A DNA stretch of 64,000 bases. Source: Pelagibacterales bacterium SAG-MED48 (lineage in GTDB: Bacteria > Pseudomonadota > Alphaproteobacteria > Pelagibacterales > Pelagibacteraceae). The translations under genes and the position numbers were made by a program. The stretch covers positions 1-64,000 of the forward strand of contig JACWEP010000002.1 of assembly GCA_014653375.1 (NCBI GenBank), read 5' to 3'. Below, piece by piece: positions 1 to 64,000 of this stretch. The notes beneath the pieces are model-generated. The model did no database searches and was not told the DNA's origin. It saw nothing but the letters and a program-made list of their open reading frames with translations. Position 1 is the first letter of the stretch; every line of letters starts with the position of its first letter.

Positions 1-78
1 AACAAACTAAAAATATATGTTGTTTCTTTAAACCCTGTTCAATTACAAAAATATTTTGTGCACCTATAGCTAAAATAA

Positions 79-537
79 GACTTAAGCCAGTTATATTCAG
101 GTCTACAGTCGGGTGTAGTTGAAGGTCAGTATGTTGCTAGTCCTTGGCAGCACGTAGCAAAACTTCATGAAGTTGCAAAATACTTCACTGAAATTGGTGG
201 TATGTGGTCTGGAAATATTCTAGCAATGGATGCAAAGCAGTATAATGCATTGTCATCTCAAGAGAAGAAATGGTTACACGAGGCAGCTGATGCTTATGGA
301 GAAAAAGTAAATCAGTTAGATAACGCTTGGATTAAGAATGGTGAAGATGCGATTAAAGCATCTGCGAAAGAGTGGTATGTACCATCTGAAGCGGAAATGT
401 CTAAATGGAGAGAAGGTGCAATTGGTGCTTGGTTAGATGCCAAAGGTACTTTTGAACCAGAGATAGCTAAAAGAGTACTTCTAGAACAAGGAATGGATGG
501 ATTTGTAGCTCAGTTAGAGAAAGCTGGGGCTCTGTAA
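79..537 (+). pseudogene. dctP: Truncated TRAP transporter solute-binding protein (DctP remnant)
   Basis: The reading frame shows DctP-family similarity from about position 85 (residues SQLYSGLQSGVVEGQ, matching the family stretch around ELY.ALQTGVVDG) to the stop at 535-537. Two in-frame stops at 67-69 and 76-78 lie just before it, and the first ATG (202) is well inside the homologous part. Only the C-terminal half of a roughly 330-residue periplasmic binding protein survives, with no signal peptide. The permease genes dctM and dctQ follow and look intact. The break may be a real deletion or insertion junction, or an assembly join near position 78. A shorter product from 202 could be made but would not be a working binding protein. 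Confidence 0.75.
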
Positions 538-557
538 ATCGTTCAACGATAAACTTT

Positions 558-601
558 GTAAAGATCATTTAGCTCAATTTTTAGAACTAGATGATCTTTA
601 C
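558..601 (+). terminator. Intercistronic hairpin after the dctP remnant
   Basis: Perfect 11-bp arms (GTAAAGATCAT at 558-568, ATGATCTTTAC at 591-601). The stem extends to about 18 bp with one G-U pair and one mismatch. No T-tract follows, so it is more likely an mRNA-stabilising or attenuating stem-loop than a clean terminator. It sits between dctP and dctM. Confidence 0.6.
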
Positions 602-630
602 CTAAAACAAATCATAACATATAAACAACC

Positions 631-1914
631 ATGGAAAGTATCATTCTACTCGTAGTACTCCTTTTTTTAATTTTATTGGGTGCTCCGATTGGTTTCATAT
701 TAATATTGATACCATTTGTTTATATTCTTTTTACCGATGCTGTACCGCTAGTTTTAATTCCTAGTCAGATGTTTAATGCTATTGACTCGGTTCCATTAAC
801 AGCAATTGCGTTCTTTATGTTGACAGGTGAGTTAATGACAAGTGCAACAATTACTGACCGATTAGTATCTTTGAGTAGGGCATTAATTGGACGTATAAGA
901 GGGGGGTTGGCCCAAGTTAATGTTCTTGTGAGTATGTTTTTTGCGGGGATGAATGGTTCTGTCGTAGCAGATACTGCTACAGTTGGGGCATTAGTATTAC
1001 CAGCTATGAAAAAAGCTGGCTATCCTGCTGCGTTTTCGGCTGCAGTTACAGGCGTAAGCTCCACCATCGGAGGGATAATTCCACCTAGTATCATGATGAT
1101 TGTGCTTGCTAATTCAACTGAGATTTCGATTGCAGCATTATTTGCGGCTGGGATTGTTCCAGGCGTGATGATCGGTGCTGTGATCATGATAATCAATCAT
1201 TACTTTGCAATTAAATATAACTTCGAGCGTAGTGATGAACCATTTTCAATACGTCGAGCTGGTAAAGAATTATATCGATCCTCGTTCGCCCTTCTAATAC
1301 CTTTAGTTTTAGTAGGTTCAGTAATGGGTGGTGTTGCATCGGTTGTCGAGGCTGGTGCTATTACAGCAATGGTTGCGTTATTTACAGGTGTATTCGTTTA
1401 TCGAACGATTAAATGGAAAGATTGTACTGGTGCTTTTCGCCGGGCATTCCGTAATTCGGCAATGGTTTTTATTATCATAGCTGCATCGGGTCCTTTCAGT
1501 TGGTTACTTACTTCTTTAGGTGCAATCGGTGATCTTGAAAAATGGCTTCTAAGTCTTACTGAATCTCCGATTATTTTTATTTTAGCTGTGATACTATTCA
1601 TTTTTCTTCTTGGAACAGTAATGGACTCTGCAGTAAACATTATTATAGTTGGCCCAGTATTAGTCAATGTTATGGCTCAAGCTGGTTTTCCTGAGGTACA
1701 AGCAGCTATCGTTGTAATAGTTGGCTTCTTAATAGGATCAGTAACACCACCTGTTGGTGTTGCGTACTTTACCGCTGCAACAATAGCACAAGTCCGTCTA
1801 GAAAAAGTTGCTGTTGCGTTAATTCCTTATCTGATTGGGCTGTTTTTACTTTTATTTTTTATTCTCGTTATACCAGAGTTAACTATGTTTCTTCCAAACC
1901 TATTGAGTAGTTAG
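631..1914 (+). CDS. dctM: TRAP transporter large permease subunit DctM
   Basis: A 427-residue protein that is almost wholly membrane-embedded (about 11-12 hydrophobic segments). It has the DctM landmarks IIPPSIMMIVLANSTEIS followed by LFAAGIVPGVMIG in the first half, and SVTPPVGVAYF near the C-terminus. DctM is the sodium-coupled transport subunit of TRAP carriers for organic acids. dctQ follows after 4 bp, so the order here is P-M-Q rather than the common P-Q-M. Codon use is foreign to the window: of 13 arginines, 11 use CGN and only 2 use AGA/AGG, whereas downstream genes use AGA almost exclusively. Substrate cannot be told. With dctP broken the carrier may be inactive or may use a binding protein encoded elsewhere. 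Confidence 0.93.
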   Translation: MESIILLVVLLFLILLGAPIGFILILIPFVYILFTDAVPLVLIPSQMFNAIDSVPLTAIAFFMLTGELMTSATITDRLVSLSRALIGRIRGGLAQVNVLVSMFFAGMNGSVVADTATVGALVLPAMKKAGYPAAFSAAVTGVSSTIGGIIPPSIMMIVLANSTEISIAALFAAGIVPGVMIGAVIMIINHYFAIKYNFERSDEPFSIRRAGKELYRSSFALLIPLVLVGSVMGGVASVVEAGAITAMVALFTGVFVYRTIKWKDCTGAFRRAFRNSAMVFIIIAASGPFSWLLTSLGAIGDLEKWLLSLTESPIIFILAVILFIFLLGTVMDSAVNIIIVGPVLVNVMAQAGFPEVQAAIVVIVGFLIGSVTPPVGVAYFTAATIAQVRLEKVAVALIPYLIGLFLLLFFILVIPELTMFLPNLLSS

Positions 1915-1918
1915 CAAT

Positions 1919-2428
1919 ATGTTAAAATTTTTTAACAATATTGATCGTTTTGTTCATCGCATGTTGGAAGCTATGTGTTCACTCTTTTTGGCTTCGATGG
2001 TTGGTTTCACCCTTTATAACGTTATCATGCGATATGTTTTTAATAACCCTCCTGTTTGGGGTGATCTACTAACAGTATTAAGTAATATTTGGTTGATGTT
2101 CATAGCATTATCTCTGACAGCCAGAGATAATGAACACATAGCTTTAAATTTAATTTATGAGAAATTACCAAATAGGCTGTCGCTATATATACGCCAGTTC
2201 TGGAAACTTATGATTATGGCAATTGGTGTAGTCCTGATGATTTATGGAGTTGAACTTGTAGAAGGTATGCGTGGCAAGTATTGGGAAATGTGGTATTTTG
2301 AAATTAGTTTCCAAGGTATTGAGTTCAAAGAGAATTATATGCCAAAGAAATACGCAGTTGCAATCTTACCGTTAGCTGGTTTTTTAACAACCATTGGTGC
2401 TGTAATTTCTTTTGTGAAAAAGGTATAG
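1919..2428 (+). CDS. dctQ: TRAP transporter small permease subunit DctQ
   Basis: A 169-residue protein with four predicted membrane helices and the DctQ pattern WGDLLTVLSNIWLMFIALSLTARDNEHIALN (read in two parts: the acidic WGDLL entry to helix 2, then the ARDNEHI loop). DctQ is the small integral-membrane partner of DctM. The gene begins 4 bp after dctM and is clearly co-transcribed. It shares the CGN-rich codon use of dctM (for example CGT, CGC and CGA in its first 40 codons). The intergenic region after it (2429-2571) marks the return to typical SAR11-like codon use. Confidence 0.9.
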   Translation: MLKFFNNIDRFVHRMLEAMCSLFLASMVGFTLYNVIMRYVFNNPPVWGDLLTVLSNIWLMFIALSLTARDNEHIALNLIYEKLPNRLSLYIRQFWKLMIMAIGVVLMIYGVELVEGMRGKYWEMWYFEISFQGIEFKENYMPKKYAVAILPLAGFLTTIGAVISFVKKV

Positions 2429-2571
2429 TTTTTTTAGGTTAGTCATCAATAATAACTGAGACTATTAAGTTTAAAAGACAAGGTTTTATCTATCTTTTGT
2501 AACTTTATTTCCTTTGACTCACTTTATTCATTCACGTTAGACTTATTTTTTAAATTAATAGGAGAGAAATA

Positions 2572-3534
2572 ATGAGAATAATTAAAACTACACTTGTAGC
2601 TGGACTTATTTCAATATTTGCAACTTTTTCGTCATTTGCTGAAAAAGTTAAAATTGGAGATCCAGGTTGGACAGGTGCAACAGCTATTGCTAATTTATTA
2701 GCTGCAGTAGTTACTGATAAAATGGGTGGAGAAGCAGAACTTGTTCCTGGTAACAACACTGCTATCTACGGTGCAATTGATAGAAGCAAAGGTGAAATCG
2801 AAGTTCATCCTGATATCTGGTTGCCAAATCAACAAGCTTATACAAATGATTTAGTTCCAAAAGGAACTTTGAAATTAAGCAGCAAACCATATGAGGGAAA
2901 CCAAGGTTATTGTGTTTCACAACAATTTGCTAAAAAAATGAATATTACTGCAATCGAAGATTTAGGAAGACCCGAAGTTGTTAAAGCTATGGATAGTGAT
3001 GGCAATGGTAAAGGTGAGTTCTGGATTGGTGCAGATGGTTGGGCTTCAGCTAATGTTAACCAAGTTAAATTAAGAGACTATGGTTTATATGATGCAGGTA
3101 TCGAACCAATTAGAGCAGCAGAAGCAGTTAAGAATGCAAGAGTTCTAGACTCAATTAAAAAGGGTGAAGGATATGCATTCTATTGTTACAAGCCACATGC
3201 AATATGGGGAATGGCTGATGTAGTTATGTTGGAAGAGCCAAAGTTTGATCCAGCTAAATACAAAATGGTACAACCTAAGGAAGATGCTGACTGGTACAAA
3301 AAATCTTATGTTGCATCAAAAGATGCTCTTAAAAAAATTCAAATTGGTTGGGGTACTTCTTTAGAAAGTAAATCACCAGCTATTGTTGAATTCTTTAAGA
3401 ACTTTCAATTAACAGCAGACGATGTATCGGCTATGGCTTATGCAATTTCAGTTGAGAAAAAACAACCAGCTGATGTAGCAAGAGCATGGATGGATGCAAA
3501 TAAATCAACTGTTGATAGTTGGTTAGGACTTTAG
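2572..3534 (+). CDS. proX: Glycine betaine/proline-type ABC transporter substrate-binding protein
   Basis: A 320-residue OpuAC/ProX-family periplasmic protein. Residues 1-23 form a signal peptide ending SSFA before EKVKIG. The mature start KIGDPGWTGATAIANLLAAVV is typical of OpuAC binding proteins for quaternary amines (glycine betaine, proline betaine, DMSP). Good ribosome site (GGAGAG) 8 bases before ATG. It heads proX-proV-proW. In SAR11 such systems import osmolytes that also serve as carbon, methyl and nitrogen sources, which fits the DMGDH-like enzyme at 50014. Exact ligand is not decidable from sequence alone. Confidence 0.9.
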   Translation: MRIIKTTLVAGLISIFATFSSFAEKVKIGDPGWTGATAIANLLAAVVTDKMGGEAELVPGNNTAIYGAIDRSKGEIEVHPDIWLPNQQAYTNDLVPKGTLKLSSKPYEGNQGYCVSQQFAKKMNITAIEDLGRPEVVKAMDSDGNGKGEFWIGADGWASANVNQVKLRDYGLYDAGIEPIRAAEAVKNARVLDSIKKGEGYAFYCYKPHAIWGMADVVMLEEPKFDPAKYKMVQPKEDADWYKKSYVASKDALKKIQIGWGTSLESKSPAIVEFFKNFQLTADDVSAMAYAISVEKKQPADVARAWMDANKSTVDSWLGL

Positions 3535-3550
3535 TCTAAAATAAATCATT

Positions 3551-3581
3551 TATACTCGGCAATTAAATATTGCCGAGTATA
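3551..3581 (+). terminator. Strong hairpin between proX and proV
   Basis: Perfect 13-bp inverted repeat: TATACTCGGCAAT (3551-3563), 5-base loop TAAAT, ATTGCCGAGTATA (3569-3581), then ATTTTCC. It lies 17 bp after the proX stop and 22 bp before proV. It probably works as a partial terminator or 3'-end stabiliser, giving more binding protein than ATPase/permease. Confidence 0.8.
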
Positions 3582-3603
3582 TTTTCCTATAATAAAAGAT
3601 AAA

Positions 3604-4665
3604 ATGGATCCATCAAGTTCAGCTATAAAGATTGAAAATGTTTGGAAAGTGTTTGGTAATACTTCAAATGAAGCGTTAGATGCAATCCAAAATCATAAAA
3701 TTTCAAAAACAGAAGCTTTAGAAAAATATAATTCAGTAATTGGGGTGTCAGATGTATCTTTTGACGTAAAACAAGGAGAAATTTTTTGTGTGATGGGTCT
3801 TTCAGGTAGTGGTAAATCTACATTAGTAAGGCATATTAATAGACTTTTAGAGCCAACTTCAGGAAAAATTTTAATTAATGGTCAAGATGTAATGACACTT
3901 GATAGAGAAAATTTACAAGAATTAAGAAATAAAAAAATAGGCATGGTGTTTCAAAACTTTGCTCTAATGCCTCATAGATCGGTAGTTGATAATATTGCAA
4001 TGCCTCTTGAAATTAGAGGGATAAGCAAAAATGATAGATTGGATGCAGCAAATAAAATTTTAGATATTGTTGAATTGCAGGGGTGGGGAAATAAATTTGC
4101 CCATGAGCTATCTGGTGGGATGCAACAACGAGTAGGACTGGCGAGGGCTTTAGCAGCAGATCCTGAATTTTTATTAATGGATGAACCTTTTAGTGCACTA
4201 GATCCACTGATTAGAAGACAACTTCAATCAGAATTTATTAAACTTTCAAAACAAATGCAAAAAACAACAGTATTTATTACTCACGATTTAGATGAAGCGG
4301 TAAGAGTAGGTCATCGAATTGCAATTATGAGAGATGGCAAGGTAATTCAAGTTGGAACGCCTGAGGAAATTGTAGTTAGTCCTGCAGATGATTATGTAGC
4401 AGATTTTGTTAAGGGAATTTCTAGATTAAAAGTTGTTCAAGCAAAATCAATTATGCAGTCAGTTGAAGTATTTGAAAATAAAAATGGACCATTAGAGAAA
4501 GATTTAAACTCTGTAAACGAACATGAATTATTAAATAAACTTATAGAAACTTCTAAATCAAAAGATAAACCATTAATTGTTAATAATAATCAAAACCAAA
4601 TTGTTGGTGTAATTACACAATCAGATCTTTTAAAAGCTGTTATTGAAGGTAGTGATGGAGAATAA
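3604..4665 (+). CDS. proV: Glycine betaine/proline-type ABC transporter ATP-binding protein
   Basis: A 353-residue ATPase. Walker A GLSGSGKST at residues 65-73, Q-loop in VFQNFALMPH, signature LSGGMQQRV, Walker B LLMDEPFSALD and switch histidine in FITHDLDEA. The N-terminal NTSNEALDAIQN segment and the C-terminal region from about residue 275 (CBS-like, ending in NNQNQIVGVITQSDLLKAV) are characteristic of ProV/OpuAA, where CBS domains sense ionic strength. Only about one and a half CBS units are present. The stop overlaps the permease start. Confidence 0.93.
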   Translation: MDPSSSAIKIENVWKVFGNTSNEALDAIQNHKISKTEALEKYNSVIGVSDVSFDVKQGEIFCVMGLSGSGKSTLVRHINRLLEPTSGKILINGQDVMTLDRENLQELRNKKIGMVFQNFALMPHRSVVDNIAMPLEIRGISKNDRLDAANKILDIVELQGWGNKFAHELSGGMQQRVGLARALAADPEFLLMDEPFSALDPLIRRQLQSEFIKLSKQMQKTTVFITHDLDEAVRVGHRIAIMRDGKVIQVGTPEEIVVSPADDYVADFVKGISRLKVVQAKSIMQSVEVFENKNGPLEKDLNSVNEHELLNKLIETSKSKDKPLIVNNNQNQIVGVITQSDLLKAVIEGSDGE

Positions 4666-6160
4666 GAAACTTAATAATCCATCAAGGTCAGAATTAATAA
4701 CAAATTTTGTTAAAACAAATTCTGATTATTATATTAAACAATTTCAGCAAATTGGAAGTAAGCCTACATTTTCTTTTTCATTTAACTTATATGCTGCAAT
4801 TCTTGGACCTATTTGGTTTGGAATGAGAAATATTTGGAATTGGGCGTTAACTTTTTTAATTATTGAAACTTTTTCAGTTGTTCAAATTATAAGAGGTTTG
4901 TTTGGAAATATTACAGCTGATGCTATTCAAAAAATTGAACAAGTACAATCTACTATTGCTTTTAGATATAAACAATTAGAAGCGGCTATAACCAATAATC
5001 CTGACAAAGTTGATGTTTATAAAAGAAACATCAAGTCATTAGAAGATGCTATGCAAGGCTATATTGATGAAGTTAGTAGAATTGAAGCTTCTGCTATTTG
5101 GATTACTATTTTTGGAATTGTTTTATTAATTTCTATTAAAATAGTTCAAGGCATTCTTGCTAACTCAACCTTAGAAAAAAGATATTCTGAATGGTTGTCA
5201 GACAAATCAATAAGTCCTGGTATGCAAACAAAAAATTATATTTTAAGCACAACTTTCACGTCAGTAATTATGTTTTTTTCAGTAGTTCACTATAGTTTTC
5301 CAGGTTTAATTGTAATCATGAATGAATTTCCAACACATCCGGATATCAGATTAACATCTATTGCCTGGGTAGAAACTATATTTAATTATGCGGTCCTAAA
5401 AGGTGATGCTTTGTTTACAGCAATTACAATTGGTATTAGATCTGTTTTAGATTTTTTAGAACTATTATTTGTTAAAACTCCATGGATAGTAATTATAACT
5501 GCAATTGTAACTTTAACTGGCTTATCAGCTGGACCAAGAGCTGCCATATATTCAGCTGGTTTTTTATGTTATATGGGCTTTTTAGGTTTTTGGGTAAAAG
5601 CTATGACTACACTTGCCTTACTGGGTACAGCTGCAATTTTAAGTATCGCTATTGGAATTCCACTTGGAATTTTTTGTGCTAGACGTCAAAGATTTTATTC
5701 AATGATAAGACCGATAATGGATTTTATGCAAACAATGCCAGCCTTTGTATTTATGATCCCAGTAATTGCATTTTTTGGAACGGGAAAAGTTGCAGCAGTA
5801 ATCATCACTATGATATTTGGTGGAACACCTGTTGTCAGATTAACCGTTCTTGGATTAAGAGGAGTTCCAGAAACAATAAGAGAAGCTGCGATAGCTTACG
5901 GTGCAACTAAATGGTATCTACTTAGAAAAGTAGATTTACCTTTAGCAACACCTTCAATATTAGCAGGAGTAAACCAAACAGTAATGTTAAGTTTAGCTAT
6001 GGTTGTTGTTGCATCTTTAATTGGTGCCAAAGGTTTAGGTCAAGATGTTCTAGAGGCATTACAATACGCAAATGTAGGTCAAGGTATTCTTGCAGGTATA
6101 GCCATTTTATTTGTGGCATTAATTTTAGATAGGGTTGTTCAAGGTAAGAAAAGAGTTTAA
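4655..6160 (+). CDS. proW: Glycine betaine-type ABC permease with long N-terminal extension
   Basis: About 501 residues from the ATG at 4655, preceded by AAGG and overlapping proV by 11 bp; an in-frame TTG at 4643 would add four residues. The C-terminal 240 residues are a normal binding-protein-dependent permease domain with the EAA loop (EAAIAYGATKWYLLRKVDLP). The N-terminal half is not part of classical ProW (about 280-350 aa). It has a soluble start, a hydrophobic block around residues 40-85 resembling DUF2628-type membrane segments, a stretch of about 60 charged residues likely to form a coiled coil, then more helices. It is probably co-translated with proV. The role of the extension is unknown. 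Confidence 0.88.
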   Translation: MENKKLNNPSRSELITNFVKTNSDYYIKQFQQIGSKPTFSFSFNLYAAILGPIWFGMRNIWNWALTFLIIETFSVVQIIRGLFGNITADAIQKIEQVQSTIAFRYKQLEAAITNNPDKVDVYKRNIKSLEDAMQGYIDEVSRIEASAIWITIFGIVLLISIKIVQGILANSTLEKRYSEWLSDKSISPGMQTKNYILSTTFTSVIMFFSVVHYSFPGLIVIMNEFPTHPDIRLTSIAWVETIFNYAVLKGDALFTAITIGIRSVLDFLELLFVKTPWIVIITAIVTLTGLSAGPRAAIYSAGFLCYMGFLGFWVKAMTTLALLGTAAILSIAIGIPLGIFCARRQRFYSMIRPIMDFMQTMPAFVFMIPVIAFFGTGKVAAVIITMIFGGTPVVRLTVLGLRGVPETIREAAIAYGATKWYLLRKVDLPLATPSILAGVNQTVMLSLAMVVVASLIGAKGLGQDVLEALQYANVGQGILAGIAILFVALILDRVVQGKKRV

Positions 6161-6169
6161 TAGAAATTA

Positions 6170-6778
6170 ATGGAATATCTATTATTAGGTTTTTTTACTG
6201 GCTTAAGTCTTATTTTAGCTATAGGTGCACAAAATATTTTTGTAATTGAACAGGGTTTAAAGAAACAACATATATTTTTAGTTTGTTTTATATGTTCAGT
6301 TTCAGATTTAATATTAATTTTTGCCGGAGTTTTTTTATTTCATTTTTTTAGCCAATATTTCAATTCAATTATTGAGTTAATCTTTAACATAGCTTTGATT
6401 ATTTTTTTAATTCATTTTATTTACACAAAAATAAGATCCCACAACAAAACAATCAATTTCAATAAAGATTTTACAAATATTTCAGCACTTAATATTTCTT
6501 TTAAAACTCTTGCTTTTACATACCTTAATCCACACGTTTATTCAGATACTGTTTTCTTTTTAGGAAACTTTTCTAAAAATTTTTTACTGAATCAAAAAAT
6601 AGTATTTGGTATTGGAGCTGGAATTGCTTCTTTTATGTTTTTTTATTTAATTGGATACCTCTCTAAATACTTATCAAAATACGCTCAAAGTAAAACGATG
6701 TGGAGAGTAATTAATATTTTTATAATTACTTTTATGTCTTTGCTAACTTTATTTATATTAGTGGATATTTTTAATTAG
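6170..6778 (+). CDS. LysE/ArgO-family amino acid exporter
   Basis: A 202-residue inner-membrane protein with about six helices. The first helix ends in the family signature LAIGAQNIFVIEQGL, and a central YLNPHVYSDTVFFLG matches the LysE/ArgO NPHVY.DT motif. LysE proteins export basic amino acids. The gene starts 9 bp after proW and may be read from the same transcript, but there is no direct functional link. It is convergent with the next gene and overlaps it by 8 bp. Confidence 0.85.
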   Translation: MEYLLLGFFTGLSLILAIGAQNIFVIEQGLKKQHIFLVCFICSVSDLILIFAGVFLFHFFSQYFNSIIELIFNIALIIFLIHFIYTKIRSHNKTINFNKDFTNISALNISFKTLAFTYLNPHVYSDTVFFLGNFSKNFLLNQKIVFGIGAGIASFMFFYLIGYLSKYLSKYAQSKTMWRVINIFIITFMSLLTLFILVDIFN

Positions 6779-8057
6779 AAAAACCATATTTTCTAAGTCT
6801 TACGTCACCAGTTCTGGCATGAGCTTCCATACCTTCGTATCTTGAAATTCTAGCACATGCAGCACCCACAGTTTTTGTAGACTCTTTAGTCATTCTTTGA
6901 AAACTTAAAGTTTTAATAAATTTACCAACGAATAAACCCCCGGTATATCTGCCAGCACCTTTTGTTGGAAGTATATGGTTTGTACCAGAACATTTATCAC
7001 CATAAGCAACAGTTGTTTCTTCACCAATAAATAAAGAGCCATAATTTTTTAGTCTTTTGTGAAACCAATCTAAATTTTCTGTTTGAACTTCTAAGTGTTC
7101 TGGAGCATATTCATCACTAATTGTTGCCATCTCTTCATCAGTATCACAAAGTATAACTTCACCGTAGTCTCTCCAAGCAGCTTCTGCACTATTTCTTGGA
7201 ACTTCAGGTAAATCAGCTATTAATTCAGGAACTCTTTTCATTACTTCGTCGGCAACTCTTCTACTAGTCGTATATAGCCATGCGGGTGAATTATAACCAT
7301 GTTCAGCTTGACCAACTAAATCTACAGCAACCATTTCTGCATCAGCTTTATCATCTGCTATAACTGCTATTTCTGTAGGACCAGCAAATAAATCTATTCC
7401 AACTTTACCAAATAAAATTCTTTTAGCTTCTGCAACAAACTGGTTTCCAGGTCCAACTATAATATCTGCAGGTGGATTATTAAATAATCCATTAGTCATT
7501 GAAGCTACACCAGGAACACCACCTAAATTTAATATTACATCAGCACCACATAGATCAGCTGTATAAACAATTGTTGGATGTGCACCCACACCTTCTTTAG
7601 GAGGACTGCATGCAATAACATTTTTTACACCAGCAACTTTAGCTGTAGTTACACTCATAACAGCAGAAGCTATATGAGCATATCTACCGCCAGGTATATA
7701 ACAACCCGCTGTATTAACAGGAATTAATCTTTGGCCAGCAAAAAGTCCTGGTGAAAGCTCTACCTCAAAGTCTTGACCATAATTTTTTAATTGTGCTTCT
7801 GCAAATTTTCTAACTCGATCGTAAGAAAATTGGATATCATCTTTTGTTTTTTGATCTAAATTTTTTTTAATCTCTTCAATTTTTTCTTTAGAAACAATTA
7901 TATCCCCGTCATATTTATCAAACTTCTTTGTAAGGTCGATACACGCTTGTTCTTTTCCTTCTTCAATGTCTTTTAATAATCCTTTGACTATTTCTGTAGT
8001 TTTTGAATCGTCAGTTGATGATGTTTTGGGTGATTTTTTTAAATATTGTATTGCCAT
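6771..8057 (-). CDS. Histidinol dehydrogenase paralogue, probably sulfopropanediol 3-dehydrogenase type (HpsN-like)
   Basis: A 428-residue HisD-superfamily enzyme. All catalytic and zinc positions of the fold are present: Gln250 and His253 (VGQAEHGYNSP), Glu320-His321 (YAPEHLEV), Asp354 (YGDKCSGTNH) and His413 (MEAHARTGD). The PAWLYT and CSGTNH variants and the lack of any his operon around it point to the HpsN-like branch rather than histidine synthesis. That branch oxidises a primary alcohol to an acid in two NAD-dependent steps, for HpsN (R)-2,3-dihydroxypropane-1-sulfonate to (R)-sulfolactate. The neighbouring phosphate acyltransferase and the sulfonate module 4 kb away support this. The substrate remains inference. 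Confidence 0.72.
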   Translation of the reverse strand: MAIQYLKKSPKTSSTDDSKTTEIVKGLLKDIEEGKEQACIDLTKKFDKYDGDIIVSKEKIEEIKKNLDQKTKDDIQFSYDRVRKFAEAQLKNYGQDFEVELSPGLFAGQRLIPVNTAGCYIPGGRYAHIASAVMSVTTAKVAGVKNVIACSPPKEGVGAHPTIVYTADLCGADVILNLGGVPGVASMTNGLFNNPPADIIVGPGNQFVAEAKRILFGKVGIDLFAGPTEIAVIADDKADAEMVAVDLVGQAEHGYNSPAWLYTTSRRVADEVMKRVPELIADLPEVPRNSAEAAWRDYGEVILCDTDEEMATISDEYAPEHLEVQTENLDWFHKRLKNYGSLFIGEETTVAYGDKCSGTNHILPTKGAGRYTGGLFVGKFIKTLSFQRMTKESTKTVGAACARISRYEGMEAHARTGDVRLRKYGFSN

Positions 8058-8221
8058 TGATTGTTCCTTTTTTATGAAGATCTATTTAAAGTATAACAAC
8101 TTTTATTTCAATGCATTAAAAATATAATCTATAGCCAATATTAACACTCACTACACAAATTATAATAACCAAGAAATATAAACTTAAATAATCAATTGAT
8201 TTTCTGAATTTTAATTTAGAA

Positions 8222-9133
8222 CTAATCTAAAGCTACAACTGCTGCAGCAATAGATGCTAGTCTTGCTTGAGCTTCATCGGATCTACTTGTAATAACTACT
8301 GGTACCTTGCCACCAACAACAACTCCTGCTGCACAAGCACCCATAAAATAGATCATCATTTTAACTAGCCCATTTCCTGTCTCTACACTTGGAACCAGTA
8401 ACACATCAGCTTCGCCTGCTACTATATTTTTAATTCCTTTTATAGCAGATGATTTTTTTGAAATACTATTGTCAAAAGCCAAGGGTCCAAAAACATCAGC
8501 CTCTAAATTTTCTTCTTTTGCTAACTTGGTTAATTCAGCTGCATCTAATGAACTTGGAACACTTTCTAACACTTCTTCTGTTGCAGACAATATAGCAACT
8601 TTTGGTTTTGATATTCCTATTCTATGGGAAAAATTGATTACATTTTTTAGAATATGCATTTTAGTTTTCATATTAGGAAGTACATTTAAAGCCCCATCAG
8701 TAATAATTAATGGCTTATCTTCTTTTGCAACGGTCATATGCCAAATATGACTTAATCGAGTTTTTCCCAATAAATTATATTTTCTTTTTAGGACTTCTTT
8801 CATCAAAATATCAGTGTGGATGTGACCTTTAACAATTATTTTAACTTTATCTTCACTTGCCAACTTTGCTGCAATTTTTGCAGTATTGTTTTCAACAGGT
8901 TCATCAATAACTTCATACTTTGAGATATCCCATTGCAGATCTTCTGCACATTTTATAATTTCTTGTTTATCTCCAATAAAAATAGGTTCAATCAAACCTT
9001 CATTAACTGCATCTTGAATTGATAGCATTGGCAGAGGTTTGCCTGCATTAACAACTGCAACTTTCACACCTTTTTTTTTATGGGCAACGTCTAAAAGGTT
9101 ATTGGGACATATAATTTCTTTATTTGAAAGCAT
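8222..9133 (-). CDS. Phosphate acetyl/butyryltransferase family protein
   Basis: About 303 residues from ATG at 9133; an in-frame TTG at 9139 would add two. PTA/PTB family features include VKGHIHTDILMKEVL, TDGALNVLPN and the C-terminal GGKVPVVITSRSDEAQARLASIAAA, a hallmark of phosphotransacetylases. It would interconvert acyl-phosphate and acyl-CoA. In taurine and sulfoacetaldehyde breakdown Xsc releases acetyl phosphate, which needs such an enzyme, so it could serve the sulfonate genes nearby, but it is transcribed separately and no xsc is in the window. It is shorter than Pta of E. coli and matches the stand-alone catalytic domain length. Confidence 0.82.
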   Translation of the reverse strand: MLSNKEIICPNNLLDVAHKKKGVKVAVVNAGKPLPMLSIQDAVNEGLIEPIFIGDKQEIIKCAEDLQWDISKYEVIDEPVENNTAKIAAKLASEDKVKIIVKGHIHTDILMKEVLKRKYNLLGKTRLSHIWHMTVAKEDKPLIITDGALNVLPNMKTKMHILKNVINFSHRIGISKPKVAILSATEEVLESVPSSLDAAELTKLAKEENLEADVFGPLAFDNSISKKSSAIKGIKNIVAGEADVLLVPSVETGNGLVKMMIYFMGACAAGVVVGGKVPVVITSRSDEAQARLASIAAAVVALD

Positions 9134-9206
9134 GAACAATGATTATAAATAATATTTAAATTGTATATAGTTCTTTTTGTAATTATTGATAACAAAATAG
9201 AATAAA

Positions 9207-10349
9207 ATGATCAAAGAATTCACTATTGATATAAATGAAGACCAATTAACAAATATTAAATCAAAAATTGAGCACTATCCGTGGTCATCTATTGAAAACA
9301 TGGAAGAATGGACACATGGTACAAATAAAAAATATCTAAAAGAACTTTGTGATTATTGGTCAAAAGAATTTAGTTGGAAAAAACATGAGCAATTAATTAA
9401 TAGTTTTAAAAACTATAAAACCAATGTTGACGGAATAGATATTCATTTTATCAAAGAAGAAGGTAGTGGAAAAAACCCAAAGACTTTATTGCTATTGCAT
9501 GGATGGCCAGGCTCAGTAGTTGAGTTTTTAGAAATTATAAAGCCATTAGCTCATCCAGAGGAATTTGGTGGAAATATAGATGATGCATTTACAGTTATAG
9601 CTCCATCATTGCCTGGTTTTGGTTTTTCTGGAGCTCCAGAAGAACCAATTGGTCCAAGAAAAATTTCAGTAATTTTGAATAAGATGATGATAGAAAATTT
9701 AAATTATAAAAAATATGTAGCCCAAGGAGGTGATTGGGGAGCAACTATATGTAATTGGTTAGGATATGATCACTCAAATAATTGTAAAGCTATACATATT
9801 AACTGTTTAACTATGAGACATCCAGACGGACCTCAAACTAAAGAAGAGATTGATTGGCAAAATAAGTTTGATCAAGATCAAATTATACAAGATGGTTACA
9901 GAACTCAGCAAGCAACCAAACCTCAAACATTGAGTTATGCAATGATTGATAGTCCGGTTGGTATTGCTGCTTGGATTATTGAAAAGATCCATGGATGGTC
10001 TGATTTAAAAGATAATAATATTGAAAGTTCTTATTTGAAAGACACATTGTTAGCAAATATTATGGTCTATATTTTAACCAATACCTTTAATACAGCATCT
10101 TGGATATATTTTGGAAGACGAGAAGAGGGTGGAAGGTATTTTCCTAAAGATTTTAAGAAAATTAATATTCCAACTGGTATTGCAATGTTTCCAAAAGAAA
10201 TGTCAGAATGGCCCCCAAAATCTTATATTGAAAAAATATTTAATGTTCAGCATATAAGTAAAATGAGTGGTGGTGGTCATTTTGCTGCTTTAGAAAAACC
10301 TAGACTTTTAATTGAAGATATTAGAATGTTCTTTAAAAAAATTTCTTAA
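9207..10349 (+). CDS. Epoxide hydrolase, alpha/beta hydrolase fold with EHN domain
   Basis: A 380-residue protein. The N-terminal 100 residues match the epoxide hydrolase N-terminal (EHN) domain. Then come the oxyanion motif HGWPG (98-102), PSLPGFGFS, nucleophile Asp176 in QGGDWGA, and the catalytic base His358 in GGGHFAALEKP. The family hydrolyses epoxides to diols; some members are juvenile-hormone-type or general detoxifying hydrolases. No signal peptide, so cytoplasmic. It stands alone, divergent from the phosphate acyltransferase, with a 73-bp AT-rich gap holding both promoters. Confidence 0.9.
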   Translation: MIKEFTIDINEDQLTNIKSKIEHYPWSSIENMEEWTHGTNKKYLKELCDYWSKEFSWKKHEQLINSFKNYKTNVDGIDIHFIKEEGSGKNPKTLLLLHGWPGSVVEFLEIIKPLAHPEEFGGNIDDAFTVIAPSLPGFGFSGAPEEPIGPRKISVILNKMMIENLNYKKYVAQGGDWGATICNWLGYDHSNNCKAIHINCLTMRHPDGPQTKEEIDWQNKFDQDQIIQDGYRTQQATKPQTLSYAMIDSPVGIAAWIIEKIHGWSDLKDNNIESSYLKDTLLANIMVYILTNTFNTASWIYFGRREEGGRYFPKDFKKINIPTGIAMFPKEMSEWPPKSYIEKIFNVQHISKMSGGGHFAALEKPRLLIEDIRMFFKKIS

Positions 10350-10363
10350 TAAGTCAGAGATAA

Positions 10364-10975
10364 CGAATTATTGAAATTGTAACAAAAATTGCACCAATTT
10401 GTTTAGCTTTAATTATGCTTGGTCTAGGTCTTGATCTTACAATTAAAGATTTTACAAGAATATTAAGAAACCCAAAAGATTTTTTTGTTGGATTTTTTTC
10501 ACAATTAGTAATTTTACCAATTGTTGCTTTAGCTATAGCTTTAATACTAGATTTATCTGCTTTAATGGCTGTTGGTTTAATGATTATTGCAGCAGCTCCA
10601 GGAGGTGTAACATCAAATGTGTTAACTAAGTTTGCTAACTGAGATTTTGCTTTATCTATTTCTTTAACTGCAGTTGTTAGCTTAATAAGTATTATCTCTG
10701 TACCTTTTGTAATAATTACATCTACAGATATTTTAGCAGTTACTATATCCAGTAATATTTCAATGACTGGAATTGCTTAACAAAAATGTATTGCTTTAGA
10801 ATGTGGTTTACAAAATGGAACGCTAGCAGTGTTTGTTGTAACATTAATATTTGATCAAGTTATTTATATGGTACCTACAGCTGCTTATGCGCTTATTATG
10901 TATATAACTGGTTTTATCTTTATTTATAATTTAAGAAAATCTGATTATACACCTAAGATAGTTTTATATAAAATT
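10364..10975 (+). pseudogene. Decayed bile acid:sodium symporter family (SBF) gene
   Basis: One reading frame carries clear SBF-family sequence from IIEIVTKIAPICLALIMLGLGLDLT (10367 on, read in two parts) through AAPGGVTSNVLTKFAN, then an in-frame TGA at 10640, then DFALSISLTAVVSLISIISVP, a TAA at 10778, then QKCIALECGLQNGTLAVFV and a last helix. Between the second and third parts roughly 80-100 residues of the family (the helices before ALECGLQNG) are missing. No ATG precedes the homologous start; the codon there is ATT. Two stops plus an internal deletion make this a pseudogene. It abuts the tail of the convergent gene at 10988. Confidence 0.85.
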
Positions 10976-10987
10976 ATCTTTTTAAAC

Positions 10988-11950
10988 TTAAGAGTTAATA
11001 ATCTTAATTTGGTTAAAAACTCTATATAAAAAATTACTTAAATCTTTCATATTCATTTCTTGTATCTTAGTTAAATTTTTCATTGTCTTTCCTTTAATGT
11101 TTAATGAGAGAAGTTTCTTTTCATTCCTTATTAAAAAATCAGTTCTGATTAAATATTTTAATTTTCTAACAACGGTTGGTCTAGGTATACCTGTTATATC
11201 AGATATTGACATCGCATTAACACCCACATCATCAGAGCCCTGAGCTAATTTATGAAAACTTTTTCTATTTAAAGTTTTTGATTTAAAATCTTTGTTTTGT
11301 ATGGTATTTAACATAACCACCATACCAATAGCTAAAGTTTCCAAGTCAGTATAATTATTTCTCCACCGATTAGTAAAAATAAATAAGAATTTATAAAAAT
11401 GATACCAACAAAAAGAAAAATTTTCTTTTATTGAATTTGAAATTTCACTTAATTCAAATTCTTTATTCGTAACCATTTCTTTAACCAATAGTGCATTTAA
11501 TTTTTGAATTAAAATGCATAAATCTTTTAAAGTATCTTTTGCTTTGGCCGTTATAAATGCAGATCTATTTAGAAAAATTTTTTTCCCAGTTTTTTTAATT
11601 ATACCTTTCTTCTCTAATTCAAGTATTTTACGCCTAACACTTTCTTTAGGCATTTTAAGGTCATGTGCAATATCACTAATATTTATATTTTGAATTTCTA
11701 ATTCCTTATCTTTATAAAAAGCTTCATAATCAATTATTAATCCATTTTTTCTATAAAATATTAAGTTTCTATTAATAAAGTAAATTAAGATTACAAATTT
11801 ATCAATATCCTGAAATACGTTGTATGAACGAATTAACCAATTAGTAATAAGTGGATACCAAAATGGTGCTAGATTACTAAAATTTTTATCTATGATTTGA
11901 AAAATTTTATTTTCATCAATCTGATTTGATATACTAGGTAAAGCATTCAT
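10988..11950 (-). CDS. Protein with two predicted winged-helix DNA-binding regions, function unknown
   Basis: A 320-residue, soluble, lysine-rich protein. Residues about 88-130 (ISDIAHDLKMPKESVRRKILELEKKGIIKK) and 245-285 (ISDITGIPRPTVVRKLKYLIRTDFLIRN), each quoted here as a motif region rather than a verified domain, both read as MarR/IclR-like winged helices: an xxDIA/ITxxPxxxVxRKLxxL recognition helix followed by a basic wing. The two halves resemble each other, suggesting an internal duplication. No ligand domain is recognised. A transcriptional regulator is the likely role. It is monocistronic and next to a pseudogene. Confidence 0.65.
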   Translation of the reverse strand: MNALPSISNQIDENKIFQIIDKNFSNLAPFWYPLITNWLIRSYNVFQDIDKFVILIYFINRNLIFYRKNGLIIDYEAFYKDKELEIQNINISDIAHDLKMPKESVRRKILELEKKGIIKKTGKKIFLNRSAFITAKAKDTLKDLCILIQKLNALLVKEMVTNKEFELSEISNSIKENFSFCWYHFYKFLFIFTNRWRNNYTDLETLAIGMVVMLNTIQNKDFKSKTLNRKSFHKLAQGSDDVGVNAMSISDITGIPRPTVVRKLKYLIRTDFLIRNEKKLLSLNIKGKTMKNLTKIQEMNMKDLSNFLYRVFNQIKIINS

Positions 11951-12037
11951 TAATTTTTAAAAAAACCCATTTTGAACATTGTGAAAAAGAAGTCAACCCA
12001 TTTTGGACAATTCCTTAGTTTTAAATTTATATGAATT

Positions 12038-12331
12038 ATGTTTTATTGCTGCATGAGTATGAATAACTTAAGCAGAACTTCTAATATTATTCAATTTAAC
12101 AGAACTGCTAATGCAATCGACCTGAATAAATTACCTAATATTGTTGAGACCCCAAATGTTAACTTAGAAGTTCTGAGTAAAAAAATTGAACCTAAAGTTC
12201 GAAAAAAAGTTTGTATCAATAAACTTAATCATAAGCTTCTTGTGATTCAAAAGAAAAATAAATTAATTAACACTGCGATTATAAGCTCAATTTTTCTAAC
12301 AGTGGGTCTAATAGGTTTTGTTGCAGGTTAA
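12038..12331 (+). CDS. Small tail-anchored membrane protein, unknown
   Basis: Up to 97 residues. The first 70 are polar and basic; residues about 76-97 form a single hydrophobic helix (AIISSIFLTVGLIGFVAG) with a lysine-rich stretch before it, so the bulk should face the cytoplasm. ATG codons at 12038, 12053 and 12059 could all serve; the last gives MNNLSRTSN and may be the real start. It overlaps the convergent dehydrogenase gene by 4 bp. No family recognised. A similar size and layout is seen at 52510, without sequence likeness. Confidence 0.5.
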   Translation: MFYCCMSMNNLSRTSNIIQFNRTANAIDLNKLPNIVETPNVNLEVLSKKIEPKVRKKVCINKLNHKLLVIQKKNKLINTAIISSIFLTVGLIGFVAG

Positions 12332-13335
12332 GAGCTTTTTAAAGTTTCTAAATCTTTTTTAATAATATCAGGAATTGAAATTTCTTTTTTTAAATTTTTT
12401 TTATATCGACTAAACTTATTTTGTCCTGGATACATTATTTCTTTAATTCCTTTAATTTTTGGAAGCTTTTTAATTGTTTTAATATTATCTTTAATTCTTT
12501 GATTGTAATTTTTTTGAAATAAATTTGCTCTAAAAGTTATAAATAAATGTCCTATATTCTGGGGACCTGAAAAATCATCAAAAGGGTCTTTAACTCTTCC
12601 TGCATGATTACCACCGGTTAAAACTCCACTTAAAATATCTACCATCCAAGCAAGGCCAGAGCCTCTAAATCCTGCAATTGGAAGTTGAACGCCCTCTAAA
12701 GCTTTTTTAGCATCTGTTGTTGGTTTTCCAAATTTATCTAATGCAACACCTTCTGGAATTTTTTGATTATTTCTTGCAGCTACTCTAATTTTACCTCTAT
12801 TTATAACTGAGATTGATGTGTCTAATATAAAAGGAATTTTAGAACCAGTAGGGGCTCCAAAACAAACGGGATTAGTTCCAAATAAACTTTTTAAAGCACC
12901 ATGAGGAGCAACAGCAGGAGGTGCATTAGTGTAAATCATTGCAATTAAATTTTTCTTAACAGCTTGTTCAGCGTAATAACCTGACAATCCATAGTGACCG
13001 CTATTCTTAACAGCAACCATTCCAATTCCAGTTTTTTGAGCATTTTTAATTGCTGTTTTAATTCCAATTTCAGCTGCAACAAATCCAATACTATTATTTG
13101 CATCAATATGTGAAATTGATTGTGAAATTTTCTTTATTTTAATTTTAGGCTTTGGATTAATTACTTTTTTTGAAATACGATCACAATACATCTTTAATCT
13201 TGATAAACCATGGCCGTATGCACCAACTAATTCTGCATTTATTAATGCGTTAGTAGAAATTTGAGCATGATCTTTACTTAGGCCAAATTTTTGAAAAATT
13301 TCAGTTATTTCTTTTCTAAGTTTTTGGGTTTTCAC
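12328..13335 (-). CDS. Ldh_2 family malate/L-lactate (sulfolactate?) dehydrogenase
   Basis: A 335-residue member of the NAD(P)-dependent malate/L-lactate dehydrogenase type 2 family, recognised by AYGHGLSRLKMY (catalytic His), SGHYGLSGYYA, TNAPPAVAPHGA, FGTNPVCFG and the GKIRVAARNNQKIPEG segment. Family members include ureidoglycolate dehydrogenase, YlbC/AllD and ComC/SlcC sulfolactate dehydrogenase. It starts 2 bp after the TauC-like permease and so is the last gene of the tauABC-like operon, which favours a sulfonate such as sulfolactate as substrate. This assignment is context-based; the family does not allow the substrate to be read directly. Confidence 0.8.
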   Translation of the reverse strand: MKTQKLRKEITEIFQKFGLSKDHAQISTNALINAELVGAYGHGLSRLKMYCDRISKKVINPKPKIKIKKISQSISHIDANNSIGFVAAEIGIKTAIKNAQKTGIGMVAVKNSGHYGLSGYYAEQAVKKNLIAMIYTNAPPAVAPHGALKSLFGTNPVCFGAPTGSKIPFILDTSISVINRGKIRVAARNNQKIPEGVALDKFGKPTTDAKKALEGVQLPIAGFRGSGLAWMVDILSGVLTGGNHAGRVKDPFDDFSGPQNIGHLFITFRANLFQKNYNQRIKDNIKTIKKLPKIKGIKEIMYPGQNKFSRYKKNLKKEISIPDIIKKDLETLKSS

Positions 13336-13337
13336 GA

Positions 13338-15248
13338 TTACCCTTTACCTCGCCATGGAATATATTTGTCTATAAGCTTTCTTAGAGTTACATCAAATAA
13401 CAAACCCAGCATCCCCATAACAAAAATAGTGATCCAAATAACCTCATATTGGAAGTATTTTTTAGCAACATTTTCAACAAAACCAATACCAGTTGTTCCT
13501 GCTAAAAACTCAGCAGCAACTAATGTTCCCCAACACATACCAATTGCAACTCTAACCCCAGTTAAAATCTCAGGTAATGAATTTGGAAATATTACATATC
13601 TTAAAATTTGCCATCTAGAGGCGCCTAAAGAGTGTGATGCATGAATTTTTGATAATTGAGTTCCAGATGCACCAGCTCTAGCTGAAATAATCATGATGGA
13701 AAACGATACCATAAATAGTAAAAACACTTTTCCAACGTTATCAATTCCAAGTACTGATATGATAAGTGGAGCCCAAGCAAGTGGTGGCACAGGTCTATAT
13801 AATTCAATTAATGGATCAAAAAACCCTTTAGCAAATCTATTTAAGCCCATAAACAATCCAAGAGGTACTCCTAAAATAATTCCAATTACTAAACCTAACA
13901 ATACTCTTAAAAAAGAGTCCCATATGTGACCCATTGGGATAGGTATTTTGAATAAACTAAACTCTCCAGACACTACGCTTAAAACTTTACTTTTAAAGTT
14001 AGGCTCAACTACACCAAATTCATTATGGACAGGGTATTTGCCTGGAATAATATCTGCTATCCAGTCAGGTAAAATAAAACCAACAATTTTACTTACATCC
14101 ATCATTTCAAACCAAAGCAACGGAATATTTTTAAATCCAACACTTGGTTTTGATAGAAGAATAAATTTGCTTAATGTGTCTGATGGTTTCGGTAACCATC
14201 TACCGGAACCTTGTTCAGAGCAGTTTGGGCCGCTTGATACAATAGTTCCTGCTGGAAATAAAAGAATGTCAACTAATCTTAAAGATCCTTGTTCATTCTT
14301 TTGAACTTCATCAAACGTAAGTATAGATTTTTGAATTCCATCTAATGTTTTTGGTGGAAAAATACTTGCGTATTCAATTCGTCTTGCAATTTTAAGAACA
14401 TCTTTAGCTAATGTTGAGGCTACTTCTTCACTATCATCTGCTGCTTTTCTAAATTCTTTAACATCATCTTTAATTTCTTTTATTACTGATTTGTACTGAA
14501 AGTTATGATTTCTTAATTTGAAAAATTGATCACTTATAACTTTTAATTCTTGAGCAGCAGCATCAAATTTTAAACCTTTATCAGTTTTAGGAATTGTTGG
14601 AACTTCAACTGTATTTTCTACAGCAGTTCCAGATGCACCCCAGCCCCCTTCAGCTTGAGCATCGATTAATCTTTTATTTCTTTGCTCTAAAGTTTCATAA
14701 GGATAATCTTCTTTTTTAAATTCATTAGATAATTGATCAATTTTACTAGCAAGTTCTGAAATTTTAATCTTTGTTTGATTTTCAAGTAAGCTTTCACTCG
14801 TTAATAATGGTATGGTTGATTTAGTTTTATCAATTAATCCAATTAAAAATGATCTGTGCTGTTCACTAATTTCTTTTGAGTTTTGAATTTCATTTTTAAG
14901 TTTAGCTATATTTTTATTTTCAGATTTAATAATGGATGTACTTTTGAATTCTCTTTCTTCAATTGGGAATAAATATTTTAATGATAATAAAGAGTCATTT
15001 ACTTTACCAACTTGACACAATTCGTTAGCTGATTGAGGGTAAAAAGATTTAGCTATATCCCATGAATAATACAGCCATGTAAGTAAAATGACGCTACTTC
15101 CAACAATAATCCAGTGTGTACCTCCTTTAGCTCTTTCAGGGTTTCCAAACACTGCATCAACTTTTTCAGTTCTAATAAGCTTTCGGCCATACATAATGCA
15201 GCCAATGATAGCTACAATAATTGCAAAGGTGATAAATTGAGTAAACAT
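13338..15248 (-). CDS. tauC: TauC/SsuC-like ABC permease with large N-terminal insertion
   Basis: A 636-residue protein, more than twice the usual 250-290 of TauC. The last 220 residues are a standard permease domain with the EAA-type loop (SHSLGASRWQILRYVIFPNSLPEI) and end LIDKYIPWRGKG. Two hydrophobic segments lie at residues about 3-20 and 46-65. About 370 residues follow before the permease domain, largely charged and heptad-like (SELASKIDQLSNEFKKED, VIKEIKDDVKEFRKAADDSEE), so a predicted periplasmic coiled-coil or helical insert. The gene starts 1 bp after tauB and ends 2 bp before the Ldh_2 gene. Confidence 0.85.
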   Translation of the reverse strand: MFTQFITFAIIVAIIGCIMYGRKLIRTEKVDAVFGNPERAKGGTHWIIVGSSVILLTWLYYSWDIAKSFYPQSANELCQVGKVNDSLLSLKYLFPIEEREFKSTSIIKSENKNIAKLKNEIQNSKEISEQHRSFLIGLIDKTKSTIPLLTSESLLENQTKIKISELASKIDQLSNEFKKEDYPYETLEQRNKRLIDAQAEGGWGASGTAVENTVEVPTIPKTDKGLKFDAAAQELKVISDQFFKLRNHNFQYKSVIKEIKDDVKEFRKAADDSEEVASTLAKDVLKIARRIEYASIFPPKTLDGIQKSILTFDEVQKNEQGSLRLVDILLFPAGTIVSSGPNCSEQGSGRWLPKPSDTLSKFILLSKPSVGFKNIPLLWFEMMDVSKIVGFILPDWIADIIPGKYPVHNEFGVVEPNFKSKVLSVVSGEFSLFKIPIPMGHIWDSFLRVLLGLVIGIILGVPLGLFMGLNRFAKGFFDPLIELYRPVPPLAWAPLIISVLGIDNVGKVFLLFMVSFSIMIISARAGASGTQLSKIHASHSLGASRWQILRYVIFPNSLPEILTGVRVAIGMCWGTLVAAEFLAGTTGIGFVENVAKKYFQYEVIWITIFVMGMLGLLFDVTLRKLIDKYIPWRGKG

Positions 15249-15249
15249 T

Positions 15250-16047
15250 TTATATATCCTTACCCATTATTTCTTCTTCCATGTTCCAAATCATGGTTAA
15301 AATCTCTTCTCTTTTACTGGTAAAATCTTTTAAGTTTTTGATATCTCTTAAATCTTCTTTTAATCCCATTGATGCAAATGGAAGATTATATTCTTTATGA
15401 ATTCTTCCAGGTCTTGGTGCCATTACATAAAGTCTTTCACCAAGTAATAGTGCTTCTTCTACCGAGTGCGTGATTAAAATGATTGTCTTTCCAGTTTCTT
15501 TCCAAATTTTTAAAACAAGAGACTGCATTTTTTCTCTAGTAAGTGCATCTAGAGCCCCCAATGGTTCATCCATTAAAATTAAATCTGGATCATTTATTAA
15601 ACATCTTGCAAGAGCAACTCTTTGCTGCATACCACCTGACAATTGATATGTAGGGGTGTTACCAAATCCTTGAAGACCAACAATTTCTAACCATTCTTCA
15701 ACTTTTTTTGCAGTTTCAATTGGATCCACTTTTTTCATTCTTAATCCAAAATTCACATTTTCCGCAACAGTTAACCATTCAAACAATGCTCCTTGTTGAA
15801 ATACCATTCCTCTTTCAACACCAGGTCCATTAATCTCATTTCCGCCTAAAATTATTTGGCCAGAAGTCGGTCTTAAAAAGCCAGCTGTAATATTTAATAA
15901 GGTTGTTTTACCACAACCAGATGGACCAAGAACAGTTAATAGTTCTCCTTTTTTTAAAGTAAAGTTTACATCTTTTAATGCGTGAACAGTATCTCCCTTA
16001 GGAGTTTTAAAAATCATGTTTAGATTTTGTGAAACTAGATCACTCAT
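15250..16047 (-). CDS. tauB: Taurine/sulfonate-type ABC transporter ATP-binding protein
   Basis: A 265-residue ATPase. Walker A GPSGCGKTT at residues 41-49, signature LSGGMQQRV, Walker B LILMDEPLGALD and switch His in ITHSVEEA. The overall sequence matches the TauB/SsuB/nitrate-type cluster. It is the middle gene of the tauABC-like operon: tauA lies upstream across an 88-bp gap with a hairpin, tauC follows after 1 bp. It powers import of the TauA ligand. Confidence 0.88.
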   Translation of the reverse strand: MSDLVSQNLNMIFKTPKGDTVHALKDVNFTLKKGELLTVLGPSGCGKTTLLNITAGFLRPTSGQIILGGNEINGPGVERGMVFQQGALFEWLTVAENVNFGLRMKKVDPIETAKKVEEWLEIVGLQGFGNTPTYQLSGGMQQRVALARCLINDPDLILMDEPLGALDALTREKMQSLVLKIWKETGKTIILITHSVEEALLLGERLYVMAPRPGRIHKEYNLPFASMGLKEDLRDIKNLKDFTSKREEILTMIWNMEEEIMGKDI

Positions 16048-16080
16048 AAGAATACTTTATATTAGAATGTTTTAAAAAAA

Positions 16081-16110
16081 TAGGCACCAATTATTTCTAA
16101 TTGGCGCCTA
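16081..16110 (-). terminator. Hairpin with U-tract between tauA and tauB
   Basis: On the minus strand TAGGCGCCAATT, loop AGAAAT, AATTGGTGCCTA: a 12-bp stem with one G-U pair, extendable by two A-T pairs, followed by seven T's. This is a classic intrinsic terminator shape, 25 bp past the tauA stop and 33 bp before tauB. As tauB and tauC have no other obvious promoter, partial read-through is likely. Confidence 0.82.
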
Positions 16111-16135
16111 TTAAAATTTGTTTTACGCTCTAAAA

Positions 16136-17077
16136 TTAAAGAGGTAAAAAGCTTGTATCAACTGCTCCGTCTGGAGTGCTCATTCCTTTTAAGAAACCAG
16201 CAAGGTTTCCAGAAGTCATAGACTTTTCAGTTTCAGCAGGTGAAAGAAATTTAAATCCACCGATTGTTTCTTTCATATCAGCAACTTTCATTTCAGCATC
16301 TTTTGCTATTACGTTCATATCTGATTTACCAGATGCGTATCTAGCATTTGCCTCGTGAGTTACTTCGATGAAAGTTCTTAACATTCCTGGATTTTCTTTC
16401 ATGAACTTGTCAGTTACTGATGTAATATCTATACCTAAGATACCAGCATCTCTAGCTTCTTGAACTGTTAAAAGTCTAGTTCCAACTGCAGTTGCAGCTT
16501 TGATAGAGTTTCCACCAAATAGACAAGACATAACAACGTCACCACTTACTAATGCAGCAGCACCTTCTTCTGGGTCCATTTGAATAACATCCATTTTAGA
16601 TCTGTCAGCACCAACAACTTTCATACTTTCGTCAAAAACGTATTCAGCCATTGTTCCTAGTGGAACAGCAACTTTTTTACCTTCTAACTCAGAACCATTT
16701 GCTTTTGTAATACCAGAAGCATTAGATGTAACACATGTAGTTCCACCCATTCCATATTCCATAGCAATATCAACAAGTTTTAAAGGAGCTTTTGATTTTA
16801 CAGCATTAATGAAAGGCACTAAACCTTGTGAGTAAGAAATATCAATATCTCCTGCTAACATAGCATCAGTCATTGCACCACCATTTGAAAAGTTAGTCCA
16901 TTTAACTGGAACACCAAGTGCTTTTTCGTAAATACCTTTTACTTTATCTTCTTGGTTTGGCGTAGGCCATTCTAGAAAGAATGCAACTCTAACTTCTTTT
17001 GCAGCTGAATTTGCAACTGAAATAGAAAGGTTAAGAGCAACGATTGAACCAAGAATAAAACTTAATATTTTTTTCAT
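16136..17077 (-). CDS. tauA: Taurine/sulfonate-type ABC transporter substrate-binding protein
   Basis: A 313-residue periplasmic binding protein of the TauA/SsuA/NrtA (NMT1-like) class. Signal peptide in residues 1-25 (ends SVANSAA before KEVRVAFF). Typical motifs are GGAMTDAMLAGDIDISYSQG, VTSNASGI and GKKVAVPLGT. The ribosome site is AGGGG, 8 bases before ATG. It leads the operon tauA-tauB-tauC-Ldh_2 and diverges from the aminotransferase at 17263. Taurine is the favoured ligand because of the aminotransferase/alanine dehydrogenase pair next door, but other sulfonates or small anions are possible. Confidence 0.85.
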   Translation of the reverse strand: MKKILSFILGSIVALNLSISVANSAAKEVRVAFFLEWPTPNQEDKVKGIYEKALGVPVKWTNFSNGGAMTDAMLAGDIDISYSQGLVPFINAVKSKAPLKLVDIAMEYGMGGTTCVTSNASGITKANGSELEGKKVAVPLGTMAEYVFDESMKVVGADRSKMDVIQMDPEEGAAALVSGDVVMSCLFGGNSIKAATAVGTRLLTVQEARDAGILGIDITSVTDKFMKENPGMLRTFIEVTHEANARYASGKSDMNVIAKDAEMKVADMKETIGGFKFLSPAETEKSMTSGNLAGFLKGMSTPDGAVDTSFLPL

Positions 17078-17156
17078 TTATTCCCCTGTGTTAATTTAAT
17101 TAAATTACACTCATTAAAATTGAAATTAGAAGGTATGTAAAACAAAAAAGTATAAT

Positions 17157-17179
17157 CTATACAATTTAAGGTTGTATAG
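17157..17179. promoter_or_regulatory. Perfect dyad (candidate operator) in the tauA/aminotransferase divergent region
   Basis: CTATACAA (17157-17164), 7-base spacer, TTGTATAG (17172-17179): an 8-bp perfect inverted repeat of the GntR-like operator type. It directly abuts a TATAAT box (17151-17156) facing the aminotransferase gene and lies midway between the two divergent start codons. No regulator gene is adjacent. Confidence 0.6.
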
Positions 17180-17262
17180 AAAATATCCTAGTTTATATAT
17201 TTATTTTAGTCTAAAGAGGCCTTAGATTAGAAAATAATTTAAATATATATAGAGAGAAATTT

Positions 17263-18609
17263 ATGAGCGCAGAAAACAGAACTTCAGTACCAAATTCATT
17301 AAATGAACATTGGATGCCATTTACATCTAATAAAGATTTTAAAGAAAATCCAAGATTAATCACTGAAGCAAAAGGAGTTTATCTAAAAACTCACCATGGA
17401 AAAACTCAAATTGATGCAAGCTCAGGATTATTTTGTAATCCATTAGGTCATGGAAGAAGAGAAATTACAGAAGCTGTAACCAAACAGCTTGAGACTTTAG
17501 ATTACGCTCAACCTTTTCAACAAGGTTTTGGTGGATCATTTGAATTAGCAACTAAGATTTCAAAACATACACCGGGTGATTTAAACAAAATCTTTTATAC
17601 AATTTGTGGATCAACTGCAGTTGAGACAGCACTTAAAATTGCAATTGCTTATCATAGATCAAAAGGTCATGCGGAAAGATTTAGATTTGTAGGGCGTGAG
17701 CGAGGTTATCATGGAATGAATATAGGATGTATTTCTGTTGGTGGAATGGTGAACAATGTTAAAACATTTGCAAGTGTGTTAATGCCAGGTGTTCAACACA
17801 TTAGTCATACACATTTACCGGAACATAAATTTATAAGTGGTCAACCTGAAACAGGTGATTATCTAGCAAATGATTTAGAAACTATTTGTCAAAATTTTGG
17901 TGGTGAAAATATAGCTGCATGTATTGTTGAACCTATTGCAGGATCAACAGGAACTTTAGTTCCACCAAAAGGATATCTACAAAAGCTTAGAGAGATTTGT
18001 GACAAACATGGAATACTTTTAATTTTTGACGAAGTGATCACTGGATGGGGAAGAACTGGATCAAAATTTGGTGCAGATGAGTTTGGTGTTACTCCAGATA
18101 TTATGACAATGGCAAAAGCTACAACTAATGGAGTTGTACCAATGGGTGTAGTTGCTTGTAATGATTTTATTTATGATGCAGTAATGGATGCTTCACCAAA
18201 AGGTGCTGTTGAACTATTTCATGGTTATACTTATTCTGGAATTCCAGTTGCGGTTGCTGCAGCATTAGCTGTTCAAGATATATTTGAAAAAGATGATATT
18301 TTTAATAGAGCTAAAAACTTAGCACCATATTTCCAAAAAGGTTTATTCTCACTACAAGATTTAGAGGCCGTAGATAATATTAGAGGCTATGGAATGATGG
18401 GTGGAATTGATATGAAATTAAATACAAAACCAGGTAAAGCAGGTTATGAAACATTTAAATCTTGTTATGAAGCAGGCGTAAACTTTAAAGCAACTGGTGA
18501 CTGTTTAATTATTGCGCCACAGTTTATTTGTGAAGAAAAGCATATTGATGAGATTATTGATAAACTGAGAACAGGTATCACTAACTATCAAAAAAACCAA
18601 AAAAACTAA
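17263..18609 (+). CDS. Class III omega-amino-acid:pyruvate aminotransferase (taurine or beta-alanine)
   Basis: A 448-residue PLP enzyme. Asp256 (IFDEVITGWG) contacts the PLP ring nitrogen and Lys285 (TMAKATTNG) forms the Schiff base. The start NEHWMPFTSNKDFKENPRL and the HGYTYSGIPVA loop match the beta-alanine/taurine:pyruvate aminotransferase branch. With alanine dehydrogenase 37 bp downstream it forms the known pair in which the amino group goes to pyruvate and alanine dehydrogenase regenerates pyruvate and releases ammonium. The divergent tauABC-like operon makes taurine (giving sulfoacetaldehyde) the best guess; beta-alanine (giving malonate semialdehyde) cannot be excluded. Ribosome site AGAGAG. 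Confidence 0.85.
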   Translation: MSAENRTSVPNSLNEHWMPFTSNKDFKENPRLITEAKGVYLKTHHGKTQIDASSGLFCNPLGHGRREITEAVTKQLETLDYAQPFQQGFGGSFELATKISKHTPGDLNKIFYTICGSTAVETALKIAIAYHRSKGHAERFRFVGRERGYHGMNIGCISVGGMVNNVKTFASVLMPGVQHISHTHLPEHKFISGQPETGDYLANDLETICQNFGGENIAACIVEPIAGSTGTLVPPKGYLQKLREICDKHGILLIFDEVITGWGRTGSKFGADEFGVTPDIMTMAKATTNGVVPMGVVACNDFIYDAVMDASPKGAVELFHGYTYSGIPVAVAAALAVQDIFEKDDIFNRAKNLAPYFQKGLFSLQDLEAVDNIRGYGMMGGIDMKLNTKPGKAGYETFKSCYEAGVNFKATGDCLIIAPQFICEEKHIDEIIDKLRTGITNYQKNQKN

Positions 18610-18620
18610 TTAGTTTTTTT
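18599..18620 (+). terminator. A/T palindrome at the end of the aminotransferase gene
   Basis: AAAAAAACTAATTAGTTTTTTT is a 22-bp palindrome spanning the stop codon and ending in seven T's. The stem is GC-poor with a tiny loop, so it is at best a weak terminator; alanine dehydrogenase starts 27 bp later. Confidence 0.35.
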
Positions 18621-18646
18621 ATTAACACGAAGAGAGAAGAAGGGTT

Positions 18647-19765
18647 ATGAGGGTAGGCGTACCTACAGAGATCAAACCACAAGAAAATAGAATTGGCTTA
18701 ACTCCAGACAGTGTTAAAACTTTAGTGTCTGAAGGTCATGAAGTTATAGTTCAAAATAATGGTGGATTTGAAGCTGGTTTTGATAATGATCAGTATACAA
18801 AAGCTGGAGCTAAAATTGCAAATACTGCAGCAGATATTTTTAATGATGCTGAAATTATAGTTAAAGTTAAAGAGCCTCAAAAAGTTGAAGTAGACATGAT
18901 TAGAGAAAATCAGATTGTCTATACTTATCTTCATTTAGCAGCTGCAAAAGAATTAACAGAAGGACTTATAAAGTCTAAAAGTATTAACATTGCTTATGAA
19001 ACTGTAACAGATGACAATGGAAGATTACCGTTACTTGCACCCATGAGTGCTGTAGCAGGAAGAATGTCAGTTCAAGCTGGAGCACATTGCTTGGAAAAAA
19101 ATCAAAAGGGAAGAGGCTTATTGTTAGGTGGAGCACCAGGGGTTACAGGTGGAACCGTTGTTATTTTAGGTGGCGGAGTTGTTGGAGAAAATGCAGCAGT
19201 GATCGCAACTGGAATGCAGGCGAAAGTTCATATAGTAGATAAATCTGAAGCAAGATTAAAACAACTTGTTGAAATGTTTGGTGATAAAATCATACCTGAA
19301 CAAAGTGATAAAATTGATTTAAATAAATTAGTTTCAGAAACTGATCTTTTAGTGGGTGGTGTTTTAATTCCAGGTGCTGAGGCTCCAAAACTAGTTACTA
19401 AAGAAATGATAAAATTAATGAAAAGAGGATCAGTGATTGTTGATGTTGCAATTGATCAAGGTGGATGTGTTGAAACCAGTAAACCTACAACTCACGGTGA
19501 TCCAACTTATATTGTTGATGATGTGGTTCATTACTGTGTTGCAAATATGCCAGGTGGAGTGCCAAGAACTTCAACACTGGCATTAAACAATGCAACACTA
19601 CCTTATCTTGTTAAGCTTGCTAATAAAGGTTATCAAAAAGCTTTAGGTGAAGATAAAAACTTTTTAGCAGGATTAAATGTACACAAAGGTGAAGTGACGT
19701 ATAAAGCAGTGGCTGATGTCTTTGGACATAATTATGTTGCTCCAGAAGAAGCAATAAAAAATTAA
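18647..19765 (+). CDS. ald: Alanine dehydrogenase
   Basis: A 372-residue NAD-dependent alanine dehydrogenase, full length for the family. N-terminal MRVGVPTEIKPQENRIGLTP, catalytic Lys in VKVKEPQ and His in TYLHLAAAKELT, and the nucleotide-binding loop VVILGGGVVGENAA. It interconverts alanine with pyruvate plus ammonium. The position after the aminotransferase, with a good AGAGAGAAGAAGG ribosome site, indicates pyruvate recycling for that enzyme. The stop overlaps the convergent small gene by 4 bp. Confidence 0.95.
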   Translation: MRVGVPTEIKPQENRIGLTPDSVKTLVSEGHEVIVQNNGGFEAGFDNDQYTKAGAKIANTAADIFNDAEIIVKVKEPQKVEVDMIRENQIVYTYLHLAAAKELTEGLIKSKSINIAYETVTDDNGRLPLLAPMSAVAGRMSVQAGAHCLEKNQKGRGLLLGGAPGVTGGTVVILGGGVVGENAAVIATGMQAKVHIVDKSEARLKQLVEMFGDKIIPEQSDKIDLNKLVSETDLLVGGVLIPGAEAPKLVTKEMIKLMKRGSVIVDVAIDQGGCVETSKPTTHGDPTYIVDDVVHYCVANMPGGVPRTSTLALNNATLPYLVKLANKGYQKALGEDKNFLAGLNVHKGEVTYKAVADVFGHNYVAPEEAIKN

Positions 19766-20217
19766 TTATAATTATCTAAAATAACTTTTTTATTTTTCTC
19801 AGAAAACAAATTAAAATTTAAAATAAAATATTTTTTTAAATCTAAATTTTTTTGCTTATTATTTTTTGTTAACATAAATAAATTAATAAATGATTTCTCA
19901 AATTCATTATTTTTTTCTTTATCATAACTATCTACGATCAATTTTTTGTTCCAAAAATTAATGTTAAGTAAATTTTTATTAGTGTTTTTGTTTAAAAATG
20001 AGATTAATTCATTTCTATTAGTTCCGTTTAATAATGATTTTTTTTCTAAATAATTTGGAAATTTCATACCAAATGAATAGTCATAAGGAGTTAATTGCCA
20101 TAAGCTATATTTTAAAGATTTAATTGGATTAAATAATATTAATAGTGAAATTAGATTATATAGAATTAGTATTATAAAAATATATTTTAGAAGAATTTTA
20201 TAATGAAGAGAACTCAT
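19762..20217 (-). CDS. Hypothetical membrane-anchored protein
   Basis: A 151-residue protein with one strong N-terminal membrane helix (residues about 10-30, YIFIILILYNLISLLILF) and an Asn/Lys-rich domain outside. No family recognised. Its start codon region overlaps the start of the divergent FecR-repeat gene by 15 bp. The tight packing (4-bp overlap with ald at the other end) and lack of a competing frame support a real gene, but only moderately. Confidence 0.5.
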   Translation of the reverse strand: MSSLHYKILLKYIFIILILYNLISLLILFNPIKSLKYSLWQLTPYDYSFGMKFPNYLEKKSLLNGTNRNELISFLNKNTNKNLLNINFWNKKLIVDSYDKEKNNEFEKSFINLFMLTKNNKQKNLDLKKYFILNFNLFSEKNKKVILDNYN

Positions 20218-22767
20218 AATAAATATATATTAAATTGTTTTAGTTATTTTATCAAAATAATATTATTTTTATCAATCACATCAATCTCATTTGCAAATGA
20301 AAATAAGATAGGGTCTGTAACAGAGATAAATGGAACTATAGTTGCAATTACTGATGAACTGGAAGAAAGAGATTTATTAATTCATGATCCAATTTTTTTA
20401 AATGAAGAAATATTTGCAACAGAAGGTTCATCAGCAACTATTCAATTTGATGATAATACAGCAATTATCATGACAGAACTTACATCAATAAATGTAAGTG
20501 AATTTGAAAATTCAAAAAAAAATCCAAAACTAAAAGCTGAATTACTTAAGGGAAAAATTATAATTGAATCTGGTTCCATTGCTAAAAAAAATGATGGTGT
20601 AATGACCGTTAAAGTAACCACTTCTTCACTTGGATTAAGGGGAACTAGAATTGAAGTTGATTTAAAACCTGATGGTAAATCTAATGTTTCTTTAGCAGCT
20701 GATAGTTTTGGTAATGTAGGGTCAATTGATGTGACCAGTGGCGGTCAAACTTCAAATATTACCTCAACAGAGGAAGTTTTAGAAATTTCAAAAAATAATG
20801 AAACAGTATCTAGAAATAAATCAGAAGATGAAAAAGAAATTGAAAAATCAGTAAGTGAAACCTTAATTAAATCATCAAAAATTGATGAACAAGAAATCAC
20901 TCAACAACTTCAAAAAAAATTAGAAGATGGAAAACTTCAAGATGCTAACAATGATGGTGTAGTTGATGTCTCAGATATCGAAATTACTAAAAATCAAATT
21001 ACAAATGAAAAAAAACAAAAAATAGATTTTATTGTTGAAAATTCTAAAGATGACAATACAGAATTTTTATCAGATGTGATTAATCAATCAGATGAAAAAA
21101 ATACTGGTGAAGTTATTGAAAACATTATTGAAGATAATGACAATCTTGTAGAAGGAGTAGTTGAAAATTTATCTGATAAGGATAACAAATTTTTAACCAC
21201 GTCAACTTCTGAAGGAGCTGGACTTATAAAAGAGAAAATTTTTGAGACAATCGTTGCAAAAGAAACAGATAAATCGGCAGCAATTTTAAGTAAAGTAATG
21301 GCTAATTCAGATGAGGCTACAGTTTCATCAGTTATTAACAATATTACAGAAAAAAATACCAATGAACAGTCTAAGCTTTCATTAAAAGTGATGGCAGATT
21401 TTTCAGAAAAAAATCCTGAAAAATTAGAAACTTTAGCTCAAAATAATACTGATCAAATCGAAAAATTAACAATTTCAGCAGTTGAAGAAGCTCAGTCCTC
21501 TGAGGAAGATGCTGATTTAATTGCAAAAGTAGTAGCAGTTGCAAGTGATGAATTGGCAAATAAAGTAGTTGAAGAGGTTAGTAAAAATTCAACTGAAGTA
21601 AAACAGACTTTATCTGCTAAAGTTTTAAAGGCTATCGTTGATAGCAACTCTGGTAAAATTGATATTATTAATGATGAAGTGAAAGACACAATGATTAAGC
21701 AAACAATAGTATCTGCACAAAACCAACAAGAAGGGACAGGAGTACAACAAGATCAGGATATGACAAGTATCGTATCTGATATTATTGTAAACACAAACAC
21801 AGAAACAGGTTCTAAAATCATTGAAGAGTTAAACAATTCTTCAACTAACACAGAAAATGACATATCCTTAAAAGTTATTTCCGCTATATCTGAAAAGGAT
21901 ACGACTAAACTAAATACTTTATCTGAAAATAATAAAGAACAGATTGAAACTCTGGCAGAAACAGCGATTAAAAATGCTGATGCATCTAATGAAAGTGCTG
22001 ATTTAATTGCAAAAGTTGTTGCAAATGCAAGTAATGAATTAGTTAATAAAATGGTAGGGGAAGTAAGTAAGAATTCAATAGATGAAAATCAAGCTTTATC
22101 AGCTAAAGTGATGAAGTCAATTGTAGAGACTAATCCAGAAAAAATAAAAACTTTAAGTGATAAAAATAAAGAAACTATGATTAGCCAAACCATTGAGGCT
22201 GCAAAAAATCAAGCAGAAGGAACTTCAACTGATGAAATTGATTTATCAAATACCATTGCAGAAATTGTTACAAAATCTGATACAGCAACTGCTGCAGAAG
22301 TTCTTGAGTCATTAGAAGAAGTTTCTAGTGAAAGTGAATCAAAATTATCATTAAATGTAGTTTCTAATTTAACTAAACAGAAAAACTATGAAGAAAAGAT
22401 AGAAATACTTTCTGTCACTTCATCAGAAGTTGATAAAAGTATTAATAATTTAGTTGAAAAAGCAGTTGAGAACATAGCATCAGAGCAAGATTTGGAATTG
22501 GTTACAGATATTGTAGAAAATAGCAAAGGTACAGTTGCAGACAAAATTATTGATACCGCAAACAAAAGTGAAGAGAGTAAGAAAAAAATTACAGAAGTTA
22601 TTGTTAACGTCATAGAAAAAAATCCTGAAAAGGCAGTTGAAATTATCGAAAAAAACAAAAATACTAATACTATTTTGGAGACTGTAAAAACAAAAATAGA
22701 AAACAATGAAGCAGTGACCACAGATGATTTTGAAGAAGTCTTTGACACTAATGTTTCACCCAATTAA
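20203..22767 (+). CDS. FecR-domain surface/periplasmic repeat protein
   Basis: An 854-residue acidic protein. Signal peptide to about residue 31 (SISFA), then a FecR domain about 36-165 (GSVTEINGTIVAI, TSSLGLRGTRIEVD). An EF-hand/dockerin-like calcium loop DANNDGVVDVSD lies at about 247-258. From about residue 300 to the end it is made of helical repeats with a period near 162 residues: ADLIAKVVA recurs 486 bp apart with a shared 20-base identity at 21511 and 21997, and a third diverged copy lies near 22490. The repeats are rich in Lys, Glu, Asn and Ser with Cys absent. It opens the polysaccharide island, so a cell-surface fibre or adhesin is plausible. Function unknown. Confidence 0.8.
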   Translation: MKRTHNKYILNCFSYFIKIILFLSITSISFANENKIGSVTEINGTIVAITDELEERDLLIHDPIFLNEEIFATEGSSATIQFDDNTAIIMTELTSINVSEFENSKKNPKLKAELLKGKIIIESGSIAKKNDGVMTVKVTTSSLGLRGTRIEVDLKPDGKSNVSLAADSFGNVGSIDVTSGGQTSNITSTEEVLEISKNNETVSRNKSEDEKEIEKSVSETLIKSSKIDEQEITQQLQKKLEDGKLQDANNDGVVDVSDIEITKNQITNEKKQKIDFIVENSKDDNTEFLSDVINQSDEKNTGEVIENIIEDNDNLVEGVVENLSDKDNKFLTTSTSEGAGLIKEKIFETIVAKETDKSAAILSKVMANSDEATVSSVINNITEKNTNEQSKLSLKVMADFSEKNPEKLETLAQNNTDQIEKLTISAVEEAQSSEEDADLIAKVVAVASDELANKVVEEVSKNSTEVKQTLSAKVLKAIVDSNSGKIDIINDEVKDTMIKQTIVSAQNQQEGTGVQQDQDMTSIVSDIIVNTNTETGSKIIEELNNSSTNTENDISLKVISAISEKDTTKLNTLSENNKEQIETLAETAIKNADASNESADLIAKVVANASNELVNKMVGEVSKNSIDENQALSAKVMKSIVETNPEKIKTLSDKNKETMISQTIEAAKNQAEGTSTDEIDLSNTIAEIVTKSDTATAAEVLESLEEVSSESESKLSLNVVSNLTKQKNYEEKIEILSVTSSEVDKSINNLVEKAVENIASEQDLELVTDIVENSKGTVADKIIDTANKSEESKKKITEVIVNVIEKNPEKAVEIIEKNKNTNTILETVKTKIENNEAVTTDDFEEVFDTNVSPN

Positions 22768-22769
22768 TC

Positions 22770-24101
22770 ATGCAACTTTCTAAGAATAAAAAATATCAAT
22801 ATTTATTCTTTTTTATTCTTTCATTATATGCATTATTTAATGGGGGAAATTCAAATTTACTAATTCAAGTGAATTTCATTTTAATTAGTTTATTATTTTT
22901 ATATTGTCTTAGAAATAAAAATTACTTTTTACATTTTAAAAATTTTTTTTTAAAAAATAAATTATCAATATCTTTCTATTTATTTTTTATTTTATATTTA
23001 ATATTTCAGATTATACCCTTGCCTATTGAATACCTTCAAATATTTTCATCTTTTAAATATGATTATGTTACTAAGTTAAGTGATGATATATTCTTCTCAT
23101 CAATATCGTTACAACCCTCAAATTCTTATTTTCAAATATTGAATTTTACTTCATTATTAATTTTAATTTTTATATTAAATATGATTTTTTATACAAAAAG
23201 ACATAAAGAAAGAATATATCTATTTTTATCAATAATTGGTTTTCTATGCTCTTTATTTGCTGTTGTTATTTATCTAAATGGTAATCCTGATTTTTTGATT
23301 TTTCAAAATTCATATTATAAAAATTCTTCAACTGGTTTTTTCATTAATAGAACAGTTTTTGCCATTTTTTTATTATTTTGTTTAATTGCAAGTTTAGAAT
23401 TTTTAAAAGGTTTAGACAGAAAAAAAGTTATAAGAAATCAAGATAATTTTTTTTTAAAAATTTATGTAAGGTTATTTATAATTTTTATTACACTTGGTGT
23501 AATTACAAGCTTTTCTAGAATTGGTAATTTTCTACTTTTGATTACAATTATTTTTTACTTAATCAATGAATTATTCATTATAAAAAGTAATAACAAATCT
23601 TTTAGAAATATAATTTTACTAATAATATTTTTTGATATTTTAATATTAGGTATTTATTTTGGATCATCACAATTATTTGATAGATTTTACTTATTAAAAG
23701 ACGACCTCATTACTACAACTTCTTCTGAACTTAATTTGAGTAGAGTTGAAATTATTAAATTTAGTTTAAGTGAATTATCTAATTTTAAATTTTTTGGTTA
23801 TGGTACTGGAAGTTTCAAAACATTATTTATGATTAATTTTGATAATCCGAACTATTTTTATGCTAATCACTCTCATTCAGATATTATTGAATTTATTGGT
23901 GAATTTGGTTTTATTGGTTTAACTTTATTAATTGCTTCTCTTATAAAATTTTTTTTAAATAAAGAAAGTTATACTTTTATAAATTTAATTTTAATGAGTT
24001 ATTTAATTATTATTTTAAGTTTTGATTTCGCTTTGCATATTCCTTTAATCCAAATAAGTTTTATAATATTTTTTACAATAAATAAAAACTATTCAGTTTG
24101 A
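22770..24101 (+). CDS. O-antigen ligase / Wzy_C family membrane protein
   Basis: A 443-residue protein with about 11-12 helices. The Wzy_C landmarks are present: SFSRIGNF after the central helices and the long periplasmic loop ending YANHSHSDIIEFIGEFGFIGL. Family members join undecaprenyl-linked polysaccharide to lipid A core (WaaL) or polymerise repeat units. It begins 2 bp after the FecR-repeat gene and overlaps the convergent wza-like gene by 13 bp. Since a second polymerase-like protein is at 38743, the ligase role is favoured here. Confidence 0.75.
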   Translation: MQLSKNKKYQYLFFFILSLYALFNGGNSNLLIQVNFILISLLFLYCLRNKNYFLHFKNFFLKNKLSISFYLFFILYLIFQIIPLPIEYLQIFSSFKYDYVTKLSDDIFFSSISLQPSNSYFQILNFTSLLILIFILNMIFYTKRHKERIYLFLSIIGFLCSLFAVVIYLNGNPDFLIFQNSYYKNSSTGFFINRTVFAIFLLFCLIASLEFLKGLDRKKVIRNQDNFFLKIYVRLFIIFITLGVITSFSRIGNFLLLITIIFYLINELFIIKSNNKSFRNIILLIIFFDILILGIYFGSSQLFDRFYLLKDDLITTTSSELNLSRVEIIKFSLSELSNFKFFGYGTGSFKTLFMINFDNPNYFYANHSHSDIIEFIGEFGFIGLTLLIASLIKFFLNKESYTFINLILMSYLIIILSFDFALHIPLIQISFIIFFTINKNYSV

Positions 24102-25207
24102 TTAGAACTCTCAAATTTAGCACCCTCTTGAATTATAGGGTTATATGATTTAAATAAATCTGTTTGCGGTAATAATAGACTTATTGTTCTATTCCATTTA
24201 ACAATTTTTGCAGCAGGCACGAATACTATATCTTTTGATTGTAAATTAAATTTTCTACCAACAATTAAATTAATCGGATCTTCAATATTAAGTTGAAATA
24301 TATTCACAGATAAAAATTTATTATAATTCTCTCTAATTACATAAATTCTCTTCGCATTTGCTGTTAATTGATTTAAACCACTGGTTGAAATTAATTCAGT
24401 TAAAGAGTAACCAATATTAGGATAATATGTACCTGGTTTAGTTACTTCTCCAAATACGTGTATTGCATCAGAGTTTCTGTCTATAAAAATAACATCATCT
24501 TTTTTTAAATAAAAATTTTCTTTATCATCAATATTTTTAAAAGCATTTTCTAAATTTATTTTATAAACACTATTATTTCTTCTGAGAATGCCTTTGGTGC
24601 CAAAATTTTTATTACCAGATCCAGGGTTAAATCCAGCACTGATTGCCGCCTCAATAAGTCTGACTGGTTCTTGATTTAAATTTAATGTTGTTTGCGTTTT
24701 TATAGCACCAACTATATATGCTTTACTACTGTTATATTGTTCTACTTTAATTTGTAAGTCTGGGTTCTTATAATATTTTTTAATTTTTTTATGTAAGAAT
24801 TTTTTTGCTTCATTTAATGAAAGATCACTAATCTTAGCTTTTCCTACAAAAGGTAAATCAATTTCTCCATCTTGATCAATTATATAAATTCCATTTAAAT
24901 CTTCAATATCACTTAAACTAACAGAAATTGAGTCAGATGTACCTAGGATGTATTTATATTTATAATTATAAATGTTTTCAAATTTTTTTATTTTATGGTC
25001 AAACTCTTGCATTTTTCTTTTATTATAAAATTCAATTTGATTATCAGTTAATTGGTTTAAAAAAATAATATTAGTTTCAATATCATTTATTGTATTTTCT
25101 AACGAAATATTTTTTGAATTTCGCTTTTTAGGATTTTTGTTTATACCAGGATTTTGAATACAAGAATTTAAGAAAGCTATTATGATCAAAAAAATAAGAA
25201 ATTTCAT
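24089..25207 (-). CDS. Outer-membrane polysaccharide export lipoprotein (Wza-like)
   Basis: A 372-residue protein with a lipoprotein signal (lipobox LNSC, Cys16). A Poly_export domain begins around residue 95 (YILGTSDSISVSLSDIEDLNGIYIIDQDGEIDLPFVG in the sequence, read in parts) and two SLBB-type modules follow (KAYIVGAIKTQTTLN, AIHVFGEVTKPGTYYPN). It forms the outer-membrane exit channel for capsule or exopolysaccharide. Divergent from the BY-kinase gene across a 214-bp intergenic region. Confidence 0.88.
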   Translation of the reverse strand: MKFLIFLIIIAFLNSCIQNPGINKNPKKRNSKNISLENTINDIETNIIFLNQLTDNQIEFYNKRKMQEFDHKIKKFENIYNYKYKYILGTSDSISVSLSDIEDLNGIYIIDQDGEIDLPFVGKAKISDLSLNEAKKFLHKKIKKYYKNPDLQIKVEQYNSSKAYIVGAIKTQTTLNLNQEPVRLIEAAISAGFNPGSGNKNFGTKGILRRNNSVYKINLENAFKNIDDKENFYLKKDDVIFIDRNSDAIHVFGEVTKPGTYYPNIGYSLTELISTSGLNQLTANAKRIYVIRENYNKFLSVNIFQLNIEDPINLIVGRKFNLQSKDIVFVPAAKIVKWNRTISLLLPQTDLFKSYNPIIQEGAKFESSNQTE

Positions 25208-25329
25208 AATTATTACTTTTTTAAATTTTATGTATCATTTTTTATAAAATATCAAAAAAATATTAAATTGATATAAATTTAAAAAAATTTGATTAAAATT
25301 TAATTAAAATTCAATACAAGAGTCAAAAA

Positions 25330-25395
25330 ATGCAAAAAAAAACTATTTTTATCAAAAATTTATTGTTAATTTTATGTTTTATCTGTTGTAAATAG
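25330..25395 (+). CDS. Possible 21-residue hydrophobic leader peptide upstream of the BY-kinase gene
   Basis: ATG at 25330 after AAGAG; product MQKKTIFIKNLLLILCFICCK. It looks like a bare signal or lipoprotein signal peptide (basic N-terminus, hydrophobic core, Cys pair) and ends 26 bp before the wzc-like gene. It could be a leader peptide, a decayed lipoprotein start, or chance. Confidence 0.3.
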   Translation: MQKKTIFIKNLLLILCFICCK

Positions 25396-25421
25396 TTTAT
25401 TTATACGAATTAATTTTTGTT

Positions 25422-27563
25422 ATGATTAAAGAGCTTGAAAAATTTATTAATTTTTTTGATGTAGGTGACTTAAAGTTTCTAATACTTATTCTTAAAAAAA
25501 ATATTAAAAATTTGATATTTTTGTCAATTTTAATCTCTTTATTAACTTTGGTCATTTCATTAAATATCGAAAAAAAATATGTAAGTGAGGCAACAATAGT
25601 TATTTCACCTGAAGAAAATAATATTGTTAATATTGAAGAAGTTTATTCTATAGAAAGTCAAAGCAATAGAGTTAATAATCAAGTAGCAATTTTAAAAAGT
25701 GACGAGGTATTAGAATTTATTGTTGAGGATGAAAAAAAACAATTAGAATTTGAAAGACTATATTCAAAGATTAAAACATCTACTTTGCAGAGACTTACAA
25801 AAAAAAAAGTTGTTGTTGATAAGGAGTATATAAAAAATATTTTAAGTAAAAATTTTCAAGTTAGTAATGTTCCAAGAAGTGACGTTTTGAAATTAAAATT
25901 TATATCTAATGATCCACGAATATCTCAATTGGCTTTAAAAAGTATAATAAGTTCCTATCAAAGATATGAAGTGGACAGCAAAATACAAATCACTAATTAC
26001 GCAAAAACTAAAATCGCATCTAGATTAGAAGATCTAGTATTACAAATTGATATTGCGGAAAAAAATTTAGCTGAATATAAAAAAGAAAATGAATTAGTGG
26101 ATACTGGGAGTGTAAAAGAATTAAAAATAGGAGAAATTCAATCTATTTCTAAAAGAATTGTTGATGCAAAACAAGAATTTCAAAAAAAACAGAATGATTT
26201 ATTATCAATAAAAATTGCTGATGGAGATGTTGATGCTTTATTAGCAATAGAAGATCTAAGAACACTTGATCAAATTGAATCAATAAAAAATAGTTTATCA
26301 GCAAACGATAGTCAGATTCAATCGCTGTCATTGATTTACACTGATAATCATCCGAAATTAACAAAAGCCTATGATTATAAAGATAATTTAAATCAACAAT
26401 TAAAAAAAGAAATTAACCTAGGCATTGAGCAAAAAGCGTTTGAACTTAGTAATCTAGATGGTTTTATTAAATTATCAGAAGAAGAATTAAAAAAAGCAAC
26501 AGATGAATTAATAATTATTGAGGAAAAAGAATCTGGAATGATGAAATTTTTAAGAGAGGTTGAAAGTAGCAAAAAATTATATGAATCTTTTTTACAAAGA
26601 GTTAAGGAAACAAATGAAGCTCAAAATTTACAAGTGTCTAAACTAAAAATAATTGAGATGCCTAGTTTATCAGAAAATCCAGTTTCTCCACAACCTTCAA
26701 AAAATTTTATTGTAGCTTTATGTTTTTCATTTGTCGGATTTTTTGTTTTGATTTATTACAAGGAGCTTAATCTCTCAGTTGTTAAAAGTCCAGAGTCAGT
26801 TGATTCTCTTGATATTCCTCAAGTAGGTGTACTACCAAGAGTTGATAAAATTAAAAAAGGATATCATATTTTACAAATGTTCCTAGAGGATAGTGAATCA
26901 AATTTTTCAGAATCTATCAGATCGTCTAGAGCCATTATAGAATCAAAATTTAAAAAAAATTCAAGTTATATGATTACTTCAAGCAATCCTTCAGAAGGCA
27001 AAACATCATACGCATTTAATTTAGCTTTATCATTAGAAAAAACAAAGAAAGTACTATTCATAGAAGCAGATATAAGAAGACCATCTGTATTAAATAGTTT
27101 CTATAAATTTGATAAAGAAATTTTTGGATTAGGAGAAATTATAACTGGATCATCTAACTTAAAAGATACAATTTTTAAGGTTCCAGGAACCGAATTAGAT
27201 ATCATAACCTCAGGTGAAAAAAGATTCGACATGTCAGATATAGTAAACAGAGACCAAATAAAAAAATTTTTTGATACATTAAAAATGGAATATGATTATG
27301 TAATTATTGACTCCCCACCTGTTCAACCAGTGTCTGATACTTTAATTTTAGCACAAGCTACAGATTATAATTTGTTTTTAATTAGATCAGATGAGACAAG
27401 AACAGTTACGTTTATGTCAGCAATTAAAAAAATTCAAAATGTCGGAAGTAAAATTCACGGTATTATTATAAACGATTTAGATACATCAAAAAATAGTTAT
27501 TATTCTTATTACTATAATTATTCTCCAAGTTACTATAATTATTATTCTCGTAAAAATTCTTAA
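25422..27563 (+). CDS. Polysaccharide co-polymerase with BY-kinase domain (Wzc-like)
   Basis: A 713-residue inner-membrane protein. Wzz domain with helices near residues 30-50 and 425-445, a long periplasmic coiled-coil section with a GNVR-type end (SENPVSPQPSKNF), then a cytoplasmic tyrosine kinase: Walker A SNPSEGKTS at about 522, Walker A' LFIEADIRRP, Walker B YVIIDSPPV. The C-terminus is a tyrosine cluster (SYYSYYYNYSPSYYNYYS, about 693-710), the usual autophosphorylation tail. It controls chain length and export with Wza. No cognate low-molecular-weight phosphatase (Wzb) gene is present in the window. Confidence 0.92.
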   Translation: MIKELEKFINFFDVGDLKFLILILKKNIKNLIFLSILISLLTLVISLNIEKKYVSEATIVISPEENNIVNIEEVYSIESQSNRVNNQVAILKSDEVLEFIVEDEKKQLEFERLYSKIKTSTLQRLTKKKVVVDKEYIKNILSKNFQVSNVPRSDVLKLKFISNDPRISQLALKSIISSYQRYEVDSKIQITNYAKTKIASRLEDLVLQIDIAEKNLAEYKKENELVDTGSVKELKIGEIQSISKRIVDAKQEFQKKQNDLLSIKIADGDVDALLAIEDLRTLDQIESIKNSLSANDSQIQSLSLIYTDNHPKLTKAYDYKDNLNQQLKKEINLGIEQKAFELSNLDGFIKLSEEELKKATDELIIIEEKESGMMKFLREVESSKKLYESFLQRVKETNEAQNLQVSKLKIIEMPSLSENPVSPQPSKNFIVALCFSFVGFFVLIYYKELNLSVVKSPESVDSLDIPQVGVLPRVDKIKKGYHILQMFLEDSESNFSESIRSSRAIIESKFKKNSSYMITSSNPSEGKTSYAFNLALSLEKTKKVLFIEADIRRPSVLNSFYKFDKEIFGLGEIITGSSNLKDTIFKVPGTELDIITSGEKRFDMSDIVNRDQIKKFFDTLKMEYDYVIIDSPPVQPVSDTLILAQATDYNLFLIRSDETRTVTFMSAIKKIQNVGSKIHGIIINDLDTSKNSYYSYYYNYSPSYYNYYSRKNS

Positions 27564-27565
27564 TA

Positions 27566-28978
27566 ATGAATAGAATTGAAAAAGTATTACAAAATGATGA
27601 CTCAGCTTATATTTATTTTGTAAAATTAGTAAAAACATTTGTTGTCTTCTTAAGTTTTTATACTTTCTCTATATTAGAAAAAAATTCAATTTACGAATTA
27701 TTAGATGAAATGATTTTTATTTCGTCTAAATATTATTTTTTTACTATTTTGTTCTCTTTATTGTTTTTTATAATTACATTTTTTTTTGTTCAAAATAAAA
27801 ATTTTAAAACTAATTTTATTTCATTTTTAAAAGAGGATATTTTAATTATCTTTATTATACAAATAATAATCTTTTCATTTTTTTTTGTAAAAAAAATAAA
27901 TTTTGTAATTGATATTGCGTATTTTTATTCCTTAATTTTCCTGACAGTCAATTTATTGTTAACTAAAAAAATGTTCAATTTAATTTATAACTATATGGTT
28001 AATAACGATATTATTCACAAAAATATTATGCTGGTAGGAAATTATAAAGATATAATTTTTTTTTTAAAAAATAAAAATGAAAAAATAAATGTATTTAAAT
28101 GTTGTATAGTTCATGATTTGAGTGATTTAAATAAAACATTGATTAGAAGTGAAATAAAAATTCCTGTTTTTTTTTCAAAAGAAGATATTCGTTCAATTCT
28201 TGAATATCATGAATTAGGTCAAATTTGGATCCTTGAAAATAGGAATAATAAAACAGAAAGATTAATTTCCAGTATAATAAAATTCTCAGTAGATATATTG
28301 ATAGTCAATCTTGATACTAAGAAAAATATTTTATCAGAAAATCTTTTATATGGTAAATTTGAATTTAAAAGATATGAAATTTCAAAATTTTATGGACCCA
28401 ATCTTCTTTTAAAAATTTTAATAGATAAAATTTTTTCAATTATATTTTTGATTATTGCTTCACCAATTTTATTTTTTTGTGCAATCTTAATAATTATTGA
28501 AGATGGTTTTCCAATTTTATTTACACAAGATAGAACTGGTTGGGATGGTAGAAGATTCAAGATTTATAAATTAAGAACTTTAAATAAAAAAAAATTTGAT
28601 AAAACAACTCAAGTTACTATGAATGATAATAGAAAACTTAAATGCGGTTCTTTTATAAGAAAATTTAGTATTGATGAGATACCACAGCTCATTAACGTTT
28701 TAGTTGGAGACATGTCAATAGTTGGGCCAAGACCGCACATGGTTGAACACGATATTAAATATTCAAAATTATTTATGAATTATTTAAAAAGGCATAAATG
28801 TAATCCTGGTTTGACTGGCTGGGCTCAAGTTCATGGATTAAGAGGCTCAACTTCAGATGAACAAATGAAAAAAAGAATGGAATATGATCTTTGGTATTTA
28901 AACAATTGGACTATAATTATTGATTTGTACATCATGATGAAAACTTTTTATGTCATTTTTAAACACAAAGGTGAGTAA
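27566..28978 (+). CDS. Undecaprenyl-phosphate sugar phosphotransferase (WbaP/WcaJ type)
   Basis: A 470-residue membrane protein. Four or five N-terminal helices, a middle CoA-binding-like domain, and the C-terminal Bac_transf catalytic domain (TQDRTGWDGRRFKIYKLRTL, FSIDEIPQLINVLVGDMSIVGPRPH, PGLTGWAQVHG). It starts polymer synthesis by placing the first sugar-phosphate on undecaprenyl phosphate. It begins 2 bp after the kinase gene; a 12-bp A/T hairpin follows. Confidence 0.92.
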   Translation: MNRIEKVLQNDDSAYIYFVKLVKTFVVFLSFYTFSILEKNSIYELLDEMIFISSKYYFFTILFSLLFFIITFFFVQNKNFKTNFISFLKEDILIIFIIQIIIFSFFFVKKINFVIDIAYFYSLIFLTVNLLLTKKMFNLIYNYMVNNDIIHKNIMLVGNYKDIIFFLKNKNEKINVFKCCIVHDLSDLNKTLIRSEIKIPVFFSKEDIRSILEYHELGQIWILENRNNKTERLISSIIKFSVDILIVNLDTKKNILSENLLYGKFEFKRYEISKFYGPNLLLKILIDKIFSIIFLIIASPILFFCAILIIIEDGFPILFTQDRTGWDGRRFKIYKLRTLNKKKFDKTTQVTMNDNRKLKCGSFIRKFSIDEIPQLINVLVGDMSIVGPRPHMVEHDIKYSKLFMNYLKRHKCNPGLTGWAQVHGLRGSTSDEQMKKRMEYDLWYLNNWTIIIDLYIMMKTFYVIFKHKGE

Positions 28979-28982
28979 TTTA

Positions 28983-29015
28983 ATAAAATTTTACACTTAA
29001 TAAGTAAAATTTTAT
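28983..29015 (+). terminator. A/T-rich hairpin after the priming transferase
   Basis: ATAAAATTTTAC (28983-28994), 9-base loop, GTAAAATTTTAT (29004-29015): 12-bp perfect arms in a 94-bp gap before the coiled-coil gene. GC-poor, so only a possible terminator. Confidence 0.4.
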
Positions 29016-29072
29016 GACAAAAGTTCTGTAGACACTCATTAAAAAATGATTAAAACTTGAGGTTGAAATCAC

Positions 29073-30815
29073 ATGATTAAAATATTTTCAATAAAAGAAA
29101 TCATAAATGCAAGCGAAAATATTCTTAAAAGTTCAAAAAATAATAATAATTTAACTTTTAAAAAAAAAAATAACTTTACAAAAGAAACATTAAATAAAAA
29201 AAAAACACCAAAACCAATAAGTCCGTTAGTACTTAAATCTGAAATAATAGATAAAAAAAAAATTCACGAAAATAAAAAATTAAAAAATCTTGATTTAATA
29301 AATCCTGAGATAAACCTGGAAAAAAATCAACAAATCATAGATGAATTATATAAATTATTTGATAAGAAAATTAAAAAAAACACATTAAAAATTATTATCG
29401 AGCAGCAAAAAGAAATTAAGGAATTAAGATTTAATTTATCTGAGTTAAGAAAAAAAGATTATCAAAACTTAAGGATAAATAAAGATCTCAAAACCAAAAT
29501 ATCTGACTTAATAAATAATGAGAAAATTTTAAATTTAAAAATTTCTCAAATTCAGAGTGAATTAGATATTTCTATAGAAAAAGAGTCTGAACTTAAAAAT
29601 ATTAACAAATATTTAGAGGCTGATCTTTTGGAAATGAAAAAATCATTAAACTCAATCAAAGAAATCAATATATCAGTAGAAAACTCAAAATTAAAATTAC
29701 AGACAAGGATAGATGATCTTATAAATTATCAAACTAATTTGGAAGATAGTAATAAAATAAATGAAAGTAATTTACTAATTTTAACTAATACAAAAAATAA
29801 TCTTTTTAATGAGAATGAAAAATTAAAAAGTGAATTAAAAATGATGTCGGAAAATAAAGAGATGCTAATTAATAATAATGCTAATCTCCAAAATGAAGCA
29901 TCTCTTTTATTAAAAAACAAGAAACTATTAATTGAAATAAATGACAAATATCAAAAACAATTAGATCAACTAAAAATATCTCAAAATAATTCTCAAGAAG
30001 AAAAAACTATTTTAATGGATAAATTAAATAATATCAAAGATGAAAATCAAAGAAATATTGAAAATAATATAAGTTTAAAAAAACAAAATAATGATTTTCA
30101 ACATAAAATTAATTTAATTTATGAAGAAAAAATTGAAATTGAAAAAAATAATAAAGATTTAAAAGAAAAGAATATTAATTTATTAAATAAAGTAGATTTT
30201 ATTAACCAAGCTAAACAACAAATTAACGAAAATAATATAAAATTAAAAAATGAAATTTCAAATTTTATTCGAAATGAAAATTTATTGTTAAATGAAAAAA
30301 AAGACCTTGAGAATGAAAATTCTCAAATAAAAAAACAAAATAATCAATCTTTTACTGGAGATAACGAAAAATTACTCAAGAATATGAATGATAACTTACA
30401 GAATGAATTATTATTAATCAAAGAAAATGAACTTAAACTATTAGAAAATAACAAAGAGTTACAAAATGAAATTCTTCGTATTAAATCTTCCAAAGTAACA
30501 TCAATCGAAGAAAATGAATTGTTGAATTTAAAGCAAAAACTTCACTTTCATCAAGATGAAAATTTAAGATTAAGTCATGAGCTATCAAATTCTCAAAAAA
30601 AATATAAGCTTATCAAAGAGCAATTAAATGAAATAGAAAATGAAAAAGGTCAAATTTCTCAAAAAATTGATGATTTGACTAGTTCATTGTCAAAAACTAA
30701 AGTCATTACAAATATTTTTAAAGATACAAATGTAACAGAAACCGAAAACGATCATAAAAATAAAAAGCTAATAAATATTGAAGATGAGATCAAAAAAATA
30801 TTTTCACAAAATTAA
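29073..30815 (+). CDS. Long coiled-coil protein of unknown function
   Basis: A 580-residue, Lys/Asn/Glu-rich protein without membrane helices or signal peptide. A short N-terminal segment (MIKIFSIKEIINASENILKSS) and linker are followed from about residue 85 to 560 by near-continuous heptad-like sequence with recurrent LKNEI/LQNEL/ENxxLKxE units. Overall it resembles SMC/myosin-like filaments by composition, not by homology. It lies between the priming transferase and the glycosyltransferases, so a cytoplasmic scaffold for polymer synthesis is possible, but nothing in the sequence proves it. Confidence 0.7.
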   Translation: MIKIFSIKEIINASENILKSSKNNNNLTFKKKNNFTKETLNKKKTPKPISPLVLKSEIIDKKKIHENKKLKNLDLINPEINLEKNQQIIDELYKLFDKKIKKNTLKIIIEQQKEIKELRFNLSELRKKDYQNLRINKDLKTKISDLINNEKILNLKISQIQSELDISIEKESELKNINKYLEADLLEMKKSLNSIKEINISVENSKLKLQTRIDDLINYQTNLEDSNKINESNLLILTNTKNNLFNENEKLKSELKMMSENKEMLINNNANLQNEASLLLKNKKLLIEINDKYQKQLDQLKISQNNSQEEKTILMDKLNNIKDENQRNIENNISLKKQNNDFQHKINLIYEEKIEIEKNNKDLKEKNINLLNKVDFINQAKQQINENNIKLKNEISNFIRNENLLLNEKKDLENENSQIKKQNNQSFTGDNEKLLKNMNDNLQNELLLIKENELKLLENNKELQNEILRIKSSKVTSIEENELLNLKQKLHFHQDENLRLSHELSNSQKKYKLIKEQLNEIENEKGQISQKIDDLTSSLSKTKVITNIFKDTNVTETENDHKNKKLINIEDEIKKIFSQN

Positions 30816-30843
30816 TTTGTATTTTCAGCAAATTTTATTTTAA

Positions 30844-31743
30844 GTGTTAGATATATCAAACACCCCTCTAGATCTTACAGCCATTATACTTACATACAAT
30901 GAAGAAAAACATATAAAGAGATGCATTTTATCATTGAAAAATATTGCAAAAAAAATTGTAATTGTTGATAGTTATTCTAAAGATAAAACTTTAGAAATTG
31001 CAAAAAAATATAATGTAAAAATTTACAAAAATAAATTTTTACATCAGTCACAACAAGTAAATTGGGCTCTATCTAACATTAAGTTTAAAACAAAATGGAT
31101 GTTAAGAATAGATGCTGATGAGTATTTAACTAATGATTTAAAAAAAAATCTTATAAAATCATTTAACAAAATAAACAAAAATATATCAGGTATAATTATT
31201 AATAGAAAAGTTAAATTTCTTGATAAAGAATTAAATTATGGCGGAACATCACCGCATAAATCCCTAAGAATATGGAAAACTGGATTAGGAAAATGTGAAA
31301 ATGTATTTATGGACGAACAAATAATAGTTAAAGGAAAAATAATTAATATAGATGGATTTCTAATTGACGAAAATTTAAACTCTTTAAGTTGGTGGATTGA
31401 AAAACATAAAAAGTATGCAGTTAGAGAAGCTATAAATTATTTTTCAGAAAAATCTAATTTACAAAAATATAGAAAAATCACGAATAATAAAGCGATGATC
31501 AAAAAGTACCTGAAGCAAAATGTATATTATAAACTTCCTATTTTTATAAGACCTATAATTTTATTTTTGTATAAATTTTTTTTAAAACTTGGTTTTTTAA
31601 CAGGTTGGCAGGGTTTGTTATATTGTATTTTACAGACCCTTTGGTATAGATTTTTAGTAGATGTAAATATACTTAAAATTAAAAGACTTATTAAAAACAA
31701 AAAAATTTATCTCAATGAAATTAAAAATATTAAATATAATTAG
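30844..31743 (+). CDS. Family 2 glycosyltransferase
   Basis: A 299-residue cytoplasmic GT-A fold enzyme: LTAIILTYNEEKHIKRCILSL at the start, DSYSKDKT, and the metal-binding DADEY in LRIDADEYL. It resembles the WaaE/KdtX-like and waaE-type branch (SLRIWKTGLGKCENVFMDEQI, read as the acceptor region), with a hydrophobic C-terminal segment. The start is GTG at 30844; no ATG is available before the conserved N-terminus. It would add one sugar to the lipid-linked repeat unit. Confidence 0.85.
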   Translation: MLDISNTPLDLTAIILTYNEEKHIKRCILSLKNIAKKIVIVDSYSKDKTLEIAKKYNVKIYKNKFLHQSQQVNWALSNIKFKTKWMLRIDADEYLTNDLKKNLIKSFNKINKNISGIIINRKVKFLDKELNYGGTSPHKSLRIWKTGLGKCENVFMDEQIIVKGKIINIDGFLIDENLNSLSWWIEKHKKYAVREAINYFSEKSNLQKYRKITNNKAMIKKYLKQNVYYKLPIFIRPIILFLYKFFLKLGFLTGWQGLLYCILQTLWYRFLVDVNILKIKRLIKNKKIYLNEIKNIKYN

Positions 31744-31752
31744 TAATAATAA

Positions 31753-32592
31753 ATGAATATTAAAAATATAAGAAGATATTTTTCGTTTAAATTTTTATTA
31801 TATATCCTTGGAAGGTTTAAAATAGTTAGATATTTGTATAAACTTAAAAATAAAATAAGTTCAAAATATAAAAAAATCGAAAAAAATTATGAAAACCATA
31901 TTGAAATTAATTTTAATAAAAACGACATTATTAAAAAAATAGAAGTCAATAGTTTTTATGATGGCTTAAAATTAAAAAAAGAGACTATCGATAAAATAAT
32001 TAATCTATCAAAAAAATCTGATTTAATTACTACGACTGATAATACAAAATTTAATACTTTTGATGAAATCAATGAATTTAACAGAGATAATGATAAACCT
32101 TATTGTCTAATAAACGTTGTAAATCCAGAATTAAAAGTTTTGATCAATAGAATATCGAGAAATAAATATCTTTTAGATATAGCAAATAATTATTTAGGAA
32201 AAGTAAATAATATTGATACAAAAGTCCAATGGAGCCCTGTCTGTAATACTTCAGATGATTGGAGAGAACATAATGAACAAACAGTAACCTTTCATTATGA
32301 TGTGCATCATCTTAATTTTTTATACGTTTTTTTTTACTTAACTGACTGCAATAAAGATTCTGGAGCACATGAATTAATTATAGGATCACATACTAATAAA
32401 AAATTTTTTAAACATCTTATTGGTTCAGTCAAACAAACATCTTCCTCATTAGAATTAGATTATGGGATAAAAAAATTTATAAAATTAGAAGGTAATGCTG
32501 GATATGGTTTTATAGAGGACACATCATGCTATCATAGAGCTAGAATACCTATTAATAATCCAAGATTAGCACTTCAAATCAGGTATTATTAA
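31753..32592 (+). CDS. Phytanoyl-CoA dioxygenase-like Fe(II)/2-oxoglutarate oxygenase
   Basis: A 279-residue protein. The metal triad is visible as His181-x-Asp183 (FHYDVHHLN) and His261 (CYHRARIP), with Arg271 as the likely 2-oxoglutarate anchor. A basic N-terminal 45 residues precede the domain. It is similar in fold to the PhyH protein at 58173 but not close in sequence. In polysaccharide loci such enzymes may hydroxylate a sugar or acyl substituent; the substrate is unknown. It begins 9 bp after the GT2 gene. Confidence 0.72.
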   Translation: MNIKNIRRYFSFKFLLYILGRFKIVRYLYKLKNKISSKYKKIEKNYENHIEINFNKNDIIKKIEVNSFYDGLKLKKETIDKIINLSKKSDLITTTDNTKFNTFDEINEFNRDNDKPYCLINVVNPELKVLINRISRNKYLLDIANNYLGKVNNIDTKVQWSPVCNTSDDWREHNEQTVTFHYDVHHLNFLYVFFYLTDCNKDSGAHELIIGSHTNKKFFKHLIGSVKQTSSSLELDYGIKKFIKLEGNAGYGFIEDTSCYHRARIPINNPRLALQIRYY

Positions 32593-32620
32593 CTTAAGAT
32601 TCAATAAAGCTAGATAACTA

Positions 32621-33424
32621 ATGACTCAAATTAAGTTTAATTCAAAAATTATAATTGGTACTTCAGCTTGGGGCTCTAAAATAAGTTATAAAAAATCTTT
32701 AAAAATCGGTTCGAAATTGATCAAAATGGGCATCAATAGTTTTGATAGTGCACCAAATTATGGAGGTGGCTATTCTCACCAAATATTGAATCATTTATCA
32801 AAAAATAACAAAATTAATGTCGACACAAAGTTTGGAGATATTGCAACATTTAATCCGAAAGAAATTTTAAAAAGGATTATTAGATACAATAATTTAAACA
32901 CTTTTAAAAGTTCGTTCAAATATTTAAGTTTCGTAAGATCTGTAAGAAAAAATAATCATTTCTGGAAAATTGAAAATATAAAAAAAAATATAGATTTCTA
33001 TTTGAAAGATCTCGAATTTTGTCAAGTAAAAATAATTTATCTACATTCTCCACCAAAAAATATTATTAATAAAAACTATTTAAAAGAATTAAATAATTTA
33101 TTAATTAAAAAAGATTTAAATCTTGGAATTTCATGGCCTGATGAAAGTGATTTTGATTTTTTATTGAAAGAATTTCCTAATATTAATTTGCAATTATCTT
33201 TAGAATTTTTTGAAAAATATAAAAAGGAAATTATTCAAAATTTTGAACATATTTATATTAATAGTATTTTTAAAAACTATTGTAATAAACAAAATAATAG
33301 TAAATCTTTTGAATATTATTTTAGAGATCTATTGAATTTGATAGAATATAAAAATAATTATAAAATAATAATTGGTATAAACTCAGATAAAAGTTTAAAT
33401 AATCTCCAAAGATATTTGACTTAA
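32621..33424 (+). CDS. Aldo/keto reductase-like protein
   Basis: A 267-residue TIM-barrel protein of the aldo/keto reductase superfamily: IIIGTSAWGSKISY, the catalytic Asp in NSFDSAPNYGGGYSHQIL (Asp and Tyr of the tetrad), KFGDI, and LHSPP in place of the usual LHxPD. The C-terminal cofactor segment is short and diverged, so activity and cofactor use are uncertain. Likely involved in making a modified sugar or substituent for the polymer. Confidence 0.72.
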   Translation: MTQIKFNSKIIIGTSAWGSKISYKKSLKIGSKLIKMGINSFDSAPNYGGGYSHQILNHLSKNNKINVDTKFGDIATFNPKEILKRIIRYNNLNTFKSSFKYLSFVRSVRKNNHFWKIENIKKNIDFYLKDLEFCQVKIIYLHSPPKNIINKNYLKELNNLLIKKDLNLGISWPDESDFDFLLKEFPNINLQLSLEFFEKYKKEIIQNFEHIYINSIFKNYCNKQNNSKSFEYYFRDLLNLIEYKNNYKIIIGINSDKSLNNLQRYLT

Positions 33425-33435
33425 TATAAATAAGT

Positions 33436-33647
33436 ATGACAAATTCTATGTATCTATCAAATAAAAATCCGAAAATTTGGGAAAATTTTATTAATTATGC
33501 AAATGATAATGATATTTTTATTCATAATTCATGGAAATATTTTTTACAGAAAAAAAATCTATAACTATGAGAGCATCATTAATTGATTATCATCCTAGTT
33601 GTGAAGCTAATGAGATATTTGCAGACTATTTAATTGATTACATTTGA
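33436..33647 (+). pseudogene. Possible gene remnant (two tiny ORFs)
   Basis: The 287-bp gap before asnB holds a 42-codon ORF at 33436 whose sequence (WENFINYANDNDIFIHNSW) resembles the N-terminus of FemAB/acetyltransferase-type proteins, and a 26-codon ORF at 33567 in another frame (SLIDYHPSCEANEIFADYL). Together they look like a decayed gene, but the evidence is thin. Confidence 0.3.
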
Positions 33648-33711
33648 TAAAAAACAATTAAGATAATTATGATTAATTTTATTCTAATAACTATTATTTA
33701 AAAATATTAAA

Positions 33712-35508
33712 ATGTGTGGAATTGCAGGCATAATAAATTATTCAGAAAATTTAAAAGAAATAAAAAAAACTATTAAACAAATTATAATTGCTCAGGATAA
33801 TAGGGGACCAGATAATAATGATATATGGGTATCAAGTTGTAACAAGGTATCTCTAGGACATAATAGATTATCTATCATAGATCTTACTAATAATGCAAAT
33901 CAACCATTCATATCTCATGATGGTAATTTTATAATTACTTTTAATGGTGAAATTTATAATTATCTTGAAATTAAAAAAGAATTATTAAGTTCAAATGTAA
34001 AATTTAGATCTAACTCTGATACAGAGGTTTTAATTGAGGCTTACAAAAAATGGGGAATTAATTTTTTGTTAAAATTAAGAGGAATGTATGCTTTTGCAAT
34101 CTATGATAAAATAAAAAAAAAAATGTTTTTGGCAAGAGATCCTTTTGGAATAAAACCGCTTTATTATATTAATAAAAATAAAATATTTTATTTTGCCTCT
34201 GAAATAAAAGCACTAAAAAAAATTAATAATATAGATTTCAAAAAAACAAATAATTCTATTTTACAATATTATATTTGGGGCAATATGGAGGGCAACAAAA
34301 CAATTTATAATGATATCTACTTGCTAGAAGAGGGTTCATATAAAGTTATAGATGATAATGGAGATGTATTTGATTGTAAGTTTGCTGATATAAAAGAAAA
34401 AATTATAAATTCAAATAAAAGTAATTTTAAAAATAAAAATGAATTAGGTGACTACTTAAAGGAAATTTTTGATGAAACAGTATCTTATCATCATATATCA
34501 GATGTTCCAGTTTCAATTTTATTATCATCTGGAATTGACTCATCTGTAATTGCAGCTTCATCTAAAAATAACAAAAACCTCAATTCATTAACATTGGAAT
34601 TTCCTGATAATGAAAATAAAAAAAGTGAAAGTTACTTAGCTAAAAAAACCGCAAAAATAAATAACATTGAACATTATGTCGATTATATTTCAAAAGAAGA
34701 GATGAACGATCTAACAAATTTTTTTTTTAAAAAGATGGACTCTCCTACAAATGATGGATTAAATGTTTATTATATTTCGTATTTAGCTAAGAAATTGAAA
34801 TCAAAAGTAATTATATCAGGTATTGGTGGAGATGAATTTTTTATGGGATACCCTAGTTTTGATAGAATTCCTAAAATAAATGATTTTTTTAGCAAACTTA
34901 AATATAATAAAAATATAGATAAAATTTATCAATATTTCTCGAAAATATTAATAAAAACTCTGAGATTAAATCCAAAAATTTCTAAAATTTATTCACATGG
35001 GAGTGAACCTGAAAAAACATTTTTTTTGCAAAGATCACTTTTTACTAAAGATGAAATTGAGGAAATTCTTGATAAAGATATTTTTATTCAAGCATGGAAA
35101 GAATTAAATATTTTTGAAAAATTAAAAAAAGATGTTGATAAAATAGAAGATCATAGGCTAAAGATAATGTTTCTTGAAATTAAATATTATCTCATACCAA
35201 AATTATTAAGAGATGCAGATTGGGCTTCTATGAGTAATTCTGTTGAACTAAGAACACCTTTTGTGGATTGGCAATTCTTCGAAAAATTATTACCAATTTT
35301 GAAATCCAATGTAAAAATTGATAAATTATTTTTAGCAAATCTCTATAAAAAAAATATTCCGAATGAAATTTTTAGAAGAAAAAAAACAGGTTTTTCTCTA
35401 CCATATAGATCGATTATGAAAAATGTATACAAATCCAATATTAAATATAATCATCCAAATAAAGATTGGTCTTTATTATCAATTAATAATTATCTTAACA
35501 ATCAATGA
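33712..35508 (+). CDS. asnB: Asparagine synthase (glutamine-hydrolysing)
   Basis: A 598-residue AsnB-type amidotransferase. MCGIAGI exposes the nucleophile Cys2. The N-terminal Ntn glutaminase domain has NGEIYNY and SDTEVLIEAY; the synthetase domain has the pyrophosphate loop LLSSGIDSS at about residue 268. AsnB paralogues are frequent in polysaccharide islands, where they may amidate uronic acids or other acids instead of aspartate. Its place among glycosyltransferases, with the next gene overlapping by 4 bp, supports such a role. Confidence 0.93.
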   Translation: MCGIAGIINYSENLKEIKKTIKQIIIAQDNRGPDNNDIWVSSCNKVSLGHNRLSIIDLTNNANQPFISHDGNFIITFNGEIYNYLEIKKELLSSNVKFRSNSDTEVLIEAYKKWGINFLLKLRGMYAFAIYDKIKKKMFLARDPFGIKPLYYINKNKIFYFASEIKALKKINNIDFKKTNNSILQYYIWGNMEGNKTIYNDIYLLEEGSYKVIDDNGDVFDCKFADIKEKIINSNKSNFKNKNELGDYLKEIFDETVSYHHISDVPVSILLSSGIDSSVIAASSKNNKNLNSLTLEFPDNENKKSESYLAKKTAKINNIEHYVDYISKEEMNDLTNFFFKKMDSPTNDGLNVYYISYLAKKLKSKVIISGIGGDEFFMGYPSFDRIPKINDFFSKLKYNKNIDKIYQYFSKILIKTLRLNPKISKIYSHGSEPEKTFFLQRSLFTKDEIEEILDKDIFIQAWKELNIFEKLKKDVDKIEDHRLKIMFLEIKYYLIPKLLRDADWASMSNSVELRTPFVDWQFFEKLLPILKSNVKIDKLFLANLYKKNIPNEIFRRKKTGFSLPYRSIMKNVYKSNIKYNHPNKDWSLLSINNYLNNQ

Positions 35509-36647
35509 TAAAAAAAAAAAAAATTTTAAGAATTATTAGATCATTGAGTGGTGAAATTGGTGGTCCTGTACAAGGCTTGATTCATAGTACCAATGACTTG
35601 GTTCAAAACAATATCGAAGTTGATATACTGACTTCTGAACTACCAACTAAAAAAATTAAGAATAAAAATATCAAAATATTAAAATTTGGAAGCTTTTCTT
35701 TTTTTGGTTTAATAATTTACAATATAAAAATTTTTTTTTGGATTTTTAAAAATCGAAAAAAATATAAACACACAATTATTCATGGCATATGGGAGTTTAA
35801 AAATTTAATTTGTAGAATTTTAATTAAAGATTATTCTGTTTTTGTACACGGGTCGCTACATATTTCAGAACTTCAAAAAGGTTTTATTAAAAATATCAAA
35901 AAAAAAATTTATTGGAATTTAATTGAAAAAAAAAATTTAATTCAGGCTAAATATGTAATTTTGACATCTAAAAGAGAAAAAAAATATTTCAGGAACGCTT
36001 TTGTAGACACAAATAATATTAAAATAAAAAATATTAATTATGGAATAAAAAAAATAATTATTAATAAAAATATTGCTCAAAATAAGTTTTACAAAAAATT
36101 CCCATCATTCAAAAATAAAGAATTTTACATTTATATTGGCAGAATACATCCTGAAAAAGGATGTGAGATTATGATAACAGCAATGTTAAAATCAAAACAT
36201 AATTTATTAATTATGGGTTCGTTTAGCAGTAAAAATTATGAACAAAAACTCAAAAAATTAATTTATGAAAAAGAAATTAAAAATGTAACATTTTCAAAAG
36301 CTGAATACGGTGATATTAAATGGGGAGCCTTATTAGCTTCGAAAGCTTTTATATCAAGTACACATGGTGAAAATTTTGGCATATCTATAGTAGAGTCCAT
36401 GAGTCAAGCTAAACCAATTATCACAACAAATAAGGTAAATATCTATCAGGAAATTCTTAATTACAAGGCAGGCTTAATATCATCAAATAATATTAAAAAT
36501 TTTACAAAAGTGTTGAAAAATTTTGAAAAATTTTCAATAAAAAAAATTATTAATATGGGAAATAATTCATTAAAGTGTTTTGATGAAAATTTTAATTTAG
36601 ATACTTCAAAAAATTCTCTTACTCAGCTTATTAAAAGACTAATTTAG
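35505..36647 (+). CDS. Family 4-type glycosyltransferase
   Basis: A 380-residue GT-B enzyme. The N-terminal RSLSGEIGGPVQGLIHST binds the acceptor side; the C-terminal donor domain has IYIGRIHPEKGCEIM and the EX7E-like STHGENFGISIVESMSQAKPI. It starts with an ATGA overlap of asnB and overlaps the convergent gene by 9 bp. Role: sugar addition to the repeat unit. Confidence 0.88.
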   Translation: MIKKKKILRIIRSLSGEIGGPVQGLIHSTNDLVQNNIEVDILTSELPTKKIKNKNIKILKFGSFSFFGLIIYNIKIFFWIFKNRKKYKHTIIHGIWEFKNLICRILIKDYSVFVHGSLHISELQKGFIKNIKKKIYWNLIEKKNLIQAKYVILTSKREKKYFRNAFVDTNNIKIKNINYGIKKIIINKNIAQNKFYKKFPSFKNKEFYIYIGRIHPEKGCEIMITAMLKSKHNLLIMGSFSSKNYEQKLKKLIYEKEIKNVTFSKAEYGDIKWGALLASKAFISSTHGENFGISIVESMSQAKPIITTNKVNIYQEILNYKAGLISSNNIKNFTKVLKNFEKFSIKKIINMGNNSLKCFDENFNLDTSKNSLTQLIKRLI

Positions 36648-37655
36648 TTGGTTTATAATATTTAGTAGATTTGTTTTAAAATTAAATTTTTTATCTAAGG
36701 ATATTTTTTTATATCCATTCATAGAAATTTTATTAATAAAATAGTCTTTCTTAATAAGTTTTTTTATTTTTTTAATTAAATCTTTTGAATTATTAAATAA
36801 AACAGCATTTACGTAGTTTTTAAAAATTTCATCATGTGATTTTGTTTTTTTTGCTAATAACAAACTACCATACGCTGGTATTTCAATAGATTTATTTGTT
36901 ATATCATCATCATTTTCTTTGTTAGGTTGGCAGATTGTTAGTTTTGACTCGTAAATAGTTTTAAAATATTTATGTCCGAGGATTGGTTTATTGTGTTTTA
37001 TATATTTTTTAATAAATTTATAATTTTTATCTTTTTCCCATCTTTGTCCAAAAATCTCGATATTTATTCCACTTTTAATTAAATCTTTTGCTAATTTTCC
37101 TCTTTCAGGAAACCAAGTTCCAATAATTAAAACATCTCTCTTATATCTTCTGTTTTTGAAATTTAATTTTATATTTCTAGTTATATCTTTATTATAAATG
37201 GGAGAAATTAATGAAAAATTTAGTTTATTTTTTTTAGCATATTTAATTCTTGTTGGTTGTTGAAAAATTACTTTATCATAAATATGCATACTTTTTTTTG
37301 CTATTAACCATTTTAATTTGTCCTCATTGAAATATGGATTGTCAAGGCATAAGAATATTAATCTAATACCTCTTTTTTTTAATAATAACAAAATTTTTTT
37401 TCCAAAAAATTCTCCATTCAAAGTAAATATCAAATCGTATCTTTTGTTAATATTTTTTTTAAACTTATAATTAAACCATAGTTCAGGTAAAAAAAAATTA
37501 AAGTAAAATAAAAGTATATATATTAAATTTATTGGGTAAAAAAATTTATCAATATCAATAATATCAACGTTATACTTTTCACTTAATACTTTATACGTAT
37601 AAAAACTATTAGTTCCTTTTTTAATACTACCTACAAATAATATTTTCTTTATCAT
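36639..37655 (-). CDS. CgeB-like glycosyltransferase
   Basis: A 338-residue protein. The start KILFVGSIKKGTNSFYTYKVL, the middle VLIIGTWFPERGKLAKDLIKSG and the C-terminal IEIPAYGSLLLAKKT match the CgeB / Glyco_trans_1_2 group of GT-B enzymes. It forms a two-gene minus-strand unit with the upstream transferase at 37652, overlapping it by 4 bp. Confidence 0.72.
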   Translation of the reverse strand: MIKKILFVGSIKKGTNSFYTYKVLSEKYNVDIIDIDKFFYPINLIYILLFYFNFFLPELWFNYKFKKNINKRYDLIFTLNGEFFGKKILLLLKKRGIRLIFLCLDNPYFNEDKLKWLIAKKSMHIYDKVIFQQPTRIKYAKKNKLNFSLISPIYNKDITRNIKLNFKNRRYKRDVLIIGTWFPERGKLAKDLIKSGINIEIFGQRWEKDKNYKFIKKYIKHNKPILGHKYFKTIYESKLTICQPNKENDDDITNKSIEIPAYGSLLLAKKTKSHDEIFKNYVNAVLFNNSKDLIKKIKKLIKKDYFINKISMNGYKKISLDKKFNFKTNLLNIINQLN

Positions 37656-38704
37656 TTTTTTAGAATTTGTCTCAGATATTTATTTAAATCAGATTTAAAT
37701 TGTGATGATGAAAAATCATTTAGAATATTTTCACAAATTATATTTTTTCTAGACATCAATTTTTTTATCATATTAGCTATTTCTTTTGAATTTTTTGGAT
37801 TTACAAAATTTAAATTTTTATATCTTTTTGAGGTAATTAATTCATCTTTTGGAGGTTTACTTGCTATAATATGTGTTCCAAAAATTGCAGATTCTAAATA
37901 GATATATCTGTAAGGATAAGTATCGAAAATTTTATCTGACCCAGGCATACTAATTATCTTTGAAATTTTTAAAAGTTCATCTCTTTTTTTATCACTTAGG
38001 TAATTTGTAAAAATTACTTTATTATCTAAATTAAGTTTAATTGATTTATTTTTTAATCTTTCAAGATCATCTCCTTCTCCAACTATATAGTATTTAAAAT
38101 TGATATTTTTGATTATAGACATTGCTTCCAGAGTTTCGTCTATTCCCTTGTATTTTTCATATTTTGTCAATCGCCCAATTGAAATAATATAATTTTTTTT
38201 CTTATTCATTTTTGGTTCAAAGTTGATTTCATCAATTGGATTGTGTAACAAAAAAAATTTCTTATTTCTTAATTGAAATCTTTTCTTTTGACTTTTCATA
38301 GTGTATCTTCTCATACATATAAAGTATTCTATTTTATTCATAATTAATTTATGAATTATATTTTCTTTTGTACCCCAAATTTCCATACCATAGCTAAATA
38401 AGATAATTTTTTTTTTAAAAAAAATAAAAGGCAGTACAAGAGGAAGTAAATTAATATGCGTGACAATAATTAAGTCTGATTTAATGATTTTAAATAAATT
38501 TAAAATTATTAAAAAAAATAAAAAATGCTTAGAATTTTTTTTTGTTATATCTCTGTGTTTAAATTTGATTTTATATTTTGAAATAATATTTAATTTAAAT
38601 AGTTTTTTATATTTTATGAAATAATCTATTATATTTTTTGAATATTTATCTATTCCACCTTTTCCTCCATGCGCACCATGGGTTATATAAAAAACTTTAT
38701 TCAT
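37652..38704 (-). CDS. Family 4-type glycosyltransferase
   Basis: A 350-residue GT-B enzyme. The N-terminal THGAHGGKGGIDKYSKNI loop and the C-terminal ISIGRLTKYEKYKGIDETLEA and VGEGDDLERLKN are typical GT4 donor-site features. The usual acidic catalytic motif is replaced by MPGSDKIFDTYPYRYIYLESAIFG, still containing the trailing Glu. First gene of a minus-strand pair; divergent from the polymerase-like gene with a 38-bp gap. Confidence 0.85.
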   Translation of the reverse strand: MNKVFYITHGAHGGKGGIDKYSKNIIDYFIKYKKLFKLNIISKYKIKFKHRDITKKNSKHFLFFLIILNLFKIIKSDLIIVTHINLLPLVLPFIFFKKKIILFSYGMEIWGTKENIIHKLIMNKIEYFICMRRYTMKSQKKRFQLRNKKFFLLHNPIDEINFEPKMNKKKNYIISIGRLTKYEKYKGIDETLEAMSIIKNINFKYYIVGEGDDLERLKNKSIKLNLDNKVIFTNYLSDKKRDELLKISKIISMPGSDKIFDTYPYRYIYLESAIFGTHIIASKPPKDELITSKRYKNLNFVNPKNSKEIANMIKKLMSRKNIICENILNDFSSSQFKSDLNKYLRQILKK

Positions 38705-38742
38705 TTAAATATTTAGCATTATTTTGTATAAAAGCCCAGACC

Positions 38743-40323
38743 ATGTTCAAAACAGAATTATATCACTATGACAAGAATATAAGTTTTTTTAAAAAGTTAT
38801 ACATAACAATAATATTTTTTTGTTTTTTAGTTCAGCTATTTTTATCTAATAATTTAATTGATTATTATTTACTGTCTATTTTGACAATATTAAATCTAAT
38901 AATAGTTTTTTATTGCTTTGATATAAATTCTTATAATAAATTTCCCTTATCTTTTACAATTATATTCCTTTCAATTTTTAGCCTTCTTGGCAGTAGTTTA
39001 ATTTTTAAAACATTGGAGTTACATAATTTGTCTAAGGGACTATTTTTGCCATTTTTCACAACAAATTTTTTATTTTTATCTAGTCTAATATTGTTATTTA
39101 CACATTATATATATGTAAAGAGGAACATTAATAATGATAGAGATAATATTTTATTATCAATTAATAAGAAAATCGGATTATTTGACAGCAATAATAGATT
39201 TTTAATACGTTTTGGATTTTTATGTATAATTTTATTATTATTATCAAGATATATTTATAATCCAGGTGAAATTAACAATACCTTAGAAGAAGGATTGCCA
39301 ATTTGGTATTCATTAATTACTGGTTTAAATATTTTTTATATAATTCCATTTATTTTAATTTTTTCAAAGTCACTTTTTAATAAAGAAAATAAAATTAATT
39401 ATCATACACTTTTAATTTTTTTTGTTTTAATTCTAATAGCTTCAATAGGTAGCAATAGAAGAGATGTAATTTTTTTTGGTTTAATTAACATAATGATTAT
39501 ATATCAGATATTATTTTTGATGGGGAGAGAAATCATAAGTAAAAAAAATTTTCTTAAAATTTCAATAATTATTGTAAGCTTTATTCTTTTTTATGATCAA
39601 CTTTTGAAATTTAATTATGTATATCTTTACGAAAGGGGTCAATCGGATAAGAGAAGTTTTTCAGAGAATGTTATTTCGTTTAAAAATAGTTTTTCAAAAT
39701 ATTTTAATTCAAATGAATATTCATACTATATTCAAAAAATAGATAAACAAATAGGCACTTCTTATGGAGACTATTATGAAAATATTTTATATGAAAGGCT
39801 TAGTGTAATTGAATATGCTGATAATATTTTTTATAATAAGAAACAGTATTTTTCAGAAAACGAGATAGATGTTATTAAATCACATCAGATTGGAAGACTT
39901 ATCTCAATATTTCCATCACCATTAATAAATTTGATTAATAAAAAATTTGATAAAAAAGAATACATTTTTGAAACAACTGCTTCAAAAATTAACAACTGGT
40001 TTAATCCATTTTATGTTTCAAGAAATGACGTTGGTTCCTTTATAGCCGAAGCATATTTTTTATTTGGTTATTTTTCTTTCATTATACTTATAATTTTTTC
40101 AACTATTTATTTTTATATTATTGACTCATTCTTTAGTAAGTCGAATGGTATTTTTTCGATAATATTATTGATAACTTTATTTCATTCGTCTACTCATATG
40201 GCAATTATTTTTGCAGCTCCATCATTTGATACTTTAATTTACAATTTAAGAAATATAATTCAAATAATTATTTTGTTTAAAATATTTGAATGGGTTTCAA
40301 CTAAATTTACAAATAAAAAATAA
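38743..40323 (+). CDS. O-antigen/oligosaccharide repeat-unit polymerase-like membrane protein (Wzy-like)
   Basis: About 526 residues from the ATG at 38743; a frame open back to 38638 overlaps the divergent gene and is unlikely to be used. Some 10-12 helices, a basic loop SNRRDVIFFG, and a large periplasmic segment (residues about 290-440) ending FVSRNDVGSFIAEAYFLFGY, the usual layout of Wzy polymerases. Sequence conservation in this family is low, so the call rests on topology and on the Wzx-like neighbour. Confidence 0.68.
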   Translation: MFKTELYHYDKNISFFKKLYITIIFFCFLVQLFLSNNLIDYYLLSILTILNLIIVFYCFDINSYNKFPLSFTIIFLSIFSLLGSSLIFKTLELHNLSKGLFLPFFTTNFLFLSSLILLFTHYIYVKRNINNDRDNILLSINKKIGLFDSNNRFLIRFGFLCIILLLLSRYIYNPGEINNTLEEGLPIWYSLITGLNIFYIIPFILIFSKSLFNKENKINYHTLLIFFVLILIASIGSNRRDVIFFGLINIMIIYQILFLMGREIISKKNFLKISIIIVSFILFYDQLLKFNYVYLYERGQSDKRSFSENVISFKNSFSKYFNSNEYSYYIQKIDKQIGTSYGDYYENILYERLSVIEYADNIFYNKKQYFSENEIDVIKSHQIGRLISIFPSPLINLINKKFDKKEYIFETTASKINNWFNPFYVSRNDVGSFIAEAYFLFGYFSFIILIIFSTIYFYIIDSFFSKSNGIFSIILLITLFHSSTHMAIIFAAPSFDTLIYNLRNIIQIIILFKIFEWVSTKFTNKK

Positions 40324-40327
40324 ATTA

Positions 40328-41647
40328 TTATTTTTTAATGTAGTTATATGTATTTTTAAGAGAAAAAAGAGCAACAAAAAATACACAGATAGACGATGAT
40401 AAAGATAAAATAAATAATGTTTCAAATTTAAAACCTATTTGATACATAAAGTAACCCATCAAACATGCACATGTGTGAAAAAAAAAAGAGCTTACAGCTA
40501 AAAAATGAGCTTTGTTAAACGACTTTAGAATGGAAATCATTGATATACCAATAGAGACAAAAAAGCAGTCAAAAATAATTAAAAAAATAAAAAAATTTTT
40601 TAACAATATTTCATACTCGTAGTTAGTCCATAAATTATATATTTTTTTTCCAATTAGTGAGGAGAAAATTAAAAAAAATATTAAAAAAATAAACGTGAAT
40701 ATATTTTGACGAATAAAAATTTTTTTAAGTAAGGATGTTTTTTTTTCGTAATAAAGTTTTAAATAATCAAACTGCAAAATTTCAATTACTACTTCAAAAA
40801 ATCTTTTTGGAAAAAAATAAAACATAGTTTTCAAAGTTGTAAAGAAACTAACCATTCTAAAATCAAAAAAAAGACCAATAATTATAGGCATTAGACTATT
40901 TTTTATTAATTCATCAAAATTAATAAAAATATATTGTGTACTTTTTTTTGATATAAAAAATATTTGATTTAAATTTATATCTTTATAATTAAATCTAATT
41001 TCTGAATTTTTTATCCCAAGATAAATATAAATTATAATTTTTAACAAACTAATTAAAAAATATACAATAAATAAAATAGTTAATAAGTTGGTAAAAAGTC
41101 CAACCACTAACATTGATATTTTTAATGTTGTTTCAAAAATAATATCCATATATTTTTGTATATAAAATTTTCCATAATAACTTATTTTTGTTGAGTATAT
41201 TGTTTCAAAAATTTTTATAAAATTTGATGCAAAGACTAAATATAAAATAAAATTTATATCTTTTTGACTTACAAAGTTTTCTAATTTATTAAAATTAAAA
41301 TACTTAATAAATAATAATGAAACTAAAAAATAAATAACATAACTAATTAATGTTATAAATATAAAATTTGAATATAAGGAATTTAAGTAAGTTTTTTTTT
41401 TTTTAATTTTCGCTTGAATCATCTCTTGCCTTGATCCAGTTGCAAAATTTAAAACTAATATGCTTAGAAATGAAGGTATAGACAACAGATATATAATAAT
41501 ACCAAATGTATTTACATCCCATATGAAAATCATAGCTGGTGGGAAAATTATTTGAATAATAAAATTACAAAAAAATTGTCCATAATATGAAATTGAATTA
41601 TGCTTAAATTTTTTATTTCGCAGAAAATATTTAGTAATACTGTTCAT
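40328..41647 (-). CDS. Polysaccharide flippase-like membrane protein (Wzx-like)
   Basis: A 439-residue protein with about 12 helices arranged as in MATE/PST-type lipid-linked oligosaccharide flippases. Small positive loops such as NFATGSRQEMIQAKIKKKK are seen at the cytoplasmic side after helix 2-3. Wzx moves the undecaprenyl-linked repeat unit across the inner membrane. It is convergent with the Wzy-like gene (4-bp gap). Family recognition is by topology and context. Confidence 0.68.
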   Translation of the reverse strand: MNSITKYFLRNKKFKHNSISYYGQFFCNFIIQIIFPPAMIFIWDVNTFGIIIYLLSIPSFLSILVLNFATGSRQEMIQAKIKKKKTYLNSLYSNFIFITLISYVIYFLVSLLFIKYFNFNKLENFVSQKDINFILYLVFASNFIKIFETIYSTKISYYGKFYIQKYMDIIFETTLKISMLVVGLFTNLLTILFIVYFLISLLKIIIYIYLGIKNSEIRFNYKDINLNQIFFISKKSTQYIFINFDELIKNSLMPIIIGLFFDFRMVSFFTTLKTMFYFFPKRFFEVVIEILQFDYLKLYYEKKTSLLKKIFIRQNIFTFIFLIFFLIFSSLIGKKIYNLWTNYEYEILLKNFFIFLIIFDCFFVSIGISMISILKSFNKAHFLAVSSFFFHTCACLMGYFMYQIGFKFETLFILSLSSSICVFFVALFSLKNTYNYIKK

Positions 41648-41727
41648 ATTAAGATATTATAAGTCTCACATAATTTTTTAATTTTATAAAATCAAATGGC
41701 AACAATATTTATATTAAATTTAACTTT

Positions 41728-43338
41728 ATGACACATGAAATTAAAAAAATTTATGATAACGATCAAAATCAGCTTTATGACGTATGTATAATTGGTAGTG
41801 GAATGTGTGGGCAAATAATAGCAAATGAGTTAAGAAAAAAAAAAAAGAAAATAATTATTGTAGAAAGTGGTAAATATGATTTTGATAGAAATATTCAAAC
41901 TTTAGACATTTTTAATTCACAAGGTTTATCTTTTAATACAGATTCAAACCAAAGTTATAATAATGAATTAGTAAGACAATTTGGTGGATCTGCAAATCAT
42001 TGGGGAAACCAAATTATGTTTTTCAATAAAATTGATCTTTTAGATCGCCCATGGATTTATGGTAATTTAAAGTGGCACTTATCACCGCAAGAACTTGAGC
42101 AATATTATATAAAGATTTTAAAAATTTTATATAAAAAAACATTCTGTGATAATGTGACTTTTGATGATGAAATAAATTTAAAATATCTATCTTCATTTGA
42201 TAAACAATTTACAACTAATAATGACTTTATTTTTCCTTACAGTTATCATCCTGAAAATATTGAAAAATTTAATTTAAAAAGTAAATTTTCAAAAGAATTA
42301 TTTAAAGATAAAAATATAACAATATTGATTAATTCTACTGTTACAAAATTAAATTTTAAACAATTTGATTACAGTATAGAGTCAATAGATGTTAGATCAA
42401 AAAAAGAAAAAAAGAAAATTAAATCAAAAATATTTATTTTATGTGCAGGAGCAATGGAAAATGCTCGTATATTAATGAATAATTCTATAAAAAATTCTGT
42501 ACTTAAAAATCATTCACTAGGACATTATTTTATGGAACACCCTAGAATAAATATTGGTTATTTTGACCTGAAAAAAAAAATACCTTTATCAAGTATGTTG
42601 GGTATAAAATCCAAATCAATTAATTTTAGACAAGCTTTAAGATTTAATGAGATATTTCAATCTAAACATGGAATTTTAAATTCACATATAAATATATCAC
42701 CAATTTTTGAGAAACAGGAAACTGAATTTTTTATTAAATTTCTAAAAAAAATAAAATCTTTGATCTCTTTAAAAAAGTTATGCTTGCCATATGTTGAAAA
42801 CTTTAAAATAAAACAATTCGTAGATCAATTATACTTTATTCCTCATAGGGTCTCTAACAAATATCTAAACTATTTAATGAGCAAATATTTTTTATTTTCT
42901 AAACACTATTTTTCTTTTGAAAAATTAAGTGTAGATTATCATGGAGAACAAGCACCTAATTATAATAGTAAAATTTATTTAAATAATTCGAAAGATATTT
43001 TTGATCAATATTCTTTAAATGTAGATTGGCAGTTAAATGAATTTGACTATAGAACAATTAAAAAATTTTCAGATTATTTTAAAAGTATGGATAATGAGAT
43101 TTTTGAATTTAAAATAAATAAAGATATTAAAATAGTAAATCAGAAACATAGAATGGGAACAACTAGAATGGGCGATACAAAAAAAGATGGTGTTGTTGAT
43201 ATGAATTGTAAAGTTTTTGATGTTAAAAACCTATATATATCTGGAGGATCTGTTTTTAAAACTAGTAGTAGTTCAAATCCAGGAATAACTATAATGGCAA
43301 TGGCTTTACGATTAGCAGAGTATTTGAATAAATCGTGA
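41728..43338 (+). CDS. GMC-family FAD-dependent oxidoreductase
   Basis: A 536-residue flavoprotein. FAD-binding GSGMCGQIIANELRKK followed by Glu in IVESGKYD at about residue 48; FGGSANHWGNQ; and the C-terminal GMC_oxred_C block with catalytic His in QKHRMGTTRMGD and SGGSVFKTSSSSNPGITIMAMALRLAEYL (read in parts). GMC enzymes oxidise alcohols, commonly sugars. It overlaps the Gfo/Idh-like gene by 4 bp, suggesting a shared sugar-modifying pathway. Confidence 0.88.
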   Translation: MTHEIKKIYDNDQNQLYDVCIIGSGMCGQIIANELRKKKKKIIIVESGKYDFDRNIQTLDIFNSQGLSFNTDSNQSYNNELVRQFGGSANHWGNQIMFFNKIDLLDRPWIYGNLKWHLSPQELEQYYIKILKILYKKTFCDNVTFDDEINLKYLSSFDKQFTTNNDFIFPYSYHPENIEKFNLKSKFSKELFKDKNITILINSTVTKLNFKQFDYSIESIDVRSKKEKKKIKSKIFILCAGAMENARILMNNSIKNSVLKNHSLGHYFMEHPRINIGYFDLKKKIPLSSMLGIKSKSINFRQALRFNEIFQSKHGILNSHINISPIFEKQETEFFIKFLKKIKSLISLKKLCLPYVENFKIKQFVDQLYFIPHRVSNKYLNYLMSKYFLFSKHYFSFEKLSVDYHGEQAPNYNSKIYLNNSKDIFDQYSLNVDWQLNEFDYRTIKKFSDYFKSMDNEIFEFKINKDIKIVNQKHRMGTTRMGDTKKDGVVDMNCKVFDVKNLYISGGSVFKTSSSSNPGITIMAMALRLAEYLNKS

Positions 43339-44351
43339 AAAATTCATTAATCATAGGATTTGGTAAAAGAGTCAAAACAACTGTTTTTCCCGCATTAAAA
43401 ATCATTAATGATGGAGATCTTTATATTCATACAAGAAATTTTGAAAAAATAAATTTAATTAAAAATGAGTATGATTTTGTACCAGTAAAAAAAATAGACG
43501 ATGATTTATTATCTAAAATATCTAGGATTTTTGTATGCACACCTAATATTTTTTTTGATGATATATTAAATAATATCTCAAAATTAAACACTAAAAATAT
43601 TGATCTGTATATTGACACTCCTATTTTACCAAAAATATCAAATTTAAACCTTATTAAATATAGATTTAGATTTAAAAATATTTTTGTATCAGAAGATTAT
43701 TATTTTAATCCAATTAACAAAATAGTAAAAAATATTATTAGTGAATATAAGTTAGGGCCAATCAAAAGTATAGAATATATTAATGATGGGTATGGATACC
43801 ATTCCATGGCTCAATCACGTTACTTATTAGGTGAATTTAACATTATTTTTGGTATTAAAAATAAAAATTTCTATAAATTTAATTTTATTAAAAATAAAAT
43901 TAAGATTTCAGGAAATAAAATTGATGAAGGTTATACTGTTATCGAAACTAAAGAGAATAAAATATATATTAATCATAGAAGCAAAATTTTAGATATGAAA
44001 CTCAATTATATTTATAAAGAAGGAGTGATTTATGGATATGCCTTAAATGATAAAGAAATTCATATTTCTAAAGAAATTAAAAATGATTTTAAAAATTTAA
44101 TTAGTATCTGTAAAAAATATAAAATTTATAAAAGAATCTTTCAGGAACAATTAATATCTTTTGTGAATTTAATTAAACAAAGTGAAAAGCTAAACGGTGA
44201 TAAATATTATTTAGATGATGGAATTAAAGACTCATTTATAATTGCAACTACTAATAAAATTAAAATATACCTTGATCTTTCTCATAACAATAATTTAGTT
44301 CTATTAACTATATTTAAAAATTTATATTTAACATTGTTTAAAAAAAAATAA
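43335..44351 (+). CDS. Gfo/Idh/MocA-like oxidoreductase
   Basis: A 338-residue protein from a GTG start inside the stop of the GMC gene. A Rossmann-type start SLIIGFGKRVKTTVFPALK, VFVCTPN-like IFVCTPNIFFDDIL, and the EKP-equivalent region IDTPILPK, where the usual catalytic Lys of EKP is displaced. Such proteins oxidise or reduce UDP-sugars in surface polysaccharide pathways. The partner GMC enzyme hints at successive oxidation steps on the same sugar. Confidence 0.7.
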   Translation: MKNSLIIGFGKRVKTTVFPALKIINDGDLYIHTRNFEKINLIKNEYDFVPVKKIDDDLLSKISRIFVCTPNIFFDDILNNISKLNTKNIDLYIDTPILPKISNLNLIKYRFRFKNIFVSEDYYFNPINKIVKNIISEYKLGPIKSIEYINDGYGYHSMAQSRYLLGEFNIIFGIKNKNFYKFNFIKNKIKISGNKIDEGYTVIETKENKIYINHRSKILDMKLNYIYKEGVIYGYALNDKEIHISKEIKNDFKNLISICKKYKIYKRIFQEQLISFVNLIKQSEKLNGDKYYLDDGIKDSFIIATTNKIKIYLDLSHNNNLVLLTIFKNLYLTLFKKK

Positions 44352-44489
44352 AAAAAATAATTATTTCATTTACCTAAATAAATTATTTGTATTAGTTATA
44401 AATAGCAATTTACGTAAAAATTTATATTTTATTTATATCAACCTTTATTGTATTGCAAATGTTCTAAAAAATACTAAGGTGAAAATCTT

Positions 44490-45209
44490 GTGAGTTTCAA
44501 ACCATTCATAAATTTACCTGGAAAATTTAGCTCTAATGATGGAACTATAGATTTTTATTTGAGAGTTAGATCATTTTTAGATAAAAATAAAATTGTTCTT
44601 GATTTAGGCGCGGGTTCTGGAAATTGGTATAATAATACAAAAGATAGTAAAATTTTAAAAGATATTCAATATATTAAAAAAGATGTAAAAAAATTTTATG
44701 CAGCTGATATTGACAAAGCAGTTTTAAAAAACAAATCCTCGCATAAAAATATAATAATTAAAAATAACAAAATCCCAATTAAATCAAAATCCATAGACAT
44801 AATTATTTCAGATTGGACTTTTGAGCATATTGAAAAAACAAATTTATTTTACAATGAAATAGATCGAGTTTTAAAAAAAAATGGGATTTTATGTTTTAGA
44901 ACACCACATAAGTATAATTACTTTTCAATTATAAATTTATTAATAGAGGGTACAAAATTTAAGGATATATTGTTAAAAACTTCACAACCTGGTCGAAAAG
45001 AATATTTTAAGTCATTTTACAGATTGAATACTAAAAATAAGATAAAAAAAATATTTAAAAATTATGAAATAAATTATTTTTTATTTAAACCTGATCCAGC
45101 ATATTTTTTTGGATCAAAAATAATTTATAAATTTTTGTGTTTTATTCATTTAATTATGCCAAAATTTTTGGTTGGTATAATATTTTGTTTTATGAAAAAA
45201 AAAAATTAA
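44490..45209 (+). CDS. Class I SAM-dependent methyltransferase
   Basis: A 239-residue protein from GTG at 44490, preceded by AAGG. SAM-binding motif I VLDLGAGSGNW, acidic end of strand 2 in AADIDKAVL, and IIISDWTFEHIEKTNLFYNEIDRVLKKNG, typical of Methyltransf_11. It could methylate a sugar or end group of the polymer. The preceding 138 bp are plain AT-rich DNA and probably carry a promoter. Confidence 0.85.
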   Translation: MSFKPFINLPGKFSSNDGTIDFYLRVRSFLDKNKIVLDLGAGSGNWYNNTKDSKILKDIQYIKKDVKKFYAADIDKAVLKNKSSHKNIIIKNNKIPIKSKSIDIIISDWTFEHIEKTNLFYNEIDRVLKKNGILCFRTPHKYNYFSIINLLIEGTKFKDILLKTSQPGRKEYFKSFYRLNTKNKIKKIFKNYEINYFLFKPDPAYFFGSKIIYKFLCFIHLIMPKFLVGIIFCFMKKKN

Positions 45210-45213
45210 GAAA

Positions 45214-46854
45214 ATGGAAAAATTGAAAATAGGTCTTTTAATTGATGACTTAAATTTGGATAATTTTAATAGTGAAATAGTAAGTACAATAAAAAAAAAT
45301 GATTCCTATAAAATATCCTTAATTATTATTAATAAGAAAATATCAAAAAAAAAAAAAATTATTTCAATATTTAAAAAATATTCGATTTTAAGAATTTTTG
45401 AAAAAATGATGATTAAATTTATTTTTTTATTTGAAGAAAAAATAATTAACAATTTTTTTGAAAAATATGAATTTACCAAAATAGATTTGAATAAAATAGA
45501 TTGTGATAAAATTAATGTAAATCAGATAATATCGAATAATGGTTTCTTTTATGAATACAGTGATAAAGATTTAAAAATAATAAACAATCATAAACTTGAT
45601 GTGATTATACGAATGGGTGCCGGGATTCTTAAAGGAAAAATTTTAGAAATAAATAAATATGGAGTTATATCTTATCATCATGGTGATAATAATTTCTTTA
45701 GAGGTGGTCCACCAGGTTTCTGGGAAGTGTATTTTAAAAAACCATCAACAGGATTTGTAATTCAAAGACTAAATAATAATTTGGATGGTGGTGAGATACT
45801 TTTCAAAGGTAGTATGCCCACAAAGCATTTTTATTTTCAAAATCAAAGTTTTATATTTAAACAAAGTGCTAAATATATTTCTAATGTTTTGGAAAGAATC
45901 CACACAAAACAGGAGAGAATTATAGATAATAAAATTTACTACAACAGAATTTTTAAAGATCCAAATTTAATACAAATTGCAAATTATATAATCAAAATAT
46001 ATTCCTTAATATTTTTTAAATTTATGAGAAAAATTTTTCTTAAAAAAGATAATTGGAATATTGCTTTTAAGAAAGGTAAGTTTAATGAATTTAGATTAGA
46101 ACAATTTAAAATTATTAATAGTGATAAAGGTTTTTTGGCTGACCCTTTTTTGTTTAAAAAAAACAATATTAATTATATTTTTGCTGAAGAATATTCGTAT
46201 AAAAAAAAAAGAGGAGTTATTTCATGCTTCAAATTAACTGAAAATAAAGCTGTTTCTCTTGGTACAGTACTAGAGGAGAGTTTTCATTTGTCTTTTCCAT
46301 ATATTTTTAAGTTTGAAAATGAAATTTTAATGTGCCCTGAGACTTTTGAAAAAAAGGAAATTAGATTATATAAGTGTGTAGAATTTCCAAAAAAATGGGA
46401 ATTTAAAAAAACTTTGCTAAAAAATATATCAGCAACAGACACATTAATTTTTTATAAAAATGATTTATGGTGGATGTTAACTAATGCTGATCAAAATGAA
46501 ATTGATTATACTTCTGAACTCTCTATTTTTTATTCTAAAGATGGGCCCTTAACTGATAATTGGATTAGCCATAAATTAAATCCTATTTATGTTAATCCTC
46601 TTAAAGCAAGAAATGGCGGTATAATTTATGATGACCGAAATATATATAGAGTAAATCAAAAAATTGGGTTCAATCAATATGGTAAATCATTTGGTATAAA
46701 TAGGATATTGAATATTGATGAAAATTCGTATGAAGAAGAGACTTTTTCTAATGTTAAGCCAAATTTTTTTAAAAATATTCATGGAACCCACCACATGAAT
46801 AATAATGAGGATTATACCGTTTTTGACTTTTTTAAAAGAAAATATTTGTTTTAA
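45214..46854 (+). CDS. Formyltransferase domain fused to a GINT1-like beta-propeller glycosyltransferase domain
   Basis: A 546-residue fusion. Residues about 1-245 are a formyltransferase-type (Fmt/ArnA-N-like) domain with the active-site region VISYHHGDNNFFRGGPPGFWE and LDGGEILFKG. After a hydrophobic linker (about 250-275), residues 290-546 match the beta-propeller of glucosamine inositolphosphorylceramide transferase N-terminal type: GFLADPFLFKKNNINYIFAEEY and FPYIFKFENEILMCPETFE. This would allow N-formylation of an amino sugar coupled to a transfer or recognition step. The methyltransferase upstream is 4 bp away. Confidence 0.75.
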   Translation: MEKLKIGLLIDDLNLDNFNSEIVSTIKKNDSYKISLIIINKKISKKKKIISIFKKYSILRIFEKMMIKFIFLFEEKIINNFFEKYEFTKIDLNKIDCDKINVNQIISNNGFFYEYSDKDLKIINNHKLDVIIRMGAGILKGKILEINKYGVISYHHGDNNFFRGGPPGFWEVYFKKPSTGFVIQRLNNNLDGGEILFKGSMPTKHFYFQNQSFIFKQSAKYISNVLERIHTKQERIIDNKIYYNRIFKDPNLIQIANYIIKIYSLIFFKFMRKIFLKKDNWNIAFKKGKFNEFRLEQFKIINSDKGFLADPFLFKKNNINYIFAEEYSYKKKRGVISCFKLTENKAVSLGTVLEESFHLSFPYIFKFENEILMCPETFEKKEIRLYKCVEFPKKWEFKKTLLKNISATDTLIFYKNDLWWMLTNADQNEIDYTSELSIFYSKDGPLTDNWISHKLNPIYVNPLKARNGGIIYDDRNIYRVNQKIGFNQYGKSFGINRILNIDENSYEEETFSNVKPNFFKNIHGTHHMNNNEDYTVFDFFKRKYLF

Positions 46855-46899
46855 AAAAGAAATATAAAAAATAAGATATATTATAAATTTATTATTAGC

Positions 46900-47619
46900 G
46901 TGAAATTTTTAAAAATTATTATTAAAATTAAAAATCTTTTAAGAAGTAAGATATGGTTTATTGGATTAATAAATAATATTGCAGCAAATATTGAACTAGA
47001 AAATCTTATAAAAGATATAAAATTTAATACAGTTCTAGATATTGGCTCAAATAAAGGTCAATTTATTTTGTTATTAGAGAATTTTTTTAAAGATATTGAA
47101 ATTTATTCTTTTGAACCAATTAAAGAAATACTTGAAAAACAAAAAAAATTTTTTATGTATAAAAAAAATATTCATTTTTTTAATGTTGGTTTAGGTGAGG
47201 AAATTGAAAAAAAAAATTTTTATATAACAAAAAGAAAAGATAGCTCATCTTTTTTAAAATCAAATAATTGTATAAATTCTGATTATCAAATAAACGATAA
47301 TAGAGAAATACAAATAGAAACACTAGATAATCTGTTGTTAAATCAAAATTTAAAATCTCCTATTTTAGCTAAAATAGATGTTCAGGGTTACGAATTAAAA
47401 GTATTAAAAGGTGCAGATATTTTGTTAAAAAAAATTAAATATCTAATTGTTGAGGTTTCCGAGGATCAATTATATATAAATCAACCCATTTCTACGGAAA
47501 TAATAAATTTTCTAAAAGAGAGAAATTTTATAGTCTTAAAGGAGAATTTACCCACTAAAATTAGGAATTCTAATTCAATTCAGAAAGATATTCTTTTTTT
47601 AAATCAATTAATTGATTAA
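46900..47619 (+). CDS. FkbM-family methyltransferase
   Basis: A 239-residue SAM-dependent O-methyltransferase. Motif I VLDIGSNKGQFILLL, SFEPIKEILEKQKKF and, near the end, LAKIDVQGYELKVLKGAD, the FkbM hallmark. Start GTG at 46900 with the frame closed just before. These enzymes commonly methylate sugars in polysaccharide clusters. Confidence 0.9.
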   Translation: MKFLKIIIKIKNLLRSKIWFIGLINNIAANIELENLIKDIKFNTVLDIGSNKGQFILLLENFFKDIEIYSFEPIKEILEKQKKFFMYKKNIHFFNVGLGEEIEKKNFYITKRKDSSSFLKSNNCINSDYQINDNREIQIETLDNLLLNQNLKSPILAKIDVQGYELKVLKGADILLKKIKYLIVEVSEDQLYINQPISTEIINFLKERNFIVLKENLPTKIRNSNSIQKDILFLNQLID

Positions 47620-47697
47620 TACATGTAAATAATAAACTAATTTATAGGTTACTTTTATTAAATAATAGTTATAAAAATATTACTTATTTTAAGTTTT

Positions 47698-49011
47698 ATG
47701 TATGTAAAGAACTTTGAAAAAAATTTACTTGAAAAAATCAAAAAAAGAAAATTATCTGTTGGTATAATTGGTTTAGGATATGTTGGTTTACCACTTACGA
47801 TATTATTATCAAAATATATTTATAAATTATATGGATTTGATAATGATAAAAATAAAATAAAAAAACTAAAAAAAAATATAAGTTATCTTGATAGAATTGA
47901 TAAAAGATTACTAAAAAGGATTAGTAAAAAAACTGTTTATAATCATGACTATTCTAATATTAAAAACTGTGATGTAATAATTTTTTGTGTACCAACACCT
48001 TTAAAAAACAACAAACCAGATTTATCATACTTAAAAGATTCAATTAAAGTTATTTTTGATAATTTAAAAAAGGGACAAGTTCTTATTATTGAAAGCACAA
48101 GTTATCCCAGAACTACACGTGAAGAATTAGTTGATAAGTTAAAAAATGATTTTAAGATTGGTGAAGACATTTTCGTAGGTTTTTCACCAGAGAGAATTGA
48201 TCCTGGTAATAATGAAAATAGTCTAGAAAAAATTCCAAAAATAGTTAGTGGATATTCAAATAAATGTAGAAATATAATTTATCAATTTTATAAAATTGCA
48301 TTTAAAAAAGTTATAAAAGCATCGAGTTTGGAAGCTGCAGAATTTTCTAAATTATTAGAAAACATATATAGATCAGTAAATATTGGTTTTATTAATGAAA
48401 TGAAAATTGTAGCCAATAAGTTTGGTTTAGATATCTTTGATATTTTAAATTTAGCTGAAACAAAACCATATGGATTTGTGAGATTCAATCCAGGACCAGG
48501 TATAGGCGGCCATTGTATTCCAATTGATCCAGAATTCTTATATTGGAAGGCAAAAAAAATTGGGATAAATGCTGAATTTATAAAATTATCTGCAAAAACT
48601 AATATAAAGATAATTTCTTATATTAGAAACCTAGTTTTAAAAAATTTAAATAAAAAAAAAATAAATTATAGTAAATCAAAAATTTTGATATTAGGAATAT
48701 CATATAAAAAGAATATCGATGACTTGAGAGAATCCTCTTCCTTAAAATTAATTAAACTTCTTAATAAAAATGGAATAAAATCTATTTCAATTTGTGATCC
48801 ATATATAAAAACAAATTATATAAAAACAAGAGAATTTAATTCAAAAATAAAAAATATAAAGTTAACTTCTAGCAACTTATCTAAGTTTGATATTGTTATT
48901 TTAATGACTGATCATGATATTTTTAATTATAAAATTATAAAAAATAATTCAAAATTTATAATTGATTGTAGAGGGAAATTTAAAGTTAGTGATAAAATAA
49001 TCAGGGGTTAA
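47698..49011 (+). CDS. UDP-N-acetyl hexosamine / nucleotide-sugar 6-dehydrogenase
   Basis: A 437-residue UDP-sugar dehydrogenase. NAD site GIIGLGYVGLPLTILLSKY at about 23, IFCVPTPLK, ESTSYPRTT, central Lys-containing SKLLENIYRSVNIGFINE, and the catalytic Cys in GIGGHCIPIDPEFL near residue 271. The GGHCIPIDP version is typical of WbpA/WecC-type enzymes acting on UDP-GlcNAc or UDP-ManNAc rather than UDP-Glc. It makes a uronic acid donor and precedes a WecG-family transferase. Confidence 0.92.
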   Translation: MYVKNFEKNLLEKIKKRKLSVGIIGLGYVGLPLTILLSKYIYKLYGFDNDKNKIKKLKKNISYLDRIDKRLLKRISKKTVYNHDYSNIKNCDVIIFCVPTPLKNNKPDLSYLKDSIKVIFDNLKKGQVLIIESTSYPRTTREELVDKLKNDFKIGEDIFVGFSPERIDPGNNENSLEKIPKIVSGYSNKCRNIIYQFYKIAFKKVIKASSLEAAEFSKLLENIYRSVNIGFINEMKIVANKFGLDIFDILNLAETKPYGFVRFNPGPGIGGHCIPIDPEFLYWKAKKIGINAEFIKLSAKTNIKIISYIRNLVLKNLNKKKINYSKSKILILGISYKKNIDDLRESSSLKLIKLLNKNGIKSISICDPYIKTNYIKTREFNSKIKNIKLTSSNLSKFDIVILMTDHDIFNYKIIKNNSKFIIDCRGKFKVSDKIIRG

Positions 49012-49033
49012 TTCTTAAATAAATTTTATCAAA

Positions 49034-49771
49034 ATGATTAAAGAAATAATATTTAAAGGAATAAAATTTAAAAATTATAACAATGATGAAATTACAAAAA
49101 TATTAAAAAACAAAGGTTTATTTGTTCTGCCATCTGGCCCTGGTCTATCGAATGTTAATAATGATAAAATATATTTAAAAGCATTACAAAAATCAGATCA
49201 AGTTTTATTAGATAGTGGTTATTTTGTATTATTATTAAGAATTATAAAAAATATTTCAGTTAATAAAACTTCTGGATATATATTCTTTAAATACTTATTA
49301 AGATATTTACAAAAAAAAAAATCAAAAAAAATTATTTCTATAGATCCAAACAAAAAATTATCAAAAAATAATAATAATTTTCTTTTAAAGAGAGGATTAG
49401 ATAAAAATAGGTTGATACATTATGTGGCACCAAATTATAATATATTAAAAATAAAAGACTTAAAATTAGTAAAACTAATAAAAAAAACTAAACCGGATTA
49501 TATAATAATTAATATTGGTGGAGGTGTTCAAGAAATTTTAGGTTACTACCTTAAAATAAAATTCAAAAATAGATTAAGAATATTTTGTACTGGTGCTGCA
49601 ATTTCATATTTTACAGGAGATCAAGCTCCTTTAAACAAATTTTTTGATAAATACTATTTAGGTTGGTTATTAAGAATTTTTTATAACCCTAAAGTTTTTC
49701 TTATTAGATATCTTAAAGCTTTTAAACTTATATCTATTGTTAAAAAAGCTAAGATAACTGTAAAATATTAA
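49034..49771 (+). CDS. WecG/TagA/CpsF-family glycosyltransferase
   Basis: A 245-residue protein recognised by LPSGPGLSNVNNDKIYLKALQ, QVLLDSGYFVLLLRI (with the conserved Asp), PDYIIINIGGGVQEILGYYL and a C-terminal region with aromatic and basic residues (YLGWLLRIFYNPKVFLIRYL). WecG transfers ManNAcA and TagA ManNAc to lipid-linked acceptors, and the upstream dehydrogenase could provide such a donor. Last gene of the polysaccharide island. The following 242 bp before the DMGDH-like gene hold no recognised feature. Confidence 0.85.
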   Translation: MIKEIIFKGIKFKNYNNDEITKILKNKGLFVLPSGPGLSNVNNDKIYLKALQKSDQVLLDSGYFVLLLRIIKNISVNKTSGYIFFKYLLRYLQKKKSKKIISIDPNKKLSKNNNNFLLKRGLDKNRLIHYVAPNYNILKIKDLKLVKLIKKTKPDYIIINIGGGVQEILGYYLKIKFKNRLRIFCTGAAISYFTGDQAPLNKFFDKYYLGWLLRIFYNPKVFLIRYLKAFKLISIVKKAKITVKY

Positions 49772-50013
49772 AAAAATTATTAAATCAAAAAATACGATGA
49801 AAGATTGCGTAAATAATTTTTGGATATATATTAAAAATCATTACAAAGATAATATTAATTGAATTATATTTCTTCATTATCATAACTAAATTGAAAATGG
49901 AAAAAAATATCTTTAAGCCGCAAATTGATTAGATGAAAAAAATAAAGAATAATTATTATATTCTAAAGATAATTTATTATGAAGTTAATTAAATTAGAGA
50001 AACCTATTTTTAT

Positions 50014-52458
50014 ATGATTAGTAATCTTCCAAAAAATTGTAAAGTTGTAATAATTGGCGGCGGTGTCGTTGGTTGTTCTGTTGCTTACCATTTAGCAAAG
50101 TTTGGATGGAAAGATACAGTTTTACTTGAAAGAGATCAGTTAACTTCAGGTACTACTTGGCATGCTGCTGGTCTTGTTAGTCAATTAGGACCTTCTGCAG
50201 CAGTAACAAAAATTAGAAAATATTCGCTAGATTTATATAAAGAACTTGAAAAAAAAGTGGATCATTCAGCAGGATTAAGATTAAACGGTGCTCTCTCAAT
50301 TGCACAAAATAAGGGCAGGTGGCAAGAACTTCTAAGACAAGCAACCACAGCCCAATTATATGACGTTGACGTTAGAATTTTAGATAAAGATCAAATTAAA
50401 AAAGATTACCCAATTATTAATACTGATGAAATATTAGGTGGTATATTAATGCCAGGGGATGGAGCAGCAGATCCATCTGGTGTTACTTATATGTTAGCTA
50501 AAGCTGCTAAAAAAGAGGGTGCCCAAATATTTGAAAAATCACCAGTTGATGAAATTTTAACGAAAAATGGAAAAGTATCAGGAGTAAAAGTTAATGGTCA
50601 TGTAATAAAGTGTGAGTATATAGTTCTTGCATCTGGAATGTGGTCTAGACAAATTGGAGAAAAAGCTGGTGTTAATATCCCACTTTATCCGGCTGAACAC
50701 TTTTATATCATTACTGAACCTATAGAAAACCTCTCAAAAACTTTACCTGTTATAAGAGATTTTGACAACCGTACCTATTTCAAAGAGGATGCTGGTAAAT
50801 TATTAGTTGGGATTTTTGAAGCAAATTCGATTCCAGCCTTTAAAAATAAAAACAAAGTACCAGAAGATTTTTCATTTGGTGAATTCCCAGAGAACTTTGA
50901 ACATTTTGAACCATATTTAAATGCTGCTGTAAAAAGATTTCCAGTTTTAGAAACTGCTGGAATTAGAAAGTTTTTCTCAGGTCCAGAATCTTTTACACCA
51001 GACACAAATACATTGCTTGGTGAAGTCCCAGAAATAAAAAATTTTTTTGTATGTTGTGGATTAAATAGTATCGGTATTGGAAGTGGTGGGGGCGTAGGTA
51101 AAGTTACTGCAGAGTGGTTAATGACAGGTCATATTAATGAAGATATTTTTAGTTATGACATTAAAAGATTTCAAAAATTTCACTCTGAGCTAGGTTTTAT
51201 AAAAGAAAGAATAACTGAAAGTCTAGGTGATTTATATGGTGTGCATTGGCCTTTTAAACAACATAAGACATCTAGAAATATTAAAAAATTACCTCATCAT
51301 GAAAGTTTAAAAAGTTTTGGTGCATGCTTTGGTGTATCAGGAGGATATGAGAGACCAATGTGGTTTGCATTAGACGGAGAAAAGTCTGAATATGAATACA
51401 GTTATAATTATCAAAATTGGTATCCATCTGCTGAATATGAAACTAACAATACGATTAAAAATGTTGGATTATTTGATCTTACACCTTTTTCTAAATTTGA
51501 AATATTTTCAGAAAAAGCACATGAAGAATTACAAAAAATTTGCACAGCAAATATTAAAGATGAAATTGGAAAATGTACTTACACACAAATGCTAAATAGC
51601 GATGGAGGTATAGAAACTGATTTAACAGTTATTTGTCTTGATAAAAATTATTTTAGAATAGTGAGCTCAGCTGCAACAAGAGAAAGAGATAAGTTTCATA
51701 TAAGGAAGCACCTCTCTAAAGAAATTAAATTAAGAGATGTGACTGATAATTATTGTGTTTTTGGATTATTTGGCCCAAGGAGTAGAGATTTAATAAAAAC
51801 TATTTGTGGTGAAGATTTTGAGAATGATAATTTTAAGTTTGGAACAGGCAAATATATTATAATTGAAAATATTAAAATTTGGACTCAAAGATTATCTTAT
51901 GTTGGTGAATTAGGTTATGAGCTTTATGTAGAATTTAAAGATGCAAAAAAAATTTATGAATTAATTATAAACAAAGGTAAAGATTTTAATCTTTCAAATT
52001 GTGGTATGCACGCAATGGACATTATGAGAATGGAAAGTGGTTATTTGCATTGGGGTCATGATATATCACCTAAAGAAAATCAATATGAGGCAGGTTTAGA
52101 TTTTGCAATTAGCTTTAAAAAAGAAGTCAATTTTTTAGGAAAAGATGTTTTACAAGAAATGAAAGATAAAAAACCAAATAAAAGATTAGCCATGTTGACT
52201 CTTAAAAATAGTAAACCAGGCGAGCCTTTACTTTTACATGATGAACCAATTTATTTAGAAGATAAAATAATAGGCGAAACAACTTCAGGAAACTATTCAT
52301 TTAACTTTAATAAAAATTTATCTTTTGGATATATTGAATCCAATCTTGGAGACAAAGAATTACTTAAAAAAAACTTATATATTGAAGTAGAAAAGAAAAA
52401 ATATCTTGCTGAGATATTACTGAAACCTTTAAAACAAAGTAATTTTAAAAGTATATAA
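50014..52458 (+). CDS. Dimethylglycine/sarcosine dehydrogenase-like FAD and folate enzyme
   Basis: An 814-residue two-domain enzyme. N-terminal DAO domain with VVIIGGGVVGCSVAYHLAKFG and His50 in SGTTWHAAGL, the covalent FAD-attachment site of DMGDH/SARDH; middle FAO_M part (GIGSGGGVGKVTAEWLMTG); C-terminal GcvT-like tetrahydrofolate domain (LFDLTPFSKFEI, VGELGYELYVEF, GMHAMDIMRMESGYLHWGHDI). It would demethylate dimethylglycine or sarcosine, passing the C1 unit to tetrahydrofolate. This fits use of glycine betaine taken up by systems like the one at 2572. Confidence 0.88.
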   Translation: MISNLPKNCKVVIIGGGVVGCSVAYHLAKFGWKDTVLLERDQLTSGTTWHAAGLVSQLGPSAAVTKIRKYSLDLYKELEKKVDHSAGLRLNGALSIAQNKGRWQELLRQATTAQLYDVDVRILDKDQIKKDYPIINTDEILGGILMPGDGAADPSGVTYMLAKAAKKEGAQIFEKSPVDEILTKNGKVSGVKVNGHVIKCEYIVLASGMWSRQIGEKAGVNIPLYPAEHFYIITEPIENLSKTLPVIRDFDNRTYFKEDAGKLLVGIFEANSIPAFKNKNKVPEDFSFGEFPENFEHFEPYLNAAVKRFPVLETAGIRKFFSGPESFTPDTNTLLGEVPEIKNFFVCCGLNSIGIGSGGGVGKVTAEWLMTGHINEDIFSYDIKRFQKFHSELGFIKERITESLGDLYGVHWPFKQHKTSRNIKKLPHHESLKSFGACFGVSGGYERPMWFALDGEKSEYEYSYNYQNWYPSAEYETNNTIKNVGLFDLTPFSKFEIFSEKAHEELQKICTANIKDEIGKCTYTQMLNSDGGIETDLTVICLDKNYFRIVSSAATRERDKFHIRKHLSKEIKLRDVTDNYCVFGLFGPRSRDLIKTICGEDFENDNFKFGTGKYIIIENIKIWTQRLSYVGELGYELYVEFKDAKKIYELIINKGKDFNLSNCGMHAMDIMRMESGYLHWGHDISPKENQYEAGLDFAISFKKEVNFLGKDVLQEMKDKKPNKRLAMLTLKNSKPGEPLLLHDEPIYLEDKIIGETTSGNYSFNFNKNLSFGYIESNLGDKELLKKNLYIEVEKKKYLAEILLKPLKQSNFKSI

Positions 52459-52509
52459 TCATTAAATTAAATGATTTGTTTTTTTAACTAATAACTGATT
52501 AAATAAAGT

Positions 52510-52722
52510 ATGCAAAAAAATAGAGACGATATTAAATTATTCAGTACAGATTCAAGTTTAAAAACAGATGTGTCTTTAGATGAAATTAAGACCACAAATA
52601 TCAATATATTGCTAAATAGAGTGAGAATTGAAAAAAAAAATGATTTTAAAAAAAAAATACTTTTTTCATTTTTAATGGTTACAGTAATTTCTGTTATTTC
52701 TATTGTAACAATATCAAATTAA
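52510..52722 (+). CDS. Small tail-anchored membrane protein, unknown
   Basis: A 70-residue protein. A polar, Asp/Lys-rich N-terminal 45 residues are followed by one helix (LFSFLMVTVISVISIVTI) reaching the C-terminus. No family recognised. It is oriented with the DMGDH-like gene, 51 bp downstream. Coding potential is moderate: clean start, no overlap with another gene. Confidence 0.45.
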   Translation: MQKNRDDIKLFSTDSSLKTDVSLDEIKTTNINILLNRVRIEKKNDFKKKILFSFLMVTVISVISIVTISN

Positions 52723-52786
52723 ATATTTGAAAAATGAAAGACTTGTTATTATAAATCGTTTCCTCATTATTTAGGATAACAATGAT

Positions 52787-53497
52787 CTAGTTTTTGTAGA
52801 TGTATATAAAATTATCTTGATTAGGATTATGCTCATTATTAATTTCCTGTATTTTATAAAAAGGCACACCTAAGTTAAAAGGTTCTTTTAGTAAATTAAT
52901 TTTTCTATGCTGACCTGTCGAAATTTCTTTATTTACATTTGTATTTTCATAGTTATTAAATGCGAAATATCGGCAATTAGAGTTTTTTAAATTAATTAAA
53001 ATTTTTTTTATCAGTGGTATTGGTAAATGAATAAAAAAATCTCTCATCAATATAAAATCAAAATTATCAAAATCATTATATTCAGTTAAATCTTTACAAT
53101 AAAAGTTTACGTTAAGATTCGATTTAAATTTTAATTTATTTTCATTCATTAAATCTTCAACAATATCAATTCCTCTGTATTTAATGTTAGTGTCAAAAAT
53201 TTTACTAATCCAAGCACAATCACCACAAGGAGCATCTAAAATATTTTTAATATCATTTTCTTTAAAAAATTTTTTAAATTCTATAATTAAACTATTAGTT
53301 TGAATTGAGTTTGCAGTTGATCCTGGTCCAGAATATGATTGGTTTAAATCAAGTTTTTGACTTTTATTCCAATGATTTGACTTATAAATTGAGTTAAAAA
53401 CAATCTTATTTAATAATCTTTGATTTACAAACTTAGAAAAAAAACTATTAACAAATAGTTTTCTAATCCAATAATATTTATTAAAATATTTACTCAA
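52787..53497 (-). CDS. Class I SAM-dependent methyltransferase-like protein
   Basis: A 236-residue protein with SAM motif I in ILDAPCGDCAWISKIF, acidic strand-2 end in YRGIDIVEDLM, and post-motif LMRDFFIHLPIPLIKKILINL. The N-terminal 80 residues are basic and aromatic, ending in YSGPGSTANSIQTN, a segment seen in small-molecule or sugar methyltransferases. Convergent with 52510 and separated from the tRNA by 89 bp that hold the tRNA promoter. Target unknown. Confidence 0.75.
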   Translation of the reverse strand: MSKYFNKYYWIRKLFVNSFFSKFVNQRLLNKIVFNSIYKSNHWNKSQKLDLNQSYSGPGSTANSIQTNSLIIEFKKFFKENDIKNILDAPCGDCAWISKIFDTNIKYRGIDIVEDLMNENKLKFKSNLNVNFYCKDLTEYNDFDNFDFILMRDFFIHLPIPLIKKILINLKNSNCRYFAFNNYENTNVNKEISTGQHRKINLLKEPFNLGVPFYKIQEINNEHNPNQDNFIYIYKN

Positions 53498-53543
53498 AAT
53501 ATGAAATTATAAAATTTTTACCTATCTAGTAGTTATTACTATA

Positions 53544-53571
53544 TTGAAACAAAACTTAAAAGTAGTATAAA
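53544..53571 (+). promoter_or_regulatory. Sigma-70-type promoter of the CAU tRNA
   Basis: TTGAAA (53544-53549), 16-base spacer, TATAAA (53566-53571); the tRNA begins 16 bases later. Good match and spacing for a housekeeping promoter. Confidence 0.6.
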
Positions 53572-53586
53572 GCACAAATATAATAT

Positions 53587-53663
53587 GGCGGGGTAGCTCA
53601 GTTGGTTAGAGCGCAGGACTCATAAGCCTGAGGTCAGTGGTTCGATCCCACTTCCCGCTACCA
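53587..53663 (+). tRNA. tRNA with CAU anticodon (elongator Met; Ile2 possible)
   Basis: A 77-nt cloverleaf with encoded CCA. Acceptor GGCGGGG/TCCCGCT with G-U at both ends, D-stem GCTC/GAGC, anticodon loop CTCATAA (CAT), T-stem AGTGG/CCACT around TTCGATC. The anticodon stem is CAGGA/GCCTG, so the pair next to the loop (31-39) is A-G and unpaired. It lacks the GGG/CCC anticodon-stem pairs of initiator tRNA. Elongator Met is most likely; a lysidine-modified Ile tRNA cannot be excluded by sequence alone. Confidence 0.93.
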
Positions 53664-53664
53664 A

Positions 53665-54192
53665 TTAGTGTCCTGGAAAATCTATTAAATTTTCAACTTT
53701 ATAATTATTTTTAACCAAATTATCAGATCCACCTAAATCAAATAAGTTAATCACAAATACAAATGCTGATACTTTACTTTTTGAAATTTCGACAAGTTTT
53801 GCAGCAGCTTCAGCAGTTCCTCCGGTTGCTATTAAGTCATCAATAATTAAAACACTATCATGATTGTCTAATGAATCTTTATGAACTTCAATTGTAGCAG
53901 TTCCATATTCTAGCTCAAAGTCAATAGAATGAACATCAGCTGGTAATTTATTTTTTTTTCTAAGCATTATAAATGGTTTTTTTAAAATATAAGAAACAGC
54001 AGAGGCAAATACAAAACCTCTGGATTCTATTGCGGCAATTTTTGTAAAGTTATATTTTTTTGATCTTTCAACTATTTGATTGATAGTTTCTGCAAAAGCA
54101 TTTTCATCTTTAATTAAAGTTGTAATATCTCTGAAAAGAATTCCTTTTTTTGGATAATCTGGTATTGATCTAATATATTTTTTTAAGTCCAT
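53665..54192 (-). CDS. apt: Adenine phosphoribosyltransferase
   Basis: A 175-residue enzyme of standard length. Start MDLKKYIRSIPDYPKKGILFRDIT; the PRPP-binding motif is VLIIDDLIATGGTA; IESRGFVFAS and KKNKLPADV are typical Apt segments. It converts adenine and PRPP to AMP. Adenine is the product of the nucleosidase encoded divergently only 5 bp away, and MTA comes from spermidine synthesis two genes on, so these genes form an adenine/MTA salvage group. Confidence 0.95.
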   Translation of the reverse strand: MDLKKYIRSIPDYPKKGILFRDITTLIKDENAFAETINQIVERSKKYNFTKIAAIESRGFVFASAVSYILKKPFIMLRKKNKLPADVHSIDFELEYGTATIEVHKDSLDNHDSVLIIDDLIATGGTAEAAAKLVEISKSKVSAFVFVINLFDLGGSDNLVKNNYKVENLIDFPGH

Positions 54193-54197
54193 TTTTT

Positions 54198-54722
54198 ATG
54201 AATAAATTATTTGTAGCAGCTTTAAAAGAAGAAACTGTTGGTTTAAATTATTTTTATCATGTAGGGGTAGGAAAAATTAATGCTACTTATAATTTAATCA
54301 AATTAATTCAAGAACATAAACCTTCTGAAATCATTAATTATGGTACAGCAGGTGCAATTAAAAAAGAATTATCAGGTATTGTTGAGTGTACAAAATTTTA
54401 TCAAAGAGATATGGATGCAAGAAGTTTATTAAATCTCAAATTAGGAGAAACTCCTTTTGATCATATTAATGAAATTATAAATTCAGAAGAAGGTTTTTCT
54501 TGTGGTAGCGGGGATAGTTTTGTTAACAAACAAATAGAGATGGATTTAGATTTAGTTGATATGGAAGCATATGCTTTGGCAAAGGTATGTAAATTAGAGG
54601 GCATTAATTTTAGATGTTTTAAATATATCTCAGATAATGCAGATGAAAATGCTACCTCTGATTGGACTGAAAATTGCAAAAAAGGCGCAAAACTCTTCCA
54701 AATTAAAATGAATAATTTTTAG
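54198..54722 (+). CDS. Compact MTA/SAH nucleosidase-like protein
   Basis: A 174-residue member of the PNP/UDP phosphorylase superfamily. Conserved catalytic features of MTA/SAH nucleosidase are kept: acidic pair near the start (AALKEETVG), NYGTAGAI, Glu in DLVDMEAYALAKVC and the catalytic Asp in FKYISDNADENA. At 174 residues it lacks about 50-60 residues of the usual 230, mainly in the N-terminal half between the first strand and the GVGK loop. It is preceded by only 5 bp from the divergent apt start. Role: hydrolysis of MTA or SAH to adenine. Confidence 0.8.
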   Translation: MNKLFVAALKEETVGLNYFYHVGVGKINATYNLIKLIQEHKPSEIINYGTAGAIKKELSGIVECTKFYQRDMDARSLLNLKLGETPFDHINEIINSEEGFSCGSGDSFVNKQIEMDLDLVDMEAYALAKVCKLEGINFRCFKYISDNADENATSDWTENCKKGAKLFQIKMNNF

Positions 54723-54800
54723 CTTGAAAGTTTAATTTTTTTCATTGAAAATAATCTTAATTTCTGTACTAAGACATATTTTTTTAACTACGGAATTTTT

Positions 54801-55841
54801 ATGACTAAAGTTGGAGAACACATAACTCTAGATATCATTGGAACTACTAAAGAATATGATCCTGCATTATTTGAAAAAGTAATTAACGATATTGCAAAAG
54901 CTGCAAAAGTTACAATTCTTAATATTTCAAAATATAAGTTTGAACCACAAGGTTTTACTATTTTAGCCTTATTAGCAGAAAGCCATATTAGTTTTCATAC
55001 ATTTCCAGAAAAAGGAATTATAAGTTTTGACTTTTTTACTTGTGGAAAAATAAGTCCATCAGTTGCCATAGATATAGTTAAAAAAAATTTTCAACATAAA
55101 AGAATTGTTAAAAATGAATTTAATAGAGATACAAAATCTCTTTACCATGACATTTATAGTTCAACAGGATTACAAAAATCATATGTAGTAAATGATGTTC
55201 TTGAGGATTTTAAATCAAAAGTTGGACAACATATTGAAATTTTAGAATTAGAAGAATTTGGAAAATCATTATTTATTGATGGTGAAATACAAGTTGCTGC
55301 AACAGATGAGCATTTATATAGCTCAACATTTGTAGGTGCTGGTCTTAATCTAAATAAAAATAATGAAAGAGTTGCAATTATTGGTGGTGGAGACGGGGGT
55401 GTTGCAAGAGAGTGTATTTCTAAAGATTTCAGTTTTGTAGATTGGTTTGAGTTAGATCCAGAAGTTGTTGATGTCTGTATTAAACATCTTGGAGACATAG
55501 GAAAAAAAGCTACTGAAAAAAATTCTGTAAAATGTGTTTGGGGAGACGCTTTTGAAAGTATCAAATCTGTAGAAGATGATACATACGATCATATTTTTGT
55601 TGATCTTAATGATGATCAGTTTTGCATAGATCTTGCTGCAAAAAATATGGATTCTATGATTAGGATTTTAAAACCAAAAGGTGTGATTACTGCTCAAGTA
55701 GGAAGCCAAGACAAAAAACCTAAACAAGTTGATAGTTGGCTAAACGTATTCAACCATCATTTTGGAAATACTAAATTATCTAGAGTTTATATCCCAAGTT
55801 TTGATTGCTCTTGGAATTTTTCTTCATCAATAAATCATTAA
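54801..55841 (+). CDS. Fusion of S-adenosylmethionine decarboxylase (SpeD) and spermidine-synthase-like (SpeE) domains
   Basis: A 346-residue fusion. Residues 1-115 are a class 1B SpeD proenzyme: self-cleavage Glu60-Ser61 in AESHISFHTFPEKG, His66, and Cys81 in FFTCG, so a pyruvoyl group should form from Ser61. Residues about 125-346 are SpeE-like with GGGDGG (195-200), FELDP and Asp268 in YDHIFVDLNDD. The region that normally reads DE..YHEM..H, lining the amine pocket, is DEHLYSSTFVGAG here, and the usual DSSDP is DLNDD, so amine preference may differ from putrescine. MTA produced would go to the adjacent nucleosidase and Apt. Confidence 0.88.
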   Translation: MTKVGEHITLDIIGTTKEYDPALFEKVINDIAKAAKVTILNISKYKFEPQGFTILALLAESHISFHTFPEKGIISFDFFTCGKISPSVAIDIVKKNFQHKRIVKNEFNRDTKSLYHDIYSSTGLQKSYVVNDVLEDFKSKVGQHIEILELEEFGKSLFIDGEIQVAATDEHLYSSTFVGAGLNLNKNNERVAIIGGGDGGVARECISKDFSFVDWFELDPEVVDVCIKHLGDIGKKATEKNSVKCVWGDAFESIKSVEDDTYDHIFVDLNDDQFCIDLAAKNMDSMIRILKPKGVITAQVGSQDKKPKQVDSWLNVFNHHFGNTKLSRVYIPSFDCSWNFSSSINH

Positions 55842-55901
55842 TTTTTTCTTTTTAAATTATTAAATCTGTGAAATAATTGTCCTAAATTAAAGGAGAAAAT
55901 A

Positions 55902-56753
55902 ATGAATATATTTAAAAAAACTATTTTAACAGTTCTTGCTTCTTTATTAGTCATTGGAAATGTTTACGCTGACAAAATAAAGATTGGAACTGAGGGCGCT
56001 TATCCTCCATGGAATTCAAAAGATGCTTCAGGTAATCTTATTGGTTTTGAGGTTGAGTTAGCAAAAGAGCTTTGTGCAATCATGAAAGCTGAGTGCACTA
56101 TCGTTGAACAAGATTGGGATGGAATGATTCCAGCTTTGTTAATGAGAAAATTTGATGCAATCATGGCTGGAATGTCAATTACAGCTGAAAGACAAAAAAC
56201 TATTACTTTTTCTCAAGGTTATGCTGACGAAGTAGCATCACTTGCGGTAATGAAAGGTTCAAGTTTAGAGGGAATGGACACACCAGAAGGTGTTAACTTA
56301 ACTCTAGGTGGATCTGCAGTTAAAAAAGCTCTTAAAACTATAACAGGAGCACTTGCAGGAAAAACTGTTTGTACTCAAACAGGAACTATTCACCAAAACT
56401 TCTTAGAATCTGGTGATGTTGGAAGTGTGAATGTTAGAACTTATAAAACACAAGATGAAGTTAACTTAGATTTAACATCTGGAAGATGTGATGTTGCATT
56501 AGCTGCAGCAGTAGCATTTACGGACTATGCCGACAAATCAGGTAAACCAGTTACATTGGTTGGACCAACTTTTTCAGGTGGTGCATTTGGTAATGGTGTT
56601 GGTGTTGGTATTAGACAAGGTGGAGATGATGCTATCGGTAAAAGAGACGCTAAACTTCTAAAAGACTTCAACAAAGCAATTGATAAAGCTAGAAAAAAAG
56701 GAATTATTAGCAAACTTGCTATTAAACACTTTGGTTTCGACGCTTCTATGTAA
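55902..56753 (+). CDS. Polar amino acid ABC transporter substrate-binding protein
   Basis: A 283-residue family 3 solute-binding protein. Signal peptide to about residue 23 (GNVYA before DKIKIG); GTEGAYPPWNSKDASGNLIGFEVELAKELC (read in parts), DWDGMIPALLMRKFDAIMAGMSIT and the C-terminal GIISKLAIKHFGFDASM are close to the LAO/octopine/histidine (OccT/HisJ) branch, so basic amino acids or opine-like ligands are likely. Good GGAGA ribosome site. First of three transport genes. Confidence 0.9.
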   Translation: MNIFKKTILTVLASLLVIGNVYADKIKIGTEGAYPPWNSKDASGNLIGFEVELAKELCAIMKAECTIVEQDWDGMIPALLMRKFDAIMAGMSITAERQKTITFSQGYADEVASLAVMKGSSLEGMDTPEGVNLTLGGSAVKKALKTITGALAGKTVCTQTGTIHQNFLESGDVGSVNVRTYKTQDEVNLDLTSGRCDVALAAAVAFTDYADKSGKPVTLVGPTFSGGAFGNGVGVGIRQGGDDAIGKRDAKLLKDFNKAIDKARKKGIISKLAIKHFGFDASM

Positions 56754-56766
56754 TTAATTTCAGATT

Positions 56767-56791
56767 TGGCGACTATAATATATAGTCGCCA
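56767..56791 (+). terminator. Strong hairpin between the binding-protein and permease genes
   Basis: Perfect 11-bp arms TGGCGACTATA (56767-56777) and TATAGTCGCCA (56781-56791) with a 3-base loop, 13 bp after the stop and 6 bp before the permease ATG at 56798. No T-tract follows. It occupies the place of the permease ribosome site and should reduce its expression relative to the binding protein. Confidence 0.78.
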
Positions 56792-56797
56792 GTCTAT

Positions 56798-57490
56798 ATG
56801 GAACTTCTCGCATTTGGAAAAACTGGTTGGGGTGATGAGTTGTTTTATGCAACCCTAATGACTATTGCTGTCTCTGTAACAGCTATGTTTATTGGATTTT
56901 TTTTTGCTCTAATTTTTACTCCTCTAAAGTTATCAAAGTATAAATCTCTAAATTTAATTGGAAATGTTTACACAACAGTTATTCGTGGCGTTCCTGAACT
57001 TTTAGTAATTTACCTTTTATTCTTTGGTGGAAGTGGTGCAATAATGTATGTGGCGTCGATCTTTGGCTATTTTGAATATATAGAGATAAATGCTTTTATA
57101 ACTGGATCCATGGCAATCGGAATAATTTCAGGCGCTTATTCAACAGAAGTGTTCCGTGGAGCAATTCAATCAATTGATAAAGGCCAGTTTGAAGCTGCTA
57201 AAGTTTTAGGATTAAGTAAATTTGTACAGTTTTACAAAATAATATTGCCTCAAATGTTAAGACTTTCTATTCCAAATCTAAGTAATGTTTGGCAAATTAC
57301 TTTAAAAGACACATCATTAATTTCAGTTACTGGTTTAATAGAGATTATGAGACAATCTTACATTGCCGCAGGATCTACTAGAGACCCATTATTCTTTTAC
57401 TCATTTGCTGCAGTTTTATATTTATTGCTTACTTATTTAAGTATGAAGTTAATCAATAGATTAGAAGCTAAATATAGCAGGGGGTATTAA
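56798..57490 (+). CDS. Polar amino acid ABC transporter permease (HisQ/OccQ type)
   Basis: A 230-residue inner-membrane protein with about five helices and the HisMQ-family sequence FYATLMTIAVSVTAMFIGF, VIRGVPELLVIYLLFFGGSG, EAAKVLGLSKFVQFYKIILPQ (EAA loop). Pairs with the next gene, whose start overlaps its stop by 1 bp. No clear ribosome site because the hairpin lies directly upstream. Confidence 0.9.
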   Translation: MELLAFGKTGWGDELFYATLMTIAVSVTAMFIGFFFALIFTPLKLSKYKSLNLIGNVYTTVIRGVPELLVIYLLFFGGSGAIMYVASIFGYFEYIEINAFITGSMAIGIISGAYSTEVFRGAIQSIDKGQFEAAKVLGLSKFVQFYKIILPQMLRLSIPNLSNVWQITLKDTSLISVTGLIEIMRQSYIAAGSTRDPLFFYSFAAVLYLLLTYLSMKLINRLEAKYSRGY

Positions 57491-58164
57491 TGGATTTTGA
57501 TTTAATGTTCACTAGTTTTCCAAAATTACTAAGTGCTAGTGTAATTACACTAAAACTTTTAAGTGTTTCTTTAATATTAGGGATGTTTCTCGGGTTATTT
57601 TTTGCAATTCTAAGAATGAATAAGAATATTTTTATTAATAAATTTGCTTATGGGTATTCTTATGTATTTAGAGGAACTCCACTTTTAGTTCAAATTTTTA
57701 TTATCTATTTTGGTTTAGGACAGATCGAGTATTTAAGATCAACATTTCTTTGGGTTATTTTAAAAGAACCTTATTGGTGTGCAATTATAGCTTTTGCATT
57801 AAACACAGGCGCTTATACATCTGAGATATTAAGATCAGCTTTTCAAACTATTAAACCTGGTATTATTGAGGCTGGTAAAAGTTTAGGAATTTCAAATAAA
57901 ATTATCTTTTATAAAATACAAATACCAATTGCTATTAGACAATCTTTGCCTGCTTATGGAAATGAAATAATTCTAATGATGAAGGGAACTTCATTGGCTA
58001 GTACAGTAACTTTGATGGATTTAACTGGAGTTGCTAAATATATTATTTCAACAACATTTAAACCAATAGAAGTATTTATTGTTGCAGGTGGTATTTATTT
58101 ATTTATGACATTTTTAATTCATAATTTAATTAAATACTTAGAAAAAAAATATAGTTTTCAATAA
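57490..58164 (+). CDS. Polar amino acid ABC transporter permease (HisM/OccM type)
   Basis: A 224-residue permease, partner of the preceding gene: VITLKLLSVSLILGMFLGL, YVFRGTPLLVQIFIIYFGLGQ, EAGKSLGISNKIIFYKIQIPIA (EAA loop), LMMKGTSLASTVTLMDLTG. The expected HisP/OccP ATPase gene does not follow; an oxygenase gene starts 8 bp later. The ATPase must come from elsewhere in the genome. Confidence 0.9.
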   Translation: MDFDLMFTSFPKLLSASVITLKLLSVSLILGMFLGLFFAILRMNKNIFINKFAYGYSYVFRGTPLLVQIFIIYFGLGQIEYLRSTFLWVILKEPYWCAIIAFALNTGAYTSEILRSAFQTIKPGIIEAGKSLGISNKIIFYKIQIPIAIRQSLPAYGNEIILMMKGTSLASTVTLMDLTGVAKYIISTTFKPIEVFIVAGGIYLFMTFLIHNLIKYLEKKYSFQ

Positions 58165-58172
58165 AGATTAAA

Positions 58173-58961
58173 ATGCTTCTTTCAAAAAAACAAATAGAAG
58201 ATTATCAAAACTTTGGAGTAATAATTATTAAAGATGTTTATAAAGAATGGATTGAACCATTAAGAAAAGGATTTCAAAAAGTTTTAGATAACCCAAGCAA
58301 ACATGGAAGAGAAAATGTTGATGAAAATGAAGGTAGATTTTTTGAAGATTATTGTAACTGGGAGAGAATAGGAGAGTTTAAAGATTGTATTTTTAATTCA
58401 CCTGGAGCTCAAATAGTTGCAGAAGCAACAAATTCTAAATCATCACAAATTTTTCATGAACATATCTTTATTAAGGAGCCAGGTACAAGTAAAGAAACAC
58501 CCTGGCATCAAGACATGCCTTATTATTGTGTTGATGGAAATGACACAGGAAGTTTTTGGATTCCATTAGATGAAGTTGATAAAGAAAATAATCTTAAATT
58601 AATTTTAGGCTCTCACAAATGGCAAAAATTAATCAGACCCACAAAATGGTCTACTAATCAGTCTTGGTATAAAGATGATACTTCATTTATGGATTTATCT
58701 TCATCAGAAGAATTTAAAAAAAATATTTTAATCCCAGAACTAAGTTTAGGTGATGCTGTATTATTCAATTTTAAAACTGTGCATGGCTCAACTGGAAATA
58801 ATACCTCTAAGTCTCGAAGAGTATTTTCAATGAGATTTATTGGTGATGATATTAAGTATATTGATAGAGGTGGATCTACTTCGCCACCATTTGAAGATAT
58901 CAATTTGAAAACTGGAGATATATTGAGAGAGGATTGGTTTCCTAGAGTTTTTAATAACTAG
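58173..58961 (+). CDS. Phytanoyl-CoA dioxygenase family protein
   Basis: A 262-residue Fe(II)/2-oxoglutarate oxygenase. His112-x-Asp114 (TPWHQDMPYY) and His204 (KTVHGSTGNN) form the metal triad; Arg215 or 216 (SKSRRVFSMRF) is the likely 2-oxoglutarate contact. Overall it is like bacterial PhyH enzymes such as ectoine hydroxylase relatives. It appears to be the fourth gene of the amino acid transporter operon, so the imported compound or a derivative may be its substrate. That link is inferred from spacing only. Confidence 0.85.
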   Translation: MLLSKKQIEDYQNFGVIIIKDVYKEWIEPLRKGFQKVLDNPSKHGRENVDENEGRFFEDYCNWERIGEFKDCIFNSPGAQIVAEATNSKSSQIFHEHIFIKEPGTSKETPWHQDMPYYCVDGNDTGSFWIPLDEVDKENNLKLILGSHKWQKLIRPTKWSTNQSWYKDDTSFMDLSSSEEFKKNILIPELSLGDAVLFNFKTVHGSTGNNTSKSRRVFSMRFIGDDIKYIDRGGSTSPPFEDINLKTGDILREDWFPRVFNN

Positions 58962-59340
58962 TATATTCTTTTATTTCTTTAATCTTAGAACCTGTATGAA
59001 TATTAATTTCTAATTTAATTTTGGCTCTATCATCATTCAAGAAATGAACATCTCTTGAGAGTTTAATAAAATTATCTGTAAAATCTTTTTCTTTTTCGCA
59101 TTGTCTTTTATCGTCCTCGATTACCCATAATTTTGCATTAATTTGTTTTAACGACTCAAAAAGCTCAGTTAGCTTTTTATCAATTTTAACATTATCATTT
59201 AATTCATCTTTTAGGATAGAGTGTTCTTCGTTAATAAAATTTAATTTCTCAGTATCTTTAATTTTTTCTTGTTTAATTTCTAGGATAGAAATTTTGTCTA
59301 ATAATTCACCAACTGACACTTCAACTAGAATTTTATTCAT
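58951..59340 (-). CDS. DUF6165-like small protein
   Basis: A 129-residue, largely helical protein starting MNKILVEVSVGELLDKISILEIK with a middle section rich in charged heptads (LFESLKQINAKLWVIEDDKRQ) and ending LNDDRAKIKLEINIHTGS. This matches the DUF6165 pattern, a small family often found next to glycosyltransferase or LPS genes, as here. Function unknown. It overlaps the convergent PhyH gene by 11 bp and is divergent from the GT9 gene. Confidence 0.7.
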   Translation of the reverse strand: MNKILVEVSVGELLDKISILEIKQEKIKDTEKLNFINEEHSILKDELNDNVKIDKKLTELFESLKQINAKLWVIEDDKRQCEKEKDFTDNFIKLSRDVHFLNDDRAKIKLEINIHTGSKIKEIKEYTSY

Positions 59341-59372
59341 TAAAAAATATACTATGTTAAGTTGTTATAAAT

Positions 59373-60314
59373 ATGTCTAATATTTTAATCATTAAACATG
59401 GTTCTTTGGGTGATATAGCCCAAGCTTGTGGTGCAATTCAAGATATTTCTGAAAATCATAAAGATGATGTAGTTCATATACTAACAACAAAACCATATTT
59501 TGAATTATTTAAAAAAAATCCATATATTTCAAATGTTATTTTAGATAAGCGATTATCAAGATTAAATTTTATCTACTTATATTCATTAATGAAAAATATT
59601 AAGAAATACAAATTTTCTAAAATCTATGATCTTCAAAACTCTAGCAGAACATCATTTTATAAAAGAATATTATTTCCTGAGGCTACAAAAGATACATGGT
59701 CATCTACTGAAACCACTTTACCTGAAGGAATTACAAAAGACGATTTTGATAAAGACTCAGTTTTGTCTAGGTTTGATCATCAATTAAAAAGTTCTGGAAT
59801 TAACACAAGCCACACTTTAAAACCTGATTTTTCATGGAGTTCAACAGATATATCTCAAATAAAAAACTATTATCAATTAGAAAAATATATTGTTCTTTTT
59901 CCTTTTTGCTCAGCTCATTTAACATCAAAGAAATGGCCTTATTATAATGATTTAATTTCTATGATTAATGAAAAATTAGAAAATAAATTTAAAGTAGTTA
60001 TTGCGCCAGGCCCAGGTGAAATTAAAGATGCATCAAGTATTAATGCGCTTTGTGTTTTAGATAATGATAAAATTTTAGATATTTCTCAATTGGCAGCGTT
60101 AATTAAAGATAGTTCATTTGTAGTTGCTAATGATACAGGACCTGCACATATGACAGCTCATTTAGGTTCTAAAGGAATTGCATTATTTGGATCTCATACA
60201 ACTCCTTTTAAAGTTAGTATTGAAAGAGAAAACTTTAAAGCTATACAAGCGCCAGAGCTATCAAAGCTTTCAGTAGAAAAAGTTTTTGAAAGATTATCTG
60301 ATATTACTTCTTAA
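59373..60314 (+). CDS. Family 9 glycosyltransferase (heptosyltransferase-like)
   Basis: A 313-residue GT9 protein. Start ILIIKHGSLGDIAQACGAIQDI (the D/GDI acceptor loop), middle YIVLFPFCSAHLTSKKWPY, and C-terminal VVANDTGPAHMTAHLGSKGIALFG, the heptosyltransferase nucleotide site with the DTGPxH motif. It probably adds a heptose or similar sugar to lipid A core. It overlaps the AbrB-like gene (convergent) by 11 bp. Confidence 0.9.
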   Translation: MSNILIIKHGSLGDIAQACGAIQDISENHKDDVVHILTTKPYFELFKKNPYISNVILDKRLSRLNFIYLYSLMKNIKKYKFSKIYDLQNSSRTSFYKRILFPEATKDTWSSTETTLPEGITKDDFDKDSVLSRFDHQLKSSGINTSHTLKPDFSWSSTDISQIKNYYQLEKYIVLFPFCSAHLTSKKWPYYNDLISMINEKLENKFKVVIAPGPGEIKDASSINALCVLDNDKILDISQLAALIKDSSFVVANDTGPAHMTAHLGSKGIALFGSHTTPFKVSIERENFKAIQAPELSKLSVEKVFERLSDITS

Positions 60315-61398
60315 TCTTTTCTAGTACTCTTAAAATTATAGGAACAGTGAAAAGTATAAAAAGTAATCTTATTATATGATGAAATGCGACAAAATCTGGA
60401 TCTAGATCAAAAGCAATAGCTATAACAGCTACTTCATAAATTCCACCAGGACTAAAAGATAATATTAATGTTAAAATATTTGTATCAACAAAAAATGTTG
60501 CAACATAAGCTGCTATTAAACCTAGTAATACTAATATAGTTGTAGCAACTATACTATGAAGTGAGTTGTTAGCAATTTCTTTAACAGTTTTTTCAGCAAA
60601 TCTGCATCCGACAGAAGCACCTAAAATTAAAAGGCAAAAATTAATTGATGCATCAGGTAATTTGTATGAAGCAATATCTATAATTTGTAATAATCCACTA
60701 GCAAACAATGTTCCTGATAATAAAGCTGCTGGAACTCTAATTTTATCAAAAATAAAAATAAAAAATAAAGATGCAATGATAAGTAAAATTAGATTTAGAT
60801 GATTTTGACTCATATAATCAAATTTATCTAATAGTAATACTTCTGAACCAGTGTTGTTAACAATAATAAATGGAATAACAGTTATGATGATAAGCAATCT
60901 TATCAAATGTGAAGTTGCTACTTGTGACAAATCTGTTTTTTCATTTTCTGCTAAAATCATTAATGGACCTAAAGCTCCTGGTGCAGCAGAAAATATTGAA
61001 GCTTTTTCACCATAACCTGAAAATTTTTGAAGATATTTCGATACAATCAAAATACAGATGATTATATAGATAAGCATTATTACTGATGTCCAAATCCAAT
61101 TAATCATCTGATTAAATAGGTTCTGATCAATGTAATTACCAATATGAAGTCCAAGGATAATTAAAATTGAACTTAGAGCTATTTTAGGCATTACAACTTT
61201 TAACCCAGCTAATGCAGCAATAGATGTCACAATCATTGGACCTAACATCCAAGCTAAAGGAATGTTAAAATAGTCAGCTATAATTGCACTAGGAATTGAA
61301 ATTAAGATTACTGAAATAAACTTTTTAGAGAGAAGTTGTTTAAAGCTTGAGTAATAGAAAATAACCTTTGACTTATTCATAGTCAGTTCTTCTATCAT
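60304..61398 (-). CDS. AbrB-family (AmoA-like) membrane protein
   Basis: About 364 residues from ATG at 61398; GTG at 61401 or ATG at 61380 are alternatives. Roughly ten helices in two repeated halves, each with the AbrB duplication motif (PLAWMLGPMIVTSIAALAG near the start and VPAALLSGTLFASGLLQI in the second half), and FSPGGIYEVAVIAIAFDLDPDFVAFHHIIRL (read in parts) at the end. The family was first annotated as ammonia monooxygenase or regulator but is a putative transporter. Next to tct genes by divergence. Confidence 0.82.
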   Translation of the reverse strand: MIEELTMNKSKVIFYYSSFKQLLSKKFISVILISIPSAIIADYFNIPLAWMLGPMIVTSIAALAGLKVVMPKIALSSILIILGLHIGNYIDQNLFNQMINWIWTSVIMLIYIIICILIVSKYLQKFSGYGEKASIFSAAPGALGPLMILAENEKTDLSQVATSHLIRLLIIITVIPFIIVNNTGSEVLLLDKFDYMSQNHLNLILLIIASLFFIFIFDKIRVPAALLSGTLFASGLLQIIDIASYKLPDASINFCLLILGASVGCRFAEKTVKEIANNSLHSIVATTILVLLGLIAAYVATFFVDTNILTLILSFSPGGIYEVAVIAIAFDLDPDFVAFHHIIRLLFILFTVPIILRVLEKIKK

Positions 61399-61510
61399 CA
61401 CTTTGAAAAAAAATAACAGAAAAGAAATTAACTAATAAAGTGAACTTTAATTATTTCAATTAAAATTTATTATTAATTAATACAGAGTTTTATTCCAATA
61501 ATTAGAATCA

Positions 61511-61530
61511 ATCATTAGTTGAATAATGAT
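61511..61530. promoter_or_regulatory. Short dyad upstream of tctC
   Basis: ATCATTA (61511-61517), 6-base spacer, TAATGAT (61524-61530), 66 bp before the tctC start in the divergent 197-bp gap. A/T only apart from the C/G pair, so it may be chance; a possible operator. Confidence 0.3.
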
Positions 61531-61595
61531 ATTATAAGTTGCATTAATTTATAGAGTGTAATTTACTTTGTTTTTAAAATAGAGAGGAAAAAATA

Positions 61596-62576
61596 ATGAA
61601 AAACTTAATAAGAATAGTTTCAGTATTATTCTCAGCAATTCTGTTATTCTCAGTAACCACAACTAGTTCAATTGCGATTGATAAAATTCACTTCGTAATT
61701 GGTGGTGGTGCTGGTGGTGGTTGGGATGGAACTGCTAGAGGTACTGGAGAAGCTTTAACAAAAGCTGGTATGTTAAAAAGTGCATCATTTGAAAATATGT
61801 CAGGTGGTGGTGGTGGTAAAGCATTAGCTTTCATGATTAATACAAAACCTGCAAATACAGTTTTAGTTCAATCTACACCATTAGTTTTAAGATCAATCAC
61901 TAGACACAAAGGTTATGTGAGTGGAAGTGGTACTTTATCTTATAAAGATGTTGTGCCAATCGCTGGTGTAATCGGTGACTATGGTGCAATTGCTGTTGCA
62001 AAAAACTCACCTTACAAAAACTTTAAAGATGTAGTTGATGCATATAAGAAGAATCCAAGCTCTATCAAAATGGCTGGTGGATCAGTAAGAGGAAGTATGG
62101 ACCATTTAATTGGTGCTTTAGCTTTCCAAGCTGCTGGTGCTAATCCAAATGATGTAGCTTATATTCCTTACGATGCTGGTGGAAAAGCGTTAGCTGGGCT
62201 TTTATCTGGAGAGACTCAAATTATCTCTACAGGTTTAGGTGAATTAATGGGTGCAAGAGACCAAGTAACAATTATTGGTATTACTGCTCCTTCAAGAGTT
62301 TCTGATGCTCCAGATGCACCAACTCTAAAAGAACAAGGATATGATGTACAATTTGTTAACTGGAGAGGATTTTTTGGCCCTCCAGGTATGAGCAGTGCAG
62401 ATAAAAATGCAATTGCTAAAATGCTAGGCGATGTACAAAAAACTTCTGAATGGGAAAATGTCAGAGCAAGAAATGCTTGGGTTAATATTTACAATCCAGG
62501 TGACAAGTTTGTATCTTTCTTAGAAAAACAAACAGAAGAAATGACAGCTCTTATGAAGAAATTAGGAGTTATATAA
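61596..62576 (+). CDS. tctC: Tripartite tricarboxylate transporter substrate-binding protein TctC
   Basis: A 326-residue periplasmic BugD/TctC-family protein. Signal peptide to about residue 28 (TTSSIA before IDKIHFV), glycine-rich FVIGGGAGGGWDGTARGTG, VAIAGVIGDYGAIAV-like VVPIAGVIGDYG, GGSVRGSMDHL, PYDAGGKALAGLLSGE and GFFGPPGMSS. TTT systems take up tricarboxylates and related acids. Ribosome site GAGAGG. Followed by a hairpin, tctB and tctA. Confidence 0.92.
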   Translation: MKNLIRIVSVLFSAILLFSVTTTSSIAIDKIHFVIGGGAGGGWDGTARGTGEALTKAGMLKSASFENMSGGGGGKALAFMINTKPANTVLVQSTPLVLRSITRHKGYVSGSGTLSYKDVVPIAGVIGDYGAIAVAKNSPYKNFKDVVDAYKKNPSSIKMAGGSVRGSMDHLIGALAFQAAGANPNDVAYIPYDAGGKALAGLLSGETQIISTGLGELMGARDQVTIIGITAPSRVSDAPDAPTLKEQGYDVQFVNWRGFFGPPGMSSADKNAIAKMLGDVQKTSEWENVRARNAWVNIYNPGDKFVSFLEKQTEEMTALMKKLGVI

Positions 62577-62598
62577 TCTTTAGGGTTATTTAAAAATT

Positions 62599-62641
62599 AG
62601 AGCAGTGAATATAAATACTACAAAAATTATATCACTGCTCT
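62599..62641 (+). terminator. Hairpin with T-tract overlapping the tctB start
   Basis: AGAGCAGTGA (62599-62608) pairs with TCACTGCTCT (62632-62641), and the stem can continue with ATATAA/TTATAT around one bulge. It is followed by TTTTTATTTTTT. The tctB GTG (62605) lies inside the left arm and the right arm plus T-tract encode its first helix. Likely attenuator or translation block. Confidence 0.78.
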
Positions 62642-63075
62642 TTTTTATTTTTTCAGCATTTTATTTATATACTGCTTACCAAATTCAAGTTTTTGCATTT
62701 GATGAAAATGCACCTTTTAATGCCAGAACCTTTCCAATTTACTTGGGTTATGCTGGTTTATTTTTTTCAGGATTAAAATTAATTTTACCAGATCCAAATA
62801 CAATTAAAGTAGAGCACAAAACTTTAGAATATAAAAAAACAGGAATTTTAGTTTTAATTGCAATTATTTATGGAGCAACCATCTTAAAAGTTGGTTATTT
62901 TTTAACGACTTCTCTCTTTTTAATGGGCTCATATTATTTTCTAGGTGAGAGAAGATGGGTATTAATCTTTATGCTGTCTTTTCCATTTGTTGCAGCATTC
63001 ATGTACTTATTACATGGTGTTCTTGAAATTTATCTTAGAGATCCATTTTTAAAGTTAATTGGAGTGATGGGATGA
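62605..63075 (+). CDS. tctB: Tripartite tricarboxylate transporter small membrane subunit TctB
   Basis: A 156-residue protein with four helices, as usual for TctB: TKIISLLFFIFSAFYLYTAY, RTFPIYLGYAGLFFSGLKLI, GILVLIAIIYGATILKVGYFLTTSLFLMG (read in parts), and a C-terminal helix. GTG start at 62605, 28 bp after tctC; the region is part of a strong hairpin. Stop overlaps the tctA start by 3 bases. Confidence 0.85.
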   Translation: MNINTTKIISLLFFIFSAFYLYTAYQIQVFAFDENAPFNARTFPIYLGYAGLFFSGLKLILPDPNTIKVEHKTLEYKKTGILVLIAIIYGATILKVGYFLTTSLFLMGSYYFLGERRWVLIFMLSFPFVAAFMYLLHGVLEIYLRDPFLKLIGVMG

Positions 63076-64000
63076 TTGAAGGAATTTTAATTGGTTTAAC
63101 AACAGCACTTACGTTTCAAAATATATTTATGGTAATGATTGGTTGTTTTTTTGGAACAATTATAGGAATGTTGCCAGGCCTTGGACCAATGACAGCAATT
63201 GCGTTAATGATTCCAATTACATATGGTTTTGATCCAGCAACTGGATTAATTTTAATGGCCGGTGTTTATTATGGTGCTGTATTTGGTGGATCAACTTCTT
63301 CAATATTATTAAACGCACCTGGTGTTCCTGGAACTGTTGCAACTTCATTTGATGGTTATCCAATGGCACAACAAGGTAAAGCTGGAAAAGCATTAGCAAT
63401 AGCTGCATGGAGTTCTTTTGCAGGTGGAACACTTGCTGCAATTTATTTATTATTTCTAGCACCGAGTTTATCAAAAGTTAGTTTATCTTTTAGATCACCA
63501 GATTATTTTGCTTTGATGATTTTAGGTTTAACAGCTATCGCTGCTTTTTCATCTAAAGGTCAATTTATTAAAGCAATGATGATGGTAGTTCTTGGCTTAA
63601 TGTTAGCATCAGTTGGTCAAGATAGTTTATCAGATATTACAAGATTTACATTTAATAATATGAATTTAACAGATGGGATAAGTTTTGTTCTAGTTGTAAT
63701 GGCAACATTTGCAATGAGTGAAGCTTTAACTATTATTTTAAAACGTAATGATCCCACAGCTGCTGCAAAACAAGTATCCTTAACCGAACTAGGTTCAATT
63801 AAGATTGATAAAGAAGAAAGAGCCAAGATGTTAAAAACTATTCCCCGAACATCTATTATTGGATTTTTAATTGGTGTATTGCCAGGAGCAGGCGCTACTA
63901 TTGCATCTTTTCTAGCATATGGAATGGAGAGAAATTTAGTTAATGATAAAGAGAAAGAAAAATTTGGAAAAGGTAGTGTTCATGGATTAGCTGCACCTGA
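63072..64000 (+). CDS. tctA: Tripartite tricarboxylate transporter large membrane subunit TctA (partial)
   Basis: The first 309 residues of a protein that usually has about 500; it runs off the window end. ATG at 63072 overlaps the tctB stop (ATGA). Diagnostic sequence: MLPGLGPMTAIALMIPITYG, VYYGAVFGGSTSSILLNAPG, VPGTVATSFDGYPMAQQGKAG, and a second LPGAGATIASFLAYGMER. TctA is the transport channel of the TTT system. Confidence 0.95.
   Translation, partial: MIEGILIGLTTALTFQNIFMVMIGCFFGTIIGMLPGLGPMTAIALMIPITYGFDPATGLILMAGVYYGAVFGGSTSSILLNAPGVPGTVATSFDGYPMAQQGKAGKALAIAAWSSFAGGTLAAIYLLFLAPSLSKVSLSFRSPDYFALMILGLTAIAAFSSKGQFIKAMMMVVLGLMLASVGQDSLSDITRFTFNNMNLTDGISFVLVVMATFAMSEALTIILKRNDPTAAAKQVSLTELGSIKIDKEERAKMLKTIPRTSIIGFLIGVLPGAGATIASFLAYGMERNLVNDKEKEKFGKGSVHGLAAP

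Follow-up and report, generated by a model that had tools for sequence, protein, structure and literature searches.

A SAR11 AdoMet decarboxylase-aminopropyltransferase fusion with a diverged, clade-conserved SpeE pocket

The speDE locus and the SpeD half

We analyzed a 64,000-nucleotide stretch of contig JACWEP010000002.1 from Pelagibacterales bacterium SAG-MED48, referred to here as the window. The genome it belongs to is a 1.07 Mb assembly estimated to be 75.6% complete. The features that surround and make up the gene under study are as follows.

53665..54192, minus strand: adenine phosphoribosyltransferase gene (apt); TIGR01090 196.5 bits, cut-off 185.85
54198..54722, plus strand: short MTA/SAH-nucleosidase-like protein, 174 aa; PF01048 51.3 bits, cut-off 25.1
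54801..55841, plus strand: speD-speE fusion (AdoMet decarboxylase-aminopropyltransferase), 346 aa, ATG start; from the open reading frame, Pfam, NCBIfam, and alignment
54819..55127, plus strand: SpeD (class 1b AdoMetDC) domain with Ser61, His66, and Cys81; from Pfam, NCBIfam, and 138/138 aligned rows
55158..55820, plus strand: SpeE domain, aa 120-340, C-terminal tail absent; from Pfam and alignment
Within the SpeE domain: YSST (aa 173-176), GGGDGG (aa 195-200), DLNDD (aa 268-272), and IPSFDCSW (aa 331-338)
55902..58164, plus strand: ABC transporter genes, comprising a substrate-binding protein (55902-56753) and two permease-like open reading frames assigned by eye

A sequence-only reading of the window had proposed a SpeD-SpeE fusion at 54801-55841. 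Pfam bears this out, with AdoMet_dc (residues 7-109, 96.3 bits against a cut-off of 25), Spermine_synt_N (residues 120-165), and Spermine_synth (residues 170-340, 90.1 bits against 22.9) all found in one open reading frame. The SpeD half passes the NCBIfam equivalog TIGR03330 at 95.6 bits (cut-off 75.65), and the fusion is the sole AdoMet_dc match in its 75.6% complete genome. Ser61, His66, and Cys81, which the same reading had singled out as kept, are invariant in all 138 aligned rows. We take these to be the catalytic Ser/His/Cys triad, with Ser61 as the pyruvoyl-forming residue.

The SpeE half falls below the SpeE equivalog cut-offs, at 100.3 bits against 249.55 for TIGR00417 and 123.2 against 260 for NF002010. 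The fusion at locus L135, presumed to be the copy of Ca. Pelagibacter strain HTCC1062, scores likewise low (93.5 and 120.4, respectively), so the low score of the window copy is no argument against activity.

Conservation of the unusual SpeE pocket

We aligned the window protein with those of 137 loci, giving 138 rows with 125 distinct sequences; two of the loci (L001 and L082) are the window itself. At least 576 relatives were found, and the top 80 of these supply 80 of the rows, which weights the alignment toward close relatives; these 80 come from Pelagibacteraceae, Pelagibacterales, or Candidatus Pelagibacter genomes and are 89-96% identical over the protein, which marks the window as SAR11. 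A further 37 rows (L001 and L082-L117) came from a genome search, and 20 (L118-L137) were added to broaden the sample, with four other genera contributing ten of these.

The substitutions first noticed in the window, YSS for YHE and DLNDD for DSSDP beside a retained GGGDGG, recur throughout. Tyr173, Ser174, GGGDGG at 195-200, and Asp268, Leu269, Asn270, and Asp271 are present in every row, as are Gln299, Pro332, Ser333, Phe334, Asp335, Cys336, and Trp338. Ser175 is found in 135/138 rows (the exceptions are two Tyr and one Gly) and Asp272 in 137/138. Given this conservation across 138 rows, the pocket substitutions are a signature of the SAR11 clade, due neither to chance nor to sequencing error. 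DLNDD retains both Asp residues of the D-x-x-D motif (Asp268 and Asp271) in all rows, a pair that is presumably catalytic.

Two further changes had gone unremarked in the sequence-only reading. The region that reads IPTYPSG in 1iy9 aligns with IPSFDCS in the window SpeE, and the protein lacks the C-terminal tail. Counting from the first residue of IPSF, it runs for 16 residues, compared with 62-72 in five alphaproteobacterial SpeE proteins with complete C-termini (L141, L142, L143, L153, and L155); the SpeE part is thus 46-56 residues shorter. Tail lengths were taken from these five and the SAR11 rows. Asp335, found in every SAR11 row, is a possible binding residue for an acceptor amino group.

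The divergence is real, then, and it does not lie wholly in the amine pocket, where the earlier reading had put it. By a count on the 6bq2 segment, the YHE histidine is equivalent to His85 in the Medicago thermospermine synthase, a residue that PMC11107197 places among those binding the donor, decarboxylated AdoMet (dcAdoMet), and calls uninformative. Since this position is assigned to donor binding, not all of the change is on the amine side. An AlphaFold2 model built with the window protein and 37 relatives (89-96% identical) had a mean pLDDT of 45.7, with residues 109-314 and 320-346 below 50.

Comparison with other aminopropyltransferases

Motif positions were read from the aligned columns of a 23-row alignment. 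A regular-expression scan misplaces the Y motif in four sequences (7xif, L141, L142, and L155), the D motif in two (L123 and L143), and the last motif in a further two (L144 and L154), and it finds no last motif in 6bq2 or 6o64. Thirteen non-SAR11 rows have YHE or YQE at 173-175. Positions 268-272 read D-S-[ST]-[DE]-P in 1iy9, 2pwp, 6o64, L141, L142, L143, L153, and L155; D-L-[TA]-D-P in 7xif, 3anx, and the thermospermine synthase 6bq2; and DLPDE in L144 and L154.

We take 1iy9 to be the canonical spermidine synthase of Bacillus subtilis. The window SpeE shares its fold family, GGGDGG, and the D-x-x-D/E spacing, but has YSS, DLNDD, and IPSFDCS where 1iy9 has YHE, DSTEP, and IPTYPSG, and the 1iy9 chain extends 44 residues past the matched region. 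With 6bq2, 3anx, and 7xif, presumably thermospermine-type or broad aminopropyltransferases, the window protein has D-L-x-D for D-S-x-D in common, and 7xif also shares the IPSF region. However, unlike these three, it has Asp rather than Glu at motif 2 and lacks YHE.

The Glu of thermospermine synthases at motif 2 (GGGEG) is absent from the SAR11 fusions, as all 138 rows read GGGDGG; two thermospermine synthases with Asp at this position are named as exceptions in PMC11107197. The residues of the bacterial spermine synthase pattern are all present (Asp198 in motif 2, Gly200, and Glu217 in motif 3), a rule that comes from PMC11107197 together with its warning of phylogenetic skew.

In trees, the SAR11 SpeE sequences cluster together (100/100), set apart by a very long branch of 2.1-2.9 changes per column. 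The 23-row tree places them on the spermidine synthase side (81/87, not starred). A 21-row tree, from which L144 and L154 were left out, places them on one side with the three thermospermine-synthase-type rows (94/97, not starred). Constraining SAR11 to group with 7xif or with 1iy9 was rejected in neither case (p-AU 0.25 and 0.32). As the two trees lean opposite ways, we regard the D-L-x-D likeness to thermospermine-type enzymes as a resemblance only.

Fusions of this general kind are found elsewhere. Bacterial AdoMetDC-spermine synthase fusions and human spermine synthase also carry a class 1b AdoMetDC, or its remnant, ahead of a spermine-making aminopropyltransferase; in animals, this N-terminal domain no longer functions as an AdoMetDC (PMC12803844). 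Human spermine synthase (3c6k) matches the window protein only over residues 124-231. In other alphaproteobacteria, L141, L142, and L143 are SpeD-SpeE fusions in a single open reading frame with YHE, DSTDP, and a full tail; L154 is a SpeD-SpeE fusion with YHEG, IGSSEG, and DLPDE, and L144 is a partial relative of it. Because L141-L143 are fused yet have canonical pockets, and L154 has a different one, fusion and pocket change are separable.

Distribution and origin

The fusion was found in 47 of 61 genomes in a sample of the same genus (the window's own included), and in all ten of those at least 90% complete. Across the order, 130/197 genomes match at the E threshold, or 128 without two marginal cases (G086 and G135, E of about 2-4e-4). 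A few of the 128 matches are partial, and all lie within genus codes g1, g2, g4, g5, and g6 of one family. Counting near-complete genomes of the order, 122/149 carry the fusion. Four genomes have a second match at another position, each of marginal strength (E 6e-5 to 8e-4).

Among the matchless genomes listed in the order search are 12 same-genus genomes at least 90% complete; we infer no loss there, as these assemblies are only 90-96% complete. The g3 genomes G069 and G113 (99% and 96% complete) also appear among those listed without a match, and 47 further matchless genomes of the order fall outside the listing. Other SpeD-SpeE fusions were found among 289 genomes of the class. In one same-genus genome (G060:C9:12353-13391), the fusion is broken into two matches that overlap but lie in different frames, the first of them interrupted by a TAA, probably through a frameshift or an assembly error.

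We also considered a mobile origin. A peptide-pattern scan of viral contigs, sensitive only to close relatives, gave no confirmed case. A search of 50,697 phage records gave 134 matches, none covering more than 80% of the query; the 20 phage matches listed have coverage of at most 42% and SpeD-type annotation. Among 72,556 plasmid records there are 16 matches, three of which span 80% or more of the query, with identities below 30%. A chromosomal SAR11 origin of the fusion stands.

Probable amine supply

The sequence-only reading had suggested looking for ornithine or arginine decarboxylase genes, and a putative arginine decarboxylase gene lies beside an agmatinase gene elsewhere in the same genome.

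L165:6266-9371 on contig C34, one strand: 394-aa decarboxylase, deoxyhypusine-synthase homologue, and agmatinase in a row

The decarboxylase has an alanine-racemase fold and matches Orn_Arg_deC_N at 129.4 bits (cut-off 23.4). It passes no NCBIfam cut-off, the best model being diaminopimelate decarboxylase at 130.1 against 297.9. Its neighbors do pass theirs, with the deoxyhypusine-synthase homologue at 583.8 bits for NF002699 (cut-off 500) and the agmatinase at 208.3 bits for TIGR01230 (cut-off 174.3). Two Orn_Arg_deC_N members occur in 26 of 31 other genomes searched and one in the remaining five; lysA probably accounts for one of the members.

A Pelagibacter "ornithine decarboxylase" of 394 aa was shown to use arginine but neither ornithine nor lysine, and its gene clusters with an arginase/agmatinase homologue (PMC9992855). 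Based on the same length and gene cluster, the C34 decarboxylase is likely the counterpart of that enzyme, with arginine as its predicted substrate. Putrescine would then be made from arginine by way of agmatine, through the decarboxylase and the agmatinase. With agmatine and then putrescine as likely inputs, nothing requires a substrate-shifted SpeD.

The C34 cluster also suggests that, in SAR11, two agmatines may be joined to give caldomycin as an intermediate toward homospermidine. This pathway is described in PMC10981699, the available text of which does not mention Pelagibacter or SAR11.

Function of the fused enzyme

Two AdoMetDC-APT fusions with the same domain order as the window protein, from Ca. 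Pelagibacter ubique HTCC1062 (WP_011282223) and Ca. Pelagibacter sp. HTCC7211 (WP_008544956), have been expressed in E. coli (PMC11107197). They gave spermidine in a speD deletion, indicating that the decarboxylase half works, and spermine and thermospermine in a speE deletion. Similar amounts of the two tetraamines were seen in a speG deletion, with HTCC1062 peak areas of 4.18 x 10^7 for thermospermine and 8.07 x 10^7 for spermine, and norspermidine was formed from 1,3-diaminopropane (PMC11107197). SAR11 SpeE is also described as a fusion with broad substrate range in PMC8437039, citing Green et al. 2011.

L135, presumed to be the HTCC1062 copy, is 346 aa long and 84% identical to the window protein. 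About 16% of residues differ, none of them in the listed pocket motifs, as the two are identical at YSST, GGGDGG, DLNDDQ, AQVGSQ, and IPSFDCSW. Therefore, the window enzyme is expected to be a spermidine/spermine/thermospermine synthase. Judged by its sequence, the gene is very probably the SAR11 AdoMetDC-aminopropyltransferase fusion, making all three polyamines with its own donor supply.

In the mechanism we propose, self-cleavage of the N-terminal half at Ser61 would generate a pyruvoyl group, and this half would decarboxylate S-adenosylmethionine. The self-processing predicted by the sequence-only reading fits both the TIGR03330 match and the restoration of spermidine by orthologous fusions in the E. 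coli speD deletion. The C-terminal half would then transfer an aminopropyl group onto putrescine to give spermidine, and another onto either end of spermidine to give spermine and thermospermine, with methylthioadenosine as the by-product. The relaxed acceptor range is probably due to the altered pocket, which has no tail but keeps the GGGDGG donor site and the D-x-x-D Asp pair.

The idea that the fused enzyme could make an unusual polyamine agrees with what the orthologues produce, namely spermine and thermospermine, and norspermidine from 1,3-diaminopropane (PMC11107197), and the window enzyme would be expected to do the same. The earlier reading had set ordinary conversion of putrescine to spermidine against this; the orthologues do have that activity, and the unusual products in addition. 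The enzyme is thus already known from close orthologues, and the observation is both real and explained. The oddity is settled in that the diverged pocket is a fixed trait of sampled SAR11, in an enzyme whose orthologues have shown activity.

Three other explanations were weighed. The sequence-only reading had raised the possibility of a shift to amino acid decarboxylation; in its specific form, the SpeD half would decarboxylate arginine or ornithine, like the SpeD homologues of pelagiphages, so that the fused enzyme would start from agmatine or ornithine-derived putrescine. Shifts of this kind do occur, both in phages and in other bacteria (PMC10407285, PMC9992855). We nevertheless consider this very improbable here, as the window SpeD passes the AdoMetDC equivalog, the genome has no second AdoMet_dc match at 75.6% completeness, a separate decarboxylase-agmatinase cluster is present, and the orthologues restore spermidine to the speD deletion (PMC11107197). 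The notion of a different starting amine fared no better. The Thermus enzyme is given as the sole thermospermine synthase making N1-aminopropylagmatine, in a sentence that does not name Pelagibacter, and no report of this product from the Pelagibacter fusions was found in the available text of PMC11107197. It is similarly hard to believe that the SpeE half is degenerate and inactive and that SpeD alone matters. The conserved Glu of YHE and the C-terminal tail are gone and the branch is very long, but GGGDGG and the D-x-x-D residues are invariant in 138 rows, and the orthologues make tetraamines in the speE deletion (PMC11107197).

Unlikely, though less so, is that in vivo the enzyme runs mainly in reverse and removes aminopropyl groups from spermidine and norspermidine taken up by the cell, as has been proposed for SAR11 SpeE (PMC8437039). 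In that study, putrescine rose in HTCC7211 fed spermidine, diaminopropane rose with norspermidine, and a spermidine dehydrogenase gene was not found; an unusual pocket without a tail would suit such a role. However, the HTCC1062 result was not clear and SpeE elsewhere is known as not bi-directional (PMC8437039), and biosynthetic activity of the orthologues was shown in E. coli (PMC11107197). Furthermore, the adjacent genes for removing methylthioadenosine would be expected to deplete the co-substrate of the reverse reaction.

Neighboring genes and methylthioadenosine disposal

Aminopropyl transfer releases methylthioadenosine (MTA). In the window, MTA is likely removed by the adjacent nucleosidase and the freed adenine salvaged by apt. 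The best NCBIfam model for the 174-aa nucleosidase is PRK05634, at 104.5 bits and under the cut-off of 129. A short nucleosidase lies within 1.5 kb upstream of speDE in 12/99 loci.

We counted disposal genes in the 89 loci whose upstream flank is 3.5 kb or longer, skipping 48 short-flank loci and dropping two window copies; these loci were pooled from several searches, and one organism may occur twice. At least one of mtnP, mtnA, and a class II aldolase gene lies upstream of speDE in 76/89 loci, and the set of three is complete together with apt in 51. The window type, apt with a short nucleosidase, accounts for 12/89, and one locus (L018) has none of the five genes sought. Both modules were found together at none of the 89 loci. 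In the L136 example (L136:2760-5901), the genes overlap or abut, as mtnA ends at 5272, the aldolase gene spans 5269-5901, and speDE starts at 5905. MtnP and MtnA pass curated cut-offs, and the best model for the aldolase scores 215.4, under its 264. The placement of mtnA beside a class II aldolase gene recalls the E. coli DHAP shunt (mtnK-mtnA-ald2; PMC12632272).

At the level of whole genomes, MtnA is present in 9 of 18 genomes searched (G061, G063, G065, G067, G073, G075, G077, G080, and G084). It had no match in the nucleosidase-module genomes G000, G012, G071, G213, and G091, with G000 carrying little weight at 75.6% completeness, or in G069, G113, G062, and G064. A PF01048 search of 14 genomes gave one long, MtnP-type match in each of the nine MtnA-bearing genomes and a short nucleosidase match in none of them (0/9); short matches occurred in G012, G071, G213, and G069, and G062 had no match. 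A limited literature search found no published description of the two-module arrangement in SAR11/Pelagibacter. Because the by-product of speDE is linked to either of two modules for its disposal, cultured SAR11 strains offer a way to test whether they differ in how much sulfur and carbon they lose.

A broader scenario, which we put forward as doubtful, joins these observations. The minimal, tail-less YSS/DLNDD/PSFDC aminopropyltransferase would be a broad, possibly reversible exchanger of aminopropyl groups serving both synthesis and breakdown of many polyamines, and SAR11 lineages would then have split into two metabolic types by swapping the MTA-disposal module, between a carbon-recovering phosphorylase-isomerase-aldolase set and a single nucleosidase that recovers no carbon.

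Two other features of the neighborhood were observed. The substrate-binding protein downstream matches SBP_bac_3 in Pfam and reaches 224 bits for TIGR01096, under the cut-off of 256, and a substrate-binding gene lies within 500 bp downstream of speDE in 126/137 loci. Amino-acid-type ABC genes directly 3' of speDE hint at a link such as arginine supply. Further upstream, 50014-52458 encodes an 814-aa FAD oxidoreductase with a GcvT-type folate domain (Pfam DAO, FAO_M, GCV_T, and GCV_T_C), which we take to be of the dimethylglycine/sarcosine dehydrogenase kind.
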